This document shows positions 1 to 56,804 of a stretch of DNA of 56,804 bases, piece after piece. The notes beneath the pieces were generated by a model. That model had not been told where the DNA came from, ran no database searches, and saw only the letters and a list, made by a program, of their open reading frames with translations. A program made the translations under genes and the position numbers. Within the stretch, counting starts at the first letter, position 1. Each line of letters starts with the position of its first letter. The DNA is from Clostridia bacterium (GTDB lineage Bacteria > Bacillota > Clostridia > Christensenellales > Borkfalkiaceae), in the NCBI GenBank assembly GCA_029066845.1, contig JAIEFR010000017.1:1-56804 (forward strand), read 5' to 3'.

Positions 1-33
1 ATGCAAACGCCGCCTTATTTGTATTATTTGTTT

Positions 34-681
34 TTATTTTGCCTGCACTACGCTTTGAACGTAGGTGAAAAATGCTTGGTCGCCCAAGGGCAACTTTTGA
101 GTGTAAGTGATATACACCGTTTCGGTTTTCAGTTGAATCCAGCCCGTGTACTGCGTGTTGTCAAAGTTTTCGTCCACGGAATAGTTAAGCGTGTAACCTT
201 CCAGCGGTTCGGTAGAAATTTCGCTAAGCTCATCAAAAGGATAAGTATAGTTTTTGTTTATTACTAAAATTATAGTTGATTTTTCAAAAAAACCGTCAAG
301 GTTAACTCGGTAATACAGTTTGTCACCACTTTCTTCATCATAGTACATTTTGATCTCAGACATAACACTATCCGATGAATCGACACTGAAAAACTGCGAA
401 TCAGCATTTAATTCATCAATAGCTGAAATACGAGAAACAATTTTATCTTCAAAATACATTATCGGTTTTTTTGGAGCAAATATTACGGCAATGGTGATAA
501 CTGCGGCAAGCAGCACGCAAACCGCACAGGAAATGCACACCCAGAATTTACGGTTATACCTGTTCCTGGGCGGCAAGTCGCTTTGCTGAGCGATTGCTTT
601 GCAATATTCCTTATCGCTTTCCGAAAGCACCGAGGAGGCGTCCTCCTCCGCTTTCTGCTGTAAATATTTTTTAATGTCCAT
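34..681 (-). CDS. one-pass membrane protein, possible anti-sigma partner
   Basis: A 215-residue protein that I do not recognise as a named family. It has a charged, probably cytoplasmic N-terminus of about 44 residues, one strong membrane segment (about residues 46-68, FWVCISCAVCVLLAAVITIA), and a largely polar C-terminal domain of about 145 residues that would lie outside the cell. The start follows AAGG-TAATT-ATG, and the gene begins 7 bp after the stop of the secreted protease gene. It is the third gene of an operon led by an ECF sigma factor. A short cytoplasmic part, one helix and an external sensor domain fit an anti-sigma factor, but no zinc-binding anti-sigma motif is visible, so this role is inferred from topology and position only. 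Confidence 0.6.
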   Translation of the reverse strand: MDIKKYLQQKAEEDASSVLSESDKEYCKAIAQQSDLPPRNRYNRKFWVCISCAVCVLLAAVITIAVIFAPKKPIMYFEDKIVSRISAIDELNADSQFFSVDSSDSVMSEIKMYYDEESGDKLYYRVNLDGFFEKSTIILVINKNYTYPFDELSEISTEPLEGYTLNYSVDENFDNTQYTGWIQLKTETVYITYTQKLPLGDQAFFTYVQSVVQAK

Positions 682-688
682 AATTACC

Positions 689-1867
689 TTAATGAATATT
701 GACTTTATAAGCCGAAACTATGTTCGTGCAATATTCTATGTTAAAATAGGCGGTTGTAGGGTCACCCCACCCTGTCGTAACGTTGATATATTTATAATCG
801 CTTACTGAACCGTCGCTGTGGGTATATTTTACGTTCCTGTACCCGAACCCGGGCATTACGTGATTACCTTGCGAAATCTGATAAGAAATTTCGGCGTAAG
901 TTGACTTTTCGTGTATATTGCAAACGGTATACGTATTCAAAAACAGCACCAAGGGATTGCCGCCGTTTATGCACGATTTAACGGAATCATAGCTGAGTTT
1001 GCCGCCGCTCTTTAATGAAGTGAAATCGCAGCTTAACCCTTTGTCCGAGCAGTATTTTTTCATACCGCTCTTAAATCCGTCTTCGGATATGCCATTTGCA
1101 CTGCCGCCCATATAAGAATACAGAGTGCTTATCATATTATTTACGTATTCGTCGGCATAATAATATAAAAATAATTCGCCGTTTGAAATACCCGCCGTGT
1201 GATTGGGAATTAAATCTTCGTAATACCTATCGTAATAACCGATTAAATTTCCGCCCGCGACAGCCGCGCAACCACCGGTCCAGCCATTGTTGCTGAATCT
1301 CGGCTGACCGTAGCACAAATCCTTTACGTCGTACGAACGCGATACGTATTCTACTCTTACCGTCTTATATTCCAAATTGGCGTTGGTGTCGGTTTGATAG
1401 AAAAACGCGTCCTCGCGCAGTGCGTCGAGCGACTCTTCCGAAATGGGCGCGGAAGTCGCAATATCGCAAATAGTGCCGTCAACGCTCTTTAAATAGGTCA
1501 TCGTGTAGGCGTAAACGCACAGCTCGCCCTCCGCCACTTCCGCGTAGGGGCTTGCCGCCAACTTGACGAATTCCTGCGCTACGTAGTTGCCGTCGTCGCA
1601 GATAACTATTGCATAGCCCTCGCCGCAAGCCGTATGGAAGGAATACACGCAGCCCATATTTTCCAGGTTCAAATCGTACAGCGGAGTGCGCTGAGTGACT
1701 ATCGAAGTGCCTATCACCTCGTCCTCTTCCAGAATGGCGTTTGCCGTCTGCTGAAAGCATAAATCACATTCTTCCAGATTGACGTCCGCAAAAGCCGTAA
1801 CTCCGCCGCCGACTGCGCCAGCCGACAATACAAGTGCCAAACAAGCAGTTAAAATTTTCTTTTTCAT
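689..1867 (-). CDS. secreted papain-like (C39/C10-like) cysteine protease
   Basis: A 392-residue exported protein. Residues 1-27 form a signal peptide (KKK, then a hydrophobic core ending near AFA). A pro-region of roughly 150 residues follows. The C-terminal half carries a probable papain-fold active site: the catalytic Cys in GWTGGCAAVAGGNLIGYYD, and a His in GNHVMPGFGY followed by INVTTGWGD, which supplies the usual downstream Asn/Trp block. This order (Cys, His, Asn/Asp) matches C39-like and C10-like peptidases. The start is set by GAGGTG six bases upstream of ATG. It lies between an ECF sigma factor gene (46 bp gap) and a membrane protein gene (7 bp gap), which suggests an envelope-responsive secreted enzyme. 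The exact MEROPS family and the substrate are unknown. Confidence 0.7.
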   Translation of the reverse strand: MKKKILTACLALVLSAGAVGGGVTAFADVNLEECDLCFQQTANAILEEDEVIGTSIVTQRTPLYDLNLENMGCVYSFHTACGEGYAIVICDDGNYVAQEFVKLAASPYAEVAEGELCVYAYTMTYLKSVDGTICDIATSAPISEESLDALREDAFFYQTDTNANLEYKTVRVEYVSRSYDVKDLCYGQPRFSNNGWTGGCAAVAGGNLIGYYDRYYEDLIPNHTAGISNGELFLYYYADEYVNNMISTLYSYMGGSANGISEDGFKSGMKKYCSDKGLSCDFTSLKSGGKLSYDSVKSCINGGNPLVLFLNTYTVCNIHEKSTYAEISYQISQGNHVMPGFGYRNVKYTHSDGSVSDYKYINVTTGWGDPTTAYFNIEYCTNIVSAYKVNIH

Positions 1868-1912
1868 TAGTACACCTCACATTTTTTTGTAACATATAGA
1901 CAACGGTTACAA

Positions 1913-2425
1913 TTAAAATGTGACGTATTGTTTTAAAACTTGTCTTGCGCGGAATGCCCTTTGACGGGCGGTTGCGGGATTGATTTTGAACATTTTAGCT
2001 ATTTGTTTGTAGCCGATATTGTAATAATATCTCAGAACGAGTATCTGGCAGTCGCTTTCCCTCAATTTGTGGAGCGCGTCCTTTACCATTATTTCATTGA
2101 CCTTATCGGAAAAATTTCTGTTATCCAGAATTTCTTCTATTAACGGTGCGGTACGCTTTTCCTTTTTCAGTATAGTAAGGACGTAGTTATCGGCAACTTT
2201 GTTGAGCCAAGCGCCGGGTTTGTCGATGAAATAATCGGGCAAGTTGGAATAAATCTTATAAGTAAAGACGTCGTGCGCCCAATCTTCCACTTCCTGATCG
2301 TTTCTGAATGCTATGGAAAGATGTATTCTTATTGTTTCGATGCAATACTTTGATAAAATTTCGATAGCGTAGCTGTCATTCTTTTTTGCTTGCGCAATCA
2401 AAGCATTAAATTGAACGTTATCCAT
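1913..2425 (-). CDS. ECF-type RNA polymerase sigma factor
   Basis: A 170-residue sigma-70 family protein of ECF size. The sigma-2 region spans about residues 15-85 and includes the WAHDVFTYKIYSNL helix, equivalent to the core-binding DxxQE(V/A)F segment. The sigma-4 region spans about residues 110-168 with the helix-turn-helix VLRYYYNIGYKQIAKMF and INPATARQRAFRARQVL. It should direct core polymerase to a small regulon, most simply its own operon with the downstream protease and membrane protein. The promoter is a good housekeeping one (TTGAAA, 17 bp, TATAAT), and the 86-nt leader holds two strong hairpins, so control may act on the leader. No clear Shine-Dalgarno sequence precedes the ATG, unlike most genes here. 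Confidence 0.85.
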   Translation of the reverse strand: MDNVQFNALIAQAKKNDSYAIEILSKYCIETIRIHLSIAFRNDQEVEDWAHDVFTYKIYSNLPDYFIDKPGAWLNKVADNYVLTILKKEKRTAPLIEEILDNRNFSDKVNEIMVKDALHKLRESDCQILVLRYYYNIGYKQIAKMFKINPATARQRAFRARQVLKQYVTF

Positions 2426-2511
2426 AATCTTTCGTAATCACTGATAATTATTTTAGGTAGCAGCGGAGCTGCTACCTGTTTCTGTTAGCGTCCTATAGCT
2501 AACAGAATTCT
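2426..2511 (-). promoter_or_regulatory. structured 5' leader of the sigma factor gene
   Basis: In the minus-strand transcript a first hairpin pairs TTCTGTTAGC with GCTAACAGAA (plus coordinates 2480-2489 and 2498-2507). A second pairs GGTAGCAGC with GCTGCTACC around a 3-nt loop (2456-2476). The second stem is followed by TAAAATAATTAT, not by a clean U-run, so it is at best an imperfect terminator. Outside the hairpins, the AT-rich blocks at about 2447-2457 and 2509-2523 are also near-complementary (12 of 13 positions). The function is unknown. Confidence 0.6.
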
Positions 2512-2517
2512 AAAATT

Positions 2518-2546
2518 ATTATAGTGCGTTTACGAAGTTTTTTCAA
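2518..2546 (-). promoter_or_regulatory. promoter of the sigma factor operon
   Basis: The minus strand reads TTGAAA (plus 2541-2546), a 17-bp spacer, then TATAAT (plus 2518-2523). Transcription should start near 2511. The -35 box overlaps nothing coding and sits 7 bp from the end of the preceding minus-strand gene. Confidence 0.7.
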
Positions 2547-2552
2547 GACTTT

Positions 2553-2768
2553 TTATTCAATTTGATACTTTTTTTCGACATTTTTTATCCCGTATCTTTC
2601 AAAGCCCTTCCAAAAATCCAAAATTTCCAGGCAATCGACGTATGCAGTTATTTCGCCGTTTATAAAGCCGTCGGCGGTGCGGTATTTGGTCAGCTCGTCA
2701 AGTGACGAAATCAAATACTCGGCTAAATAGGTCAAAAGTTCTTCTTCGGATAAAAATTTTTTCGTCAC
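2553..2768 (-). CDS. hypothetical small acidic protein
   Basis: A 71-residue protein with no recognised family. It is predicted to be mostly helical and acidic (LSEEELLTYLAEYLISSLDEL near the N-terminus), with no signal peptide or membrane segment. The start is a GTG preceded by GAGGG at five to six bases. It is transcribed toward the sigma factor operon, but a separate promoter lies between them, so it is probably a single-gene unit. The divergent upstream neighbour is another small unknown protein, with a hairpin between them. Confidence 0.6.
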   Translation of the reverse strand: MTKKFLSEEELLTYLAEYLISSLDELTKYRTADGFINGEITAYVDCLEILDFWKGFERYGIKNVEKKYQIE

Positions 2769-2811
2769 GGCGTCCCTCTATACGAAAATATAATAATAGA
2801 AAAATAAAGTA

Positions 2812-2838
2812 AAAAACCGTCACATTTTGACGGTTTTT
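2812..2838. terminator. terminator-like hairpin between two divergent genes
   Basis: A perfect 11-bp stem (AAAAACCGTCA / TGACGGTTTTT) encloses a 5-nt loop. It has a T-run on the right in the plus strand and one on the left in the minus strand, so it resembles a bidirectional intrinsic terminator. It lies between two divergent start regions, where no terminator is expected, and its right arm contains the -35 box of the plus-strand gene. Confidence 0.6.
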
Positions 2839-2855
2839 GTCGTCTGTATTATATT
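2827..2855 (+). promoter_or_regulatory. promoter for the small plus-strand gene
   Basis: TTGACG (2827-2832), a 17-bp spacer and TATATT (2850-2855). The expected start point near 2862 leaves only about 7 nt before the ATG at 2869, and there is no Shine-Dalgarno sequence, so the message would be close to leaderless. Confidence 0.5.
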
Positions 2856-2868
2856 AGTATGTTAGCAA

Positions 2869-3213
2869 ATGAATGAAACGGGCAAGAGAGAAAAGGAAAT
2901 AGAATCGCAGTTGAAAAAGGGCGATAAGGTTTATACGGCGGCATTCAATATGATGGTGCCGATTTATAAATTTATCGATTACGCGGATAAAACCAACCAC
3001 TGCTACGTTATCAGTCTGATTTATAACAGGTCGGTCAACCGCTATACAATCAGAAAGATTACCTTTCTTGCCAGTATGAGCGACAGCACCCTGAAGCGCA
3101 ACAGAAAAAAGTACGTGGAGTGCTTCGATTACTGCCTGAACGAATTGAACGAGGACGCGTTGAACGGCGCCGCGCAGATGGAAATTGCCCCGTCCAAAGA
3201 TGAAAACGAATGA
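2869..3213 (+). CDS. hypothetical protein, possible helix-turn-helix
   Basis: A 114-residue soluble protein with no recognised family. The segment around residues 60-90 (YTIRKITFLASMSDSTLKRN) has the pattern of a helix-turn-helix, with a short turn at MSDS and a following helix that continues into KKYVECFDYCLNEL. This resembles the DNA-binding segment of small sigma-like or phage late-gene activators, but the match is weak and no function is assigned. There is no ribosome binding site, and the promoter lies 13 bp before the start. A strong terminator-like hairpin shared with the convergent capD-type gene follows. Confidence 0.6.
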   Translation: MNETGKREKEIESQLKKGDKVYTAAFNMMVPIYKFIDYADKTNHCYVISLIYNRSVNRYTIRKITFLASMSDSTLKRNRKKYVECFDYCLNELNEDALNGAAQMEIAPSKDENE

Positions 3214-3223
3214 AAAAGAAAAT

Positions 3224-3250
3224 GCGGCGGCTTCGGAATGAAGCCGCCGC
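3224..3250. terminator. bidirectional terminator
   Basis: An 11-bp stem GCGGCGGCTTC / GAAGCCGCCGC with loop GGAAT lies between convergent genes. The T-rich tail is better on the minus strand (ATTTTCTTTTTC), so it mainly ends the amino-sugar operon. Confidence 0.8.
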
Positions 3251-3273
3251 TTGAATGGCTTTTAAAGTGCCGT

Positions 3274-5100
3274 TTATTTGTTCTGTAAATCGGGTTTGTA
3301 CGTAGTGACAAGTTGGGATACGAGAATTTTCATTGCATCCGTTTCGTCGTATGCCGCCTTGTACAATTCGTCAAGCTTTTTCCACAAATTCTTTTCGTCA
3401 AGCTGAATGGGGTTTGCGATGTTGATAAGTCCGTTGGGCGTGGTCTGCATACCTTCCTCGTCCATCAGCCTTTCCTCGTACAGCTTTTCGCCGGGACGAA
3501 GCCCCGTGCACTTGATTTCTATATCTACGTTGGGTTCGAGTCCCGAAAGCTTTATGAGGTTGTAGGCGAGGTCGTATATCTTGACAGGCTCGCCCATATC
3601 CAGCACGAATATCTGTCCGCCCTGGGCGTACGCGCCCGCCTGCAACACGAGCGACACCGCCTCCGGTATGGTCATAAAGTATCTGATTATGTCCTTGTGC
3701 GTGACCGTGACGGGACCGCCTTCCGCAATCTGTCTTTCGAACAGCGGAATTACTGAGCCGTTGGAGCCGAGAACGTTGCCGAAGCGCACCGCCACGAATT
3801 TGGTGTGCTTGCTGTTTCTGCCTATGGTCTGGATAATCATTTCGCAGATACGCTTGGTTGCGCCCATAATATTTGTTGGGTTAACCGCCTTATCCGTAGA
3901 AATCTGGACGAACACCTTTACGCCGAATTTATCCGCACACTTTGCTACGTTGAGCGTACCGAAAACGTTGTTCTTTACAGCCTCGTTCGGGCTGGTTTCC
4001 ATTAAAGGCACGTGCTTGTGCGCCGCCGCATTGAACACGATGTCGGGGTGGTATTTTGTGAAGACGTCCTCCATCTTGCCCTTATCCCTTATGCTGGCAA
4101 TGAGTGCAAGCAGGTTGAGCGACGGGTGCTTTCTTTTGAGCTCCTGTTCGATGTCGTAGGCGTTGTTTTCGTAGATGTCCAGAATTATGAGTTGCTTGGG
4201 ATTATGCGTTGCTATCTGACGGCACAGCTCGCTGCCGATAGAGCCGCCGCCGCCCGTGACAAGAACAACCTGCCCTTCGATATATCCCATAATCTCGTCG
4301 AGGTTGACCTGAATCTGTTCCCTGCCGAGAAGGTCGGTAATGCGCACTTCGCGGAGAGCCGCAACGCTTGCTTCGCCGCTGACTATCTGATATATGCCGG
4401 GAAGCGTCTTGACCTTGCAGTCGGTGGTTTTGCATATCTCGTATATGCGCTTGACCTCCGCCTTGGTTGCAGACGGTATGGCAATGAGAATCTCCTCTAT
4501 CGCATACTTTTCCGCGCACTTTTTTATTTCTTCCGTAGTGCCTACTATCTTTACGTTACCTATGCGCTTGCCCACTTTGGCGACGTCGTCGTCGATTACG
4601 CATACGGGGTTGTAGTCTATTTTATCGGTGGTCTGAATTTCTCTTATTAGCGTGGCGCCCGCGTTACCGCCGCCTATAATCATCGCCCTGGTTTTGCCCC
4701 TGTTACGGCTGGTAACGGAGTATTTGATCATAATGTATATGCGCTTGGAATAGCGTATTGCAAGCACGAACGAGAAGAAAGTTATGGTGTAGACGAACTG
4801 CTGCCAGATGCCAACGAGGAACGGCGAATACGAACAGCCGATTGCAAACGTGAGCACGGCTACGCCGACAAGCTTGAGCGTATCGATAAGCCCGACCGTA
4901 TCGAACGTGAAATAGTACATTCTGAAAAGTATTAAAAACACGTAGGATGACGCCAGGTTCCCCAGATACCACCAAAGGATTTTAAGCGTCCATTCGAGGT
5001 TGCCTGCGAGCACGGCAATGAGCGCCGCCATTGTTATGGCCGCGAAATCGCACAGGGCGACGACTACTATTCCGTTTACGCCACTTCTTTTCTTTTTCAC
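3274..5100 (-). CDS. CapD/PglF-type membrane UDP-GlcNAc 4,6-dehydratase
   Basis: A 608-residue member of the long-form polysaccharide-biosynthesis NDP-sugar dehydratases. About four membrane helices occupy residues 9-130. A first Rossmann-like domain starts near residue 140 (AMIIGGGNAGATLIREI). The catalytic extended-SDR domain starts near residue 287 (VLVTGGGGSIGSELC) and contains STDKAVNPTNIMGATKR near residue 408, where Met and Lys replace the usual YxxxK, as in the UDP-GlcNAc 4,6-dehydratase subgroup. The expected reaction is UDP-GlcNAc to a 4-keto-6-deoxy sugar for bacillosamine-type or capsular glycans. The start is GTG after GGAGAGAGAA. It is the last gene behind glmM and glmS, so substrate supply and use are encoded together. 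The exact stereochemistry (C5 inverting or retaining) cannot be read here. Confidence 0.85.
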   Translation of the reverse strand: MKKKRSGVNGIVVVALCDFAAITMAALIAVLAGNLEWTLKILWWYLGNLASSYVFLILFRMYYFTFDTVGLIDTLKLVGVAVLTFAIGCSYSPFLVGIWQQFVYTITFFSFVLAIRYSKRIYIMIKYSVTSRNRGKTRAMIIGGGNAGATLIREIQTTDKIDYNPVCVIDDDVAKVGKRIGNVKIVGTTEEIKKCAEKYAIEEILIAIPSATKAEVKRIYEICKTTDCKVKTLPGIYQIVSGEASVAALREVRITDLLGREQIQVNLDEIMGYIEGQVVLVTGGGGSIGSELCRQIATHNPKQLIILDIYENNAYDIEQELKRKHPSLNLLALIASIRDKGKMEDVFTKYHPDIVFNAAAHKHVPLMETSPNEAVKNNVFGTLNVAKCADKFGVKVFVQISTDKAVNPTNIMGATKRICEMIIQTIGRNSKHTKFVAVRFGNVLGSNGSVIPLFERQIAEGGPVTVTHKDIIRYFMTIPEAVSLVLQAGAYAQGGQIFVLDMGEPVKIYDLAYNLIKLSGLEPNVDIEIKCTGLRPGEKLYEERLMDEEGMQTTPNGLINIANPIQLDEKNLWKKLDELYKAAYDETDAMKILVSQLVTTYKPDLQNK

Positions 5101-5144
5101 TTCTCTCTCCGTAATTTATGCTGTGTAAAAAATTTTTATAATTA

Positions 5145-6980
5145 TTACTCGACGGCAACGCACTTTGCGAGGTTGCGGGGCATATCCACGTCAAGCCCCT
5201 TGGTCACGCTTACGTAATAGCTTAAAAGCTGCAAAGGTATTACCGCAAGACTTGCGGCAAACAGGGGGTCGGTCTCAGGAACGTATACCGTGAAATCTGC
5301 GTTCTTTTCAATCGAATAGTTACCGCTTGACGTGACGCCCATAATATAGGCTCCGCGCGATTTTACCTCGACCAGATTACTTACCGACTTTTCGACGAGC
5401 GCGGGCTGGGTGATAAGACCTATTACAAGCGTGCCTTCCTCGATAAGGCTTATGGTGCCGTGCTTGAGCTCGCCCGCCGCGTATGCCTCCGAATGGATAT
5501 AGCTTATCTCTTTAAGCTTTAAGCTGCCCTCCAGACTTACTGCGTAATCTATTCCCCTGCCGATAAAGAAGACGTCCTTCCTGTTCGCGATTTTGGTTGC
5601 GAACCATTTCAGGCTTTCGTCGTCGGAAAGTATCTTCTCTATTCCGGTCGGAATTGCAAGCATATCTGCAATGAGCGCGGCGTATCTGCCGTCGTCTATT
5701 TGTCCTCTCACCTTGGCAAGCTGGGTAGCCAGCACGTACGCAACGATGAGCTGTGCGCTGTACGCCTTGGTGGTTGCAACCGAAATTTCAGGTCCCGCCT
5801 TGGTGTATAGCACCGCGTCCGCCTCCCTTGCAATGGACGAGCCGAGCACGTTGACTATGGCAAGCGTCTTTACCCCGCTCTCCTTTGCGCCGCGGAGCGC
5901 CGCAAGTGTGTCCGCAGTTTCACCCGACTGACTTATAACTATAAGCAAATCGTTCTTATTGAAAATGGGATTTCTGTATCTGAACTCGGAAGCGACGTCC
6001 ACGTGAACGGGCACGCGGGCAAGCTCCTCGATGACGTATTTTGCTACCACGCCGACGTGATAAGCCGAGCCGCAAGCGGCAATCTGAATATTTTCTATCT
6101 TGGCAAGCTGGGCGTCGGTCAGTCCCGCTTCGCCCAAATCTATCTTGCCGTCCTTTATAAACGAGTTGATGGTATTGGTAACGACTGCGGGCTGTTCGTG
6201 CATCTCCTTCATCATAAAGTGCGCGTAGCCGCCCTTTTCAGCCGCTTCGACGTCCCAGTCGATTGTCTTGGTCTTCTTTTTGATAACCTTTCTGTCAACG
6301 TTGTAGAAGGTTGCCTTGCCCTTCTCGAGGCGCGCAATCTCCATATTGTCCACATAGTAAATACTGCGCGTATATTTTAAGATTGCAGGCACGTCGGAAG
6401 CGAGGAAGGTTCCCTCGTCGGTAACGCCGACAACCAGAGGGCTGTCCTTTCTTGCAACGTAGATTTCCTCGGGATAATCTTCGAACATTACGGCGATTGC
6501 GTAGGAGCCGCGCACGCGCAGGGTGAAGCTGACCATCGCCTCAACGGGGTTGTTCCATTTCTTGTAGTAATAGTCGATTATCTTGGTTGCGATTTCGGTA
6601 TCCGTTTCCGAATAGAACGTATAACCCTTGCCCAGGAGCTTTTCTTTAAGCTCCACGTAATTTTCGATTATGCCGTTGTGGACGGCTACTATCGAACGGT
6701 CGGCATTGTGGTGCGGGTGCGCGTTGGTAACCGAGGGCATACCGTGGGTTGCCCAGCGCGTGTGTCCTATGCCGCAGGTGCTCTTTAACGCCTTGCCGCC
6801 GTTAATCATATCGGAGAGCACGCGAAGCCTGCCCTTGGTCTTTACGACCTCGTGCTTACCGTCCGTCCCCTTTACGGCGACGCCTGCGGAATCGTATCCG
6901 CGGTATTCTAGTTTCGAAAGCCCGTCCAACAGAATGGGCGCAGCCTGTTTATTTCCGGTATATCCGACTATGCCGCACAT
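5145..6980 (-). CDS. glmS: glutamine-fructose-6-phosphate aminotransferase GlmS
   Basis: A 611-residue enzyme that makes glucosamine-6-phosphate from fructose-6-phosphate and glutamine, the first step of UDP-GlcNAc synthesis. The N-terminal class II glutaminase domain starts with the nucleophile Cys2 (MCGIVGYTGN) and contains GHTRWATHG. Two SIS sugar-isomerase domains follow (SQSGETADTLAALRGAKESG near residue 350; KLKEISYIHSEAYAAGELKHG near residue 490). The C-terminus DMPRNLAKCVAVE is the family signature, usually DxPRNLAKSVTVE. GGAGA precedes the ATG. The gene lies 17 bp after glmM, so there is no room for the glmS ribozyme that often controls this gene in Bacillota. Confidence 0.97.
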   Translation of the reverse strand: MCGIVGYTGNKQAAPILLDGLSKLEYRGYDSAGVAVKGTDGKHEVVKTKGRLRVLSDMINGGKALKSTCGIGHTRWATHGMPSVTNAHPHHNADRSIVAVHNGIIENYVELKEKLLGKGYTFYSETDTEIATKIIDYYYKKWNNPVEAMVSFTLRVRGSYAIAVMFEDYPEEIYVARKDSPLVVGVTDEGTFLASDVPAILKYTRSIYYVDNMEIARLEKGKATFYNVDRKVIKKKTKTIDWDVEAAEKGGYAHFMMKEMHEQPAVVTNTINSFIKDGKIDLGEAGLTDAQLAKIENIQIAACGSAYHVGVVAKYVIEELARVPVHVDVASEFRYRNPIFNKNDLLIVISQSGETADTLAALRGAKESGVKTLAIVNVLGSSIAREADAVLYTKAGPEISVATTKAYSAQLIVAYVLATQLAKVRGQIDDGRYAALIADMLAIPTGIEKILSDDESLKWFATKIANRKDVFFIGRGIDYAVSLEGSLKLKEISYIHSEAYAAGELKHGTISLIEEGTLVIGLITQPALVEKSVSNLVEVKSRGAYIMGVTSSGNYSIEKNADFTVYVPETDPLFAASLAVIPLQLLSYYVSVTKGLDVDMPRNLAKCVAVE

Positions 6981-6997
6981 ATCTTAATTCTCCGAAT

Positions 6998-8380
6998 TCA
7001 ATCCTTTCTTTCGTAGCCCCTTGCTCTTATCACGGCTACTACACTCTCTGCAAGCTCCTTGCACTCGGCCTGGGTTTCAGCCTCTACCATTACCCTGACC
7101 AGCGGTTCGGTGCCCGATTCTCTGACGAGTATCCTGCCGCTGTTGCCCAGTTTTTGCTCCACGCGCTTTACCGCCGCGCGCACCTCTTCGTCCGCCTGCG
7201 CCTTAACCTTGTCGTAAACCTTTACGTTTATAAGCACCTGCGGATATTCCTTTACGGGCTCGGCGAGGGCCGAAAGCTTAGCCTTTTTAGCAAGCATAAC
7301 TTCCAGAATTTTGAGGCTGGTTAAAATGCCGTCGCCCGTAGTTGCGTACTTTGAAAAAATTATGTGTCCCGACTGTTCGCCGCCCAGCCTGTTGCCGTGG
7401 GCGTTCATATATTCGTGCACGTATTTATCGCCGACTGCGGTCTTTACGTAATCTATTCCGATCTGGTCAAAAGCTTTATACAGCCCGAAGTTGGACATTA
7501 CCGTGGTTACGACCGTATTGGTGACGAGCTTGCCGCGCTCCTTCATATATCTGCCGTAGATATACAAAATCTTGTCGCCGTTTACGACCTCGCCGTTTTC
7601 GTCCACGCAAAGGCATCTGTCCGCGTCGCCGTCGTAGGCAAAGCCGACGTCCAGCCCCTTTTCCTTTACAAGTCTGCACAGTCCCTCGATATGAGTCGAA
7701 CCTGCGTTTTCGTTTATGTTGAAGCCGTTGGGCTGGGCGTTTATAATCACCGTGGTTGCGCCGAGCGCGTCGAACACGCTCTTTGCGATATTCCAGCTCG
7801 AGCCGTTTGCACAGTCAAGCCCGACCTTCATTCCCCTGAACGAATAGACGCCCAGCGAAATGAGATAGGCGATATATCTGTTTCTTCCCTCGGTATAGTC
7901 TACCGTGCAGCCGAGCTCCTTACCCGTTGCGTACTCAAGCTTGTCCGCGCCAAGCACGGGTTTGCCGTCTATATAGTCCTCTATGAGTGCAATGGTAGCT
8001 TCGTCGATCTTTTCGCCTTCGCGGCTGAAAAGCTTTATGCCGTTATCGTAGTAGGGATTGTGGCTTGCCGAAATCATTATGCCGCAGTCGAACCCCTCGG
8101 TACGGGTGATATACGCAACCGACGGCGTAGTGGTGACGTGCAGCATATACGCGTCCGCGCCCGAAGCAGTAAGCCCCGAGATAAGCGAATATTCGAACAT
8201 ATAGCTCGAACGGCGTGTATCCTTTCCTATGACCACTTTCGCGGGGGTATCGACTCCCGCTTCTCGCCTCTTCAGATTGAAATACCAGCCGAGAAATCTG
8301 CCGACCTTGTATGCGTGTTCGGCGGTCAGGGTGACGTTAGCCTCTCCCCTGAATCCGTCCGTTCCGAAATATCTGCCCAT
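6998..8380 (-). CDS. glmM: phosphoglucosamine mutase GlmM
   Basis: A 460-residue alpha-D-phosphohexomutase that converts glucosamine-6-phosphate to glucosamine-1-phosphate. The N-terminus GRYFGTDGFRGEAN is diagnostic. The phosphorylated catalytic serine lies in ISASHNPYYDNGIK near residue 105, the Mg-binding loop is DGDADRC near residue 250, and the substrate loop GGEQSGH and the C-terminal phosphate loop RESGTEPLVRVM are present. The length is normal. AAGGGA lies about eight bases before ATG. The gene sits 4 bp after the beta-helix acyltransferase-like gene and 17 bp before glmS in one operon. Confidence 0.97.
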   Translation of the reverse strand: MGRYFGTDGFRGEANVTLTAEHAYKVGRFLGWYFNLKRREAGVDTPAKVVIGKDTRRSSYMFEYSLISGLTASGADAYMLHVTTTPSVAYITRTEGFDCGIMISASHNPYYDNGIKLFSREGEKIDEATIALIEDYIDGKPVLGADKLEYATGKELGCTVDYTEGRNRYIAYLISLGVYSFRGMKVGLDCANGSSWNIAKSVFDALGATTVIINAQPNGFNINENAGSTHIEGLCRLVKEKGLDVGFAYDGDADRCLCVDENGEVVNGDKILYIYGRYMKERGKLVTNTVVTTVMSNFGLYKAFDQIGIDYVKTAVGDKYVHEYMNAHGNRLGGEQSGHIIFSKYATTGDGILTSLKILEVMLAKKAKLSALAEPVKEYPQVLINVKVYDKVKAQADEEVRAAVKRVEQKLGNSGRILVRESGTEPLVRVMVEAETQAECKELAESVVAVIRARGYERKD

Positions 8381-8384
8381 AAAA

Positions 8385-9038
8385 CTAATCCCTTGTAACT
8401 ACGTTGCCGCGCCCCTTGTAGATGCTGTCCGCCGCGATTACGCCGCGCACCGAAGAGAGCGGATAGACGCTCGAACGCCTGCCTATCACCGTGCCCGGAT
8501 TGAGCACGCTGTTGCAGCCGACCTCGACGAAATCGCCGAGCATCGCGCCCACCTTTTTCAAGCCCGTTGCCATTTCCGTATCGCCGTGAATTACCACATT
8601 GGTCTTATCCGACTTGACGTTGGAAGTTATCGAGCCCGCGCCCATATGCGCCTTGTAGCCAAGTATGCTGTCGCCCACGTAGTTGTAGTGCGGCACCTGC
8701 ACGCCGTCGAACAAGATGACGTTTTTGAGTTCCGTGGAGTTGCCAACCACGCAGCCGCTACCGACGAGGGCGTTGCCTCTGATATAGGCGCCCGGTCTTA
8801 CCTCGGTATCCGCGCCGATTATAGCGGGCGCGCCGATATACGCCGTGGAAGCGATTTTCGCGCTCTTGTGTATCCACACCTGCGGAGCGGTTTCCGTATA
8901 GTCCGCGCCCAGCTTTTCGCCGAGAGAAACTATCAAAGCGCCGATACCCTTTAAAGCTTCCCACGGATATGAAAAGCCCTTGAGGTATTCCCCCGCAATA
9001 GTATGTGACAAATCGTACAAATCAATTATCTTTATCAA
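8385..9038 (-). CDS. stand-alone GlmU-like left-handed beta-helix protein
   Basis: A 217-residue protein built of hexapeptide repeats over about residues 55-205 (for example WIHKSAKIASTAYIGAPAII and AGSITSNVKSD), related to the acetyltransferase half of GlmU. The short N-terminal part (about 50 residues) is not a nucleotidyltransferase; the GxGxRM uridyltransferase motif of GlmU is absent. It begins with TTG after GGGTGG. As first gene of an operon with glmM and glmS it probably acts on an amino-sugar phosphate or nucleotide, perhaps N-acetylating glucosamine-1-phosphate, with the uridylyl step encoded elsewhere. It could instead acylate a sugar made by the CapD-type enzyme. The catalytic residues cannot be assigned with certainty. 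Confidence 0.75.
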   Translation of the reverse strand: MIKIIDLYDLSHTIAGEYLKGFSYPWEALKGIGALIVSLGEKLGADYTETAPQVWIHKSAKIASTAYIGAPAIIGADTEVRPGAYIRGNALVGSGCVVGNSTELKNVILFDGVQVPHYNYVGDSILGYKAHMGAGSITSNVKSDKTNVVIHGDTEMATGLKKVGAMLGDFVEVGCNSVLNPGTVIGRRSSVYPLSSVRGVIAADSIYKGRGNVVTRD

Positions 9039-9103
9039 AATTCCACCCGCGTCCGCGCGTGCCGCACGGGCGCATTTATCTATTATATAAAGTCGTTTAA
9101 TAT

Positions 9104-9132
9104 ATTATACTATCAATCGTCCGTCATTGCAA
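9104..9132 (-). promoter_or_regulatory. promoter of the amino-sugar operon
   Basis: The minus strand reads TTGCAA (plus 9127-9132), a 17-bp spacer and TATAAT (plus 9104-9109). The start point near 9097 leaves a leader of about 60 nt that is GC-rich near the start codon. The remaining intergenic bases up to 9290 show nothing further. Confidence 0.65.
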
Positions 9133-9290
9133 GTATTTTCGACAAATTACGACAACGCGCGATTTTTGAGCCCGTTTGCGGCGTTTTGGCGATTGCCCCC
9201 TTAGTATGCCCGAATTACCGCGCTTTTACCACCCGTGCGGACAAATTGCGTCCAAAAAAATTTTTTCACGAAATTTTCAAAAAACAAGCA

Positions 9291-9321
9291 AAAGCGCCGA
9301 ACGCAAGCCGTCCGGCGCTTT
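9291..9321 (-). terminator. terminator of the DUF4011 helicase gene
   Basis: The stem AAAGCGCCG / CGGCGCTTT lies immediately after the stop of the large helicase gene, followed on the minus strand by TGCTTGTTTTTTG. It insulates the helicase from the amino-sugar operon downstream. Confidence 0.8.
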
Positions 9322-9324
9322 GAT

Positions 9325-12300
9325 TTAACCTAGCGATATTCTGTCCGACACACTGCGGATAAACATACCGCTGCTTGTGCCTTCGTCGATACAGGAGCTG
9401 ATAAACGACGTGTATTTTTCGGTCACTCTCAGAGGTCTTATCTGCGAGATTACCGCGTTGATAAGCTCGTCCCTGTAGAGGCTGACGTTCTCCAAAAGTA
9501 TAGCCTTGACGAGCGCGATTACGTCGTACGGCGAGAAGTCCGTATCCATCTGGCGGACGGATGTGCCCTCCTCCACGCGGTACCTTTCGAACGCAACCGC
9601 TTTGTCAGTCTTGTAGTAGTGCGTTGCACCCAGAAGGGAAGCTGACTTGAACGAGCACGCGGGAATGAGCGAAACCACTTTGCCTTCCAGTCTGCTGCCG
9701 TATTTCTGTATGCCGTACTGCGCCAGCACGCGCTTTACGAGGAACTGTTCGGAAATGGGCTCCTCCGCAGTTACCACCGACTTTATCGTCTTGATGAGTT
9801 CTGCGTCCATACTGCCGCTCAAAAGGGCGTTGGAGTCCGCCGCCGTAACCGCGGTTTTGGCAAGCTTATATGCGCGCTTGTAGTTGCCCGAAATGTTGTT
9901 TTCCTTGGAGGTAAGTCTGTCCAGATAGTCCTTTATCTTCTTGATTTCCCTCTTGGGATTGTTGAAGAAGTTAACAGAGTACAGACGGATGACGTTCCAG
10001 TTGTTGCGCTTCAAGGTGTTGACCTGCATTACGTACTTATCCTTGATGGAGAAGTTCTTGTTGCCGTCGCACAGCACCGCCAGAATGAAGTTGCGCTTGT
10101 TCTTGGGGTCGAGTACGCCGACGTCGATTTTGAAGTCCGAAACGCCGACGTCGCAGCGGCAGTCGTAGCCGTAGGAGGAAAGCTCCTTGGCAACGTACTT
10201 GCCTATACCAGTCCTGTTTATGATGACCTCGTCGCTGGGCGCGGCTATGCCCGTTCTGCCTTTTTCGGAAAATTCCAGGAAGGCTTTAAGACCGGCAACG
10301 CCCCTCGAAGTGGTGCGTGAAAGGTCTATCATAGAGTAGCGCATAGAGGAGAATACTACCATCTCCTCCCTTGCCCTGGACACCGCAACGTTGAGGCGGC
10401 GCCAGCCGCCGAACTGATTTAAAGGACCGAAGTTCAGAGATATTTTACCCAGCGTATCGGGACCGTAGCACACCGAGAAAAGGATAACGTCTCTTTCGTC
10501 GCCCTGCACGTTTTCGAGGTTCTTGACGAACAGCGGCTCCTCCCTATCATAGGCGTAATCTTCCAGCCCCTTATCCGCAATAGCCTTGTTGAGCATCTTT
10601 TCGATATATACCTGCTGGGGAGTCGAGAACGTGACAACGCCGATAGATGAGCGGCGCGCCGAGGGGTCGGAAAGGCGTTTGATAACTTCCTTGACGAGCG
10701 CTTCCGCCTCCTCCTTGTTGCACTTGGTGCCGCCGCGCTGATATACGCCGTTTTCCACGTAGCGGAATTTGACTTTGCTGTCGAGCGCGTCGGGCGACGG
10801 GAAGGTGCACAGCTTGGAAGAATAGTACATTATGTTGGAGAAAGCGATAAGGCTTTCGTGCTTGGAACGGTAGTGCCACGTAAGATGCTTTTCGGGTATG
10901 CCGAGGGCAAGGCAGTCGTCCAGCACGCTTTCGAGGTCGTCCGTTTCGGGGTTGTCCTCGTCCGCGCCCACCGACATAAAGAAGGACGTGGGCGGCATCT
11001 GTTTGGGGTCGCCGACGATTATTGCGCTCTTTGCCCTTGCAAGCGAGGGCACCGCCTCGCACGTGGGAAGCTGGGAGGCCTCGTCGAAGATTACTATATC
11101 GAACAGGTCGAGCGACGCGGGCAGATACTGCGAGACCGTGAACGGGCTCATCAGCATACAGGGCGCGACAACCTTTAACAGCTCTGGTATTTCACCCAGC
11201 AACGTGCGCAGGTTGAGTCCGCGGGGATTGCCCTTTGTCTGGCGGCGAAAAGACATAAGCTCGAGCGCAAGCGCGCCCTCCGTTTCCTCTCCCGGCAGAC
11301 GGGATATGAGGTCGTGGCGGATTTTGTCGCGCGTGAGCTTTGTGAACTCTTCCAGAATCTGCGAAAAGTTGCTTGCCGTTTCGTCCAGCACGGTTGCCGA
11401 AAAACCCGAAAGTCTGGGGTCGGCGGGAATGTTCTTCTGGACGAAATTTCTGTATACGTTTTTGCGGAACGCCGAAAGAATTTTTTCGCCGCTTATCTGT
11501 CCGCTTTCCAGCGCGTCGGTTATGAAAGTCAGTCCGTTGTCGTTCAGCTTTTTAGCCGTTCCTTTGTACATAGCCCACGCCGGAAGCATATCGATGTTGT
11601 CGATAAGCGCGGTGCACTTTGCGTAGTAATAGTCGTATATATCCTCGTCCGAAATGAGCTGTTTATTGGCTTCAACCGTTTCGGCGAAGTAATCGCAGCT
11701 CTGCGTAAAAGACTTTGCCGCGCCGAGCAAACCCGCGAAGAGCGGCTTCAAATGACCGTCCGAAGCCTTTGCGCAGACCGAGTTGAACGCATCGGCATTG
11801 TAGTCCATAAACACGCCGCCGCACAGCTCGTGGAAGTTATACAGCGGAGCCAGGAAGTCGTCCCTCTTCTTGTCGTTAATGCCGCCCGTAATTCCCACGA
11901 AGTTGGAAGCAAGCTTGGTATAGGAAAGTATCTTGCGCTTATCCTGCTCGATTTCCAGCGCAGCCTTTACCCATTCGAGTTCCTCGCCCTCCTTCAACGG
12001 AGTCTTGGCAAGATGGTTTATGCGCTTGACGATAACCGTGAGCGGACGGGACGCGAGATAGTCGCCCTTGCAGTTTTCTATCTCCTCGTCGATGACGTTG
12101 GCAAACTTGGAAACGTCGGCAAGCGCCTTGAATTTGTTGAGCCAGTTTTTTACGCCCGCGTCGTAGCGAAGGTTGGCGTTGTAGAAAGTGTAGAACTCCC
12201 TTTCGTCGCACGTGAAGAAAACGTTCAGATCGCCGCCCGAAAGCTTCTTGACAATCTGCACAAGGTTGTTGAGCTTTTTGGAAGTGAAAGTACTTATCTT

Positions 12301-14955
12301 CTGGTTGAAGGTGTTGAGGAAAAGCGCGAGATAGTTTTTGAGGTGCTGCAGCTCGGCAACCACTACCTCCGCCGAATACAGTACGGAGCGCTTGATTTTT
12401 TCGTCGCACTCGGTGATGTTTACGTTTGCAAACGGCGAACGGTATACGCCGCCGCACTCCCTTGCCGCCGCCTGCGCGGTCAGGAGCATATTTTCATACT
12501 CGGCAAGCTTCTTTGCCGTAAGGTTGTCGTAGAATGTGCTTTCTATATTGACAAGCTCGGGCGCAGCCGCGTTTTGCAGATAGTTGACTATTCCGTCGTA
12601 GACCGAAACGCCCAGTCCGCGCTTTTTGTGTAGCGCGTACAACGGCTGGTGAAGCGTGTCGCGGTATTCGCCGATAGCCTCGCCGTCGGCTATGAATTTG
12701 GTTTCGTCGTATTCCGATTTAAGCGAGAGAGTATTCTCTATCGAACGCACTATCTCGCCCTTATCCACCGTCTTGCCGCTGTGCATTTCAAGACAGAATT
12801 CGCCTATGCCTATATCGTTAAGACGCTTTTTTACGACCTGCAACGCCGCCTGTTTTTCGGCGACGAAAAGCACGCGTTTGCCACTGTCGAGAGCGTTTGC
12901 GATTATGTTGGTTATGGTCTGGCTCTTGCCCGTTCCCGGAGGTCCGTGCAGGACGAAGGTCGTGCCCTTTCCCGATTCCGCAACCGCAGCGTACTGCGAG
13001 CTGTCGCACGAAAGCGGCGTTAAAACATCCGTAGGCTTGGCGTCGTCCTCGTTTGCGCCGCTCAGCTTGTTGTCGATAAATTTGTTGGTGTTTTCAAGCA
13101 GTCCCGCAATCATAGGGTTCTGCTTATAAAGGCTCATATTGTCCCTGACGTCGCGCCACATTGCGTAGCCGGCAAAGGTGAACTGGGCAAGGTATACGTC
13201 CTCGTAAACCAGCCAGCCCTTCATATGCGCCGTCTTTGCGCGGAACACCGCAAGCATCTCGACAGGGGTGAGTTTTTCGTCCTCTATACCCCTTATATCC
13301 ACGCCGAATTCCTGCTTTAAAAATTCGAGCAGCGTGGTGTTTACGGCATAGTCGTCGCCCAGTTCCAGCGCAACGCCCTGCGACTTGGTCTTTTTGAGGT
13401 TGACGGGCAACAGCACTATGGGGGCGTACTTGTAGTCCTTCTCGTCCGAGTGTTTCCATTTGAGGAAGCCGAACGCGAGATATATGGTGTTTGCGCCCAC
13501 CTCCTCGCGCGAGGATTTGCCCTTTCTTATAAGCGTCTGCACCGCTTCCTGCAAGCCGCTTTCGCCCGAGTACGAGCGGACTATCTGGGAGTTAAGCTCT
13601 ATCGATACAAGCTCCGAAAGTGTCTTGGCTTTGTTGCCCGTGCCGAAGTACAGAGCGTCGTCTATCTTGCTTTGGTTGGCAAGCAGGGTGAGCGTGCTCT
13701 TGCCCTCTATCTTGTTGAAAAACACCTTCAGGTCGGGAAGCAGCAGATGCACGCAGTCGCGCATATAACGGAAGTTCAAAAGGTTGTTTTTGAGCGACAG
13801 GTCGAGAAGCCTTCTTTCCCAGTTTCTGTTTTTGGAAGCTTTGCGCTTTAAGGAAAGGCTGTCCGCGTCGATAAGCTTTTCGGGCTTTGCGTCGTATGAA
13901 TAGCGGTTGTCGCCCAGAATTTCGTACGACTTGCCGTCGCCCACCTTTATGGGCATAGAGAATATGCCGCCGATACGGCAACGCTTTACGTCGATACAGC
14001 ACTCGAATTTGCCCTGTTGCAACAGCGTTGCAAAGTGCGCCGAAGCGGTTGCAAAGCTTGCGTTTTTGTGCGCAAACAAATCGTCCACGTCCACAACGGC
14101 AAGATTGTTTACGCCCGCAGCAACGTAGCGTTCTATAACGGACATATCGTCCTGCAAAGGCGAGTTGAAGCAGCTTTCGTGCAGCCATACGCCCACGCCT
14201 ATCTTGGTTTTACCGACCAGTATTACGGGATTGAATTTTGCCGCTTCCAGACAGGAAGCCATATATACCGCCATTAAGAGCGGCGAGCCCTTGCGCGAGG
14301 GCACGAGGTCCGCAAGATTGCCCACCCTTATAAGCTGGGTGGAATCGCCGCCGTGCTCCCTTTCGATATTGAGATTGCGGATTGCGGAAAACATAGAAGC
14401 GAACGCGTACATAAGCGCGTTTTTATCGTTGCCCGAATAGCCGCTGAATTCCTTGGAGTAGCCCCACGTTTTGAGCTGTAAGCCCGCCTCCGCCAGAATT
14501 TTCTGGCAGTCGGAAAGGCGCGGACGGACAAACGCGGCAAGCATTTCGGCATTGCCCGAAGTGCCCGACCAGCTTTCCATAGAAACGGCTTTGACCTGCG
14601 AGCTTATGTCGCAGATGACCGTCTTGCCGCAGCATACCGTTACGGTTACGGTGCAGTCCTCGGCGTCCTCCAGCTCCGCAAGATACTTGGGATTTAAAAG
14701 AGAGGGCGTCTTGACCTCCATACTGCTTTCGGCGGGAATCTGGTCTATTTCTATCTGCGCGGGCAGAATGAGTTTGTTGGAACCCGTAACCTGAATTACT
14801 ACGTTTTCCAACGCCTCCTCTCCGTTGTTGACCACTCTGAATGAGGTGAAAAGCGGAATACGGTTATAGTAGGTTGCGTACGATACGCAATTCAAAAGCT
14901 CCCCGTCCAGATCCAAAGTTTCAAGCAACTGTTTAGCTTTTTTGTTCGCTGCCAT
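9325..14955 (-). CDS. DUF4011-type SF1 helicase with C-terminal nuclease-like domain
   Basis: A giant protein of 1876 residues. The N-terminal 370 residues are a non-catalytic region, followed by a DUF4011-like part (RRLLDLSLKNNLLNFRYMRD). The SF1 helicase core has Walker A GPPGTGKSQT near residue 672, Walker B FDEASQLPTCEA near 1290 with GDPKQMPP, WHYRSKHESLI, VQGDERDVIL, and motif VI RRLNVAVSRAREE near 1523. An MTES_1575/Vsr-like endonuclease fold follows near 1600-1640 (SDFKIDVGVL then ILAVLCDG, resembling D-x(n)-ExK-type sites). The C-terminus resembles DUF3320. The start at 14955 is set by GAGAGGAAATCAG-ATG; a longer reading frame to 15018 runs into the -35 box and is rejected. Such helicase-nuclease fusions are often linked to defence or repair; no partner gene is evident here. 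Confidence 0.85.
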   Translation of the reverse strand: MAANKKAKQLLETLDLDGELLNCVSYATYYNRIPLFTSFRVVNNGEEALENVVIQVTGSNKLILPAQIEIDQIPAESSMEVKTPSLLNPKYLAELEDAEDCTVTVTVCCGKTVICDISSQVKAVSMESWSGTSGNAEMLAAFVRPRLSDCQKILAEAGLQLKTWGYSKEFSGYSGNDKNALMYAFASMFSAIRNLNIEREHGGDSTQLIRVGNLADLVPSRKGSPLLMAVYMASCLEAAKFNPVILVGKTKIGVGVWLHESCFNSPLQDDMSVIERYVAAGVNNLAVVDVDDLFAHKNASFATASAHFATLLQQGKFECCIDVKRCRIGGIFSMPIKVGDGKSYEILGDNRYSYDAKPEKLIDADSLSLKRKASKNRNWERRLLDLSLKNNLLNFRYMRDCVHLLLPDLKVFFNKIEGKSTLTLLANQSKIDDALYFGTGNKAKTLSELVSIELNSQIVRSYSGESGLQEAVQTLIRKGKSSREEVGANTIYLAFGFLKWKHSDEKDYKYAPIVLLPVNLKKTKSQGVALELGDDYAVNTTLLEFLKQEFGVDIRGIEDEKLTPVEMLAVFRAKTAHMKGWLVYEDVYLAQFTFAGYAMWRDVRDNMSLYKQNPMIAGLLENTNKFIDNKLSGANEDDAKPTDVLTPLSCDSSQYAAVAESGKGTTFVLHGPPGTGKSQTITNIIANALDSGKRVLFVAEKQAALQVVKKRLNDIGIGEFCLEMHSGKTVDKGEIVRSIENTLSLKSEYDETKFIADGEAIGEYRDTLHQPLYALHKKRGLGVSVYDGIVNYLQNAAAPELVNIESTFYDNLTAKKLAEYENMLLTAQAAARECGGVYRSPFANVNITECDEKIKRSVLYSAEVVVAELQHLKNYLALFLNTFNQKISTFTSKKLNNLVQIVKKLSGGDLNVFFTCDEREFYTFYNANLRYDAGVKNWLNKFKALADVSKFANVIDEEIENCKGDYLASRPLTVIVKRINHLAKTPLKEGEELEWVKAALEIEQDKRKILSYTKLASNFVGITGGINDKKRDDFLAPLYNFHELCGGVFMDYNADAFNSVCAKASDGHLKPLFAGLLGAAKSFTQSCDYFAETVEANKQLISDEDIYDYYYAKCTALIDNIDMLPAWAMYKGTAKKLNDNGLTFITDALESGQISGEKILSAFRKNVYRNFVQKNIPADPRLSGFSATVLDETASNFSQILEEFTKLTRDKIRHDLISRLPGEETEGALALELMSFRRQTKGNPRGLNLRTLLGEIPELLKVVAPCMLMSPFTVSQYLPASLDLFDIVIFDEASQLPTCEAVPSLARAKSAIIVGDPKQMPPTSFFMSVGADEDNPETDDLESVLDDCLALGIPEKHLTWHYRSKHESLIAFSNIMYYSSKLCTFPSPDALDSKVKFRYVENGVYQRGGTKCNKEEAEALVKEVIKRLSDPSARRSSIGVVTFSTPQQVYIEKMLNKAIADKGLEDYAYDREEPLFVKNLENVQGDERDVILFSVCYGPDTLGKISLNFGPLNQFGGWRRLNVAVSRAREEMVVFSSMRYSMIDLSRTTSRGVAGLKAFLEFSEKGRTGIAAPSDEVIINRTGIGKYVAKELSSYGYDCRCDVGVSDFKIDVGVLDPKNKRNFILAVLCDGNKNFSIKDKYVMQVNTLKRNNWNVIRLYSVNFFNNPKREIKKIKDYLDRLTSKENNISGNYKRAYKLAKTAVTAADSNALLSGSMDAELIKTIKSVVTAEEPISEQFLVKRVLAQYGIQKYGSRLEGKVVSLIPACSFKSASLLGATHYYKTDKAVAFERYRVEEGTSVRQMDTDFSPYDVIALVKAILLENVSLYRDELINAVISQIRPLRVTEKYTSFISSCIDEGTSSGMFIRSVSDRISLG

Positions 14956-14989
14956 CTGATTTCCTCTCGCTGTAATTTTCGTCCCTATA

Positions 14990-15018
14990 ATTATATCACG
15001 ACCTGACGAAACTTTCAA
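14990..15018 (-). promoter_or_regulatory. promoter of the DUF4011 helicase gene
   Basis: The minus strand reads TTGAAA (plus 15013-15018), a 17-bp spacer and TATAAT (plus 14990-14995). The start point near 14983 supports the shorter helicase start at 14955. Confidence 0.75.
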
Positions 15019-15056
15019 CTTTTCAAAGGTAATTATTGCCTGTTTTCGACATAATA

Positions 15057-15083
15057 AAAGCGGCTTTTTTATAAGCCGCCTTT
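15057..15083 (-). terminator. terminator of helD
   Basis: The stem GCGGCTT / AAGCCGC is extended by A/T pairs on both sides and has a TTTTAT tail on the minus strand. It lies between the helD stop and the promoter of the next helicase gene. Confidence 0.75.
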
Positions 15084-15115
15084 AAATTGCCTGTTTTTAA
15101 GTTGAACGCCGCATA

Positions 15116-17488
15116 TTACCTTATCAACGCCAGTTCTTTGAGCGCCCTGGTATACGCGATATATTTTTCGTTGTCGGTCATATCCCCGTCCGCAACGGCG
15201 ACTGCGGTAAATTCCAGTCCCTTGCTTTCGTAGACGGTTAAAAGATTGATTTTGCTCTTGGAAATCTTGCCGCTTTCCCTGACTATATTGTAGGTCTTTT
15301 TTGCATAGTCGTACAGTTTTTCTTCCGAGGTTATGACCGCGCGCAAGCCCTGCTTGTCCGCAAGGAAGGAAGCTATTCCGCGGTTCGAAACGGTGACGAC
15401 GTCCTCTCCGCCCAGCCCTATCGCCTGCATACTCACATTGAGATTTTGGGATACGAAATAGACTATCTGATTGGTATTGCGGTAGTTCAGATCGAGCGTG
15501 GAAACGGGCAAGCCCAGTTCCGCCCAGTCGTCGATGCCGCGGAAGTTGGTGATATTCTGCTTTAAATCGCCGAATATATTGAACTTTGCCGAGGCGTTTA
15601 CCCTGCGCAGTATGTCGTATTCCACGGGCGCAATGTCCTGCGCCTCGTCTACAAACACAAAGGAATACGCGGGGGTCAGCTTGCAGCCAAGCTCGCACAG
15701 TATGCGGCAGATTGCGTACGCGTCGCTCTTGACAAGCTTATCCGAAGCCACGCCGAAACGCTGCTTTGCGGGCTTGACTATTTCGCGGTAGAAAAAGCGC
15801 GCAAGCTCCACCTTGCTTTCACACTTGCCGATTTTCACAAGGTATTTTTCGCCGCGCACGACTTCGGCAAAGTCGCAGATTATATCGAATTCCGAGGCTA
15901 TGTTTTCGACCAGTAATATGGTTGCGTCGATTTCCTTTTTGGTCTGCTCGCGCTTTTCAATCCTGTCGGGATAGGTGTACTCCGATCTGTCGCCTATGCG
16001 CTGTTTATAACGCTTTAAGTCCTCTATTTCCTTTTCAACGGTGACGCGCAGATTGTGCAAATCGTCAACCGCCGAAGCGCAGATATGCCTGCCGTGAGCG
16101 CGGATAAAGCGCAGCGATTTATAGAACGACAGAAGCTGTTTGTAGAAGTAATAGTACCCCTCCATTCTGTCGTCCGTGCGGTTGACAGTCAGAAATTCCT
16201 TCACGTCGCTCACGCAATTGAATAGCTCGCGCATACGCTTGGTGTAAAAGAGTCCGCCGTCCTGCTTTTCCTTGATTTCGCCCAGCACGCACCTGCGCAC
16301 GCGCAGACCCGCGTTTTTAATTTTTTCGTATTCTTTCTGCTGCTCGTCGATGGAGTGCAGAATTGCCGTAACGAACTCGTCGCCATCGTCGCTGGGCAAC
16401 ATACCGCGCACGCCCGAATAAATCTTTGCAAGCTTTTTGCGCACGTCCGCAACGAAGTTTTGCGAATAGACGTACTTAAGATACTTTCCGTCAACGGGCG
16501 CGAAGCCGTCCACCCTGTCCGAAAGGTCTATGCCGAAGCTCTTTAATATGCGGTAGTAATAGCTTTCCAGCGTGACCGTCCTTACCCTCTCCAATTCGAG
16601 AATCTGGGCAAGCTCGTCGATGAACGCGTTAAAGCTGTCCGACGGCGTTATGACCAGAACGGAAGCCGGTTTGAGCTGTTCGTTGTTGTATAGAAGATAG
16701 GAAAGTCTGTGCAGCAAAATCATCGTCTTGCCGCTGCCCGCAACGCCCTGAACGATAAATTCGGCGTCCTCGGGTGCGGTGATAATTTCGTACTGCTTTT
16801 CCTGTATGGTTTCGATTATGTCGCAGATTTCCTGCTTCTCTTTACGCGAGGAGAGTATTTCCTTTAAGAATGGGTCGAAGATGACGGCGGCATCGCGCCC
16901 TGCGATTTCCTCCTTGGAAAGGTTGTCGCCTACCGACAGATATTCGTTTTTGAAATCCTCCACCCTGCCGCTTTTTGTGCGTATCGCCCTGCGCAGAACG
17001 AGCTTGTAGTTGAACTGATTTATGGTGAAATCGAGCTTGCTTTTCTGGTAGTATCGCCTTGCAAGCGGCGCGCGCCAGTCCACTATTTCCAGCCCCTCGT
17101 CGCCGCGCTTGCCGATGTAGTAGGAATTATACCCGTCCTTATCGTCAACCAGATCCATACGCGCGAAATACGGCTCGTCGAAAAAGCACTTAAAGGTCTG
17201 CCTCTTCTGTTTGCAGGAGGATATTACCGCGTTGAGTTCGAGCACGCGCCTGTACTTTTCCGCGTCGTAATCGGGTAAATTTGTGAGCGCGGACTTTTCG
17301 TCCTCCGCCTCCTTTATCTTTCTGCCGAGCTTGGAAAGATACAGCACTTTAAGCATAGAAAGCACTGCGGCAATGTGCTCGTCCTCCCACGCTCTCTGCT
17401 TGCCCTCGTCAAGCAAATCCAGGTAAAACTTTTTATCCGCATTCTTCTTGGGGTTGATTAAATTTTTAAGTTTCCGGATATCCGCCAT
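15116..17488 (-). CDS. helD: HelD-type UvrD-like helicase, RNA polymerase recycling
   Basis: A 790-residue SF1 protein of the HelD class, which binds stalled or idle RNA polymerase and uses ATP to release it from DNA and RNA. A coiled N-terminal arm (residues 1-75) is followed by GDEGLEIVDWRAPLARRYY, a HelD hallmark. Walker A is VAGSGKTMILLHRLSYLLYN near residue 250, the Walker B line is FVDEAQDIAPVEYDIL near 614, then FGDLKQNI, LDLNYRNTNQIV, YESKGLEFTAVAV and YIAYTRALKEL. The length is close to the B. subtilis protein. The start ATG follows AGGAC. It has its own promoter overlapping the stop of the MATE gene. The assignment is by motif order and overall architecture. Confidence 0.85.
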   Translation of the reverse strand: MADIRKLKNLINPKKNADKKFYLDLLDEGKQRAWEDEHIAAVLSMLKVLYLSKLGRKIKEAEDEKSALTNLPDYDAEKYRRVLELNAVISSCKQKRQTFKCFFDEPYFARMDLVDDKDGYNSYYIGKRGDEGLEIVDWRAPLARRYYQKSKLDFTINQFNYKLVLRRAIRTKSGRVEDFKNEYLSVGDNLSKEEIAGRDAAVIFDPFLKEILSSRKEKQEICDIIETIQEKQYEIITAPEDAEFIVQGVAGSGKTMILLHRLSYLLYNNEQLKPASVLVITPSDSFNAFIDELAQILELERVRTVTLESYYYRILKSFGIDLSDRVDGFAPVDGKYLKYVYSQNFVADVRKKLAKIYSGVRGMLPSDDGDEFVTAILHSIDEQQKEYEKIKNAGLRVRRCVLGEIKEKQDGGLFYTKRMRELFNCVSDVKEFLTVNRTDDRMEGYYYFYKQLLSFYKSLRFIRAHGRHICASAVDDLHNLRVTVEKEIEDLKRYKQRIGDRSEYTYPDRIEKREQTKKEIDATILLVENIASEFDIICDFAEVVRGEKYLVKIGKCESKVELARFFYREIVKPAKQRFGVASDKLVKSDAYAICRILCELGCKLTPAYSFVFVDEAQDIAPVEYDILRRVNASAKFNIFGDLKQNITNFRGIDDWAELGLPVSTLDLNYRNTNQIVYFVSQNLNVSMQAIGLGGEDVVTVSNRGIASFLADKQGLRAVITSEEKLYDYAKKTYNIVRESGKISKSKINLLTVYESKGLEFTAVAVADGDMTDNEKYIAYTRALKELALIR

Positions 17489-17510
17489 ACAAAATCGTCC
17501 TGATAATTAA

Positions 17511-17539
17511 GTATAGCAGATGCGCACCGAAAAATCAAG
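17511..17539 (-). promoter_or_regulatory. promoter of helD
   Basis: The minus strand reads TTGATT (plus 17534-17539), a 17-bp spacer and TATACT (plus 17511-17516). The -35 box overlaps the last codons of the MATE gene upstream. Confidence 0.65.
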
Positions 17540-18938
17540 AGTTTGCCAAAATTAGTGCTTTTTTGTTCAAATCTTTAAAGCACACGATTGTCAGCGCGAC
17601 GGTTACTATCATTGCAACTCCGTCGGCTATGGGCGCAGCCCACAGACAGCCGTCTATACCCATTGCAAGCGGCAGAGTACAGACGAGCGGAACGAAGCAG
17701 ACTATATCGCGCACAAGCGATGCCGCTATTGCAAGCACGGGCTTACCAAGCGCCTGGAAAAAGATTGACGACATCTTTATCGTGCACGTGAAGGTTACGA
17801 ACATTAAGAATATGCGGAACAGTTTTTTACCGAACTGCCAGTAGGTTTCGGGGTTGACCTGTTCGGGGTCGGGTTTTCCGAAAATTGCGACTACCGTACT
17901 CGGCGCCGCCTCGAAAAGTATGGTGAATACAAGCCCGACAACAACCGTGCTTGACAGAATATACAAATACAGTCTTTTAATACGCGAATAGTTTTTCGCG
18001 CCCATATTGTAGCCGATTATGGGCTGACAGCCGAGCACTATGCCCACCACTATATTGATAACGACTGTGAACACCTTGCTTTCGACGCCGATAAGCGCAA
18101 TAGGCGTATCGGGGTCATTGAGGTCGATTGCGCCGTATTTTGCAAGCATAATATTGCAGACGAGCGAGATTATAACAATCGTAACCTGCGTTATGAACGA
18201 CGACAGACCGAGCTTTATTGCGGGGAATACCGCCTTGAAATCGGGAATAAAGCTCTTTAATTTAAGCTTGAAGGTCTTGGTGCGGAAGAAGTAAATCACC
18301 GCTATAACGAACGATACGCACTGACCGATAACCGTTGCCCACGCGGCGCCCGCCATACCCCATTTGCAACCGTATATAAACGCGGGGTCGAGGGCGATAT
18401 TTACTAGCGCGCCCGACAGCATTGAAGCCATAGACCACCCGGGAGCGCCGTCCGCGCGTACCACCGCGTTCATCATATTCATAGCCATATATACGGGGAA
18501 GAAGGGCAAAATTATATTGAAGTATTCGATTGCGTAGCCGATACTTTCCGAGGACGCGCCGAAGGTTGAAAGCAGCTGCCTCTTCAACGGGAAGAATACC
18601 GCGATTAAAATTACGCTGACAAGCACGGTTAAAACCAAACCCGTGCCTACGGCTTTGCTCGATTTTTCGGTTTCGTGCCTGCCCTGGCAGATATTCAGGT
18701 ATGCGGCACAGCCGTCACCAATCCACCACGCGAACGCCTGCGCAATTATGAATATGGGAAAAACTACGCCCGTTGCCGCGTTGCCGAGAACGGACAGCTC
18801 GCTGTTGCCGACAAATATCTGGTCAACGATATTGTACAGTGCGCTGACGAGCAGCGACAGTATGCACGGTATGCAGAATTTGAGCATAAGTTTGCCGAGT
18901 TTTTCATTGCCGAGAAAATCGTTTTGTTCCTGTTCCAT
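17535..18938 (-). CDS. MATE family multidrug/metabolite exporter
   Basis: A 467-residue inner-membrane transporter of the MATE family (NorM/DinF-like clostridial branch), which exports cationic drugs or metabolites by sodium or proton antiport. About twelve membrane helices are evident in two similar halves. The first half opens with LGNEKLGKLMLKFCIPCILSL, then VDQIFVGNSELSVLGNAATG; the second half contains the repeat-equivalent VGIVLGCQPIIGYNMGA, typical of the family. The start follows GGAGG at an ideal distance. Between its promoter, which abuts the metY stop codon, and the gene lies a perfect 17-bp hairpin with a U-run, so expression probably depends on read-through. The substrate cannot be inferred. 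Confidence 0.92.
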   Translation of the reverse strand: MEQEQNDFLGNEKLGKLMLKFCIPCILSLLVSALYNIVDQIFVGNSELSVLGNAATGVVFPIFIIAQAFAWWIGDGCAAYLNICQGRHETEKSSKAVGTGLVLTVLVSVILIAVFFPLKRQLLSTFGASSESIGYAIEYFNIILPFFPVYMAMNMMNAVVRADGAPGWSMASMLSGALVNIALDPAFIYGCKWGMAGAAWATVIGQCVSFVIAVIYFFRTKTFKLKLKSFIPDFKAVFPAIKLGLSSFITQVTIVIISLVCNIMLAKYGAIDLNDPDTPIALIGVESKVFTVVINIVVGIVLGCQPIIGYNMGAKNYSRIKRLYLYILSSTVVVGLVFTILFEAAPSTVVAIFGKPDPEQVNPETYWQFGKKLFRIFLMFVTFTCTIKMSSIFFQALGKPVLAIAASLVRDIVCFVPLVCTLPLAMGIDGCLWAAPIADGVAMIVTVALTIVCFKDLNKKALILANS

Positions 18939-18987
18939 AAAAACCTCCGAAAAAAAACCACCTGAAAATTACTGCGGAACACAAAAA

Positions 18988-19023
18988 ATAAGCGTAGAAA
19001 TTCGTCCGAATTTCTACGCTTAT
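18988..19023 (-). terminator. 17-bp perfect hairpin: metY terminator and MATE leader attenuator
   Basis: ATAAGCGTAGAAATTCG and its exact complement are separated by only 2 nt and followed on the minus strand by TTTTTTG. It ends metY transcription, but a promoter lies between metY and the hairpin, so it is also the first structure in the MATE transcript. Confidence 0.85.
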
Positions 19024-19043
19024 ATCAGCTGTCCGACCCTTAT

Positions 19044-19072
19044 ATAGTATCAGAATTTTTTGATTTTGTCAA
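19044..19072 (-). promoter_or_regulatory. promoter for the MATE gene, just before its terminator-like hairpin
   Basis: The minus strand reads TTGACA (plus 19067-19072), a 17-bp spacer and TACTAT (plus 19044-19049). The -35 box abuts the metY stop codon. The start point near 19037 leaves about 14 nt before the hairpin. Confidence 0.65.
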
Positions 19073-20365
19073 TTATTTTCCGCTCTTTACCGCCGCAAAG
19101 CCCCTTTCCAGGTCGGCGATTATGTCGTCGATATGCTCCGTACCTATGGACAGACGGATGGTATTTTGGTGAATTCCCTGCTCCTCCAGCTCCGCCGCAG
19201 ACAGCTGCGAGTGCGTGGTGGTTGCGGGGTGAATTACAAGGCTCTTTACGTCCGCAACGTTTGCAAGAAGGGAGAAAATTTTGAGGCTGTCTATAAACTT
19301 GAACGCCTCCTCCTTCCCGCCCTTTATGTCGAAAGTGAAGATGGAAGCTCCGCCGTTAGGGAAGTATTTTTTGTAAAGCTTGTTGTCGGGGTGGTCTTTG
19401 AGCGAGGGGTGGTTTACCTTTTCGACAAGCGGATGTTTGGAGAGATACTCCACTACTTTTATCGTGTTCTGCGCGTGCCTTTCAAGTCTTAGCGAAAGAG
19501 TTTCCACGCCCTGCAACAGTAAGAACGCGTTGAACGGCGAAATGGTTGCGCCCGTATCCCTTAAAAGAATCGCCCGTATGTAAGTAACGAAAGCAGCCGC
19601 GCCTACCGCGTCCACGAACGATACGCCGTGATAGCTGGGGTTGGGGTCTGCAATGGCGGGGAATTTGCCGCTTGCGCGCCAGTCGAACCTGCCCGAATCT
19701 ACTATTATTCCGCCCAGCGTTGTGCCGTGACCGCCGATAAACTTGGTTGCCGAATGTACGACTATATCCGCACCGTGCTCTATGGGACGGATCAAATAAG
19801 GCGTGCCGAAAGTGTTGTCGATGACGAGCGGCAAGCCGTGCTTATGCGCGATTGCGGCAACAGCGTCGATGTCGGGTATATCGCTGTTGGGGTTGCCCAG
19901 GGTTTCCAGATAGATTGCGCGCGTTTCGAGCTTGATTGCGCCCTCCAGCTCTTTGAGGTCGTGCGCGTTGACGAAGGTTGCGCTTATACCGTAGTGCGGC
20001 AGAGTGTGGCATAAAAGATTGTAACTGCCGCCGTAAATGGTCTTTTGCGCGACTATGTGTCCGCCGTCCGCCGCAAGCGCCAGAATTGCGTAGGTTATAG
20101 CCGCCGCTCCCGACGAGAGAGCCAGAGCCGCAACTCCGCCTTCCAGCGCGGCAATGCGCTTTTCCAGAACGTCCTGCGTGGAATTGGTAAGCCTTCCGTA
20201 TATGTTGCCGGCGTCCGCCAGCGAGAAGCGCGCCGCCGCGTGCTCGGAATTTTTGAAGACGTAGGATGTCGTCTGATAGATAGGAACGGCGCGCGCGTCG
20301 GTTGCGGGGTCCGCCTCCTCCTGTCCTACGTGAAGCTGCAAAGTTTCGAATTTATAGTTGCTCAT
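19073..20365 (-). CDS. metY: O-acetylhomoserine sulfhydrylase MetY
   Basis: A 430-residue PLP enzyme of the Cys/Met metabolism family that makes homocysteine from O-acetylhomoserine and sulfide. FETLQLHVGQEEADPATDARAVPIYQTTSYVF at the N-terminus, in two parts, is typical of this branch. YGRLTNSTQDVLEKR binds phosphate, and the Schiff-base lysine is in HSATKFIGGHGTTLGG near residue 208. The start at 20365 follows AGAGGT; an upstream in-frame ATG at 20398 lies inside the -10 box and is not used. It is divergent from an Rrf2 regulator, and several AATAGGT half-sites overlap both promoters. A closely related family is cystathionine gamma-synthase, but the 430-residue length favours MetY. Confidence 0.92.
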   Translation of the reverse strand: MSNYKFETLQLHVGQEEADPATDARAVPIYQTTSYVFKNSEHAAARFSLADAGNIYGRLTNSTQDVLEKRIAALEGGVAALALSSGAAAITYAILALAADGGHIVAQKTIYGGSYNLLCHTLPHYGISATFVNAHDLKELEGAIKLETRAIYLETLGNPNSDIPDIDAVAAIAHKHGLPLVIDNTFGTPYLIRPIEHGADIVVHSATKFIGGHGTTLGGIIVDSGRFDWRASGKFPAIADPNPSYHGVSFVDAVGAAAFVTYIRAILLRDTGATISPFNAFLLLQGVETLSLRLERHAQNTIKVVEYLSKHPLVEKVNHPSLKDHPDNKLYKKYFPNGGASIFTFDIKGGKEEAFKFIDSLKIFSLLANVADVKSLVIHPATTTHSQLSAAELEEQGIHQNTIRLSIGTEHIDDIIADLERGFAAVKSGK

Positions 20366-20396
20366 ATATCGACCTCTTGAAAATTTGATTGAATTC

Positions 20397-20425
20397 ATTA
20401 TATTGCTAATTACCTACTTTGTCAA
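20397..20425 (-). promoter_or_regulatory. metY promoter
   Basis: The minus strand reads TTGACA (plus 20420-20425), a 17-bp spacer and TATAAT (plus 20397-20402), a near-consensus housekeeping promoter. A CAATAGGT half-site overlaps the -35 box. Confidence 0.85.
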
Positions 20426-20438
20426 TAGGTTAATAGGT
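20423..20438. promoter_or_regulatory. tandem AATAGGT half-sites over the metY -35 region
   Basis: CAATAGGT (20423-20430) and TAATAGGT (20431-20438) are direct repeats 8 bp apart. The same half-site recurs as an inverted pair in the divergent promoter, so this is probably the operator of the adjacent Rrf2-family protein. Confidence 0.55.
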
Positions 20439-20474
20439 TATTGTTGGAAATTTTTATGGAAATATAAAAAAATA

Positions 20475-20507
20475 TTGAATTATCCTATTACCCTATGGTA
20501 TAATAGG
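20475..20507 (+). promoter_or_regulatory. rrf2 promoter with embedded inverted repeat
   Basis: TTGAAT (20475-20480), an 18-bp spacer and TATAAT (20499-20504). The inverted repeat CCTATTA (20484-20490) / TAATAGG (20501-20507) spans the spacer and the -10 box, fitting autorepression by the Rrf2 protein. Confidence 0.7.
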
Positions 20508-20528
20508 TTTATAAAACGAGGTGACATT

Positions 20529-20936
20529 ATGATTTCGACGAAAGGTCGGTACGCTTTGCGCGTTATGATTGATTTGGCTCAGCAACCCGAAGGACAGTTT
20601 GTGCCACTCGAGGAGATTGCCAATCGTCAGGAAATTTCGAAAAAGTATCTGGAAATAATTTTGAAAATTCTGATTGAGAAAAAGCTTTTGAAGGGGCAGC
20701 GCGGAAAGGGCGGCGGATATATGCTGACAAGACCGCCCGAGCAATATTCAGTAGGTGAAATTCTGGAGCTTACGGAAGGCACCCTTGCAGCCGTGGCGTG
20801 CCTTGGGAAAGGCGCGGAGCCGTGTGCGCGAAAGTCAAGCTGCCTCACCCTTCCGCTCTGGAAAAAGTACGACGATTTAACCCACCAATTTTTTTACTCG
20901 GTTACGCTTTCCGATATATTAAACGGAACAATATAA
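20529..20936 (+). CDS. Rrf2-family (CymR/IscR-like) transcription regulator
   Basis: A 135-residue winged-helix regulator of the Rrf2 family. The N-terminus MISTKGRYALRVMIDLA is the family signature, the recognition region follows (EIANRQEISKKYLEIIL), and the wing is GQRGKGGGYMLTRP. Three cysteines in the later part (ACLGKGAEPCARKSSC) are spaced as in IscR-type cluster ligands; CymR itself lacks them, so an Fe-S or redox-sensing role is possible. The start at 20529 follows GAGGTG. Divergence from metY and shared half-sites in the intergenic region point to control of sulfur amino-acid synthesis and of its own gene. Confidence 0.85.
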   Translation: MISTKGRYALRVMIDLAQQPEGQFVPLEEIANRQEISKKYLEIILKILIEKKLLKGQRGKGGGYMLTRPPEQYSVGEILELTEGTLAAVACLGKGAEPCARKSSCLTLPLWKKYDDLTHQFFYSVTLSDILNGTI

Positions 20937-20965
20937 AAAAGAGCCGCAATTTAAGCGGCTCTTTT
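20937..20965. terminator. bidirectional terminator
   Basis: An 11-bp stem AAAAGAGCCGC / GCGGCTCTTTT with a 7-nt loop and T-runs on both strands lies between the convergent Rrf2 gene and the LRR lipoprotein gene. Confidence 0.85.
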
Positions 20966-20977
20966 ATTTTATAAATT

Positions 20978-21910
20978 TCAATTCCAGTTTGTTATTATAC
21001 CGTCAACGTAGTGCCAGTAATACGCGTCGTCCGGGGGAGTCGTTTCGGAATACCAGGCAATGCTTTCGGGCGAAGAATTTTCCGCCGCTCTCCACTCTTC
21101 GAGCGTGCTCTTTGCATAAATTGTTTTAAAGCTTGTGCAACCGTAGAAAACCGTATCGCCGAAAGTAATTTTTTCCTTGCCGTCCAAAACTACGGTTTCA
21201 AGGCTGCTGCAATTGCAGAACGCTCTGTCGTCGATAGTACTTACGGACGACGGCAACTCCACGGTTTTGAGCTTACAATCTCTGAAAGCGTACTTGCCGA
21301 TTGTTGTTACACCGCTGCCTATCGTGATACTTTCCAGACCGCAGCCCGTGAACGCGTTGTCGGCGATAACTTCCACAGTGTCCGGCAAAACTATATTTTT
21401 CAGATTTTCGCTGTGATAGAATGTATGACCTTTAATAGTCTTTACGCCCTTACCGAGCGTTACGTTTTTAAGATTATGGCATTGTTCGAAAGCGCTTTCT
21501 TCGATAGTTGTAACGTTGTCCGGTAGGGTTATGCTTTCAAGAGAATTGCAGCCGCCGAACGCAGACTTGCCTATCGTAGTCACTCCGCTGCCTATAGTTA
21601 CGTTTTTCAGATTGGAGCAACCCGAAAACGCCTGTTCGCCGATGACCTTTACGCTGTCGGGAATGGTTACGCTTTCAAGATTATCAAAATGAAAGTGTCC
21701 TATTTCCTCAACGGGTTTTCCGTTGTAAACGGAAGGTATAACCATTTCCGCTTCCGCTTTGGAAACGTTACCGTATTCGCAGATATAATAAGTGCCGTCG
21801 TCGCTCAAAGTAAAGCGGAGCGCAGGGTCCTCCTTGCACGCCGTCAAACCGAATGTGCAGGCGAAAATTGCTATTACAACAGATAACAGACCGAATAATT
21901 TACGTTTCAT
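20978..21910 (-). CDS. BspA-like leucine-rich-repeat lipoprotein
   Basis: A 310-residue surface protein. The signal sequence ends in a lipobox (FGLTAC, acylated Cys25). About eight repeats of roughly 23 residues follow, of the LRR_5/BspA type (repeating pattern VTIGSGVTTIGKSAFGGC, then LESITLPDNVTTIEESAF), spanning about residues 60-275. Such proteins mediate surface binding in gut and oral bacteria; the ligand is unknown. The gene starts 7 bp after guaA and should be co-transcribed with it; the SD-like GGGAG overlaps the guaA end. A link between a surface LRR protein and purine genes is unexplained and may only reflect shared transcription. Confidence 0.85.
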   Translation of the reverse strand: MKRKLFGLLSVVIAIFACTFGLTACKEDPALRFTLSDDGTYYICEYGNVSKAEAEMVIPSVYNGKPVEEIGHFHFDNLESVTIPDSVKVIGEQAFSGCSNLKNVTIGSGVTTIGKSAFGGCNSLESITLPDNVTTIEESAFEQCHNLKNVTLGKGVKTIKGHTFYHSENLKNIVLPDTVEVIADNAFTGCGLESITIGSGVTTIGKYAFRDCKLKTVELPSSVSTIDDRAFCNCSSLETVVLDGKEKITFGDTVFYGCTSFKTIYAKSTLEEWRAAENSSPESIAWYSETTPPDDAYYWHYVDGIITNWN

Positions 21911-21917
21911 TTTGTTA

Positions 21918-23459
21918 TTACTCCCACTCGATGGTTGCGGGGGGTTTGGAAGTTATATCGTACACGATGCGGTTGATGTGCTTGACCTCGTTTACGATGC
22001 GGTTGGAAGCCGCTTCCAGCACCTCGTAGGGAATACGCGAGAAGTCGGCGGTCATAAAGTCGGTCGTGGAAACGCCGCGCAGAGCAAGCGTATAGTCGTA
22101 CGTTCTGCCGTCGCCCATAACGCCAACCGAGCGCATATTGGTGAGCACCGCAAAGTACTGGTTGATGTCGCGGTCAAGGTGCGCTTTGGCAATTTCCTCG
22201 CGGAAAATTGCGTCCGCGTCCTGCAAGGTTGCAACCTTTTCGGGCGTGATTTCGCCGATTATTCTTATTGCAAGACCGGGACCGGGGAAGGGCTGGCGCC
22301 ATACAAGCTTTTCGTCAAGCCCCAGCGTTATGCCCAGTGCACGCACTTCGTCCTTGAACAGCATACGGAGCGGCTCGATTATTTCCTTGAAATCGACGTA
22401 GTCGGGAAGTCCGCCCACGTTGTGGTGGCTCTTGATTACCGCCGCGTCACCTAAACCCGACTCGATAACGTCGGGATAAATGGTGCCCTGAACGAGATAG
22501 TCTACCCTGCCTATCTTCTTTGCCTCGTCCTCGAACACGCGGATAAATTCTTCGCCGATTATCTTGCGCTTACGCTCGGGGTCGGTTACGCCTTTAAGCT
22601 TGCCAAGGAATCTTTCGCCAGCGTTGACGCGCACGAAGTTTACTCCGCTGTCGGCAAAAGCCGCCTCCACCTCGTCGCCCTCGTTTTTACGCATAAGACC
22701 GTGGTCAACGAAGATGCAGGTGAGCTGGCTGCCTATTGCCTTTGCAAGCAGTTTGCACGCAACCGAGCTGTCCACGCCGCCCGACAGAGCAAGCAAAGCC
22801 TTGCCGTTGCCGACCTTTGCGCGGATGTCGCGGATAGCAGTCTGAGCGTACTCCTCCATCGTCCAGTCGCCCTTGCAGCCGCAGACGTTGTAGAGGAAAT
22901 TTCCCAGCATATCGAAGCCCTGTTCGGTGTGGTTGACCTCGGGGTGGAACTGCGTGCCGTAGAATTTCTTCTGAGCGTTTTCGATTGCGCCGTAGGGGCA
23001 CTTATCGCTGTGGCCGACCGCGCGGAAGCCCTCGGGCAACGTGGCGATGTGGTCGTTGTGGCTCATCCATACGACGGACTTTTTCTTCAAGCCCTTGAAA
23101 AGCAGTGAATTCGTATCGAACTCGCAGTCCGTTCTGCCGAACTCGGCAACCGCCGTTTCGTTTGCCTTTTCGATTTTGCCGCCCAGCCCGTAAACGAGGA
23201 ACTGCGCGCCGTAGCAAATGCCCAAAATGGGCACGCCAAGCTCGAAAATCTCATTGTCCATTCTGGGTGAATCGTCCAGATAGACCGAATTGGGTCCGCC
23301 CGTAAAAATTATACCTTTAAGGTTCATCGCGCGGATTTCTTCAATCGGCGTTTTATACGATTTGACTTCGCAGTAAATTTTATGCTCGCGCACTCTGCGC
23401 GCTATAAGCTGGTTGTACTGTCCGCCGAAGTCCAAAACGAGTACTTTTTCGTGTTGCAT
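21918..23459 (-). CDS. guaA: GMP synthase (glutamine-hydrolysing)
   Basis: A 513-residue enzyme that aminates XMP to GMP. The N-terminal class I glutaminase domain has its nucleophile in GICYGAQFL near residue 82 and the His/Glu pair in [11 protein letters not shown]. The ATP-pyrophosphatase loop is [15 protein letters not shown] near residue 228. The C-terminal dimerisation domain ends in the family signature KPPATIEWE. The start follows AAAGGA. It is downstream of guaB with an intervening hairpin and upstream of the LRR lipoprotein gene. Confidence 0.98.
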
Positions 23460-23487
23460 TGTTTAAATCCTTTGTTTAAAAATTTTT

Positions 23488-23507
23488 ACGGAGGCGCGAG
23501 CCTCCGT
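23488..23507 (-). terminator. hairpin between guaB and guaA
   Basis: An 8-bp stem ACGGAGGC / GCCTCCGT with a 4-nt loop. The minus-strand tail is AAAAATTTTT, not a pure U-run, so it is at best a partial terminator that could lower guaA relative to guaB or protect the 3' end. Confidence 0.5.
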
Positions 23508-23519
23508 GTTAATTCAGTT

Positions 23520-24980
<1,461 letters not shown>

Positions 24981-25024
24981 TTACTCCTTTGTTCGTAAAT
25001 GTATATAGTGAAAAAAATTTGTAA

Positions 25025-25639
25025 CTATTTAGAGTTTACGGCAACGCCGCGCATCGTGGAAATAATCTGCGTGAGGTTGTCCGCTTCCGTCTTGTCGGCG
25101 GGGTGCAGCTCCTCCAGCACGGTTAGAATTGCCGTTGCCGCCTCTCCGTCCGCCGCCGTTCTTATGCTTGCGGCTAGCGACATCAAGGCGTTGCCGTAGA
25201 CGAAGCTTTCCGTTCCGTTGTCCTCGGTGGCAAGCGTTATCGCCTTGGCCTTTTCGCCCGTGTTGTAATACGATACCGCAAGCTTGGAATTGACCCAGTG
25301 CTTATAGTCGAATCTGCTACCGCTCTGCTCCTCGTTCTTCTGAGTGCACACGCTTTCGTAATCGATGTGCTTTGTCAGCTTTTCGCCGTATTCGAGTATG
25401 TACTTATCCTCGCCCAGAAGAACGCTGTCCTCGAAGCAGCGCGCCAGATCCTCGCATTTTTTAGTATAGTTATAGCGCAGCAGAGAGTATTTGACCGCCA
25501 AATCGTAGTTACCTATACTCTCGGTTGCCGTAGCCATATGTTGGGGAAATGCGAAGTTGAACACCGCAAAGACCGCAACAAGTATGCCAAGAATTATGAG
25601 GACGGTCTTTACCGCCGTTTTTACGACTATCTTCTCCAA
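25025..25639 (-). CDS. hypothetical membrane-anchored protein
   Basis: No family recognised. An N-terminal membrane segment (VKTVLIILGILVAVFAVFNF) is followed by an extracytoplasmic, mainly helical region of about 170 residues whose pattern (AVKYSLLRYNYTKKCEDLA, then ALMSLAASIRTA) resembles degenerate TPR-like helical hairpins. The open frame reaches a GTG at 25687, but that codon lies inside a good -10 box, so translation probably begins at a TTG at 25639, giving 204 residues; the ribosome binding site there is weak. It is divergent from a lipoprotein gene, and both products are envelope proteins. Confidence 0.6.
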   Translation of the reverse strand: MEKIVVKTAVKTVLIILGILVAVFAVFNFAFPQHMATATESIGNYDLAVKYSLLRYNYTKKCEDLARCFEDSVLLGEDKYILEYGEKLTKHIDYESVCTQKNEEQSGSRFDYKHWVNSKLAVSYYNTGEKAKAITLATEDNGTESFVYGNALMSLAASIRTAADGEAATAILTVLEELHPADKTEADNLTQIISTMRGVAVNSK

Positions 25640-25677
25640 AAATCCGTATCCCGAAATGCTACCAAAATATTTTATAT

Positions 25678-25706
25678 ATTTTAGCACAGCGCGTAAAAAA
25701 AATCAA
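25678..25706 (-). promoter_or_regulatory. promoter of the membrane protein gene
   Basis: The minus strand reads TTGATT (plus 25701-25706), a 17-bp spacer and TAAAAT (plus 25678-25683). The start point near 25671 rules out the longest reading of the gene. Confidence 0.6.
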
Positions 25707-25758
25707 CTGTTTGAAAGATATAATCATATTATAACTCTCGCGAAAATAAATTTTTAAT

Positions 25759-26412
25759 ATGAAAAAATTATTTGCGAGTTTATTGTTGTGTCTGCCTATC
25801 GTACTGTCCCTTTCCGCCTGCCAAAAAAAGCTTGATTATTTCGAATACGTTTCGGAATACCGCAGGAGCGTGTACTTTTACGAGGACGACGTTGTAACCT
25901 TGAAAATCTATTCCGTGGATAAGGAAACCAACAACGCGCTGGACGGATATAAGGGCAACGTGAGCAACGTTACCGAAGTGTATTTCGAGAGTGAAAACAG
26001 CGTGAACGAGGTTGAAGTCGAGCTTTTGGGACAGGGCGGCGAGATGAGCTATCTTGCCGTGACGCGCAACTTTTATTTGAGCTTTTCGGGCGTCGAGCCG
26101 AGCGGCGCAAGCATACCCGTGAACCTGAAAATAGACGGTGAAGAAAAGAATTTTGACGTTATGAACGTTGCCGAGGAAGGCACGATTGACGGAAAAACCG
26201 CATTGAACTGCGTTGTGGAATACGATAAGGAAAGCTTTGACAACCTGACCGATGGCAGGAACTTTTCGGGAGAGATTTCCGTACGCCTTTTGTACGACGA
26301 AGGATGCTTTTATTACGTGGGCGTATGCAACCGCGAAAAGCAGGTGCACGCCTATCTTGTGGACGGTGTGGACGGAAGAATTATAGCCGAGCGCGAAAGC
26401 GAAGCCGAATAA
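25759..26412 (+). CDS. hypothetical lipoprotein
   Basis: A 217-residue protein with a lipoprotein signal (MKKLFASLLLCLPIVLSLSAC, lipobox LSAC, in two parts: KKLFASLLLCLPIVL and SLSAC). The mature part is rich in acidic residues and beta-type segments, and ends ERESEAE. No family recognised. No Shine-Dalgarno sequence precedes the ATG; the upstream bases are AT-rich with TATAAC-like -10 candidates but no convincing -35. It is divergent from a membrane protein gene and convergent with hemW across a repeat-rich intergenic region. Confidence 0.65.
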   Translation: MKKLFASLLLCLPIVLSLSACQKKLDYFEYVSEYRRSVYFYEDDVVTLKIYSVDKETNNALDGYKGNVSNVTEVYFESENSVNEVEVELLGQGGEMSYLAVTRNFYLSFSGVEPSGASIPVNLKIDGEEKNFDVMNVAEEGTIDGKTALNCVVEYDKESFDNLTDGRNFSGEISVRLLYDEGCFYYVGVCNREKQVHAYLVDGVDGRIIAERESEAE

Positions 26413-26455
26413 CCGCATAACGCCCGTTTATGCATTTTTATATGCATTTTGGAAT

Positions 26456-26604
26456 TGTTGATAACTTTTAGGTTATATTTGACCTTTCACCGCTGTTAAA
26501 GCGCGAAAAATGTCGGATTTGTGTCAAATTGTTGATAACTTTTACCAACTTATGCTGTTTAGTAATTTCAACAGCATACCTTGTTGATAACTTTTTGTGC
26601 ATAA
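26456..26604 (-). promoter_or_regulatory. DnaA-box-like cluster in a convergent intergenic region
   Basis: On the minus strand three copies of TTATCAACA (plus 26456-26464, 26530-26538, 26582-26590) are followed by one TTATGCACA (plus 26596-26604). The last matches the DnaA-box consensus TTATNCACA exactly; the other three differ at one position. All four are in the same orientation, spaced 74, 52 and 14 bp. The first two copies share 18 bp (AATTGTTGATAACTTTTA) and the third shares 15. A 9-bp perfect hairpin (26551-26578) sits between copies two and three, and a 12-bp-spaced direct repeat TATGCATTTT lies just left of the cluster (26429-26450). Candidate DnaA titration or regulatory cluster. Confidence 0.5.
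26551..26578. repeat. inverted repeat within the DnaA-box-like cluster
   Basis: TATGCTGTT / AACAGCATA, a perfect 9-bp stem with a 10-nt AT-rich loop and no T-run, so probably not a terminator. Confidence 0.6.
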
Positions 26605-26608
26605 AATA

Positions 26609-26625
26609 GGGGTTTTTAACACCCC
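26609..26625 (-). terminator. weak hairpin overlapping the hemW stop
   Basis: GGGGT / ACCCC with a 7-nt loop, followed on the minus strand by TATTTTATG. The stop codon of hemW lies in the loop. It is short and only a plausible terminator. Confidence 0.4.
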
Positions 26626-27728
26626 AGAAAGTCGCAGATTATAGAATTCTGCACGTATAAATACTCGTCTTTGACGCGCAGTCTGCCGTTCTCTCCGGTC
26701 AGATATTGCGCGTTCTTTTTTAATGCGGAAGCATAAACTTCCTTGAAATCGCACTTGAAATCCGCATTGAATTTTGCCGTATCCAGCCCCTCGGCGGTGC
26801 GCAGGGCAAGCATAACCGTTTCGTCCATTGCCCCCCTTTCATCGATTTGAGTGCTGTCAACCACGGGGAAGCGGTTGGACATTATGCACTTGAAATATTC
26901 GTCGAGGTCGAACGTGTTGGTAAAGCGCACGTTCTTTATGCAGGAGGAAGCCGAAACGCCCACGCCGATATACTCGCCGCGCCGCCAGTAGTTTAAATTG
27001 TGCCTGCTCTCCTTTCCCTTCTTGCAGAAGTTGGATACCTCGTACCTTTCAAACCCGAGCTCTTTAAGCTTGTTTACGCCGAAGGCATACATTTCGGCAA
27101 CCTCGTCGCCATCGGGAAGCTCGCCGTTGAGATAATCGGTGTATATGGGCGTACCGTCCTCGGGCGTGAGCGCGTACATAGAGATATGGCTTGCGCCGCT
27201 GCCTGCGGCTACTTCGATAGTCTTTTCAATATCCGCGAGCGTCTGCCCCTTTAAGCCTATCATAACGTCAACGCTGAAATTTTCACCCTTCAAAAGCTTT
27301 GCGCACGCAAGAAACTGGTTGAGATTATGGCATCTGCCAACGTCCTCCAGCTGGGCGTCCACCGCGCTCTGCAACCCTACAGAAAAGCGGTTTATTCCGC
27401 ATTTTTTATACAGCGCAATCTTGCCCGCACTAACCGTACCGGGGTTCATTTCAATGGTTATTTCGGCACCGTCTTTAAGCTTGAAATATTTCTTTGCCGC
27501 AGCAACCAGCATCGCAATATACTTTTCGTCCACTACCGACGGAGTGCCGCCGCCTATATACAGCGTATCGAAAACGTAATCTTTAAGCTCCTCGCCGCGC
27601 ATAGCCATTTCGTGATAGAGGCACGCCATATAGCTTTCCGCAAAACCTATCTTGTCGGGGAAAGAAGTAAAGTCGCAATAGCGACACTTTGATTTGCAAA
27701 AGGGAATATGTACGTAAATACCACTCAT
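26616..27728 (-). CDS. hemW: HemW-type radical SAM heme chaperone
   Basis: A 370-residue radical SAM protein of the HemW family (formerly called oxygen-independent coproporphyrinogen oxidase-like). The 4Fe-4S motif CKSKCRYC lies at residues 11-18 right after IYVHIPF, GGGTPS follows near residue 60, and the C-terminal HemW-type domain is present with DGTPIYTDY-like and NFCKKGKESRHNLNYW segments. HemW binds heme and delivers it to membrane proteins. The start at 27728 overlaps the stop of the MGMT-like gene (ATGA) and follows GGGTGG; a GTG three codons upstream is less likely. True coproporphyrinogen dehydrogenase HemN has extra N-terminal residues that are absent here. Confidence 0.9.
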   Translation of the reverse strand: MSGIYVHIPFCKSKCRYCDFTSFPDKIGFAESYMACLYHEMAMRGEELKDYVFDTLYIGGGTPSVVDEKYIAMLVAAAKKYFKLKDGAEITIEMNPGTVSAGKIALYKKCGINRFSVGLQSAVDAQLEDVGRCHNLNQFLACAKLLKGENFSVDVMIGLKGQTLADIEKTIEVAAGSGASHISMYALTPEDGTPIYTDYLNGELPDGDEVAEMYAFGVNKLKELGFERYEVSNFCKKGKESRHNLNYWRRGEYIGVGVSASSCIKNVRFTNTFDLDEYFKCIMSNRFPVVDSTQIDERGAMDETVMLALRTAEGLDTAKFNADFKCDFKEVYASALKKNAQYLTGENGRLRVKDEYLYVQNSIICDFLGC

Positions 27729-28033
27729 ATCGACCACCCGTAAATTTTTAAATCGACCTTATAGTCGTCGGAAACGGCAACGCCGTCGTTTTCCAGAAGT
27801 TGTTTTTGTATGTCTCTGCCGCCGAACGCAAAGCCGTCGGTCAGAGAGCCGTCCCTAAACAGCACTCTGTGGCAGGGAATTTCGCCGAACGCGGGGTTGG
27901 AATGAAGCGCCCAGCCAACCTGCCTGGAACAGCGCGGCGCACCCATTGCGCGAGCAACCGCGCCGTAGGTCGTCACCCTGCCTTTGGGTATTTGCTTTAC
28001 CACTTCGTAAACGCGCTGATTGAAATTACTCAT
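27725..28033 (-). CDS. MGMT-family DNA alkyltransferase domain protein
   Basis: A 102-residue stand-alone DNA-binding domain of the O6-alkylguanine alkyltransferase family. The family motifs [20 protein letters not shown] and [11 protein letters not shown] are followed by IPCHRV with the acceptor Cys54 present. Alkyltransferase-like (ATL) proteins of this size usually have Trp in place of this Cys, so an active suicide methyltransferase is possible despite the missing N-terminal domain. The start at 28033 overlaps the lepA stop by 8 nt, and the stop overlaps hemW by 4 nt, so all three genes are probably translationally coupled. Confidence 0.85.
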
Positions 28034-29834
28034 CGTTTGTTTTGAGTATCTGCATAAATACCTCGGAAGGTACTTCGACACTTCCTATCGTGCGCATACG
28101 CTTTTTACCCTCTTTCTGCTTTTCCAGAAGCTTTTTCTTACGCGTTATGTCGCCGCCGTAGCACTTGGCAAGAACGTCCTTGCGCATTGCCTTGACAGTT
28201 TCGCGCGCGATGATTTTGCCGCCGACAGCCGCCTGAACGGGTATTTCGAATAGCTGGCGGGGAATTGCTTCCTTTAAGTTTTCGCACAGCGTTCTGCCGC
28301 GCGGATAGGCGGAATCCTCGTGCACGATAATTGAAAGCGCGTCGCAGACGTCGCCGTTCAAAAGAATATCCAGTTTGACAAGCTTGCTCTTTTCGTAGCC
28401 CAAAAGCTCGTAGTCGAAGCTTGCGTAGCCGCGCGTACGCGACTTAATTTTATCGAAAAAGTCGAAAATAATTTCGTTGAGCGGCAGACGGTATTCCAGC
28501 TTGACGCGGTTTGCGTCGAGGTAGGTCATCTGTTCGAAAATGCCCCTCTTGTCGCGGCACAAATCCATTATCTGCCCAAGATAGTCGGGCGGCGAATAGA
28601 TGTCCGCGTGGACTATGGGCTCCTCCATACTCTCGATTTCCGAAACGGGCGGCAGATGCGAAGGGTTGTCCACGAAAATGACTTCACCGTCCGTCTTGTT
28701 TACCTTGTAGCTTACCGACGGCGCGGTGGTTATGATGTCGAGATTGAACTCCCTTTCCAGTCTTTCCTGCATAATTTCCATATGCAGAAGTCCCAGAAAG
28801 CCGCAGCGGAAGCCGAAGCCGAGCGCCTGCGACGTATCCGGCTCGAATACGAGCGACGCGTCGTTTAACTGCAATTTCAAAAGCGCGTCCTTGAGGTCGC
28901 CGAACTTGGAGCCGTCCAGCGGATAAATTCCGCAGAACACCACCGACTGCACCTTTTTGTAGCCGGGGAGAGGTTCCGCCGCGCGGTTGTCCGCATTGAT
29001 TACCGTATCGCCGACGGCAACGTCCTGAATGGACTTTATAGAAGCCGCGATATAGCCGACCTCGCCCGCGTAAAGTCCGTCCTTGGGCAGCATATGCGGT
29101 GCGAAAACGCCGACTTCCGTAACTTCGTAAACCTTGTCCGAGCGGAAAGTGGTAATCCTGTCGCCGACCTCCACCTTGCCGTCCTTTAAGCGGACGAACA
29201 GAATTACGCCCTTGTAGTTGTCGTAGTAGCTGTCGAAAATGAGAGCCTTTAAGGGAGCGTCCTCGTCGCCCTGCGGCGCGGGGAAGTATTTTACAGCGTC
29301 CTCCAAAACCTCTTTTATGTTGGTGCCGTCCTTGGCGGAAACGAGCGGCGCGTAGGATGCGTCCAGCCCGATTACGTCCTCGATTTCGTGCTTCGCCTCG
29401 TCGGGGCGGGCGGAAGGCAGGTCGATTTTGTTTATGACGGGCAGAATTTCCAGATTGTTTTCAAGCGCAAGATATACGTTTGCGAGGGTCTGTGCCTCTA
29501 TGCCCTGCGAAGCGTCAACGATTAAAATTGCGCCCTCGCACGCGGCGAGAGAGCGCGAAACCTCGTAAGTAAAGTCTACGTGCCCCGGCGTGTCTATCAG
29601 GTTGAAAACGTATTCGTTGCCGTCGTCGGCGTCGTAAAACATTCTTACGGGTGTGAGCTTTATGGTTATGCCCCTCTCGCGTTCGATGTCCATAGAATCG
29701 AGAAGCTGCTCCTCCATATCCCTTTTGGACACCTGTCCCGTAAGCTCCATAAGCCTGTCGGCAAGGGTTGACTTGCCGTGATCGATATGCGCTATTATGC
29801 AAAAATTGCGTATGAATTTATTCGGCTGTTTCAT
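28026..29834 (-). CDS. lepA: elongation factor 4 (LepA)
   Basis: A 602-residue translational GTPase that acts on the ribosome (back-translocation or initiation aid). The G1 loop is [15 protein letters not shown]2/G3 are RGITIKLTP and DTPGHVDF, and G4 is NKIDLPSA. The EF4-specific C-terminal domain contains [19 protein letters not shown] near residue 550 and [20 protein letters not shown] at the end. The length is normal. The ATG lies only 9 nt after a TATAAT box and has no Shine-Dalgarno sequence, so the message is predicted leaderless. It is first in an operon with the MGMT-like gene and hemW. Confidence 0.97.
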
Positions 29835-29843
29835 CTTGACTAT

Positions 29844-29872
29844 ATTATAAAGAAATTAAAGTTAAATGTAAA
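29844..29872 (-). promoter_or_regulatory. lepA promoter, near-leaderless
   Basis: The minus strand reads TTTACA (plus 29867-29872), a 17-bp spacer and TATAAT (plus 29844-29849). The expected start point near 29837 leaves about 3 nt before the lepA ATG. Confidence 0.7.
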
Positions 29873-29893
29873 TTAAAATGAGGTAAATGAAAA

Positions 29894-29921
29894 CGGCGCG
29901 GACAAAAATTTGTCTGCGCCG
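29894..29921 (-). terminator. terminator of the EAL protein gene
   Basis: The stem CGGCGCGGACAAA / TTTGTCTGCGCCG with one mismatch lies 19 bp after the stop of the EAL gene; the minus-strand tail is TTTTCATTT. It separates the gene from the lepA promoter. Confidence 0.8.
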
Positions 29922-29940
29922 ATATGTAACTTTTTGAATT

Positions 29941-31914
29941 TTATGCTGTCTTTACGTCGCCGTTGTTCAGAACGAACTGAAGGAACTGCTCCTCTGGAAT
30001 GGGCTTCGAATAGTAATAGCCCTGCAGGTAGTCGCAACCCAGAGCAACCAGCGCGTCCACCATCTGTTTGGTTTCCACACCCTCCGCAACTATCTTGGTG
30101 CCCAGGCTGTGAAGCATAGGCATATAGTGCTGTAAAATCGGCTCGTACTTCTTGGTGCTCATATAAGCCCATACGAGAGATTTATCCAGTTTAACCACGT
30201 CGAACGGGAAGTTAATCAGGTACTCGACCGAGGCAAAGCCCGTGCCGAAGTCGTCCAGCGAAATGGTGAAGCCGTTGGAATGCAGCTCGTTAAGCTTGGT
30301 CTGCAGCATTGCGTAGGACTGCGCCGAAGCCGTTTCCGTAATTTCCAGGTTGACCATAGAACGGGGCACGTCGTACTTCTTTAACGTCTGCTCTATATCG
30401 CTGATAATTTCGGGGTGCATACACTGTATGACCGAAAGGTTTATATCGACAAATCTGATGCCGAGCTTTGCAAGCTCCCTGCCCTTTATGAAGCTGCAGA
30501 CGTGTTCGATTACGAACCTGCCCACCTCTATTATCTTGCCGTTCTGTTCGGCAATGGGAATGAATTCGTCGGGGCTGATAAAGCCGAGCTCTTCGTCTTT
30601 AAGTCTTATAAGCGCTTCGCAGCCGCTGAACGTGTTGTCGGTTACGCAGAAGATGGGCTGGTAATACACTTCGAACGACTTGTTGTTGATTGCCTTCTGA
30701 ATGGCGAAATCAACCAGCTCGCGCCTGCGCGCCTTGTCTATTGCGGATACGTCTGCAATGATAATGTCTTCCGAAACGTTGATGCTGTTGCGGTAGTACC
30801 TGATAAGGTCCTCCACCTCGGAAAGCCTGTTGGTAACCTCGGGGAAGTCTATAACGCAGGCAATAGCCGTAAGGTGTACTTCGGTATTGTTGACGGAAAC
30901 GGGCGCTTCCAGGATGCCGGAATAGCGCGAAGCAAACTGCTCGTATTCGTCGAACGTGTTGAACATTACGGCAAAGCGCACACCGCTTAAACGGTACAGG
31001 TACTGTCCCTTTTTAAGAATTGCGCGCAGTCTGTCGGCAACTTGCTTTAAAGCCTGGTTGCCGCCGTTGAGCCCGAACGACGAGTTGACCACCGTCATAT
31101 TGTTGAGTTCCATTGCGAACACGAAGAAATGCTGGTTTGCGGAAATGCGCATATTGCCGCGGCGGTTGAACGAACGCGCGTTGAACGCGCCGCTGGTTGC
31201 GTCCAGTTCGTCCTCGGGGCGTTGCAAAGTAACGTATATAAGCAATACCGCGATTGCAAGCGCGAAGTTGCTTAGCTGTATTCTGCGCACGAAGAACTGA
31301 ATACAAATTGCGATTATGTTGAGTATAGCGAAGAAATAGATATTCAGCTGTCTTGCCTTGCTGAGCTTTTTGCGCTGCAAAATACCCAGCGAAAGAGAGA
31401 ACGCAAGCGCAACGAACTGCGCGCCGTAAATTATTCCCTCGTAAGCGTATTTCAGATTAGTGGGAACGGCTCTGTAACCGTACGTGAACAGGCAGACGGT
31501 AGCAAATATTACGCCCGCAAAGGTAAGCGCGAACAGCAGGTTTGCAACAACGTAGCACCACCTTGGAATACGCGCGTTGTCGTATATGACCGCGACGGCG
31601 TACACCACGAACACCACGCCCGTGAGGTTGTAACCCAAATAGTTGATTGCAACGATAAGGTTGCCCAGCCAGACGGGACAGCCCGTGACGCTGAGCGCAA
31701 TGACCGCGATGAAATCCAGCACCGAGGAAACCACCGTGCAAATTGCAAGCGTTAAGAACAGGTGCGTAGTTCTGCCGTGTATCTTTTTACTGACTATGTA
31801 GTTTATCAGCACGACCACGCCTAAAATAATGGCGCATAAGTCAAAGCTGGCGTAAATGAAGTTTTGCAGTTTCACCTGATAATCACCACCGATTAGCAAT
31901 ACGTTATTTTGCAT
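29941..31914 (-). CDS. membrane c-di-GMP phosphodiesterase with degenerate GGDEF and EAL domains
   Basis: A 657-residue signalling protein. About seven membrane helices fill residues 14-235. The GGDEF domain (about 240-395) is degenerate: the signature position reads LSGVRFAVMF, so no cyclase activity is expected. The EAL domain (about 400-650) looks intact: CEALIRL (near residue 433) supplies Glu, and DINLSV, LEITET, LDDFGTGFASVEYL, VKLDKSL, AEGVET and LQGYYYSKP supply the other metal and catalytic residues. The predicted activity is hydrolysis of c-di-GMP at the membrane, tuned by a signal in the membrane part. GGAGG lies rather far from the ATG. It is its own transcription unit, with a promoter and a terminator. 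Confidence 0.9.
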   Translation of the reverse strand: MQNNVLLIGGDYQVKLQNFIYASFDLCAIILGVVVLINYIVSKKIHGRTTHLFLTLAICTVVSSVLDFIAVIALSVTGCPVWLGNLIVAINYLGYNLTGVVFVVYAVAVIYDNARIPRWCYVVANLLFALTFAGVIFATVCLFTYGYRAVPTNLKYAYEGIIYGAQFVALAFSLSLGILQRKKLSKARQLNIYFFAILNIIAICIQFFVRRIQLSNFALAIAVLLIYVTLQRPEDELDATSGAFNARSFNRRGNMRISANQHFFVFAMELNNMTVVNSSFGLNGGNQALKQVADRLRAILKKGQYLYRLSGVRFAVMFNTFDEYEQFASRYSGILEAPVSVNNTEVHLTAIACVIDFPEVTNRLSEVEDLIRYYRNSINVSEDIIIADVSAIDKARRRELVDFAIQKAINNKSFEVYYQPIFCVTDNTFSGCEALIRLKDEELGFISPDEFIPIAEQNGKIIEVGRFVIEHVCSFIKGRELAKLGIRFVDINLSVIQCMHPEIISDIEQTLKKYDVPRSMVNLEITETASAQSYAMLQTKLNELHSNGFTISLDDFGTGFASVEYLINFPFDVVKLDKSLVWAYMSTKKYEPILQHYMPMLHSLGTKIVAEGVETKQMVDALVALGCDYLQGYYYSKPIPEEQFLQFVLNNGDVKTA

Positions 31915-31949
31915 AACGCTTTACGCCTCCCTCTGATTTTACACTATAT

Positions 31950-31978
31950 ATTGTATAGCACTAAAATGCATTTGGCAA
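31950..31978 (-). promoter_or_regulatory. promoter of the EAL protein gene
   Basis: The minus strand reads TTGCCA (plus 31973-31978), a 17-bp spacer and TACAAT (plus 31950-31955). The -10 region lies in an AT-rich imperfect palindrome CTATATATTGTATAG. Confidence 0.55.
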
Positions 31979-32018
31979 ACGAAAACGCTAAATTTGTTTT
32001 AAGAAATTACACCCGCGC

Positions 32019-33026
32019 TCAATCCACCGTAGCGACCCTGGAACAGAGGTCGGGACTCGAAAGCACGGAGCAGCCGCCTATGACCGAAGCGAGAGCGGGC
32101 TCCTCGCATACATTGACCTTGATTTCCAGCCCCTTTGCAAAATACTGCGGGAAGCCGTCCATCTTGGAAAGTCCGCCCGAAAGATAAATGCCGCCGTCCA
32201 CTACCGAGGACGAAACCTCGGCGGGAAGCTCGGAAAGCACCGCGCGCACGTACTCTATAATTTTATCCACGTACAGCTTTATTACGTCCTCGAGCTGCGA
32301 GGAGTTGACGGCGCTCTGCGCGGGTTCGCCGGTGCGCACGTCCCTGCCCGTGACGACCATCATCTTGTTGTCGTCCTCAAACAGACTGCCCACTACGTTT
32401 TTAAGTTTTTCCGCGGTGTTCGCGCCTATCTTGACGTTGAAATCTTCGGAAAGCAAATCCATTATGTGCACGTCGATATTGCCGCCGCCCAGATTTACCG
32501 TGAAGCCCGAAATTATACCGTCGAGCGAGAATACCGAAATATCCGTTTTGCCGTAGCCCACGTCCACGCAGAATACGGGCGAGGTTGCCGAAAGCGCAAC
32601 GTTATGACCGAGCACCGAGGCAAAGGGCGTGCGCGTAAAGTACACCCTGCCTATTCCGCACTCCTGCGCAACCTCGATATACTTTTTGCGCAGTTTTTTT
32701 GAGGCGCTGCAAGGCACTACGAACATAATTTCCGTCTGCTTTGCCTTGCGCGGAGTTATTTCTATCTTTTCGAGGAAATGCCCCAAAAGCGCGGCAAGAA
32801 GGTTGGGCTGAACTATGTCGCCCTCGCACACGGGATTGATAATGCGCGTGTTTTTAGCCGCCTTGCCCGAAAGCGCGCGCGCCGTATCGCCGAACGCCTT
32901 TATGGTGACATTGCCTTCGTGGTCGCTCTGAATTGCAACGCAAGTGGCTTCGGAGAGCACTACTCCGCAGCCCACTATACTTATTTTAGTTGTCCAGGAA
33001 CCGAAATCTATTACAAGTCTATTCAT
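32019..33026 (-). CDS. divergent MreB-like actin homologue
   Basis: A 335-residue actin-fold protein related to MreB/Mbl. Phosphate-1 loop: VIDFGSWTTKISIV in place of DLGTANTLV. Interdomain: VVPCSASKKLRKKYIEVA. Phosphate-2: FCVDVGYGKTDISVFSLDGI in place of VDIGGGTTEIAV, with two glycines changed. Adenosine motif: IYLSGGLSKMDGF. The length is typical of MreB. The changed phosphate loops suggest altered ATP use or a paralogue rather than the main cell-shape MreB. The start at 33026 overlaps the maf stop by 8 nt. Beside maf is the classical mre neighbourhood, but mreC and mreD are not here. Partner and role are unknown. Confidence 0.8.
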   Translation of the reverse strand: MNRLVIDFGSWTTKISIVGCGVVLSEATCVAIQSDHEGNVTIKAFGDTARALSGKAAKNTRIINPVCEGDIVQPNLLAALLGHFLEKIEITPRKAKQTEIMFVVPCSASKKLRKKYIEVAQECGIGRVYFTRTPFASVLGHNVALSATSPVFCVDVGYGKTDISVFSLDGIISGFTVNLGGGNIDVHIMDLLSEDFNVKIGANTAEKLKNVVGSLFEDDNKMMVVTGRDVRTGEPAQSAVNSSQLEDVIKLYVDKIIEYVRAVLSELPAEVSSSVVDGGIYLSGGLSKMDGFPQYFAKGLEIKVNVCEEPALASVIGGCSVLSSPDLCSRVATVD

Positions 33027-33576
33027 CTGCAAGTACTTCTTCGATTATTTTTTTAACCAGCTCCACGGGCAAGCCGACTACGTTTGTGTAGCTGCCCGAA
33101 TAGCTTTGAACCACGCCGCCGTCCTGTATGCCGTAGCTGCCCGCCTTATCCATAGGCGAACCGCCCGCAACGTAGTCCCTTATAAATTGCTCCGAAAGGT
33201 TATTGAAGCGCACTTCCGTCCTTTCGTACTGCGTTATTTTTTTGTTGCCCCGCCGCACGCACACGCCCGTTATTACAGAGTGCGTTTTGCCCGAAAGCAT
33301 TCTGAGCGTCGAGGCGGCGTCCTCCGCGCTCTTGGGCTTGCCTAAAAGCGTGTTGTTATAGACGACTATCGTATCGCACGCAATAACGAGCGCATTGTTG
33401 TTCTTTTGAAACACTTCGTCGCACTTGTTTTCGGCAAGCTGACACGCAACGCACTCGGGAGGGAGCGAACGGTCCGCGCACTCCTCGCCTTTCGCGGGAA
33501 TAATTTCGAAGTCCTCTACTATCTGTGAAAGCAGTTCCCTGCGCCGCGGCGACGCGCTTGCAAGTATAATTTTCAT
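33019..33576 (-). CDS. maf: Maf-family nucleoside triphosphate pyrophosphatase
   Basis: A 185-residue house-cleaning enzyme that hydrolyses dTTP/UTP or modified nucleotides to monophosphates; it was first linked to septum inhibition. The N-terminal signature IILASASPRRRELL, the acidic ACDTIVVYNNTLLGKPKSAEDA and the C-terminal SYGIQDGG motifs are all present. There is no clear Shine-Dalgarno sequence before the ATG. It follows the terminator of ppx and overlaps the MreB-like gene by 8 nt. Confidence 0.95.
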   Translation of the reverse strand: MKIILASASPRRRELLSQIVEDFEIIPAKGEECADRSLPPECVACQLAENKCDEVFQKNNNALVIACDTIVVYNNTLLGKPKSAEDAASTLRMLSGKTHSVITGVCVRRGNKKITQYERTEVRFNNLSEQFIRDYVAGGSPMDKAGSYGIQDGGVVQSYSGSYTNVVGLPVELVKKIIEEVLADE

Positions 33577-33593
33577 AAACGCGTTAGTGAAAA

Positions 33594-33612
33594 TGCCGCT
33601 GAAAGGGCGGCA
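33594..33612 (-). terminator. terminator of ppx
   Basis: The 6-bp stem TGCCGC / GCGGCA with flanking A/T pairs and the tail TTTTCAC on the minus strand lies directly after the ppx stop and before maf. Confidence 0.6.
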
Positions 33613-33623
33613 CTTTTGTTATA

Positions 33624-35138
33624 TTACAGTATTTCCAGATTTTTGCGGAAGGATTTTTTGAATTCCGCGCTTGCCGCAAGGGCGTCGCGTATTTCAAGCG
33701 AAGCGTCGCCCTCTACCTCGGTCTTCATAATTACAGAGTCGCCGAGAATGTCGCAGTTGATGCCCTTTACAACGCCTGCCATACTCCTGTCCAGACTTTC
33801 GGCAATGCGCAGCATTACGCCCAACCTCTTGACGATTTCTATATCGTCCTCCTGCAAAACGTCGCGGTAGCAGTTCCAGTTGTAGGCGTTGATGTCCTCC
33901 TTTTTGTGACAGCAGGCCGTGAACGCCGCAAGCACTATCTCCCTGTGGGTTACGCCGTAGAGAGTGGAATTCAAAATCATATAGCAGCTGTGACGCTGGT
34001 GGTTGTAATACTTTATGCGCATACCGCAGTCGTGCAGCATTGCGGCGACTTTGAGCACCTTTAAATACTGACGGGGGAACTTATGTAGAACCCTGAGCTG
34101 CTTGAAGAGCTGAACGCTTAAATTGACCACGTGCTCAACGTGCTTTTCGTCGCACCCGTAATATTTTACGAGGGTCGTGAGCGAATAATTCATAACGTCC
34201 AGAATGGGCTTATCTACCGTGGCGGGGAAAGCCTGGTTGAACATTATGCCCTCTCTAAGACCCGAGCCGGAGAACGTGAAATTTTCGAATCCTAGCCTCT
34301 GGACAAAGGTCTTTATGATTGCGAAAGCCGCGGGAAGAATATCCGCACGCTCCGCGGAAAGTCCCTTTATCTTCTTTTTCTTGTCGAGGTCCAAAACCTT
34401 TATCATATCGTAGACGGGATAGAAATCCTCCGTCTGCAAGTTGAAGTTGTGCACTATATCGAGGGGATATTTGTGCACCATTTTATTTATTTTGAAAAGG
34501 TTTCTGAACGAGCCGCCCACGCCTATCATCTGCGCGTCGGGGTCGATTTCACCCAGCCAGTCCACCTCGTTGAGCTTTTCGAGGAAGTATTCTTCCATCT
34601 TTGCAGCCTGCTCCTCGGGGCGGAGTTCCTCGCCCGAGAAAAGGTCGGTAAGCGTTACCGCACCGAAAGGTATGGTGGCAAACCGCAGCATATTCCTGCG
34701 GTTATAATATATAATTTTGGTAGAGCCGCCGCCGATTTCCAGGATTACGCCCTTGGGAATATCCATAGTGTTTATAACGCCGCGGTAAACCAAAACCGCC
34801 TCCTCCTCGGCGGAAAGAACGCGCAGCTTTACGCCGCAGCTCGTCTGAATTTCGTCAAGGAAGGAACGCTGGTTTTTAGCCCTGCGCACCGCTTCGGTGG
34901 CAACGCCTATTATACGCGTTACGCCGCTGACGTCGCAGAGGCGCTTGAACATTCTTAAAGTTTTAACCGTTTCGGCAACGCGCTGGGGCTTTAAAAAGCC
35001 GTCGCGCTCCATATCCTGACCCAAACGCACGCTCTCTTTAAGCTCATCGACAACCATAAAAAAACCGTCCTCGAAAAGGTTGACGATTACCAGTCTTGCA
35101 GAGTTCGAACCGAGGTCGATAATTCCTATTTTTTCCAC
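33624..35138 (-). CDS. ppx: Ppx/GppA exopolyphosphatase with HD domain
   Basis: A 504-residue protein of the actin-like Ppx/GppA family, which degrades inorganic polyphosphate or the alarmone pppGpp. The N-terminal phosphate loop is GIIDLGSNSARLVIVNL, the second is ILEIGGGSTKIIYY, and catalytic Glu lies in the RRAKNQRSFLDE region. A C-terminal HD-type domain starts near residue 320 (AAMLHDCGMRIKYYNHQRHS). The length matches long Ppx proteins. The start is GTG after AAGGAG. An upstream 17-bp palindrome may be an operator. Substrate choice between polyphosphate and pppGpp cannot be read here. Confidence 0.92.
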   Translation of the reverse strand: MEKIGIIDLGSNSARLVIVNLFEDGFFMVVDELKESVRLGQDMERDGFLKPQRVAETVKTLRMFKRLCDVSGVTRIIGVATEAVRRAKNQRSFLDEIQTSCGVKLRVLSAEEEAVLVYRGVINTMDIPKGVILEIGGGSTKIIYYNRRNMLRFATIPFGAVTLTDLFSGEELRPEEQAAKMEEYFLEKLNEVDWLGEIDPDAQMIGVGGSFRNLFKINKMVHKYPLDIVHNFNLQTEDFYPVYDMIKVLDLDKKKKIKGLSAERADILPAAFAIIKTFVQRLGFENFTFSGSGLREGIMFNQAFPATVDKPILDVMNYSLTTLVKYYGCDEKHVEHVVNLSVQLFKQLRVLHKFPRQYLKVLKVAAMLHDCGMRIKYYNHQRHSCYMILNSTLYGVTHREIVLAAFTACCHKKEDINAYNWNCYRDVLQEDDIEIVKRLGVMLRIAESLDRSMAGVVKGINCDILGDSVIMKTEVEGDASLEIRDALAASAEFKKSFRKNLEIL

Positions 35139-35256
35139 TATATTACGCTCCTTCCGGACGGCGAGAAAAACGCCCGAACAAAAGTAAAATTACCTGCCGA
35201 AGGAAAGCCTTTTTTACGCAAAAAAGCGCAAAAAAATATTCTTTCCACTATGCGGA

Positions 35257-35262
35257 ATTATA
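35257..35262 (-). promoter_or_regulatory. -10 box for ppx
   Basis: TATAAT on the minus strand with only a weak -35 match at 17 bp. It predicts a ppx leader of about 110 nt, within which the sequence TTTCCACTAT on the plus strand occurs twice, near 35243 and near the start codon. Confidence 0.4.
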
Positions 35263-35301
35263 TCACTTGCAGTCGGTTTTGTATAGACATAATATAAATT
35301 T

Positions 35302-35318
35302 TTGTGCAAGTTGCACAA
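35302..35318. promoter_or_regulatory. 17-bp perfect palindrome between folBK and ppx
   Basis: TTGTGCAA-G-TTGCACAA, an exact 8-bp inverted repeat about the central base, about 40 bp upstream of the ppx -10 box. It is a candidate activator or repressor site. It has no U-run, so a terminator role for folBK is less likely. Confidence 0.5.
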
Positions 35319-35359
35319 ATATGAGGGTGCAAAAAGGCGAAAATTAACCTTTTTGACGG

Positions 35360-36157
35360 TTACATATCCGAAACGCGTTTACCTGTGACGGGACAAACGA
35401 AGTCGGGAGCAATTTGCTTTAACGGGGTGAGCACGAAATCGCGGCTTTTATAATCGGGGTGAGGAATTGAAAGTCCCTCCTCCGCGATTACTTTATTTCC
35501 GAAAAATATTATATCTATATCCAGCGTTCTGTCTCCCCAGCGCACTTCCCGTTTTCTGCCGAATTTCGCTTCGATTGCGTGAACGGCGTTCAGCAAGTCG
35601 CGCGGAGAAATCAAACACTCGGTTAAAACCGCGCAGTTTAAAAACTCGTTCTGCGCCGCGCCGCCGTAGGGCTCAGTTTTGATGTAGTCCGAAGTCTTTA
35701 AAAGCTTTACGCCGCGCAGTGCGGAAATCTCCTTTACCGCGCCGTCGAGCGTTGCCTTTCTGTCGCCCTCGCTCGAACCGAGAGAGAGAACGACTTTATT
35801 TCTTTCCACCCTTGCCGTAACCGAAATGTCCGAAAAGGGCAGACCGACGGGCGCCTGCGGCTTGTGCACCGTAACCTCCGCCGCTTTGATTTTTGCGTAT
35901 TTTTCCACTATCGTAAACGCCGCGCCGTATGCAAGCCGCTCGATAAGGTTGAAAGAATTTTGCTTGCAGAAGGCCGTTACCGTTTCGCACACCTCGGCGT
36001 AGTTGACGGTGTCATTGACGTCGTCGCTCTTTGCGGCGGATAAGGTATCGCAGTCTATGGAAATATCGAAAACGAAGGGTTGCGGATTTGTCTTTTCCTG
36101 CGGCAGAACGCCGTGACAAGCGGTAACTTCAAGTCCCTTAATATCAATTGCGCCCAT
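35360..36157 (-). CDS. folBK: fused dihydroneopterin aldolase / HPPK (FolB-FolK)
   Basis: A 265-residue fusion of two consecutive folate enzymes. The FolB domain (residues 1-117, GAIDIKGLEVTACHGVLPQE) cleaves dihydroneopterin. The FolK domain (118-265) pyrophosphorylates the product and carries the diagnostic VRWGDRTLDIDIIFFG and HPDYKSRDFVLTPL. The start at 36157 lies inside folP, whose last codons supply GAGGAGG, giving a 14-nt overlap; a longer frame to 36259 runs further into folP and is rejected. It is the last gene of the folate operon. Confidence 0.95.
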   Translation of the reverse strand: MGAIDIKGLEVTACHGVLPQEKTNPQPFVFDISIDCDTLSAAKSDDVNDTVNYAEVCETVTAFCKQNSFNLIERLAYGAAFTIVEKYAKIKAAEVTVHKPQAPVGLPFSDISVTARVERNKVVLSLGSSEGDRKATLDGAVKEISALRGVKLLKTSDYIKTEPYGGAAQNEFLNCAVLTECLISPRDLLNAVHAIEAKFGRKREVRWGDRTLDIDIIFFGNKVIAEEGLSIPHPDYKSRDFVLTPLKQIAPDFVCPVTGKRVSDM

Positions 36158-36923
36158 ACTCCTCCTCAATCGCCCTGACGTTGGGCGCGACGTCGTGCAC
36201 GCGCACGAACAGCGCTTTTTTGCGCGCGGCAAGGCGAGTGCTTTCAACCGTGGCGGCAAGCCTGTCCTCGACCGCGCCGCCGAACATCGACTTGCGGCTG
36301 GCGCCGAGTAAAAGCGGATAGCCCAAAGCCGAAAGCCTTTCGTAGCCGTTTAAAAGTTGAAAATTCTGCTCTCTGTCCTTGGCGAAGCCTATGCCGCCGT
36401 CCAGACAGATTTTGTCCGCGGCAATACCCGCCTTCAACGCGGTGTCTACCGAGTTTTTCAGAAAGCTTTCTATCTGCGGAAAAATGTCGCCCGAAAGCTT
36501 TTGCTCGGCGTTGTGCATTATGCAAACCGATGCGCCCGCATTTGCTATGACGTCCGCCATATCCTTATCGTGCGTTAAACCCCACACGTCGTTTATCATA
36601 TCCACGCCGAGCTGTAACGCCGCGGAAGCACACTTTGAAAAATAGGTATCGACGGAAACGGGAATATCGAAATTTCTCTTTATTGCGGCAAGCGGCTTTT
36701 CCAGACGGGAAATTTCCTCGTCCGCCGTGACCTCGCAATAGCCGGGGCGCGTGGACTGTGCGCCGAGGTCGATTATTGCCGCGCCCTCCTTTACCGCCCT
36801 TTCAACACGGAACAGAACGCCGTCGCAATCGGTGCGGCTGTCCTTCCAGAAGCTGTCGGGCGTCAGGTTGACAATCGCCATTGCGTAGGTGTAGTTTTGG
36901 AAAGTCCTTCCGCCGATTATCAT
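36144..36923 (-). CDS. folP: dihydropteroate synthase
   Basis: A 259-residue TIM-barrel enzyme that condenses the pterin pyrophosphate with p-aminobenzoate; the target of sulfonamides. The loop-1 motif AIVNLTPDSFWKDSRT and loop-2 motif IDLGAQSTRPGY are present, then VSVDTYF, MINDVWG and CLDGGIGFAKDREQNFQLL. The ATG overlaps the folE stop (ATGA). Confidence 0.95.
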   Translation of the reverse strand: MIIGGRTFQNYTYAMAIVNLTPDSFWKDSRTDCDGVLFRVERAVKEGAAIIDLGAQSTRPGYCEVTADEEISRLEKPLAAIKRNFDIPVSVDTYFSKCASAALQLGVDMINDVWGLTHDKDMADVIANAGASVCIMHNAEQKLSGDIFPQIESFLKNSVDTALKAGIAADKICLDGGIGFAKDREQNFQLLNGYERLSALGYPLLLGASRKSMFGGAVEDRLAATVESTRLAARKKALFVRVHDVAPNVRAIEEEYGRN

Positions 36924-37465
36924 TTTAATAACGAAATGACCTCCGCCGTCTTCTGCGCGGAAAAGTCGCCGAGAATTTTGTAGGTGATGGTCTTGCTGCC
37001 GAACTTTTTAACGCCGCGGCAGGTCATACAGGTATGCTCCGCCTCGCACCACACGAGCACGCCCTTGGGTTTGAGGCAGGTCATAACCGCCTGCGCAATC
37101 TGCTCGGTCAGTCTTTCCTGCAATTGCAGCCGCTTTGCAAACACCTCCACGCAGCGCGCGAGTTTGGAGAGCCCGACCACCTTTTTGTCGGGAATATACG
37201 CGATGGCAACCCTGCCGAAGAAGGGCATTAAATGATGCTCGCAGGTCGAGGAAAAGGCGATATCCTTTTCGATTACGATGTCGCCGCCGTCCACGTTGAA
37301 AGTTGTGGAAAGAATTTCTTCCGCGCTCATAGAATTGCCGGAAGTAAATTCCGCAAAGGCGTCCGCCACGCGGCGCGGCGTGTCCTTTAAACCCTCTCTG
37401 TCCTTATCCTCGCCGATTGCTTCTAGCAAGTCCGCAACGGCTTTCATTGCCTTTTGTCTATCCAT
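36920..37465 (-). CDS. folE: GTP cyclohydrolase I (FolE)
   Basis: A 181-residue enzyme that converts GTP to dihydroneopterin triphosphate. DREGLKDTPRRVADAFAE is the N-terminal signature. The zinc ligands lie in STCEHHLMPFFG and CMTCRGVKK, with FVKRLQLQERLTEQIAQAV-like helix between them. The start at 37465 follows AGAGG and lies 22 nt inside the end of folC; a longer frame (to 37585) would overlap folC much more and is rejected. Confidence 0.95.
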   Translation of the reverse strand: MDRQKAMKAVADLLEAIGEDKDREGLKDTPRRVADAFAEFTSGNSMSAEEILSTTFNVDGGDIVIEKDIAFSSTCEHHLMPFFGRVAIAYIPDKKVVGLSKLARCVEVFAKRLQLQERLTEQIAQAVMTCLKPKGVLVWCEAEHTCMTCRGVKKFGSKTITYKILGDFSAQKTAEVISLLK

Positions 37466-38640
37466 TGTTTTGCCTCTTTTAATAATGTGAACGAACCGCA
37501 GACAACCACGGTTTGAGTAAACGCCGAGTTGAGCGCGTGCGTAACGCTTTGCGCAGCCGTAACGTTTTTGAAATATTTTTTGCAAGCACTATCGATTTGG
37601 TCAAGCGGCACTTTGCGCGGGCTGTCGCACTCCACCGCTATTACGTTTGCGGCAACGGGAGCAAGCGCCGAAAGATTGCCATCTACATCCTTGTCGTTCA
37701 AGCAGCCGAAAATTACCGTAACTTTTTCGCGCGGCACGCCGCTTAGATAGGCGCACAGCGGCGCGAACGCTTCGGGGTTGTGCGCGCCGTCCAGAATATA
37801 TTCTCTGCCGAAAGCGCAAAACTTTTCGACGCGTCCCTTAAGTCGTGCGTTTTTTATTCCCTCGCGTATAGCCCGTTCGGGAATGCCTAAAATTTTCGCG
37901 CCCTCGATTGCCGTTGCCGCGTCGCACACCTGCGGCAAAGTGCCCGAATCCGACAGCTCGTACTCCCTGTCGCAATACCAGAAAACCTTTTGAAACTCCT
38001 TTAAGTTTTCGCCGTATGCGTAGGTAACCCTGCCTGCAAAAATACCGCCCGTGTTTTTCAAATATTTCCTTGCCGCATCCGACGGCTGAAAATCGTTTAT
38101 AACCGCGGGGCAGTTTTTAATTATGCCCGCTTTCTGCGCGCAGATTTCTTCTATCGTGTTGCCCAGATATTGAGTGTGTTCCAATGATATGGAAGTTATA
38201 ACCACAAGCTGCTTTTTGTTTATTGCGTTGGTCGCGTCGTTGAGCCCGCCCATTCCGCACTCTATAACCGCCCACTCGCAGCCTTCCTTGTAAAACGCGA
38301 GGATAATTCCCGCAGTCTGAATTTCGAAGTCGGTTGCACCCAGCCCCTCGGCGGCTTTCGAAGCCTGTCCGAAATATTTTTCCGCAACGTCTTCGGGCAA
38401 CGGTTTGCCGTCTATCCTGAACTGGTCGTAAAAATCGTAGACGGCGGGCGATGTGAAAGTGCCGACTTTTTTGCCCGCGGCAATAAGAATTTGCGTAAAG
38501 AATTCCGCCGTGGAGCCCTTGCCGTTCGTGCCTGCAACGTGTATTATTTTAAGCCCGTCGTCGGGACTTCCCAGATTATCGAGAATTTTACGCGTAACCG
38601 CCGTCCCAGGCTTGATTGTTACATAGTCCTTATGCTCCAA
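37444..38640 (-). CDS. folC: folylpolyglutamate/dihydrofolate synthase FolC
   Basis: A 398-residue Mur-ligase-fold enzyme that adds glutamate to folates. The ATP loop is VAGTNGKGSTAEFFTQIL, and GMGGLNDATNAINKKQLVVI and LDGAHNPEAFAPL follow. A TTG at 38640 is the best start: GGAGGGG lies five bases upstream and the promoter's start point is near 38658. The frame stays open to 38868, but that stretch overlaps the divergent promoter and the DUF421 gene and lacks family sequence. It is first in folC-folE-folP-folBK, all overlapping. Confidence 0.93.
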   Translation of the reverse strand: MEHKDYVTIKPGTAVTRKILDNLGSPDDGLKIIHVAGTNGKGSTAEFFTQILIAAGKKVGTFTSPAVYDFYDQFRIDGKPLPEDVAEKYFGQASKAAEGLGATDFEIQTAGIILAFYKEGCEWAVIECGMGGLNDATNAINKKQLVVITSISLEHTQYLGNTIEEICAQKAGIIKNCPAVINDFQPSDAARKYLKNTGGIFAGRVTYAYGENLKEFQKVFWYCDREYELSDSGTLPQVCDAATAIEGAKILGIPERAIREGIKNARLKGRVEKFCAFGREYILDGAHNPEAFAPLCAYLSGVPREKVTVIFGCLNDKDVDGNLSALAPVAANVIAVECDSPRKVPLDQIDSACKKYFKNVTAAQSVTHALNSAFTQTVVVCGSFTLLKEAKQWIDKRQ

Positions 38641-38664
38641 ACGACCCCTCCGATAAACGCAATC

Positions 38665-38694
38665 ATTATAGCACAACGCGGCGCGGCTTAGCAA
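38665..38694 (-). promoter_or_regulatory. folate operon promoter
   Basis: The minus strand reads TTGCTA (plus 38689-38694), an 18-bp GC-rich spacer and TATAAT (plus 38665-38670). Confidence 0.7.
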
Positions 38695-38728
38695 GAATAA
38701 TGAAAGAAAATTTGATAATACTAATTTT

Positions 38729-39400
38729 ATGGCTCTGGTATTTTTGAGAACTACGATTATTTTCTTTACGCTTCTGCTGGTTATGCGGCTTATGGGCAAA
38801 AGCCAGATAGGCGAAATGCAACCCTTCGAGCTTGTTATCACATTGCTGATTGCCGAGCTTGCGTGCATCCCTATGGCGGACAGCTCGGTTCCCCTTCTTT
38901 ACGGAATTGTTTCCATAGTGGCTATTTTTATTCTGCACCAGATTGTCTGGCTTCTCGATTTGTGGTTCAAGCCGATGAAAACCGTCGTGTGCGGAAAGCC
39001 CTCGCTTGTCATAACCAAAGACGGCATTGACAGCTATCAGCTGAGGCAGAACAACCTGGACGTTTCCGACCTTATAGAGAGTATGCGCGGCGCGGGTTAT
39101 TTCAATCTGGACGACGTATATTACGGACTTTACGAGGCGAACGGCAAGTTTTCCGCACTGGCGAAGGAACAGCTTACTCCCACTCTGCCCGTGATTTTGG
39201 TGGACGGCGGAAAGCCCGACGAAAAGAACGCGAGAATTGCCGGTCTTACGGTTGACAAGATTAAGGAGTTTGCCGCCGAGCAGGGCTGCAAACTGAAAAA
39301 CGTTTTGGTTATGACGGTTGACAGTAACGGCAGAGTTTACTTTCAGCCCAAGGGTAAGCCGTACAAAATACTCAATATGCAGGTGAGCGGACAATGGTAA
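38729..39400 (+). CDS. DUF421 (YetF/YcaP-like) membrane protein
   Basis: A 223-residue protein of the DUF421 family. Three N-terminal membrane helices fill about residues 5-85 (FLRTTIIFFTLLLVMRLMGK opens with the family signature, then MRLMGKSQIGEMQPFELVIT). Two cytoplasmic subdomains follow (LRQNNLDVSDLIESMRGAGY is typical). Members occur in spore formers, sometimes in the spore membrane, and their biochemical role is unknown. There is no clear ribosome binding site; GATAAT lies 9 nt before the ATG. It overlaps the DUF4363 gene, a common pairing. Confidence 0.9.
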   Translation: MALVFLRTTIIFFTLLLVMRLMGKSQIGEMQPFELVITLLIAELACIPMADSSVPLLYGIVSIVAIFILHQIVWLLDLWFKPMKTVVCGKPSLVITKDGIDSYQLRQNNLDVSDLIESMRGAGYFNLDDVYYGLYEANGKFSALAKEQLTPTLPVILVDGGKPDEKNARIAGLTVDKIKEFAAEQGCKLKNVLVMTVDSNGRVYFQPKGKPYKILNMQVSGQW

Positions 39401-39771
39401 AATCTATTATTTACACGCTTGTTGCGATAGCCCTGTGCTTAGGCATTTTCTTCGGCACGCAGTACTATATAGACAGTCAGGTGGGAAAATTCCATTCGGC
39501 TCTTGAAACGCTTTACGACAAGATCGAGGAAAAGACGGCGACGCGCGAGGACGCCTACGCCGTGAGGGATTTGTGGGCGGACAAAAAGAGCAAGCTGCAC
39601 ATCTTTATTCCGCACAACGACATATCCTACGTCGATTACTGGCTGAGCGAGGCCTGCGCGCTGATATACCGCGACGAATACGATCTGGCTCTCGGTAAAA
39701 TCGAGGTGCTTCTGGAAATAACCAAAAACCTGCCCGACTCGTATTCGGTTAAACTCGAAAACGTATTTTAA
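39394..39771 (+). CDS. DUF4363 family protein
   Basis: A 125-residue protein with one N-terminal membrane segment (IIYTLVAIALCLGIFFGTQY) and a helical extracytoplasmic part (VGKFHSALETLYDKIEEKTA, later DYWLSEACALIYRDEYDLAL), matching the small DUF4363 family usually found beside DUF421 genes. It overlaps the end of the DUF421 gene by 7 nt, so the two are co-translated. The function is unknown; a shared membrane complex is inferred from the fixed pairing. Confidence 0.8.
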   Translation: MVKSIIYTLVAIALCLGIFFGTQYYIDSQVGKFHSALETLYDKIEEKTATREDAYAVRDLWADKKSKLHIFIPHNDISYVDYWLSEACALIYRDEYDLALGKIEVLLEITKNLPDSYSVKLENVF

Positions 39772-39784
39772 GCCTTTCATTTGG

Positions 39785-39813
39785 TTGACATTGAAATTTA
39801 CAGTTGGTATAAT
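39785..39813 (+). promoter_or_regulatory. promoter of the pheST T-box transcript
   Basis: TTGACA (39785-39790), a 17-bp spacer and TATAAT (39808-39813), a consensus promoter with start point near 39820. Confidence 0.85.
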
Positions 39814-39819
39814 CTGGTT

Positions 39820-40070
39820 ATTAAAGGCAACGACCGAGACAGACGCGCTTATAAAAGCGATTTCAGAGAGAGCAACCCGAAAACGGCTGAAAGGCGGCTC
39901 ATTCGCAAAAGCGCGGTATTCACTCGCGAGCCGAACGCGTGAAATTTTTTAAAAGTAATGCGCTCCGTTATTCCTTGCGTAAAAGGACAAACAAGGCGGC
40001 TTTATTGCCGCGAAATCAGGTGGTACCGAGTTAGTATATGACTCCCTGTGTTTTACACGGGGAGTTTTTT
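39820..40070 (+). promoter_or_regulatory. T-box leader (tRNA-Phe sensing) with terminator
   Basis: The T-box core AGGTGGTACCGAG (40018-40030) is unmistakable and can form the antiterminator. The competing terminator is ACTCCCTGTG / CACGGGGAGT followed by TTTTTT (40041-40070). Stem I is bounded by ACGCG (39843-39847) and CGCGT (39936-39940), and includes the AGAGAG segment near 39865. A UUC followed by A at 39919-39921 is the candidate specifier codon, consistent with tRNA-Phe and the downstream pheST genes. Uncharged tRNA-Phe should promote read-through. The specifier choice is inferred, because nearby CGCG repeats allow another fold. Confidence 0.92.
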
Positions 40071-40089
40071 ATTTTGTAAGGAGCTGAAT

Positions 40090-41112
40090 ATGCAAGACAA
40101 GATTGACCAGTTGAGAAAGAAGATTGCCGAAGCCATTAAGGACGTGCACTCCTCCGACTCCCTCTTCCAGATAAAGATGAAGTATCTGGGCAAGAGCGGC
40201 GAAGTGAGCGAGCTTATGAAGGGTATGCGCGACGTGCCCAAGGAAAAGCGTCCCGAAGTGGGAATGATTATAAACGCCCTTAAAGTATGGGCGGAAGAAC
40301 AGTTCGGCAAGCTTGACAGAAGTATAAAGGACAAGGAGCTTAAAAAGCGTTACGCCGCCGAAGCCGTGGACGTTACCCTGCCCGGCAACACCACGAAGAA
40401 GGGCGCATACCACCCCAACACGCTGGTAAGGCGCGAGCTTATTTCCATTTTCGCGGGTATGGGCTTTACCGTTTTCGAAGGTCCCGAAATCGAAAACGAC
40501 TACTACAACTTTACCGCGTTGAACACGCCTGCCGACCACCCCGCAAGGGATATGCAGGACACCTTCTATATTGCCGAGGATTTGCTGCTGCGCACGCAGA
40601 CAAGCGCGGGGCAGATAAGAGTTATGGAAAAGTGCAAGCCGCCCATAAAGATACTGTCGCCCGGCAAGGTTTACCGCAGCGACGACGACGCGACCCACTC
40701 CCCTATGTTCTCGCAGATGGAAGGGCTTGTAGTTGACAAGGGCATTACGCTGTGCGATCTGAAGGGTATGCTCGACGAGTTTGCGCGCAAGATTTTCGGC
40801 GACGGCGTTAAGACAAGACTGCGCCCCTCCTACTTCCCTTTCACCGAACCGTCGGTTGAAGTGGACGTAAGCTGTTTCGAGTGCGGCGGCAAGGGTTGCA
40901 GGCTGTGCAAGGGCACGGGCTGGATAGAAGTGCTTGGCGCGGGTATGGTCAACCGCCACGTTCTGGAAGGCTGCGGCATAGACCCCGAGGAATATTCGGG
41001 CTTTGCGTTCGGTATGGGCATAGAGCGTATTGCAATGCTTAAATACGGCATCAACAATATGAAGCTTTTATTCGAAGGCGACACGAGATTTTTAAGACAA
41101 TTCAAGGGCTGA
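40090..41112 (+). CDS. pheS: phenylalanyl-tRNA synthetase alpha subunit
   Basis: A 340-residue class II synthetase subunit. The N-terminal coiled coil (residues 1-85) binds tRNA. Catalytic motifs: [20 protein letters not shown], then [35 protein letters not shown], and motif 3 [16 protein letters not shown] CxxCx4CxxC-like cluster ([16 protein letters not shown]) within the catalytic domain resembles a zinc site seen in some PheS. The start at 40090 follows AAGGAG, 20 nt after the T-box terminator. Confidence 0.98.
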
Positions 41113-41123
41113 GGTGACAGATT

Positions 41124-43535
41124 ATGAAACTACCTTTAAGTTGGTTGAAAGATTACGTAGACGTTGACGTTACTCCGCAGGAATTACAGAAAAAGCTGTT
41201 CGGCTGTGGATTCGAGGTCGAGGAACTAATAGATATAGGCAAGGATATTTCGGGCGTGGTAGTCGGCGAAGTAATCGAGTGCGAGCCCGTGGAAGGCACG
41301 CACCTGCACGTGTGCAAGGTGGACTGCGGCGAGCACGGCGTAAAGCAGATTTGCTGCGGCGCGGACAACGTTGCAAAGGGAATTAAAGCTCCCGTTGCCT
41401 TAGTCGGCGCAACCGTGTACGCGACGGGCAAGGACCACGTTACCGTAGAGGGCGTGATGACGATAAAGAAGGGCAAGCTGCGCGGAATAGAGTCCGAGGG
41501 TATGCTCTGCTCGGGCGTGGAAATCGGCGTGAACGGCGATATGTTCGACGGCGGCGATTACTGCGGACTCCTGCTTCTTCCCTCCTCTTTCAAAAACGGC
41601 GCGGACGTTAAGCCTCTGCTCGGACTGGACGATTATATTTTCGACATAGGTGTTACGGCGAACCGCCCCGACTGTCAGAGCATAGTGGGTATGGCGCGCG
41701 AGGTGGCAGCCGTTTTAGGCAAGCCCTTCAAGGCTCCCGACTGCACATATACTGCAAAGGAAAAGGGCGAAAGCGTTAAGGTGAGCGTACTTGCCCCCGA
41801 GATATGCCCCAGATATATTGCGCACTACGTCAAGGACGTTAAGCCCGCTCCCTCTCCCCTGTGGATGAGAAAGAGGCTTGCGCTCTGCGGACTGAGGTCG
41901 ATAAACAACCTCGTTGACATAACCAACTTCGTGCTTCTGGAAATGGGTCAACCTATGCACGCGTTCGACTGCGGCAAGCTTGACGGCAGAGAAATTGTCG
42001 TGCGCAGAGCCAAGGACGGCGAGGAGATTACCACCCTCGACGGCAAGAATTTCAAGCTCAATAAGGACAACCTTGTGATATGCGACGGCAACAAGCCCTG
42101 CGCGCTTGCGGGCGTTATGGGCGGCGAGAACAGCGAGATTACCGACGGCACGCGCGAGCTGTTATTCGAGAGCGCGAAGTTTGCGCGCGACAGCGTGAGA
42201 AAGACATCGCGTGCGCTGGGACAGCATTCCGACAGCTCTGCAATGTTTGAAAAGGGCATAAGCGAATACACCACCGAAAGGGCTATGGCGAGGGCTTTGC
42301 ACCTCATCGAAGAGCTTGGCTGCGGCACCGTGACCGATATGCACGTGGACGTTAAAACGCAGTACTCGCACGACGGCGCAAAGCAGATGACCGTCAGCCT
42401 CGAAAAGATTAACAAACTGCTCGGCATCGAAATTCCCTGCGACGCGGCGGTTGATATTTTAAAGAGGCTGAGCTTCGGCGTTAAAGTAAACGGCAACGAG
42501 CTCATTCTTGACGTACCCCCCTACCGCGAGGATATAGACGGCTATGCGGACATTGCCGAGGAGCTTATCCGCGAATACGGATACGAGCACGTGACGGGCA
42601 CGTTTATGCCCTCCGCCCTCATCACCAACGGCGGATACAGCGAGGAGCAAAAGAGCGAAAACAGACTTAAAGACAACCTGGTTGCGATGGGTCTTTACGA
42701 GATTTCCACCTACTCCTTCTACTCCGAAAAGGATTTGGATATGCTGCACTTTCCCGCGGACGCGGATGAGAGAAAGTTTATAAAAATCAAAAACCCTATC
42801 GGCGAGGATTTGTCGGTTATGCGCACCACCCTTGCACCCTCTATGGTCAACACCATTGTGCGCAACCTGCGCCGCGGTAACAACGACGGCAAGCTGTTTG
42901 AAATCGCAAAGCTTTATCTACCCAAAGAGCTGCCCATCAAATCGCTGCCCGAGGAGAAAAACGTGCTGTGCATAGGCACATTCGGCGGCGGCACCTTCCT
43001 CGACATTAAAGGAATTTTAGAGGACGTTGCGGACAGTCTGAACACCAAGTTCGAATACGCGCCCGCACAGCGTCCCTACCTTCACCCCGGCATATGTGCC
43101 TCGGTAAGCTGCGACGGCGTGCTTTTAGGCTACGTCGGCAGACTTGACCCCGCCATTTGCGAGGAGCTTGCAATGGAGAGAAAGGCGTTCATAGCCGAGC
43201 TGGATTACGACAAGCTTATGTCCTGCGCAAAGCCTTTCAGATACACCCCTCTTTCCAAATTCCCCGAGGCGGTGCGCGACCTTGCACTGGTTGCAAACCT
43301 GGACGTCACGTGCGGACAGATCGAAAGCGAAATTTATTCCGCGTGCAAGTACGTTACCGACGTAAAGCTTTTCGATATTTACGTGGGCAAGCAGATAGGC
43401 GAGGGCAAAAAGAGTATGGCGTATACCGTCACCTTTACCCCCAACGACGAAGCGTTTACGCCCGAAAGAGTTGACGGGTTCGTAAAGAAAATTCTGGGCA
43501 ACTTAAAGCACAAGCTCGAAATCGAATTGCGGTGA
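41124..43535 (+). CDS. pheT: phenylalanyl-tRNA synthetase beta subunit
   Basis: An 803-residue subunit of the alpha2-beta2 synthetase. Domains in order: tRNA-binding OB fold (about 40-150, VVGEVIECEPVEGTHLHVCK), B3/B4 editing domain (about 210-390, NRPDCQSIVGMAREVA), B5 (about 400-475), catalytic-like core (about 490-700), and the ferredoxin-like anticodon-binding domain at the C-terminus (FPEAVRDLALVANLDVTCGQ). The length is normal. GAGGTG precedes the ATG, 11 bp after pheS. A strong terminator ends the unit. Confidence 0.98.
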   Translation: MKLPLSWLKDYVDVDVTPQELQKKLFGCGFEVEELIDIGKDISGVVVGEVIECEPVEGTHLHVCKVDCGEHGVKQICCGADNVAKGIKAPVALVGATVYATGKDHVTVEGVMTIKKGKLRGIESEGMLCSGVEIGVNGDMFDGGDYCGLLLLPSSFKNGADVKPLLGLDDYIFDIGVTANRPDCQSIVGMAREVAAVLGKPFKAPDCTYTAKEKGESVKVSVLAPEICPRYIAHYVKDVKPAPSPLWMRKRLALCGLRSINNLVDITNFVLLEMGQPMHAFDCGKLDGREIVVRRAKDGEEITTLDGKNFKLNKDNLVICDGNKPCALAGVMGGENSEITDGTRELLFESAKFARDSVRKTSRALGQHSDSSAMFEKGISEYTTERAMARALHLIEELGCGTVTDMHVDVKTQYSHDGAKQMTVSLEKINKLLGIEIPCDAAVDILKRLSFGVKVNGNELILDVPPYREDIDGYADIAEELIREYGYEHVTGTFMPSALITNGGYSEEQKSENRLKDNLVAMGLYEISTYSFYSEKDLDMLHFPADADERKFIKIKNPIGEDLSVMRTTLAPSMVNTIVRNLRRGNNDGKLFEIAKLYLPKELPIKSLPEEKNVLCIGTFGGGTFLDIKGILEDVADSLNTKFEYAPAQRPYLHPGICASVSCDGVLLGYVGRLDPAICEELAMERKAFIAELDYDKLMSCAKPFRYTPLSKFPEAVRDLALVANLDVTCGQIESEIYSACKYVTDVKLFDIYVGKQIGEGKKSMAYTVTFTPNDEAFTPERVDGFVKKILGNLKHKLEIELR

Positions 43536-43592
43536 GCCACTTTCCGTTTTGCTGTGATTTGGTTTGACTTTAGTTACGTATCGACACGCTGC

Positions 43593-43622
43593 CGCCGCGG
43601 TAAATTACCGCGGCGTTTTTTT
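43593..43622 (+). terminator. pheST terminator
   Basis: An 11-bp stem CGCCGCGGTAA / TTACCGCGGCG is followed by seven Ts. The T-run ends 1 bp before the stop codon of the convergent yunB gene. Confidence 0.9.
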
Positions 43623-43623
43623 A

Positions 43624-44283
43624 TTAGCTTTTGGGAATAAGACTGCCGCCTCCACCTGCCAGCGAGGCTTGCAGATACGCGTCGGGAATCTTGCCCGCTA
43701 TCACGCTTTCGCATATCAGCACCTCGATAGTCGAGGCGAGGTTGGACGTCTTGTCCGGCATAATTATGGAAATATCCGAAACGATTTCCAGATACAGCGA
43801 GTGCTTGGTCTGGTTAATGCCCGCGTCCACGAATTTGGAAACGAAGCGGCACTCCACATTGGAAATGGGAATAATCTTGATATTTATTTTCTGACCGAAA
43901 CCGGCAAGCGCTTCTATGCCCGTCAGCGCGCCTATGGGCACCTGTATGCCCTCCGCGCTCATACGCGTTAAATTTTCCTGCGAGAGATACGCCGTATCCC
44001 TCGCTATTCTGTTTATTTTCAGGCTGTCCGTCGTAATGGTGGCTACGTCCCCCGCCTCGTCGTAGGTGATGGTTATCAAATCCTCGTACCGCAAATTGTC
44101 GTTGAGCGTATAATATATGGCGTCGTTTACCGCAACCGTGGTTATCGAACGGATTGTAGCCTCGCTTATGGAAATCAGAATTTTGGTTACGTTGCGCTGA
44201 AAAAACAGCATCAGCGCGATGAGCAAAAGGCAGATTACCGCGATTATAATTTTCAGTCGTTTATGCTTGCGCCGCTTTTTCAT
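43624..44283 (-). CDS. yunB: YunB-type sporulation protein
   Basis: A 219-residue protein of the YunB family, made in the mother cell during sporulation. A basic N-terminus (KKRRKHKRLK) and one membrane segment (IIIAVICLLLIALMLFFQ) are followed by the conserved extracytoplasmic domain: ATIRSITTVAVNDAIYYTL, then VPIGALTGIEALAGFG and FVDAGINQTKHSLYLEIV are hallmark blocks. The ATG follows a sporulation-type -10 (CATACGAT) by 5 nt and has no ribosome binding site. Convergent with pheT and divergent from mtnN. The role in spore formation is known only genetically. Confidence 0.88.
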   Translation of the reverse strand: MKKRRKHKRLKIIIAVICLLLIALMLFFQRNVTKILISISEATIRSITTVAVNDAIYYTLNDNLRYEDLITITYDEAGDVATITTDSLKINRIARDTAYLSQENLTRMSAEGIQVPIGALTGIEALAGFGQKINIKIIPISNVECRFVSKFVDAGINQTKHSLYLEIVSDISIIMPDKTSNLASTIEVLICESVIAGKIPDAYLQASLAGGGGSLIPKS

Positions 44284-44288
44284 ATAAT

Positions 44289-44296
44289 ATCGTATG
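44289..44296 (-). promoter_or_regulatory. candidate sporulation sigma -10 for yunB
   Basis: CATACGAT on the minus strand fits the sigma-E/sigma-K -10 pattern CATANNNT. A convincing -35 is not visible. Transcription would begin at or next to the yunB ATG. Confidence 0.4.
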
Positions 44297-44315
44297 CGTT
44301 GCGCGGCTAATTTAT

Positions 44316-44344
44316 TTGCAAATACCGCGCCGCTTTGCTATAAT
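44316..44344 (+). promoter_or_regulatory. mtnN promoter, leaderless arrangement
   Basis: TTGCAA (44316-44321), a 17-bp spacer and TATAAT (44339-44344). The ATG at 44351 follows after only 6 nt, so the start point should fall on the start codon itself. Confidence 0.7.
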
Positions 44345-44350
44345 TTAATT

Positions 44351-45010
44351 ATGATAGTTTTCGTAATTGCTATGGAGAGCGAGGCGCGCCCCGTCATAGA
44401 CAAAATGCAAAATGCCGTGGAGAGCGTTGTGCACGAAAGAAAAGTCGTGCGCGGCAAACTGAACGGCAAGGATACGGCGGTTATTGTTTGCGGCGTGGGC
44501 AAGACCAACGCGGCGGCGGGCACGCAGTACGCGATTGATTGTCTGGGTGCTGACAAGATTATAAACGTCGGCTTTGCGGGCGGACTGAACGGCGGCACCG
44601 AGGTGGGCAACGTTTACTGTATAAGCGGTGCGGCGCAGTACGATTTTGACCTTGCCGCAATTAACGGCACTTCCGTAGGCACGCTGAACGAATACTCCGA
44701 GCCCTTTATGGAGCTTGCCGCGTGCGCCCTCTACCCTGCCAGAAAGCTGGCGACGGGCGACAGATTTAACGACAGCATTGCGGACTTCGAATTTTTGACC
44801 GGAACGCTAGGCACGGATATTCGCGATATGGAGGGCGGCGCGGTTGCGCACGTCTGCAAGCGTGCAAACGTACCCTGCTACTCCTTCAAAGTCATTTCGG
44901 ACGTGGCGGGTTCGGGCAGTACTACCGAACAGTTTTTGCAAAATATTGCCCTGTGCGCAAAAGTGCTGGGCGAAAATATAACCGATATTTTCGAGGCGGT
45001 AAATGGATAG
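44351..45010 (+). CDS. mtnN: MTA/SAH nucleosidase
   Basis: A 219-residue nucleosidase that cleaves S-adenosylhomocysteine and methylthioadenosine (Pfs). The N-terminal AMESEARPVIDKM, the CGVGKTNAAAGTQYAIDCL loop and the catalytic DMEGGAVAHVCKRANVPCY are present, followed by SFKVISDVAG with the catalytic Asp. It is slightly short but complete. The start at 44351 is preferred to an upstream in-frame ATG (44294) because of family alignment and the promoter. It overlaps luxS by 8 nt, so the two steps from SAH to homocysteine are co-translated. Confidence 0.93.
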   Translation: MIVFVIAMESEARPVIDKMQNAVESVVHERKVVRGKLNGKDTAVIVCGVGKTNAAAGTQYAIDCLGADKIINVGFAGGLNGGTEVGNVYCISGAAQYDFDLAAINGTSVGTLNEYSEPFMELAACALYPARKLATGDRFNDSIADFEFLTGTLGTDIRDMEGGAVAHVCKRANVPCYSFKVISDVAGSGSTTEQFLQNIALCAKVLGENITDIFEAVNG

Positions 45011-45434
45011 AATACCCTCTTTTTCGAAAAACCACGACCTGCTTGAACAGGGCCTGCACAAGAGTATGGAAATGCACGGCGTGACCACCTGGGATTTGCG
45101 CTTTAAAAAGCCCAACGCGGGCGACTACGTTACGCCCGCCGCCCTGCACACCGTGGAGCATATTCTTGCAACCGTTTTGCGCAATTCCGAAAAAAAGGAC
45201 GACGTCATTTATTTCGGTCCTATGGGTTGCAGGACGGGGTTCTACCTTCTGACGGTCAACCTCGACTATGCGCAGGTGCTTGACCTTCTGAAACGTTGTT
45301 TTCTGGTTGCGCTCACCTTTAAGGAAGTGCCCGGGAGCAAGCGCGAGGAGTGCGGCAACTATCTGGAACACGACCTTGACGGCGCGCTTAAAGAGATTGG
45401 TGCGTACCTTGAAATACTGAACGGTTTAAGTTGA
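45003..45434 (+). CDS. luxS: S-ribosylhomocysteine lyase LuxS
   Basis: A 143-residue metalloenzyme that converts S-ribosylhomocysteine to homocysteine and the autoinducer-2 precursor. The metal-binding HTVEH lies at residues 49-53 and the third ligand Cys near 117 (EECGNYLEHDL). The catalytic Cys is at 76 in GPMGCRTGFYLL. It is shorter than the usual 150-160 residues but has every motif. The start overlaps the mtnN stop. Homocysteine produced here joins that made by MetY elsewhere in the window. Confidence 0.95.
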   Translation: MDRIPSFSKNHDLLEQGLHKSMEMHGVTTWDLRFKKPNAGDYVTPAALHTVEHILATVLRNSEKKDDVIYFGPMGCRTGFYLLTVNLDYAQVLDLLKRCFLVALTFKEVPGSKREECGNYLEHDLDGALKEIGAYLEILNGLS

Positions 45435-45446
45435 GGAAAAGATAAA

Positions 45447-46118
45447 ATGATAAAGCTCGGAGGAGGCTGGGACGAGGCGCTTGCGCCGCTGTTCGCCGAC
45501 GAAAGATATTTAAGCATACGTGAATTTTTGAAGCGCGAATATTCGACGCACGTCGTATATCCCGATATGTACGACCTCTACAACTGCTTCCGCTTTACGC
45601 CGCTGATCAACGTTAAAGCCGTGATTTTGGGGCAGGACCCCTACCACGAGCCGGGGCAGGCGCACGGACTGTGCTTTTCGGTAAAACCCGGAGTGCCACT
45701 TCCCCCGTCGCTGCAGAATATCTATAAGGAAATAGAGAGCGATTTGGGGATTGTCGAGCCGAAGTGCGGCGATCTGACCAAGTGGGCGCAGCAGGGAGTT
45801 TTGCTTTTAAACACCACGCTGACCGTGCGCGAGCATATGGCGAACAGCCACTCCAAATGCGGCTGGGCGTGGTTCACCGACAGCGTTATCAAACTCATTT
45901 CGGACAAATGCGAAAACGTAGTGTTCATTCTTTGGGGAGGCAACGCGCGCGGCAAAGTGCCCCTTATTGATACGAGAAAGCACCTCATATTGCAGTGCGC
46001 GCACCCTTCGCCCCTTTCCGCTTACAACGGATTTTTCGGTTGCAAGTTCTTTTCGAAAACGAACGATTACCTTACCGCTCACGGCAAGGAGCCCATTGAT
46101 TGGGATTTGAATAAATAA
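45447..46118 (+). CDS. ung: uracil-DNA glycosylase
   Basis: A 223-residue family 1 uracil-DNA glycosylase that removes uracil from DNA. The catalytic water-activating motif GQDPYHEPGQAHGLCFSV, the Asn-containing LLNTTLTV loop, and the DNA-intercalating HPSPLSAYNGFFG are intact. GAGGAAAAG precedes the ATG, 12 bp after luxS, so it is probably in the same operon although functionally unrelated. Confidence 0.98.
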   Translation: MIKLGGGWDEALAPLFADERYLSIREFLKREYSTHVVYPDMYDLYNCFRFTPLINVKAVILGQDPYHEPGQAHGLCFSVKPGVPLPPSLQNIYKEIESDLGIVEPKCGDLTKWAQQGVLLLNTTLTVREHMANSHSKCGWAWFTDSVIKLISDKCENVVFILWGGNARGKVPLIDTRKHLILQCAHPSPLSAYNGFFGCKFFSKTNDYLTAHGKEPIDWDLNK

Positions 46119-46276
46119 TCTTACCGACTACTCCTCGGATTAGAAGCGAGCAAGACAAGGAGCACGAGCACCGACCGCAGAGAGTGTACACAGAAGTACA
46201 CGACCAAGGCGGCGCGGAGCGCGACACAGTATTGCAATGCTTATAATTCGAGCGCAATTTTAAGGAGAGAAAACAT
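46119..46276 (+). other. unexplained 158-bp spacer with dense short repeats
   Basis: No open frame with a start and ribosome binding site fits. The plus strand is purine-rich over 46141-46185 with repeated GAGCA units, then holds an inverted repeat GTGTAC / GTACAC (46184-46201), a GCG-rich block, ATTGCAAT, and a TATAAT box (46242-46247) without a good -35. It could be a leader for the following gene or a copy of a dispersed intergenic element. Confidence 0.4.
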
Positions 46277-47491
46277 ATGAAATATGTTGTAGTATTGGGC
46301 GACGGTATGGCCGACTGGAAAATAGCCAGCCTTGGCAACAAGACCTGCCTGGAAGCCGCGAACACCGTAACCTTAGATAAGCTTGCACCCCTTTCCGAAG
46401 TGGGACTTTGCAAGACCGTTCCCGACGGAATGAAGCCGGGCAGCGACGTTGCCAATATGTCCGTGCTGGGCTTTGACCCCCACCGCTTTTACACTGGGCG
46501 TTCGCCTCTGGAAGCCGTTTCGATGGGCATTAAGCTGACCGATACGGACGTGACTTTGCGCTGCAACCTTGTCACCCTTTCCGACGAGGAAACTTACGAA
46601 GACAAAACTATGGTCGATTATTCGGCGGGCGAAATTTCCACCGAGGAAGCCGCCGAGCTTATCGCCTATTTAAAAAGCAGCCTGGACAACGAACGCTTTA
46701 CCTTATACTCGGGCATATCATACAGGCACTGTCTTGTCGTTAAAAACGGCGTGACCGGGCACGACCTTACCCCTCCGCACGACATTTCCGACAGGAAGAT
46801 AACCGAGCATCTGCCCAAGGGCGAGTTGGGCGGCGTTTACCTTGAAATGATGAAGAGGAGCGCAAAGCTGATTGCCGATCACCCCGTAAATAAAAAGCGC
46901 GTTGCCGAGGGCAAGCGCCCCGCGAACTCCATATGGCTGTGGGGCGAGGGCACAAAACCCGCGCTCAGCCCCTTTGAAAAGGCGCACGCGCTGAAAGGCG
47001 GAATTATTTCTGCGGTTGACCTTGTCAAGGGCATAGGTATGCTTGCGGATATGCGCGTTATCGAGGTTGAAGGCGCGACGGGCAATTACGACACCGACTT
47101 TAAGGGCAAGGCGGAAGCCGCGGCGGACGCGCTTATCGGCGGACTTGATTTCGTTTATATCCATATGGAAGCGCCCGACGAATGCGGACATCACGGCGAC
47201 GTTGCGCACAAGATATACTCCATCGAGCAGATTGACAACGTGGTTATTCCCACGCTGTGCGAAAGATTGGAAAGTGCGGGCGAAAAATACGCCGTTCTGG
47301 TTACGCCCGACCATCCCACTCCCTGCGCCTGCAAGACGCACGTTTCCGAACCCGTGCCCTATCTCATTTATTCGAATGCGAAAAACCTTTCGAACGGCGC
47401 GGTGCGCTACACCGAGGACGAAGCGGCAAAGACGGGCACGTACGTTGCCGACGGCTACAAGCTGATTGAACGCCTGCTAGCCGTGAAGTAA
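46277..47491 (+). CDS. apgM: ApgM-type phosphoglycerate mutase homologue (possible homoserine kinase)
   Basis: A 404-residue alkaline-phosphatase-superfamily protein of the archaeal-type cofactor-independent phosphoglycerate mutase group. The N-terminal metal site is VVVLGDGMADW, the catalytic Ser is in PGSDVANMSVLGFDP, and the C-terminal metal ligands are in HGDVAHKIYSIEQIDNVV and LVTPDHPTPC. AAGGAG precedes the ATG. The bacterial members of this subgroup have been proposed as alternative homoserine kinases because of their gene neighbourhoods; here asd, dapA and dapB lie only 6 kb away but not in the same operon, so either role is open. Confidence 0.85.
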   Translation: MKYVVVLGDGMADWKIASLGNKTCLEAANTVTLDKLAPLSEVGLCKTVPDGMKPGSDVANMSVLGFDPHRFYTGRSPLEAVSMGIKLTDTDVTLRCNLVTLSDEETYEDKTMVDYSAGEISTEEAAELIAYLKSSLDNERFTLYSGISYRHCLVVKNGVTGHDLTPPHDISDRKITEHLPKGELGGVYLEMMKRSAKLIADHPVNKKRVAEGKRPANSIWLWGEGTKPALSPFEKAHALKGGIISAVDLVKGIGMLADMRVIEVEGATGNYDTDFKGKAEAAADALIGGLDFVYIHMEAPDECGHHGDVAHKIYSIEQIDNVVIPTLCERLESAGEKYAVLVTPDHPTPCACKTHVSEPVPYLIYSNAKNLSNGAVRYTEDEAAKTGTYVADGYKLIERLLAVK

Positions 47492-47523
47492 GACGAATTC
47501 AGAGAAAATTAAATTAGATAACT

Positions 47524-47555
47524 AAAGGCGGCGGCGCAACTGCGCCGCCGCCTTT
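47524..47555. terminator. bidirectional terminator
   Basis: A perfect 15-bp stem AAAGGCGGCGGCGCA / TGCGCCGCCGCCTTT with a 2-nt loop lies between convergent genes. Confidence 0.85.
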
Positions 47556-47568
47556 ATCTACGAACAAA

Positions 47569-47862
47569 TCAGTTCGCTTCGAGCTGTTTCTTTTCCTTTT
47601 TGAATGTTTCGGTCGTCTGGTCAATCATCTGCTTCTGCGCGGGCGTAGGCGTGTAATATCCGCGGGTTGACATCTGGCTGAAAAGCGAGTACTGGTTTTC
47701 CGCAACCGAGTTGAGATGCGTGGAAAAACTCTTTCTCAGGCTCTTGGAGCTGCCCTCGAACAGCGCGGTCGTGTAGAACGACATAAGCTGTTTTTCGCTT
47801 TCGAGCATATCCTGAATTGCGTCCTTTTCGTTGAGCTGGGTGTTCATTTTCGTAAGCTTCAT
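47569..47862 (-). CDS. CotF-like spore coat protein (larger of a pair)
   Basis: A 97-residue helical protein resembling the CotF/CotF-like coat family: QLNEKDAIQDMLESEKQLMS followed by YTTALFEGSSKSLRKSF and a tail with RGYYTPTPAQKQMI. The family coats spores in clostridia; a ferritin-like helical bundle is expected. It follows the smaller CotF-like gene by 5 bp. The functional claim rests on sequence pattern and pairing, so it is a family-level call. Confidence 0.75.
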   Translation of the reverse strand: MKLTKMNTQLNEKDAIQDMLESEKQLMSFYTTALFEGSSKSLRKSFSTHLNSVAENQYSLFSQMSTRGYYTPTPAQKQMIDQTTETFKKEKKQLEAN

Positions 47863-47867
47863 TTGCC

Positions 47868-48056
47868 TTAACCTCCTATTACCTTCAACAGTTCGTTATA
47901 TCTTCTCTGGTGCTCGTCGGCTATGCGGCACATACAGTCGGCAAGGTCGGGGTCGGTGAGCGACTTGGAATATGCCCTCGCCTTTTTGCAAATCAGCCCT
48001 TCGAACGTGAGGGCGTCGGCAATCATAGTAAGTTCTTTTGACGTCAATTGTGTCAT
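47868..48056 (-). CDS. CotF-like small coat protein
   Basis: A 62-residue helical protein (LTMIADALTFEGLICKKARA, then DLADCMCRIADEHQRRYNEL), similar to the short partner found with CotF-type proteins in clostridia. GGAGGT sits six bases before the ATG but is buried in the 3' arm of a perfect 13-bp hairpin, so translation is probably restrained until the hairpin opens. It starts the CotF-like gene pair. Confidence 0.75.
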   Translation of the reverse strand: MTQLTSKELTMIADALTFEGLICKKARAYSKSLTDPDLADCMCRIADEHQRRYNELLKVIGG

Positions 48057-48062
48057 AAAAAT

Positions 48063-48096
48063 ACCTCCGAAAAAGTTATTGCCCTTTTTCGGAGGT
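48063..48096 (-). promoter_or_regulatory. hairpin containing the CotF-like ribosome binding site
   Basis: Perfect 13-bp stem: ACCTCCGAAAAAG / CTTTTTCGGAGGT with an 8-nt loop. In the minus-strand RNA the 3' arm holds GGAGG, and ATTTTT then ATG follow. It may terminate the upstream operon as well as block ribosome entry. Confidence 0.75.
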
Positions 48097-48115
48097 TTAA
48101 TCGCTATGTTCTATT

Positions 48116-48946
48116 TTATTTTTTGTCGGGCAATTCGCCGAAAATGTCCACTTCGTTTGCGCTGTGCGCCTTTATCGCCTGATAGTACGGGTCGTTGGAG
48201 AAGTCGCGCTCCTTTTCGTAGCTGCCGCCCAGACTCTCTATCGCGTATTTGAGTTCCTGGTATTCTATGAAGGTTATGCCCTCCTCGTCGATTTTGTCGA
48301 GGAGGTATTCCAGAGCGCGCTCGTCGCCGTACGCCGCCAGATAGCTTGCGTGCATAGGCACGTCGTCGCCCGTGCGGAATTCCTTGATAAGTATATCGAA
48401 AATTTCGTCGTCGCGGATTACGCAGCGCGAGAGTATTTCCAGCATATATTCCCTCTGCACGCCCTTTTTATAGAAGTCGAGAGCCTGCTCCTTCACGTCG
48501 TCGGCAAACTCCTTTACATTGTCCACGCAGGTGTTGCGGACGTCCTCGTTTTCGGAAGTCGTCAAAAGGCGCATATATTCGGGCAAAGCTTCGCGGCTTG
48601 CGCCTAGAAGATTGAGCGCGTACGCAATTTCGTCCTCAGTGCCGCTGAGCAGAGGGATAAGCAGTTTTTCGGGCTTTCTGCTCTCTATCGCGTTGCACAG
48701 AAATTCGCTTACCGCAACGCCCTGCTTTAAGTGCGCGCGGAGCTGGGCGACCAACTGACCGTCGTCCATATCGGCATAGTACTGATTGGGCGACTTGCCG
48801 AGCGACTTAATTACCGTATCGCCGAAGCGCGCGTACATTTTGGGAATGATGTCCTCCCATTCCTTTTCTCTGTACTTGTCGGCGTTTTTCTTTACGTATT
48901 CGGACAACTTTTCGTCGAACATTCCGTCGAAATCGTAGAGCTTCAT
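48116..48946 (-). CDS. HEAT-like helical repeat protein
   Basis: A 276-residue soluble protein of unknown function. From about residue 75 it consists of paired helices of HEAT/armadillo type (PEKLLIPLLSGTEDEIAYAL, later EDVRNTCVDNVKEFADDVKE and ALEYLLDKIDEEGITFIEYQ). There is no signal peptide. Its start overlaps the stop of the TPR gene (ATGA), so the two are co-translated. A scaffold role is plausible. The first 70 residues (YDFDGMFDEKLSEYVKKNAD) do not match the repeat. Confidence 0.65.
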   Translation of the reverse strand: MKLYDFDGMFDEKLSEYVKKNADKYREKEWEDIIPKMYARFGDTVIKSLGKSPNQYYADMDDGQLVAQLRAHLKQGVAVSEFLCNAIESRKPEKLLIPLLSGTEDEIAYALNLLGASREALPEYMRLLTTSENEDVRNTCVDNVKEFADDVKEQALDFYKKGVQREYMLEILSRCVIRDDEIFDILIKEFRTGDDVPMHASYLAAYGDERALEYLLDKIDEEGITFIEYQELKYAIESLGGSYEKERDFSNDPYYQAIKAHSANEVDIFGELPDKK

Positions 48947-50616
48947 TTAACCAACTCCAATATTGAATTTACTTTTTCCTCGGTTACGCCGAAGAAAGAG
49001 CATAGCTGTTCGTCCTTTAAACCACTTTCCTTTACTTCCGAAAACTTCATTATGGCGGCGGCGAGCACGGGCACCGAACGGCAGACGTCCAGTTTGCCCT
49101 CCCTTTCCAGTCGCGTATACAGCTTTTCGGTTGCGGCGCACAGCATAAACGGGTACTCGGGTTCGAGCATTGCAAACCGCGAGAACGCCAGTCCGTACGC
49201 GCGCAGGAAAGTCTTTTTCTTGTTCTTGCCTATTTCCAGCGGAACGAGCGTCACCTTTTTGTAGAGGTTGCACACGACAAGCCCGTATTCGCCCTCCCTG
49301 TTCTGCTGAACGAGTGCGCTGAGCACTTCCAGCTTGACGCCGTCCTGCAAAAACGCGTCAAGCAAAATGTCGCGCACGGTGTCTTCCAGACCGCCCTTTA
49401 CGGCGCTCATAGCGCCCAAGAGTTTAAGTTCGTACGAGGCGTTATTGTCGCCCTCGTCGAAGCACCAGTGCACCATACCCGTGACGTCCGCTTCCCGGCA
49501 GAGCTTTTGCGCCTGTTTGTCGCTGAGGCGGCAGAACGCCGTTAAAAAGCTTATATTCGCCTCGCATTCGGCTTTTGGTAGACGGTAAAAGTATTCTAAA
49601 ATTTTGCGCTTGTCCGCATCCTTTTTGGCTTCGCCCGTAGCGAAAAAGTGCCAGTAGTCCGCGGTGACCGCGTTGGGATATATCGTGAGGAGCGTATCGA
49701 AAATTTCCAGTCCTTTTTCCGCTCTGCCCGAATTGTAAGCCGCAACCGCCTTGAAAAACAAAAGCGAACAGTCGAAGGCAAACCTTTCGTCCAGCCGCGA
49801 GAAAATGGAAAAAGCCTGCTCGTGCATACCGTTTTCGCAGCACACCGTGGCGATTTTATACAGCTCCTCGTCCTCTTCCGGGTTGATTGCAAGCAGCCGC
49901 AAAGCAAGCTCCTTTGCCTCCTCCGATTTGTGCTGCTGGCTCTTTACCGCGGCAAGGGTGGTAAGCGCCTGAACGTTGTCGGGGTCGCGCTTTAAAATGC
50001 CGAGGCACTCCGCTTCCGCCTGCTCGTTTTTATCGCTTATGACGTTGCACATTGCGATATAGTTGCGCGCGGCAAGATATTTTTCGCTTCTTTCGTCAAC
50101 CTTGTCGAACTCCGCAACGGCGTCGTCGAACTGGTTTTTCTTCATAAATTCCACGCCGCTTTCCAGCTCCTCGGAATAGTCCACAAGCTGGGGCGGATAG
50201 GCGAACCTTAAAGCGGGCTTTTCGGTCTTTAAAAAGGATTCTATAATTTCCTGTCTGTTCTGGGCGGTGAGCTCGGTGTCCGTTTCCATTAAAAGCTTGT
50301 TGTAATAGAAGGCGGCAAAGCTGTCCATTCCCATATTCATAAAGCTTACCGCAATGCCCTCGTAAGCTTCGGCAAGGTCGGCGCCGTCGCCGGCGTAATC
50401 GATGTACTTGAACCAGCCGTTAATACATTTTTCGTACAGACCCATATCGTCAAACGCTTCGGCGTACAACATATAGGAGTCCTCGTCGTTGCCGTTGAGT
50501 ACAGCGTTTTTATTGAGCATTTTGAGCGCCGCAATATAGTCGTGCCCCTCCACGCAGTCCGCTGCAATGGATATGAGCCTGTCGGCGCTTAAATCGATAC
50601 GGTCCGTCTTGTTCAT
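48943..50616 (-). CDS. TPR protein
   Basis: A 557-residue cytoplasmic protein with tetratricopeptide-type repeats over about residues 10-320 (EGHDYIAALKMLNKNAVLNG; EQAEAECLGILKRDPDNVQA followed by LTTLAAVKSQQHKSEEAKEL). The last 230 residues are helical but less regular. No enzyme domain is seen. It lies 4 bp after hslO and overlaps the HEAT-like gene, which suggests a protein-assembly or quality-control role together with Hsp33, though this is only inference. Confidence 0.75.
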   Translation of the reverse strand: MNKTDRIDLSADRLISIAADCVEGHDYIAALKMLNKNAVLNGNDEDSYMLYAEAFDDMGLYEKCINGWFKYIDYAGDGADLAEAYEGIAVSFMNMGMDSFAAFYYNKLLMETDTELTAQNRQEIIESFLKTEKPALRFAYPPQLVDYSEELESGVEFMKKNQFDDAVAEFDKVDERSEKYLAARNYIAMCNVISDKNEQAEAECLGILKRDPDNVQALTTLAAVKSQQHKSEEAKELALRLLAINPEEDEELYKIATVCCENGMHEQAFSIFSRLDERFAFDCSLLFFKAVAAYNSGRAEKGLEIFDTLLTIYPNAVTADYWHFFATGEAKKDADKRKILEYFYRLPKAECEANISFLTAFCRLSDKQAQKLCREADVTGMVHWCFDEGDNNASYELKLLGAMSAVKGGLEDTVRDILLDAFLQDGVKLEVLSALVQQNREGEYGLVVCNLYKKVTLVPLEIGKNKKKTFLRAYGLAFSRFAMLEPEYPFMLCAATEKLYTRLEREGKLDVCRSVPVLAAAIMKFSEVKESGLKDEQLCSFFGVTEEKVNSILELVK

Positions 50617-50620
50617 TTAC

Positions 50621-51442
50621 TTAAAAAATTTCCTCTACACGCTTCTTATCGTATATGTAATCCTTATTGCAATAGTGGCAATGTACCTTGACTTCACCCA
50701 GCTCTTCGCAGATTTTTAAAAGCTCGGCTTTGCCCACGGAAGCGAGAACGCCGCGGATTTTTTCTTCCGAACAGTTGCATCTGTATTCGGGAAAGAGAGC
50801 CGTTACTTCGTCGTTTGCAAGCTGTTTGAAATATTCGTTATAGATATTTTCCGCGTTAGAAAACTTTTCCGCCGCGCCTGCCTTGTAGGTATTGAAAGCG
50901 TCGCCCGCAAGCTCTATTTGCTCCTGCTGCGCATCGGGAAGAAGCTGCATTACAACGCCGCCCGCCCAGACGCATTTGCCGTTTTTATCAAACTCGGTAG
51001 AGAGCGCAACAGCCGTGGGTATCTGCTCGCTCTGCCCGAAGTAGGTTTCCAGTATGTCCGAAATATCGTCCGACAGTATTTCGCAAGTGCCTACGAAGGG
51101 ACGCGTTGAAAAACCGTCCTCGCGCACGACCGTGAGAGCGCCGCCCTTTAAGGTATGCGAGCAGGTGCCGTCCGCATAGCCGCGCACGTGCAAATCCGCG
51201 TCCGCCGATACGGACACCGCGCCGTCGCCGTCCTTAGCTTTTACCGTCAAAGATACCGAGCCGCGCTCGCTCTTCAACGACGAAGCGATATACGCTCCGC
51301 AGGTTAAAAGTCCGCCCAGAATCGCAGAAGCCTCGGGCGTGGTTTTATGAATTTCGACCGCCCTTTGCACGAGCGACGTCGCTTCGAGAACGGAAAGAGA
51401 AATCTGTCCGTCACATATAAGAGTGCGCAAAATTTTATCCAT
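50621..51442 (-). CDS. hslO: redox-regulated chaperone Hsp33
   Basis: A 273-residue chaperone that becomes active on oxidative unfolding. The N-terminal core domain contains GGLLTCGAYIASSLKSERG and VREDGFSTRPFVGTCEIL. The C-terminal redox switch has four Zn-binding cysteines: CNC near residue 223 and CHYC near 257 (YRCNCSEEKIRGVLASVG; VKVHCHYCNKDYIY). AAGGGGA precedes the ATG. It is central in an operon of membrane, methyltransferase, TPR and HEAT-like genes. Confidence 0.96.
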   Translation of the reverse strand: MDKILRTLICDGQISLSVLEATSLVQRAVEIHKTTPEASAILGGLLTCGAYIASSLKSERGSVSLTVKAKDGDGAVSVSADADLHVRGYADGTCSHTLKGGALTVVREDGFSTRPFVGTCEILSDDISDILETYFGQSEQIPTAVALSTEFDKNGKCVWAGGVVMQLLPDAQQEQIELAGDAFNTYKAGAAEKFSNAENIYNEYFKQLANDEVTALFPEYRCNCSEEKIRGVLASVGKAELLKICEELGEVKVHCHYCNKDYIYDKKRVEEIF

Positions 51443-51458
51443 TACCCGTCCCCTTGAA

Positions 51459-52184
51459 TTACTTTTTGAATGCCGCGAACTGTATGCGTTCGCTCTTGTC
51501 GCCTCCGAGGTGTCCCTCGCTCTCCACGCGGGCGAACCCCGCTTCGTGCAGAGCGGCGATTATTTCCTCCTCGGTATGGGCGTACTGTATATGCGTTTCC
51601 TCACGCCTTTCGTAGCGACCGTCCGCCTGCTTAATAAAGAAGGTCAGTTCCATCTGCACGCCGTCCTCGGTCTGCTTGTTGAACCACAGATAGGAAATAT
51701 CTTCCCCGTCCTCGCCGAAAAGATTTTCGCCGATAATATTGCGGATTTTATTGTGACTGCTTATATCGAAAAAGAACGCACCGTTTGCGTTGGTGGCGGC
51801 ATATACGCGTGCAAACGCCGTTTTGAGCTTATCCTTGGACACGTAGTTTATGCAGTCGTTGACCGCCGTGCAGAAATCGACTTTGCGGCACACTTTCAGT
51901 TTGGTTATATCGCCGCATAAAAATTCACAGCGGACGCCTTCTTTTGCCGCCTTTTGCCGCGCGACCGAAAGCATACTTTCCGAAATATCCACTCCGTCAA
52001 CCTTATAGCCCGCCTTGTTGAGCGCGCGCGTAAAATAGCCGTTGCCGCAACCTATGTCCAGCCCGCTGGAATAGTTGCCTGCGCCCTTTATTTTATTTAA
52101 CAAATACTGCGACCATTTTAAATAGTCGCAGTCTGCGTTTAAGTATTCGAACCAGCCGCCAAGCGCGGTATAACTTTGTGCCAT
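51459..52184 (-). CDS. class I SAM-dependent methyltransferase
   Basis: A 241-residue Rossmann-fold methyltransferase. Motif I is LDIGCGNGYFTRALNKAGY near residue 45, then VDGVDISESML and, near residue 95, FLCGDITKL; the post-I acidic residue and motif IV region FCTAVNDCINY follow. The substrate is unknown. The start at 52184 is 4 bp after the membrane protein stop and lacks a good ribosome binding site, so translation is probably coupled. An in-frame ATG further up lies inside the membrane protein gene. Confidence 0.9.
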   Translation of the reverse strand: MAQSYTALGGWFEYLNADCDYLKWSQYLLNKIKGAGNYSSGLDIGCGNGYFTRALNKAGYKVDGVDISESMLSVARQKAAKEGVRCEFLCGDITKLKVCRKVDFCTAVNDCINYVSKDKLKTAFARVYAATNANGAFFFDISSHNKIRNIIGENLFGEDGEDISYLWFNKQTEDGVQMELTFFIKQADGRYERREETHIQYAHTEEEIIAALHEAGFARVESEGHLGGDKSERIQFAAFKK

Positions 52185-52188
52185 AAAT

Positions 52189-53457
52189 TTATTTTGTGAG
52201 CAGGTTGTTTCTGGAAAGCTTTTTGTTCCTGCCCTTCTTGTCCTTGGTGGAAAGCGCCTTTTCGCGCTCGGCAAACAGTTTTTCGTATTCGACGTAGCGC
52301 GTGTCCTTTTTGTGCTCCTCGACGTACGCGTCCACTTCGCTCTGAATTTTTGCGCGCTCTTCGGTGACGCGCATAATGTCCGCTCTGCCGTAAGCCACGC
52401 CTATTTCCTTTATTTCCGTACCGCCTTCTATGGGGCGGAGGGGTCTGCCTACCAGCTCGCTCCTGCCCGCGGCAAGAAGCTCGCGCGCGATGGACTTTTC
52501 TTCCGCTTCCTTTTCGGCTGCAAGCTGTTTGGGCGTGAGATTAGCCTTTCTTGCCTCCTCCTCGGTCTTGACCGCGGGGGTGATGAACATATCGAATACC
52601 CACTGCGTGTACGCAAGCCAGCAGAGAATTATGAACGAGAAGCCGAAGAAAATGAATACCGCGTAACCTATGATTGTGAAAATCATAGTCGCCTTGCCGA
52701 TTAAAAGCAGCCACGCGGGAATGAGCGAGAAGCCAATCATCAGAAGCGACTGCAATATGGTGCCGAACAGTAGCACAAAGGAATTTTTGATAAGGTACTT
52801 GAACTTGACCTTATAGCTTACTCCCACCGCAAGCACCCAAAAGCATATTACGCCTACAACGACGTTGGCGATAATCATAAACACCTGCGCCGTGATAGGA
52901 CCGCCCTTTGAATAACCCTTTGCAATCTGCAACGCCGCCCAGTCGGAAATACAGCAGGAAGCGAAGAAGAAAACCAGGAATACGGTTACGGGGAACACTA
53001 CGTTGAAGTAGCAAACCTTAACGCCGTGGAAATAGCCCTTTACGGAAAACTGACCGTGCGTGTTGATAAGCTTTTTGATTGAATAGCAAGCGCCCGCAAG
53101 ACCAATCGAGGCGATAAAGCCCGCGACGATTAGGAGCGAACAAAACAGCAAATCAGCCGAAAGCACTATACCTTCGGGCACAGACTGCATACTGGGCGTA
53201 AGCGGATAGGTGAAAAGCGGGTTGGACGAGAAAGGATACATAATACCCATCTGACCGATATACACCGAACGCATATACACCACCGCTATGCCGGGCACGA
53301 AGAAGAGCAGCGTAAAGACGTTTATTATTACGAATTTGACGAAATTGGATTTGAACAAGTTCCACGTATCGCCCCAGCGTCCCTGCGGAATATGGGTGCG
53401 TACGTAGTCGTCCGCAAGCTCGTTCCCTTCGAGAGCGGTAACCTTTGATTCAGCCAT
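52189..53457 (-). CDS. six-pass membrane protein of unknown function
   Basis: A 422-residue protein. About six hydrophobic helices occupy residues 35-305 (for example FVKFVIINVFTLLFFVPGIA; MIIANVVVGVICFWVLAVGV). The C-terminal 120 residues are cytoplasmic and rich in Lys and Glu, with a likely coiled coil (KQLAAEKEAEEKSIARELLA). The family is not recognised; the first half has some likeness to YesL-type membrane proteins. The start at 53457 follows AGAGGT. It leads the operon with the methyltransferase and hslO, with a strong promoter upstream. Confidence 0.75.
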   Translation of the reverse strand: MAESKVTALEGNELADDYVRTHIPQGRWGDTWNLFKSNFVKFVIINVFTLLFFVPGIAVVYMRSVYIGQMGIMYPFSSNPLFTYPLTPSMQSVPEGIVLSADLLFCSLLIVAGFIASIGLAGACYSIKKLINTHGQFSVKGYFHGVKVCYFNVVFPVTVFLVFFFASCCISDWAALQIAKGYSKGGPITAQVFMIIANVVVGVICFWVLAVGVSYKVKFKYLIKNSFVLLFGTILQSLLMIGFSLIPAWLLLIGKATMIFTIIGYAVFIFFGFSFIILCWLAYTQWVFDMFITPAVKTEEEARKANLTPKQLAAEKEAEEKSIARELLAAGRSELVGRPLRPIEGGTEIKEIGVAYGRADIMRVTEERAKIQSEVDAYVEEHKKDTRYVEYEKLFAEREKALSTKDKKGRNKKLSRNNLLTK

Positions 53458-53512
53458 TAAAACTATACCTCTGCGCCCGTATGTCAATACACGGAGCGCG
53501 CGTTTTTCATTT

Positions 53513-53541
53513 ATTATACAGCATAAGTAAAATTATTTCAA
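53513..53541 (-). promoter_or_regulatory. promoter of the membrane protein/hslO operon
   Basis: The minus strand reads TTGAAA (plus 53536-53541), a 17-bp spacer and TATAAT (plus 53513-53518). Confidence 0.8.
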
Positions 53542-53581
53542 TTGATTTGCTTTAAAGAATGAAAAAAGAATACAATTTTCT

Positions 53582-53610
53582 TTGACTTTTATACCGCACT
53601 GTGCTAATAT
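53582..53610 (+). promoter_or_regulatory. promoter of the lysine riboswitch transcript
   Basis: TTGACT (53582-53587), a 17-bp spacer and TAATAT (53605-53610). The start point near 53617 lies just before the riboswitch. Confidence 0.75.
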
Positions 53611-53616
53611 TTGTAT

Positions 53617-53839
53617 GCAAATTGAGGAGCGGCAGAGCATTATTACCCGCAAGCTGAACTTATGGCTGTTCGATAGCTTACGGTGAAAGGGCATCGCCGC
53701 CGAAGCCGCGGATACGCCATACGCTGCGGCTGGGCGCACAGGCTAATACCCGTGCGACTGTCACTTGAAGTGTTGCGCTATTTGCAGGCAGATTAAATTA
53801 TTATCTGGTGCGGCGCTTATTGTTTTGCGCCGCATTTTT
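53617..53839 (+). promoter_or_regulatory. lysine riboswitch with terminator platform
   Basis: Conserved lysine-riboswitch blocks are present in order: GAGGAGC near 53624, GTGAAAGG-GCATCGCC-GCCGAAGC at about 53682-53707, GCTGGG near 53727 and GACTGTCAC at 53756-53764. The expression platform ends in the stem TGCGGCGC (53809-53816) / GCGCCGCA (53827-53834) followed by TTTTT. Lysine binding should favour termination and shut off asd-dapA-dapB. The order and spacing match the lysC leader of B. subtilis. Confidence 0.92.
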
Positions 53840-53873
53840 ACACTAACCAAATTTTATTGCGGAGAATATAATT

Positions 53874-54950
53874 ATGAAAAAGTACAAAGTCGGTATTATC
53901 GGCGCGACGGGTATGGTCGGACAAAGATTTGCCCTGTTGCTTGAAAACCACCCCTGGTTCGAGCCCGTTTGCCTTGCGGCAAGCGCAAACTCGGCGGGCA
54001 AAAAGTATAAGGACGCGGTCAAGAAATGGCTTATGTCCTCCCCTATGCCCGAGAAGCTGAAAGACATTGTCGTTATGGACGCGACAGCCGACAAGGAAAA
54101 AATCGCTGCTTCGGTTGACTTCTGCTTCTGCGCGGTCAATATGAAAAAGGACGAGATTCGCGAGCTGGAATACGCGTACGCAAAGTTGGAGTGCCCCGTA
54201 GTTTCCAACAACTCGGCGCACCGCTTTACGGACGACGTGCCTATGATTATACCCGAGGTCAACGCCGACCATCTGGAAGTTATCGCTTCGCAGAGGGCGC
54301 ACCTGGGAACAAAGCGCGGCTTCATTGCGGTAAAGAGCAACTGCTCGCTGCAATCCTACGTGCCCCTTCTGCACCCCTTGAAAAAATTCGGAATCAAGTG
54401 CGCGGCGGTTACGACCTATCAGGCAATATCGGGCGCGGGCAAAATTTTCGATACTATGCCCGAGATTGTGGATAACGTTATCCCCTATATCGGCGGCGAG
54501 GAAGAAAAGAGCGAGAAAGAACCCCTTAAAATCTGGGGCGATATTGAGAACGGCAAGATAGTGCCCGCGACCTCCCCCGTCATTACGGCGCAGTGCCTGC
54601 GCGTTCCCGTTTCGGACGGACACACCGCGGCTTGCTTCGTAAGCTTTGAAAACAAGCCGAGCAAGGAGCAGATTTTATCGGCGTGGGCGGAATTTTCGGG
54701 CGAGCCGCAAAAGCTCAACCTCCCCTCCGCTCCCAAACAGTTTATACACTATTCCGAGGAAGACAACCGCCCTCAGCCCAAGCTTGACAGGAACACCGAA
54801 AACGGTATGGCGGTGTGCGCCGGCAGGCTGAGAGAGGACAATTTGTTCGATTATAAATTTATAGGCTTTTCGCACAACACGCTGCGCGGCGCGGCGGGCG
54901 GTGCGGTGTTGCTTGCCGAACTGCTTGCAAGCAAAGGTTATTTCGATTAA
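53874..54950 (+). CDS. asd: aspartate-semialdehyde dehydrogenase (archaeal/fungal type)
   Basis: A 358-residue NADP enzyme that makes aspartate semialdehyde for lysine, threonine and methionine synthesis. The N-terminal KVGIIGATGMVGQRFALLL, FCFCAVNMK, and the catalytic Cys in VKSNCSLQSYVPLL are present, with the substrate-binding RVPVSDGHTA further on. Sequence features such as VSNNSAHRFTDDVPMIIPEV mark the archaeal/fungal branch rather than the classical bacterial one. GGAGA precedes the ATG. It is the first gene of the riboswitch-controlled operon. Confidence 0.95.
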   Translation: MKKYKVGIIGATGMVGQRFALLLENHPWFEPVCLAASANSAGKKYKDAVKKWLMSSPMPEKLKDIVVMDATADKEKIAASVDFCFCAVNMKKDEIRELEYAYAKLECPVVSNNSAHRFTDDVPMIIPEVNADHLEVIASQRAHLGTKRGFIAVKSNCSLQSYVPLLHPLKKFGIKCAAVTTYQAISGAGKIFDTMPEIVDNVIPYIGGEEEKSEKEPLKIWGDIENGKIVPATSPVITAQCLRVPVSDGHTAACFVSFENKPSKEQILSAWAEFSGEPQKLNLPSAPKQFIHYSEEDNRPQPKLDRNTENGMAVCAGRLREDNLFDYKFIGFSHNTLRGAAGGAVLLAELLASKGYFD

Positions 54951-54958
54951 GAGGAATT

Positions 54959-55846
54959 ATGAAAGGTTTTTTTAAGGGCACTGCCACGGCTATGATTACC
55001 CCGTTCTATAAGGACGGAGGCGTAAACTTCGACTCGTTCGGCAAAATGATAGAATATCAGATTGCAAACGGCACCGACGCGCTTGTTATTCTTGGAACGA
55101 CGGGCGAGCCCTCCACTATGACCGCGGAAGAAAAGACGGCGGTTATGAAATACGCAATTGAAAAAATTGCGGGGCGCGTAAAAGTCATTTTCGGTTCGGG
55201 CAGCAACTGCACCGCTACGGCGGTTGAGGCGAGCAAGCTTGCCGAAAAGCTGGGCGCGGACGGACTTCTGTGCGTTACCCCCTACTACAACAAGTGCACG
55301 CAGAAGGGCATAGTCGAATACTACAAGGCGATTTGCGGAGCGGTTAAAATACCCGTTATCGCATACAACGTGCCGCCGCGTACGGGCGTGAATATTCTTC
55401 CCGCAACAGCAGAAGAGCTTGCGCATATCCCCAATATGGCGGGCATAAAGGAAGCTTGCGGAAATATGGAGCAGATTTGCGAAACAATGCGCAGAGTCCG
55501 CCCCTACTGCGACGTATATTCGGGCGACGACAACCTCAACCTGCCCATTCTGGCAATAGGCGGCGCGGGCATTATTTCGGTTGCCAGCAACATCGCGCCA
55601 AAGCAGGTCAAGGAAGTTTATACATACGTTGAAAGCGGCGACCTTGAAAACGCAAACCGCGTTCAGGACGCTTTACTCCCTTTGATAGACGCGTGCTTTA
55701 CCGAGGTCAATCCCATACCCGTCAAGGCGGGCTGCGATATGATAGGTCTGGACGCGGGAGTGCCGAGAGCACCTCTGACCGAGCTTGAAGACGCGCACAA
55801 GAAAATTATGCGCGAGTGCATCGATAAGGTTGGTATAAAGTTATGA
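54959..55846 (+). CDS. dapA: 4-hydroxy-tetrahydrodipicolinate synthase
   Basis: A 295-residue (beta/alpha)8 aldolase that condenses pyruvate with aspartate semialdehyde. GTTGEPSTMTAEEKTAVMKY carries the Thr-Thr pair, YNVPPRTG the catalytic Tyr, and GIKEACGN the Schiff-base Lys near residue 163. AAGAGG precedes the ATG, 8 bp after asd. The last codons overlap dapB. Confidence 0.98.
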   Translation: MKGFFKGTATAMITPFYKDGGVNFDSFGKMIEYQIANGTDALVILGTTGEPSTMTAEEKTAVMKYAIEKIAGRVKVIFGSGSNCTATAVEASKLAEKLGADGLLCVTPYYNKCTQKGIVEYYKAICGAVKIPVIAYNVPPRTGVNILPATAEELAHIPNMAGIKEACGNMEQICETMRRVRPYCDVYSGDDNLNLPILAIGGAGIISVASNIAPKQVKEVYTYVESGDLENANRVQDALLPLIDACFTEVNPIPVKAGCDMIGLDAGVPRAPLTELEDAHKKIMRECIDKVGIKL

Positions 55847-56589
55847 TTAAGGTTGCGGTTTGCGGCGCCTGCGGCAAGATGGGCGCAAACGTTATCGACA
55901 TTCTGCAAGAGGATAACGAAGCGGTTGCCGCGTGCGGAATAGATGCCAGGGGCGGCAATATAGGCGGTTTAAAGGTCTATTCCTCCTTTGGAGATATTGA
56001 AGAAAAACCCGACGTTATTATAGACTTTTCCTCCCCCGCCGCTCTGGAAGGCGAGCTGGAATACGCCGTAAAGAACAACGTGCCCGCGGTTATAGGCTCG
56101 ACGGGTTTTACCGATGAGCAGCTTGCGAAAATCAAAAAGGCTTCCGAAAAGGTTGCGATTTTCAGAACGGCGAATTTTTCGCTCGGCGTAAATCTTCTGT
56201 GCGAGCTGGTAAAACGCGCCGCACAGACTCTGGGTGAAAAGTTTGACGTAGAGATTATAGAAAAGCACCACAACAAAAAGGTTGACGCGCCCAGCGGCAC
56301 CGCGCTTATGCTGGCTGACAGCGTGAACTCGGCTTTCGATAACGGCAAACCTTACGTGAACGGCCGCGAAGGAATTTGCGGAAAGCGCGGCAACGAAATA
56401 GGTATGCACGCGGTGCGCGGCGGAACCATTGTCGGCGAACACGACGTTATGTTCTGCGGCGAGGACGAGATTATAACCATCTCCCATTCGGCGCGCAGCA
56501 AAAAGGTGTTTGCGGCAGGCGCGGTTAAAGCCGCCAAGTGGCTTGCGGGCAAACCCGCCGGTATGTACCAAATGAAAGATATATTGTGA
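55843..56589 (+). CDS. dapB: 4-hydroxy-tetrahydrodipicolinate reductase
   Basis: A 248-residue NAD(P)H enzyme for the second step of the diaminopimelate branch. The N-terminal nucleotide loop is VAVCGACGKMGANVI, and the family signature EKHHNKKVDAPSGTAL contains the catalytic His and Lys. The start overlaps the dapA stop (ATGA). A perfect 14-bp terminator follows, so later dap genes are elsewhere. Confidence 0.98.
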   Translation: MIKVAVCGACGKMGANVIDILQEDNEAVAACGIDARGGNIGGLKVYSSFGDIEEKPDVIIDFSSPAALEGELEYAVKNNVPAVIGSTGFTDEQLAKIKKASEKVAIFRTANFSLGVNLLCELVKRAAQTLGEKFDVEIIEKHHNKKVDAPSGTALMLADSVNSAFDNGKPYVNGREGICGKRGNEIGMHAVRGGTIVGEHDVMFCGEDEIITISHSARSKKVFAAGAVKAAKWLAGKPAGMYQMKDIL

Positions 56590-56599
56590 TAAATATAAT

Positions 56600-56633
56600 A
56601 AATCGCCCGACGGCATTTACCGTCGGGCGATTT
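56600..56633. terminator. bidirectional terminator
   Basis: A perfect 14-bp stem AAATCGCCCGACGG / CCGTCGGGCGATTT with a 6-nt loop lies between dapB and the convergent LysR-type gene. Confidence 0.85.
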
Positions 56634-56647
56634 ATGTTTAATAACCT

Positions 56648-56804
56648 CTAAAACATTGAAATAAATTCTTTCAGTGCGTACTGCACGGGGGTGCTTTTGG
56701 GGAGCGCAATGCCCACGCCTCTCACGGGAAGATGTGGCACGACGTCCACTTCGAACAGCTCTCCGCTTTCGAGAAGCGGCGCGGCGTATTCGCGCGGAAC
56801 GCAG
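56648..56804 (-). CDS. LysR-type transcription regulator, C-terminal end only
   Basis: The window ends inside this minus-strand gene. The 51 visible residues end in VRGVGIALPKSTPVQYALKE and FISMF, and earlier VPREYAAPLLESGELF; this matches the end of the LysR substrate-binding domain (the conserved block that ends with the last helix). Nothing can be said about the DNA-binding domain or the regulated genes. Confidence 0.6.
   Translation of the reverse strand, partial: CVPREYAAPLLESGELFEVDVVPHLPVRGVGIALPKSTPVQYALKEFISMF

Follow-up and report, generated by a model that had tools for sequence, protein, structure and literature searches.

The DnaA-Box Array and Its Genomic Context

The analyzed window, a stretch of 56,804 nucleotides from a genome of the genus Candidatus Coproplasma (Clostridia), contains a DnaA-box array located between two convergent genes. 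The left neighbor is a plus-strand ORF of 217 aa (25759..26412) that has no Pfam or NCBIfam match, and the right neighbor is the minus-strand gene hemW (26616..27737), identified by its match to TIGR00539. The intergenic region includes four boxes within 149 bp, all on the minus strand and in a single orientation: B1 (26456..26464), B2 (26530..26538, 74 bp from B1), and B3 (26582..26590, 52 bp from B2) have the sequence TTATCAACA, and B4 (26596..26604, 14 bp from B3) has the sequence TTATGCACA. The first-pass annotation of this DNA had described these three plus one boxes, the convergent flanks, and the 18 bp common to the first two copies of TTATCAACA, and we confirmed all of these; the ORF ends at 26412 on the plus strand and the hemW stop is at 26616 on the minus strand, and the third copy agrees with the 18 bp at 83%. 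The TTATCAACA sequence occurs five times in the window, where 0.21 copies are expected, and this number was reached in none of 100 shuffles; TTATNCACA is not enriched (two copies in the window vs. 1.09 expected).

The limits of 26429..26604 that had been assigned to the site enclose all four boxes; however, the conserved element extends further to the right and occupies about 220 bp (26444..26662), as delineated by the match to the R1 sequence model (E-value 1.3e-32, this copy being one of the 27 training copies). The model match covers the final 47 bp of hemW, and a degenerate counterpart of a fifth box, B5, recognized from alignments as AATTCTGCA on the plus strand (26645..26653), is situated within the 3′ end of this gene. 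The B1-B2 spacer (26465..26529) carries phased A-tracts and has a predicted bend of 57 degrees in the window copy. Immediately to the left of B1, at 26429-26450, there is a direct repeat of TATGCATTTT with two copies 12 bp apart. The previously noted hairpin between B2 and B3 (26551..26578) is present, with 9-bp arms TATGCTGTT/AACAGCATA at 26551-26559 and 26570-26578 and a DNA-fold z-score of -3.46; however, arms of at least 8 bp occur in just 3 of 58 arrays of the genus vs. 1.15 expected from shuffles, thus we rejected the hairpin as a part of the conserved element. A search of Rfam at eight loci yielded no match at the arrays and a single tRNA in one locus.

The possibility that the repeated sequence is scattered over the genome, raised in the first-pass annotation, was not borne out: the 13-mer AAAGTTATCAACA has five copies in the 1.56-Mb genome, three of them at the array, and is thus not a widely scattered repeat. 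The two remaining copies are single ones, at L004 1501-1513 (C12:72965) and L005 931-943 (C25:931); the copy on C12 is apparently intergenic and has 17 bp in common with the array boxes. Scanning 543.7 kb of the 1,561-kb genome for box clusters (at least three boxes per 250 bp) revealed only the array and the oriC candidate described below (C8:161486-161556).

Conservation in the Genus and Family

The element was found throughout the genus. The 13-mer AAAGTTATCAACA recurs in 26 of 61 sampled genomes, often in twos or threes at fixed distances, and the aligned loci share a common plan with B1, B2, B3, and B4 in the same orientation and B5 inverted. A gapped B4-B3-B2 pattern has exactly one match in each of 27 out of 93 genus genomes and none in the reversed control. 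Searched over 84,980 species, the same pattern retrieved 50 stretches, 26 of which were assigned to genus genomes, including Candidatus Coproplasma avicola; the remaining 24, which are matches to the pattern alone, include Bacillus and Moraxella. The sequence-only model has one match each at E ≤ 1e-16 in 67 of the 93 genus genomes (the 27 training genomes included) and none at this level in the other 26; at E ≤ 0.01 the number rises to 89 genomes, with weak matches that include oriC, leaving four genomes without a match. At E ≤ 1e-6, the model matches 111 of the 251 genomes of the family, in 9 out of 18 genera. The matches outside the genus are weaker (the best one at 2.7e-16), and chiefly B1, B2, and their spacer are recognizable there; neither ftsH nor yyaC was seen among the nearby ORFs of eight inspected extra-genus matches. 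The sequences used in these computations come largely from MAGs, and relatedness inflates all the counts.

The neighboring genes vary while the plan of the array stays the same; they include hemW, identified via NCBIfam, as well as ORFs that by reading are sbcC-, dnaJ-, and opp-like. By a crude ORF calling, the flanks of 63 classified genus arrays are convergent in 40 cases, codirectional in 20, and divergent in 3.

Helical Phasing and Predicted Curvature

The spacing of the boxes, for which a comparison with relatives had been suggested in the first-pass annotation, is indeed kept. Among 66 genus arrays (a set from which one genome, G039, was excluded because its match begins near a contig end), the B2-B3 distance is 52 or 53 bp in 57, of which 56 additionally have a B3-B4 distance of 14 bp, and an inverted B5 lies 48-49 bp beyond B4 in 43. 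The B1-B2 distance, considered for the 74 out of 87 arrays that have exact boxes (54 from the genus and 20 others, with 13 omitted), takes a few discrete values: 62 bp in 2 arrays, 72-74 bp in 14, 83-85 bp in 51, and 94-95 bp in 7, and none elsewhere. The distance is thus mostly 84 bp, and 74 bp in the window copy, both near a whole number of helical turns; some of the 72-74 bp values are due to an additional box located 11 bp ahead of B2. The resultant of the B1-B2 phasing at 10.5 bp is 0.93 with a phase near zero, although neither these counts nor those of the periodicity given below are independent, since the arrays are related by descent.

The B1-B2 spacer shows an AA/TT periodicity of 10-10.25 bp, with a power at 10 bp of 1.68 vs. 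0.32 in dinucleotide shuffles, 0.46-0.49 in AT-matched windows available for 70 of the 74 loci, and at most 0.44 at 10-10.5 bp in the B2-B3 spacer. A milder signal at 10-10.5 bp is found elsewhere, with values of 0.82-1.0 past B4 and 0.59-0.69 in A/T-rich windows taken from the oriC loci. According to a simple AA-wedge model, the modeled bend of the spacer is 72 degrees vs. 31 degrees in shuffles, and 62 of 74 spacers exceed the 95th percentile of shuffled versions of the same spacer.

The spacers are also enriched in the TGTCG motif, which occurs in 32 of 58 genus B1-B2 spacers vs. 2.2 expected, and 33 of its 35 copies are located 18-19, 28-30, 38-40, or 49-50 bp before B2. Other 5-mers, e.g., CGAAA, are phased as well, thus TGTCG may just belong to the 10-bp pattern. 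In the window the motif is found at 26511-26515; in relatives it often reads TGTCGAAA, and the motif resembles a Spo0A box. A tblastn search with a C-terminal fragment of Spo0A had a sole match in the DNA examined (L292 742-945, 66% identity), which belongs to another genus of the family.

Box Sequences Follow the DnaA Recognition Helix

At the same box positions, the relatives often carry TTATCCACA instead of the sequences present in the window. The choice between these variants follows a single residue in the recognition helix of DnaA. A box with CCACA is present in the array in 38 of 38 genomes with an Asp-type DnaA and in 0 of 22 with an Asn-type DnaA; these 60 genomes are those of the 67 array genomes for which DnaA was tabulated, the others being G039 and six genomes in which no motif was found (G001, G010, G019, G040, G048, and G060). 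A smaller set of 29 chosen genomes follows the same rule (16/16 and 13/13). Among box-like 9-mers, CCACA accounts for 149 of 192 in the Asp-type arrays and 0 of 105 in the Asn-type arrays. The Asp-type helix starts with G-x-R-D-H-T-T, x being Asn in G056 and Gly in the other 37 genomes, and the Asn-type helix starts with G-[N/D]-R-N-H-T-T. The DnaA protein of the window genome (L007 12800-14149) has G-D-R-N-H-T-T in place of the usual G-G-R-D-H-T-T and is thus of the Asn type. The variable residue aligns with an Asp of the B. subtilis (8btg) and E. coli (1j1v) proteins and falls inside the DnaA stretch 432-435, which is described in PMC5043019 as making base contacts. The Asn form is uncommon: of 391 genomes in the class, 3 matched its pattern, the window genome among them, a figure that counts matches to the Asn pattern.

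DnaA very probably reads the array boxes, because their spelling follows the recognition-helix residue in 60 of 60 genomes, although these are not 60 independent tests because the Asp/Asn switch is one event on the tree: in the tree of 29 chosen DnaA proteins, computed with most of domain IV left out, the Asn group lies beyond a single branch with a support of 100/97. The boxes of the oriC candidate change together with those of the array. In 12 chosen genomes, TTATCCACA is present in both the array and the yyaC/oriC locus in 6 of 6 cases and absent in both in 6 of 6 (2x2 p-value of 0.002, with phylogeny ignored), and the oriC candidate of the window genome contains TTATCAACA twice, in agreement with the oriC spelling anticipated in the first-pass annotation. 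An exception is the Asn-type genome G054, which carries TTTTCCACA twice in the yyaC locus. As judged from these sequences, DnaA changed once, and several boxes at the two loci then changed in parallel. Coevolution of DnaA and its boxes has a precedent described in PMC4285127; our literature search found no paper joining D433N, DnaA, and the DnaA box, and none on Coproplasma and DnaA.

Probable Location of oriC

The oriC candidate is the ftsH-yyaC intergenic region beside parA and parB (L047 11340-11556, corresponding to C8:161340-161556 of the window genome). Boxes are present in this region in the window genome and in G042, together with a sequence that we take to resemble parS. On contig C11 of G042, the cumulative skew is lowest near 138 kb, in the ftsH-yyaC region. 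The skew of C8 of the window genome is mostly negative, except for the final 1.1 kb and two 6-kb windows (at 42 and 150 kb), which are positive; this is weak evidence. Second, partial arrays were observed near parB in the relatives G001, G057, and G027 (L054 9990-10074, L055 about 9947-10021, and L057 9885-10155), some 6-10 kb from the oriC candidate.

The array is located elsewhere. Its contig in the window genome, C9, shows no lasting skew change at the array (26.5 kb), the skew being near zero for about 20 kb around it. The skew is positive over nearly all of the 140 kb surrounding the array in G083, and in G053, with the array at 56 kb, the skew is positive in the stretches sampled between 20 and 571 kb and negative at 612 kb and beyond; in G001 the skew of contig C2 is too flat to tell. 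Thus, in G083 and G053 the array lies inside a chromosome arm, within long single-sign stretches. We also considered a fixed polarity of the array relative to fork direction; the window genome, G053, and G083 agree with it, but G041 and perhaps G001 disagree, thus this idea was dropped.

The dnaA gene is found on C19, flanked by recF-like and mnmG genes (by Pfam). It was rejected as the site of oriC, as there is no box nearby (one TTATTCACA is 12 kb off) and C19 shows no lasting skew change. The region upstream of dnaA (L007 12658-12799) has no DnaA box of the searched patterns, thus classical DnaA autoregulation at dnaA looks absent.

Proposed Role of the Array and Alternative Explanations

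The computed conservation of the element, its geometry, its curvature signal, its position off oriC, and its covariation with DnaA describe a distal locus with a single strong copy per genome. We propose, with a probability of about 0.6, that DnaA binds this locus and forms a loop over the curved A-tract spacer that controls the supply of DnaA or ATP-DnaA to oriC; binding, looping, and an effect on initiation in vivo are what we infer from these features. In the proposed mechanism, DnaA would occupy B1 and B2, both on the same helix face, and the two bound molecules would meet across the intrinsically curved A-tract loop. The B3-B4 pair, plus the inverted B5 where present, would extend the DnaA complex, which would then set the amount of DnaA, or of active ATP-DnaA, that reaches oriC, like the IHF-bent datA and DARS sites in E. 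coli. We lean toward a negative, datA-like role. The phasing, the curved-looking spacer, and the single strong match per genome together suggest an architectural complex. The quantized B1-B2 spacing fits the whole-turn tolerance described for oriC in PMC4285127, where whole-turn changes between selected boxes were tolerated and part-turn changes were not, and PMC10380432 and PMC4585315 postulate DnaA-DnaA contact across an IHF-dependent loop, with relevance of spacing, as the basis of datA function. More tentatively, and with the odds somewhat against it, the locus, with its varying gene context and single strong copy per genome, may be a dedicated Bacillota counterpart of datA/DARS in which an intrinsically curved loop takes the place of IHF in keeping DnaA protomers in register to alter the nucleotide state of DnaA, its boxes having been rewritten together with those of oriC upon the Asp to Asn change.

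The first-pass annotation had suggested a datA/DBC-like titration of DnaA by a cluster away from oriC. That the sequences are DnaA boxes forming a cluster outside oriC is now strongly supported by the covariation of their spelling with both the recognition helix and TTATCCACA at oriC, and the skew in relatives argues against an origin; the support for a DBC that simply titrates DnaA is weaker. Such a site would be a cluster of high-affinity boxes that sequesters DnaA, as the B. subtilis DBCs do, and would need no special structure. This would account for an extra-oriC box cluster in a member of Bacillota, and early initiation after removal of six B. subtilis DBCs is described in PMC5295017 and PMC13220808, although a significant role of these clusters is doubted in PMC5295017 itself. 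However, the near-whole-turn spacing and the curved-looking spacer speak against a titration sink, and the single strong match per genome contrasts with the six clusters of B. subtilis (other clusters having been sought in about one-third of the window genome). In addition, the terminus of G053, as judged from the skew change, is some 515-556 kb away from the array, which is located within one arm. We consider a plain sink unlikely, while giving it appreciable weight, and favor a locus that regulates either the availability of DnaA or its nucleotide state, because contact across a bend is the postulated basis of datA and the whole-turn tolerance fits the quantized spacing.

An improbable but not negligible explanation is a chromosome-organizing or alternative (emergency) start site that serves segregation, sporulation, or restart by loading DnaA, perhaps along with a second factor that binds TGTCG, e.g., Spo0A. 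The oriC-like array, the enrichment of TGTCG in genus spacers at steps from B2, and the position of yyaC beside oriC are consistent with this; however, the skew does not change at the arrays of G083 and G053, TGTCG may only reflect the 10-bp pattern in which CGAAA is phased too, and the sole tblastn match to Spo0A in the DNA examined is from another genus. A role in transcription control of the adjoining genes, or as a terminator-related repeat, is very improbable: the array is mostly intergenic, and in G038 B1 adjoins the start of an ORF that by reading is NUDIX-like, but the geometry stays constant while the neighbors vary and most contexts are convergent. That the array is itself the chromosomal oriC has almost no probability left. 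Its size of about 200 bp, its several DnaA boxes, and its A/T-rich DNA would suit an origin, and with no box around dnaA oriC could be elsewhere, but the skew minimum of G042 falls on the ftsH-yyaC region with its boxes and parAB, the arrays of G083 and G053 lie in long one-sign skew, and C9 has no lasting change, its skew being near zero. The array site is not oriC.

Comparison with Known DnaA-Binding Loci

According to a 2026 review (PMC13220808), datA and DARS are absent from B. subtilis, and the existence of regulators that balance ATP- and ADP-DnaA there is treated as an open question; our literature search found no "datA-like" wording for Firmicutes DnaA boxes or DARS. In E. coli, datA promotes the hydrolysis of DnaA-ATP (DDAH), and its deletion causes over-initiation. 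Like the array, datA is an extra-oriC locus with several DnaA boxes; the spacing of the datA boxes matters, and a DnaA-DnaA contact in a bent loop is postulated for it (PMC10380432, PMC4585315). However, datA requires IHF, whereas the array spacer is predicted to be curved by itself, and the array belongs to a different phylum. The DARS sites promote the release of ADP from DnaA. DARS1 and DARS2 of E. coli, which control the nucleotide state of DnaA, are likewise compact loci away from oriC with a defined set of DnaA boxes, as described in PMC10380432 and PMC5295017, but DARS2 employs IHF and Fis, and IHF is restricted to some phyla (PMC10380432).

The DBCs of B. subtilis resemble the array in being clusters outside oriC in a member of Bacillota (PMC5295017, PMC13220808). 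They appear to differ in number, with six clusters there and a single strong phased element per genome here, which in G053 and G083 is located within an arm; the search for further clusters covered about one-third of the window genome, and G001, G057, and G027 carry the second, partial arrays near parB. The original work on the B. subtilis clusters, by Okumura in 2012, reportedly places them near oriC. Bacterial oriC arrays, e.g., that of E. coli, share with the element an ordered set of DnaA boxes, and in the text of PMC4285127 whole-turn changes between selected boxes are tolerated; in contrast, the array is located away from the skew minimum, and the oriC candidate of the genus is at ftsH-yyaC. 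The DnaA helix, oriC boxes, and array that changed together provide a natural case of a shift in initiator specificity with its targets following, and a phased, curved DnaA locus found across a clostridial genus and partly in its family would be a testable candidate for a datA/DARS-type site in Bacillota.
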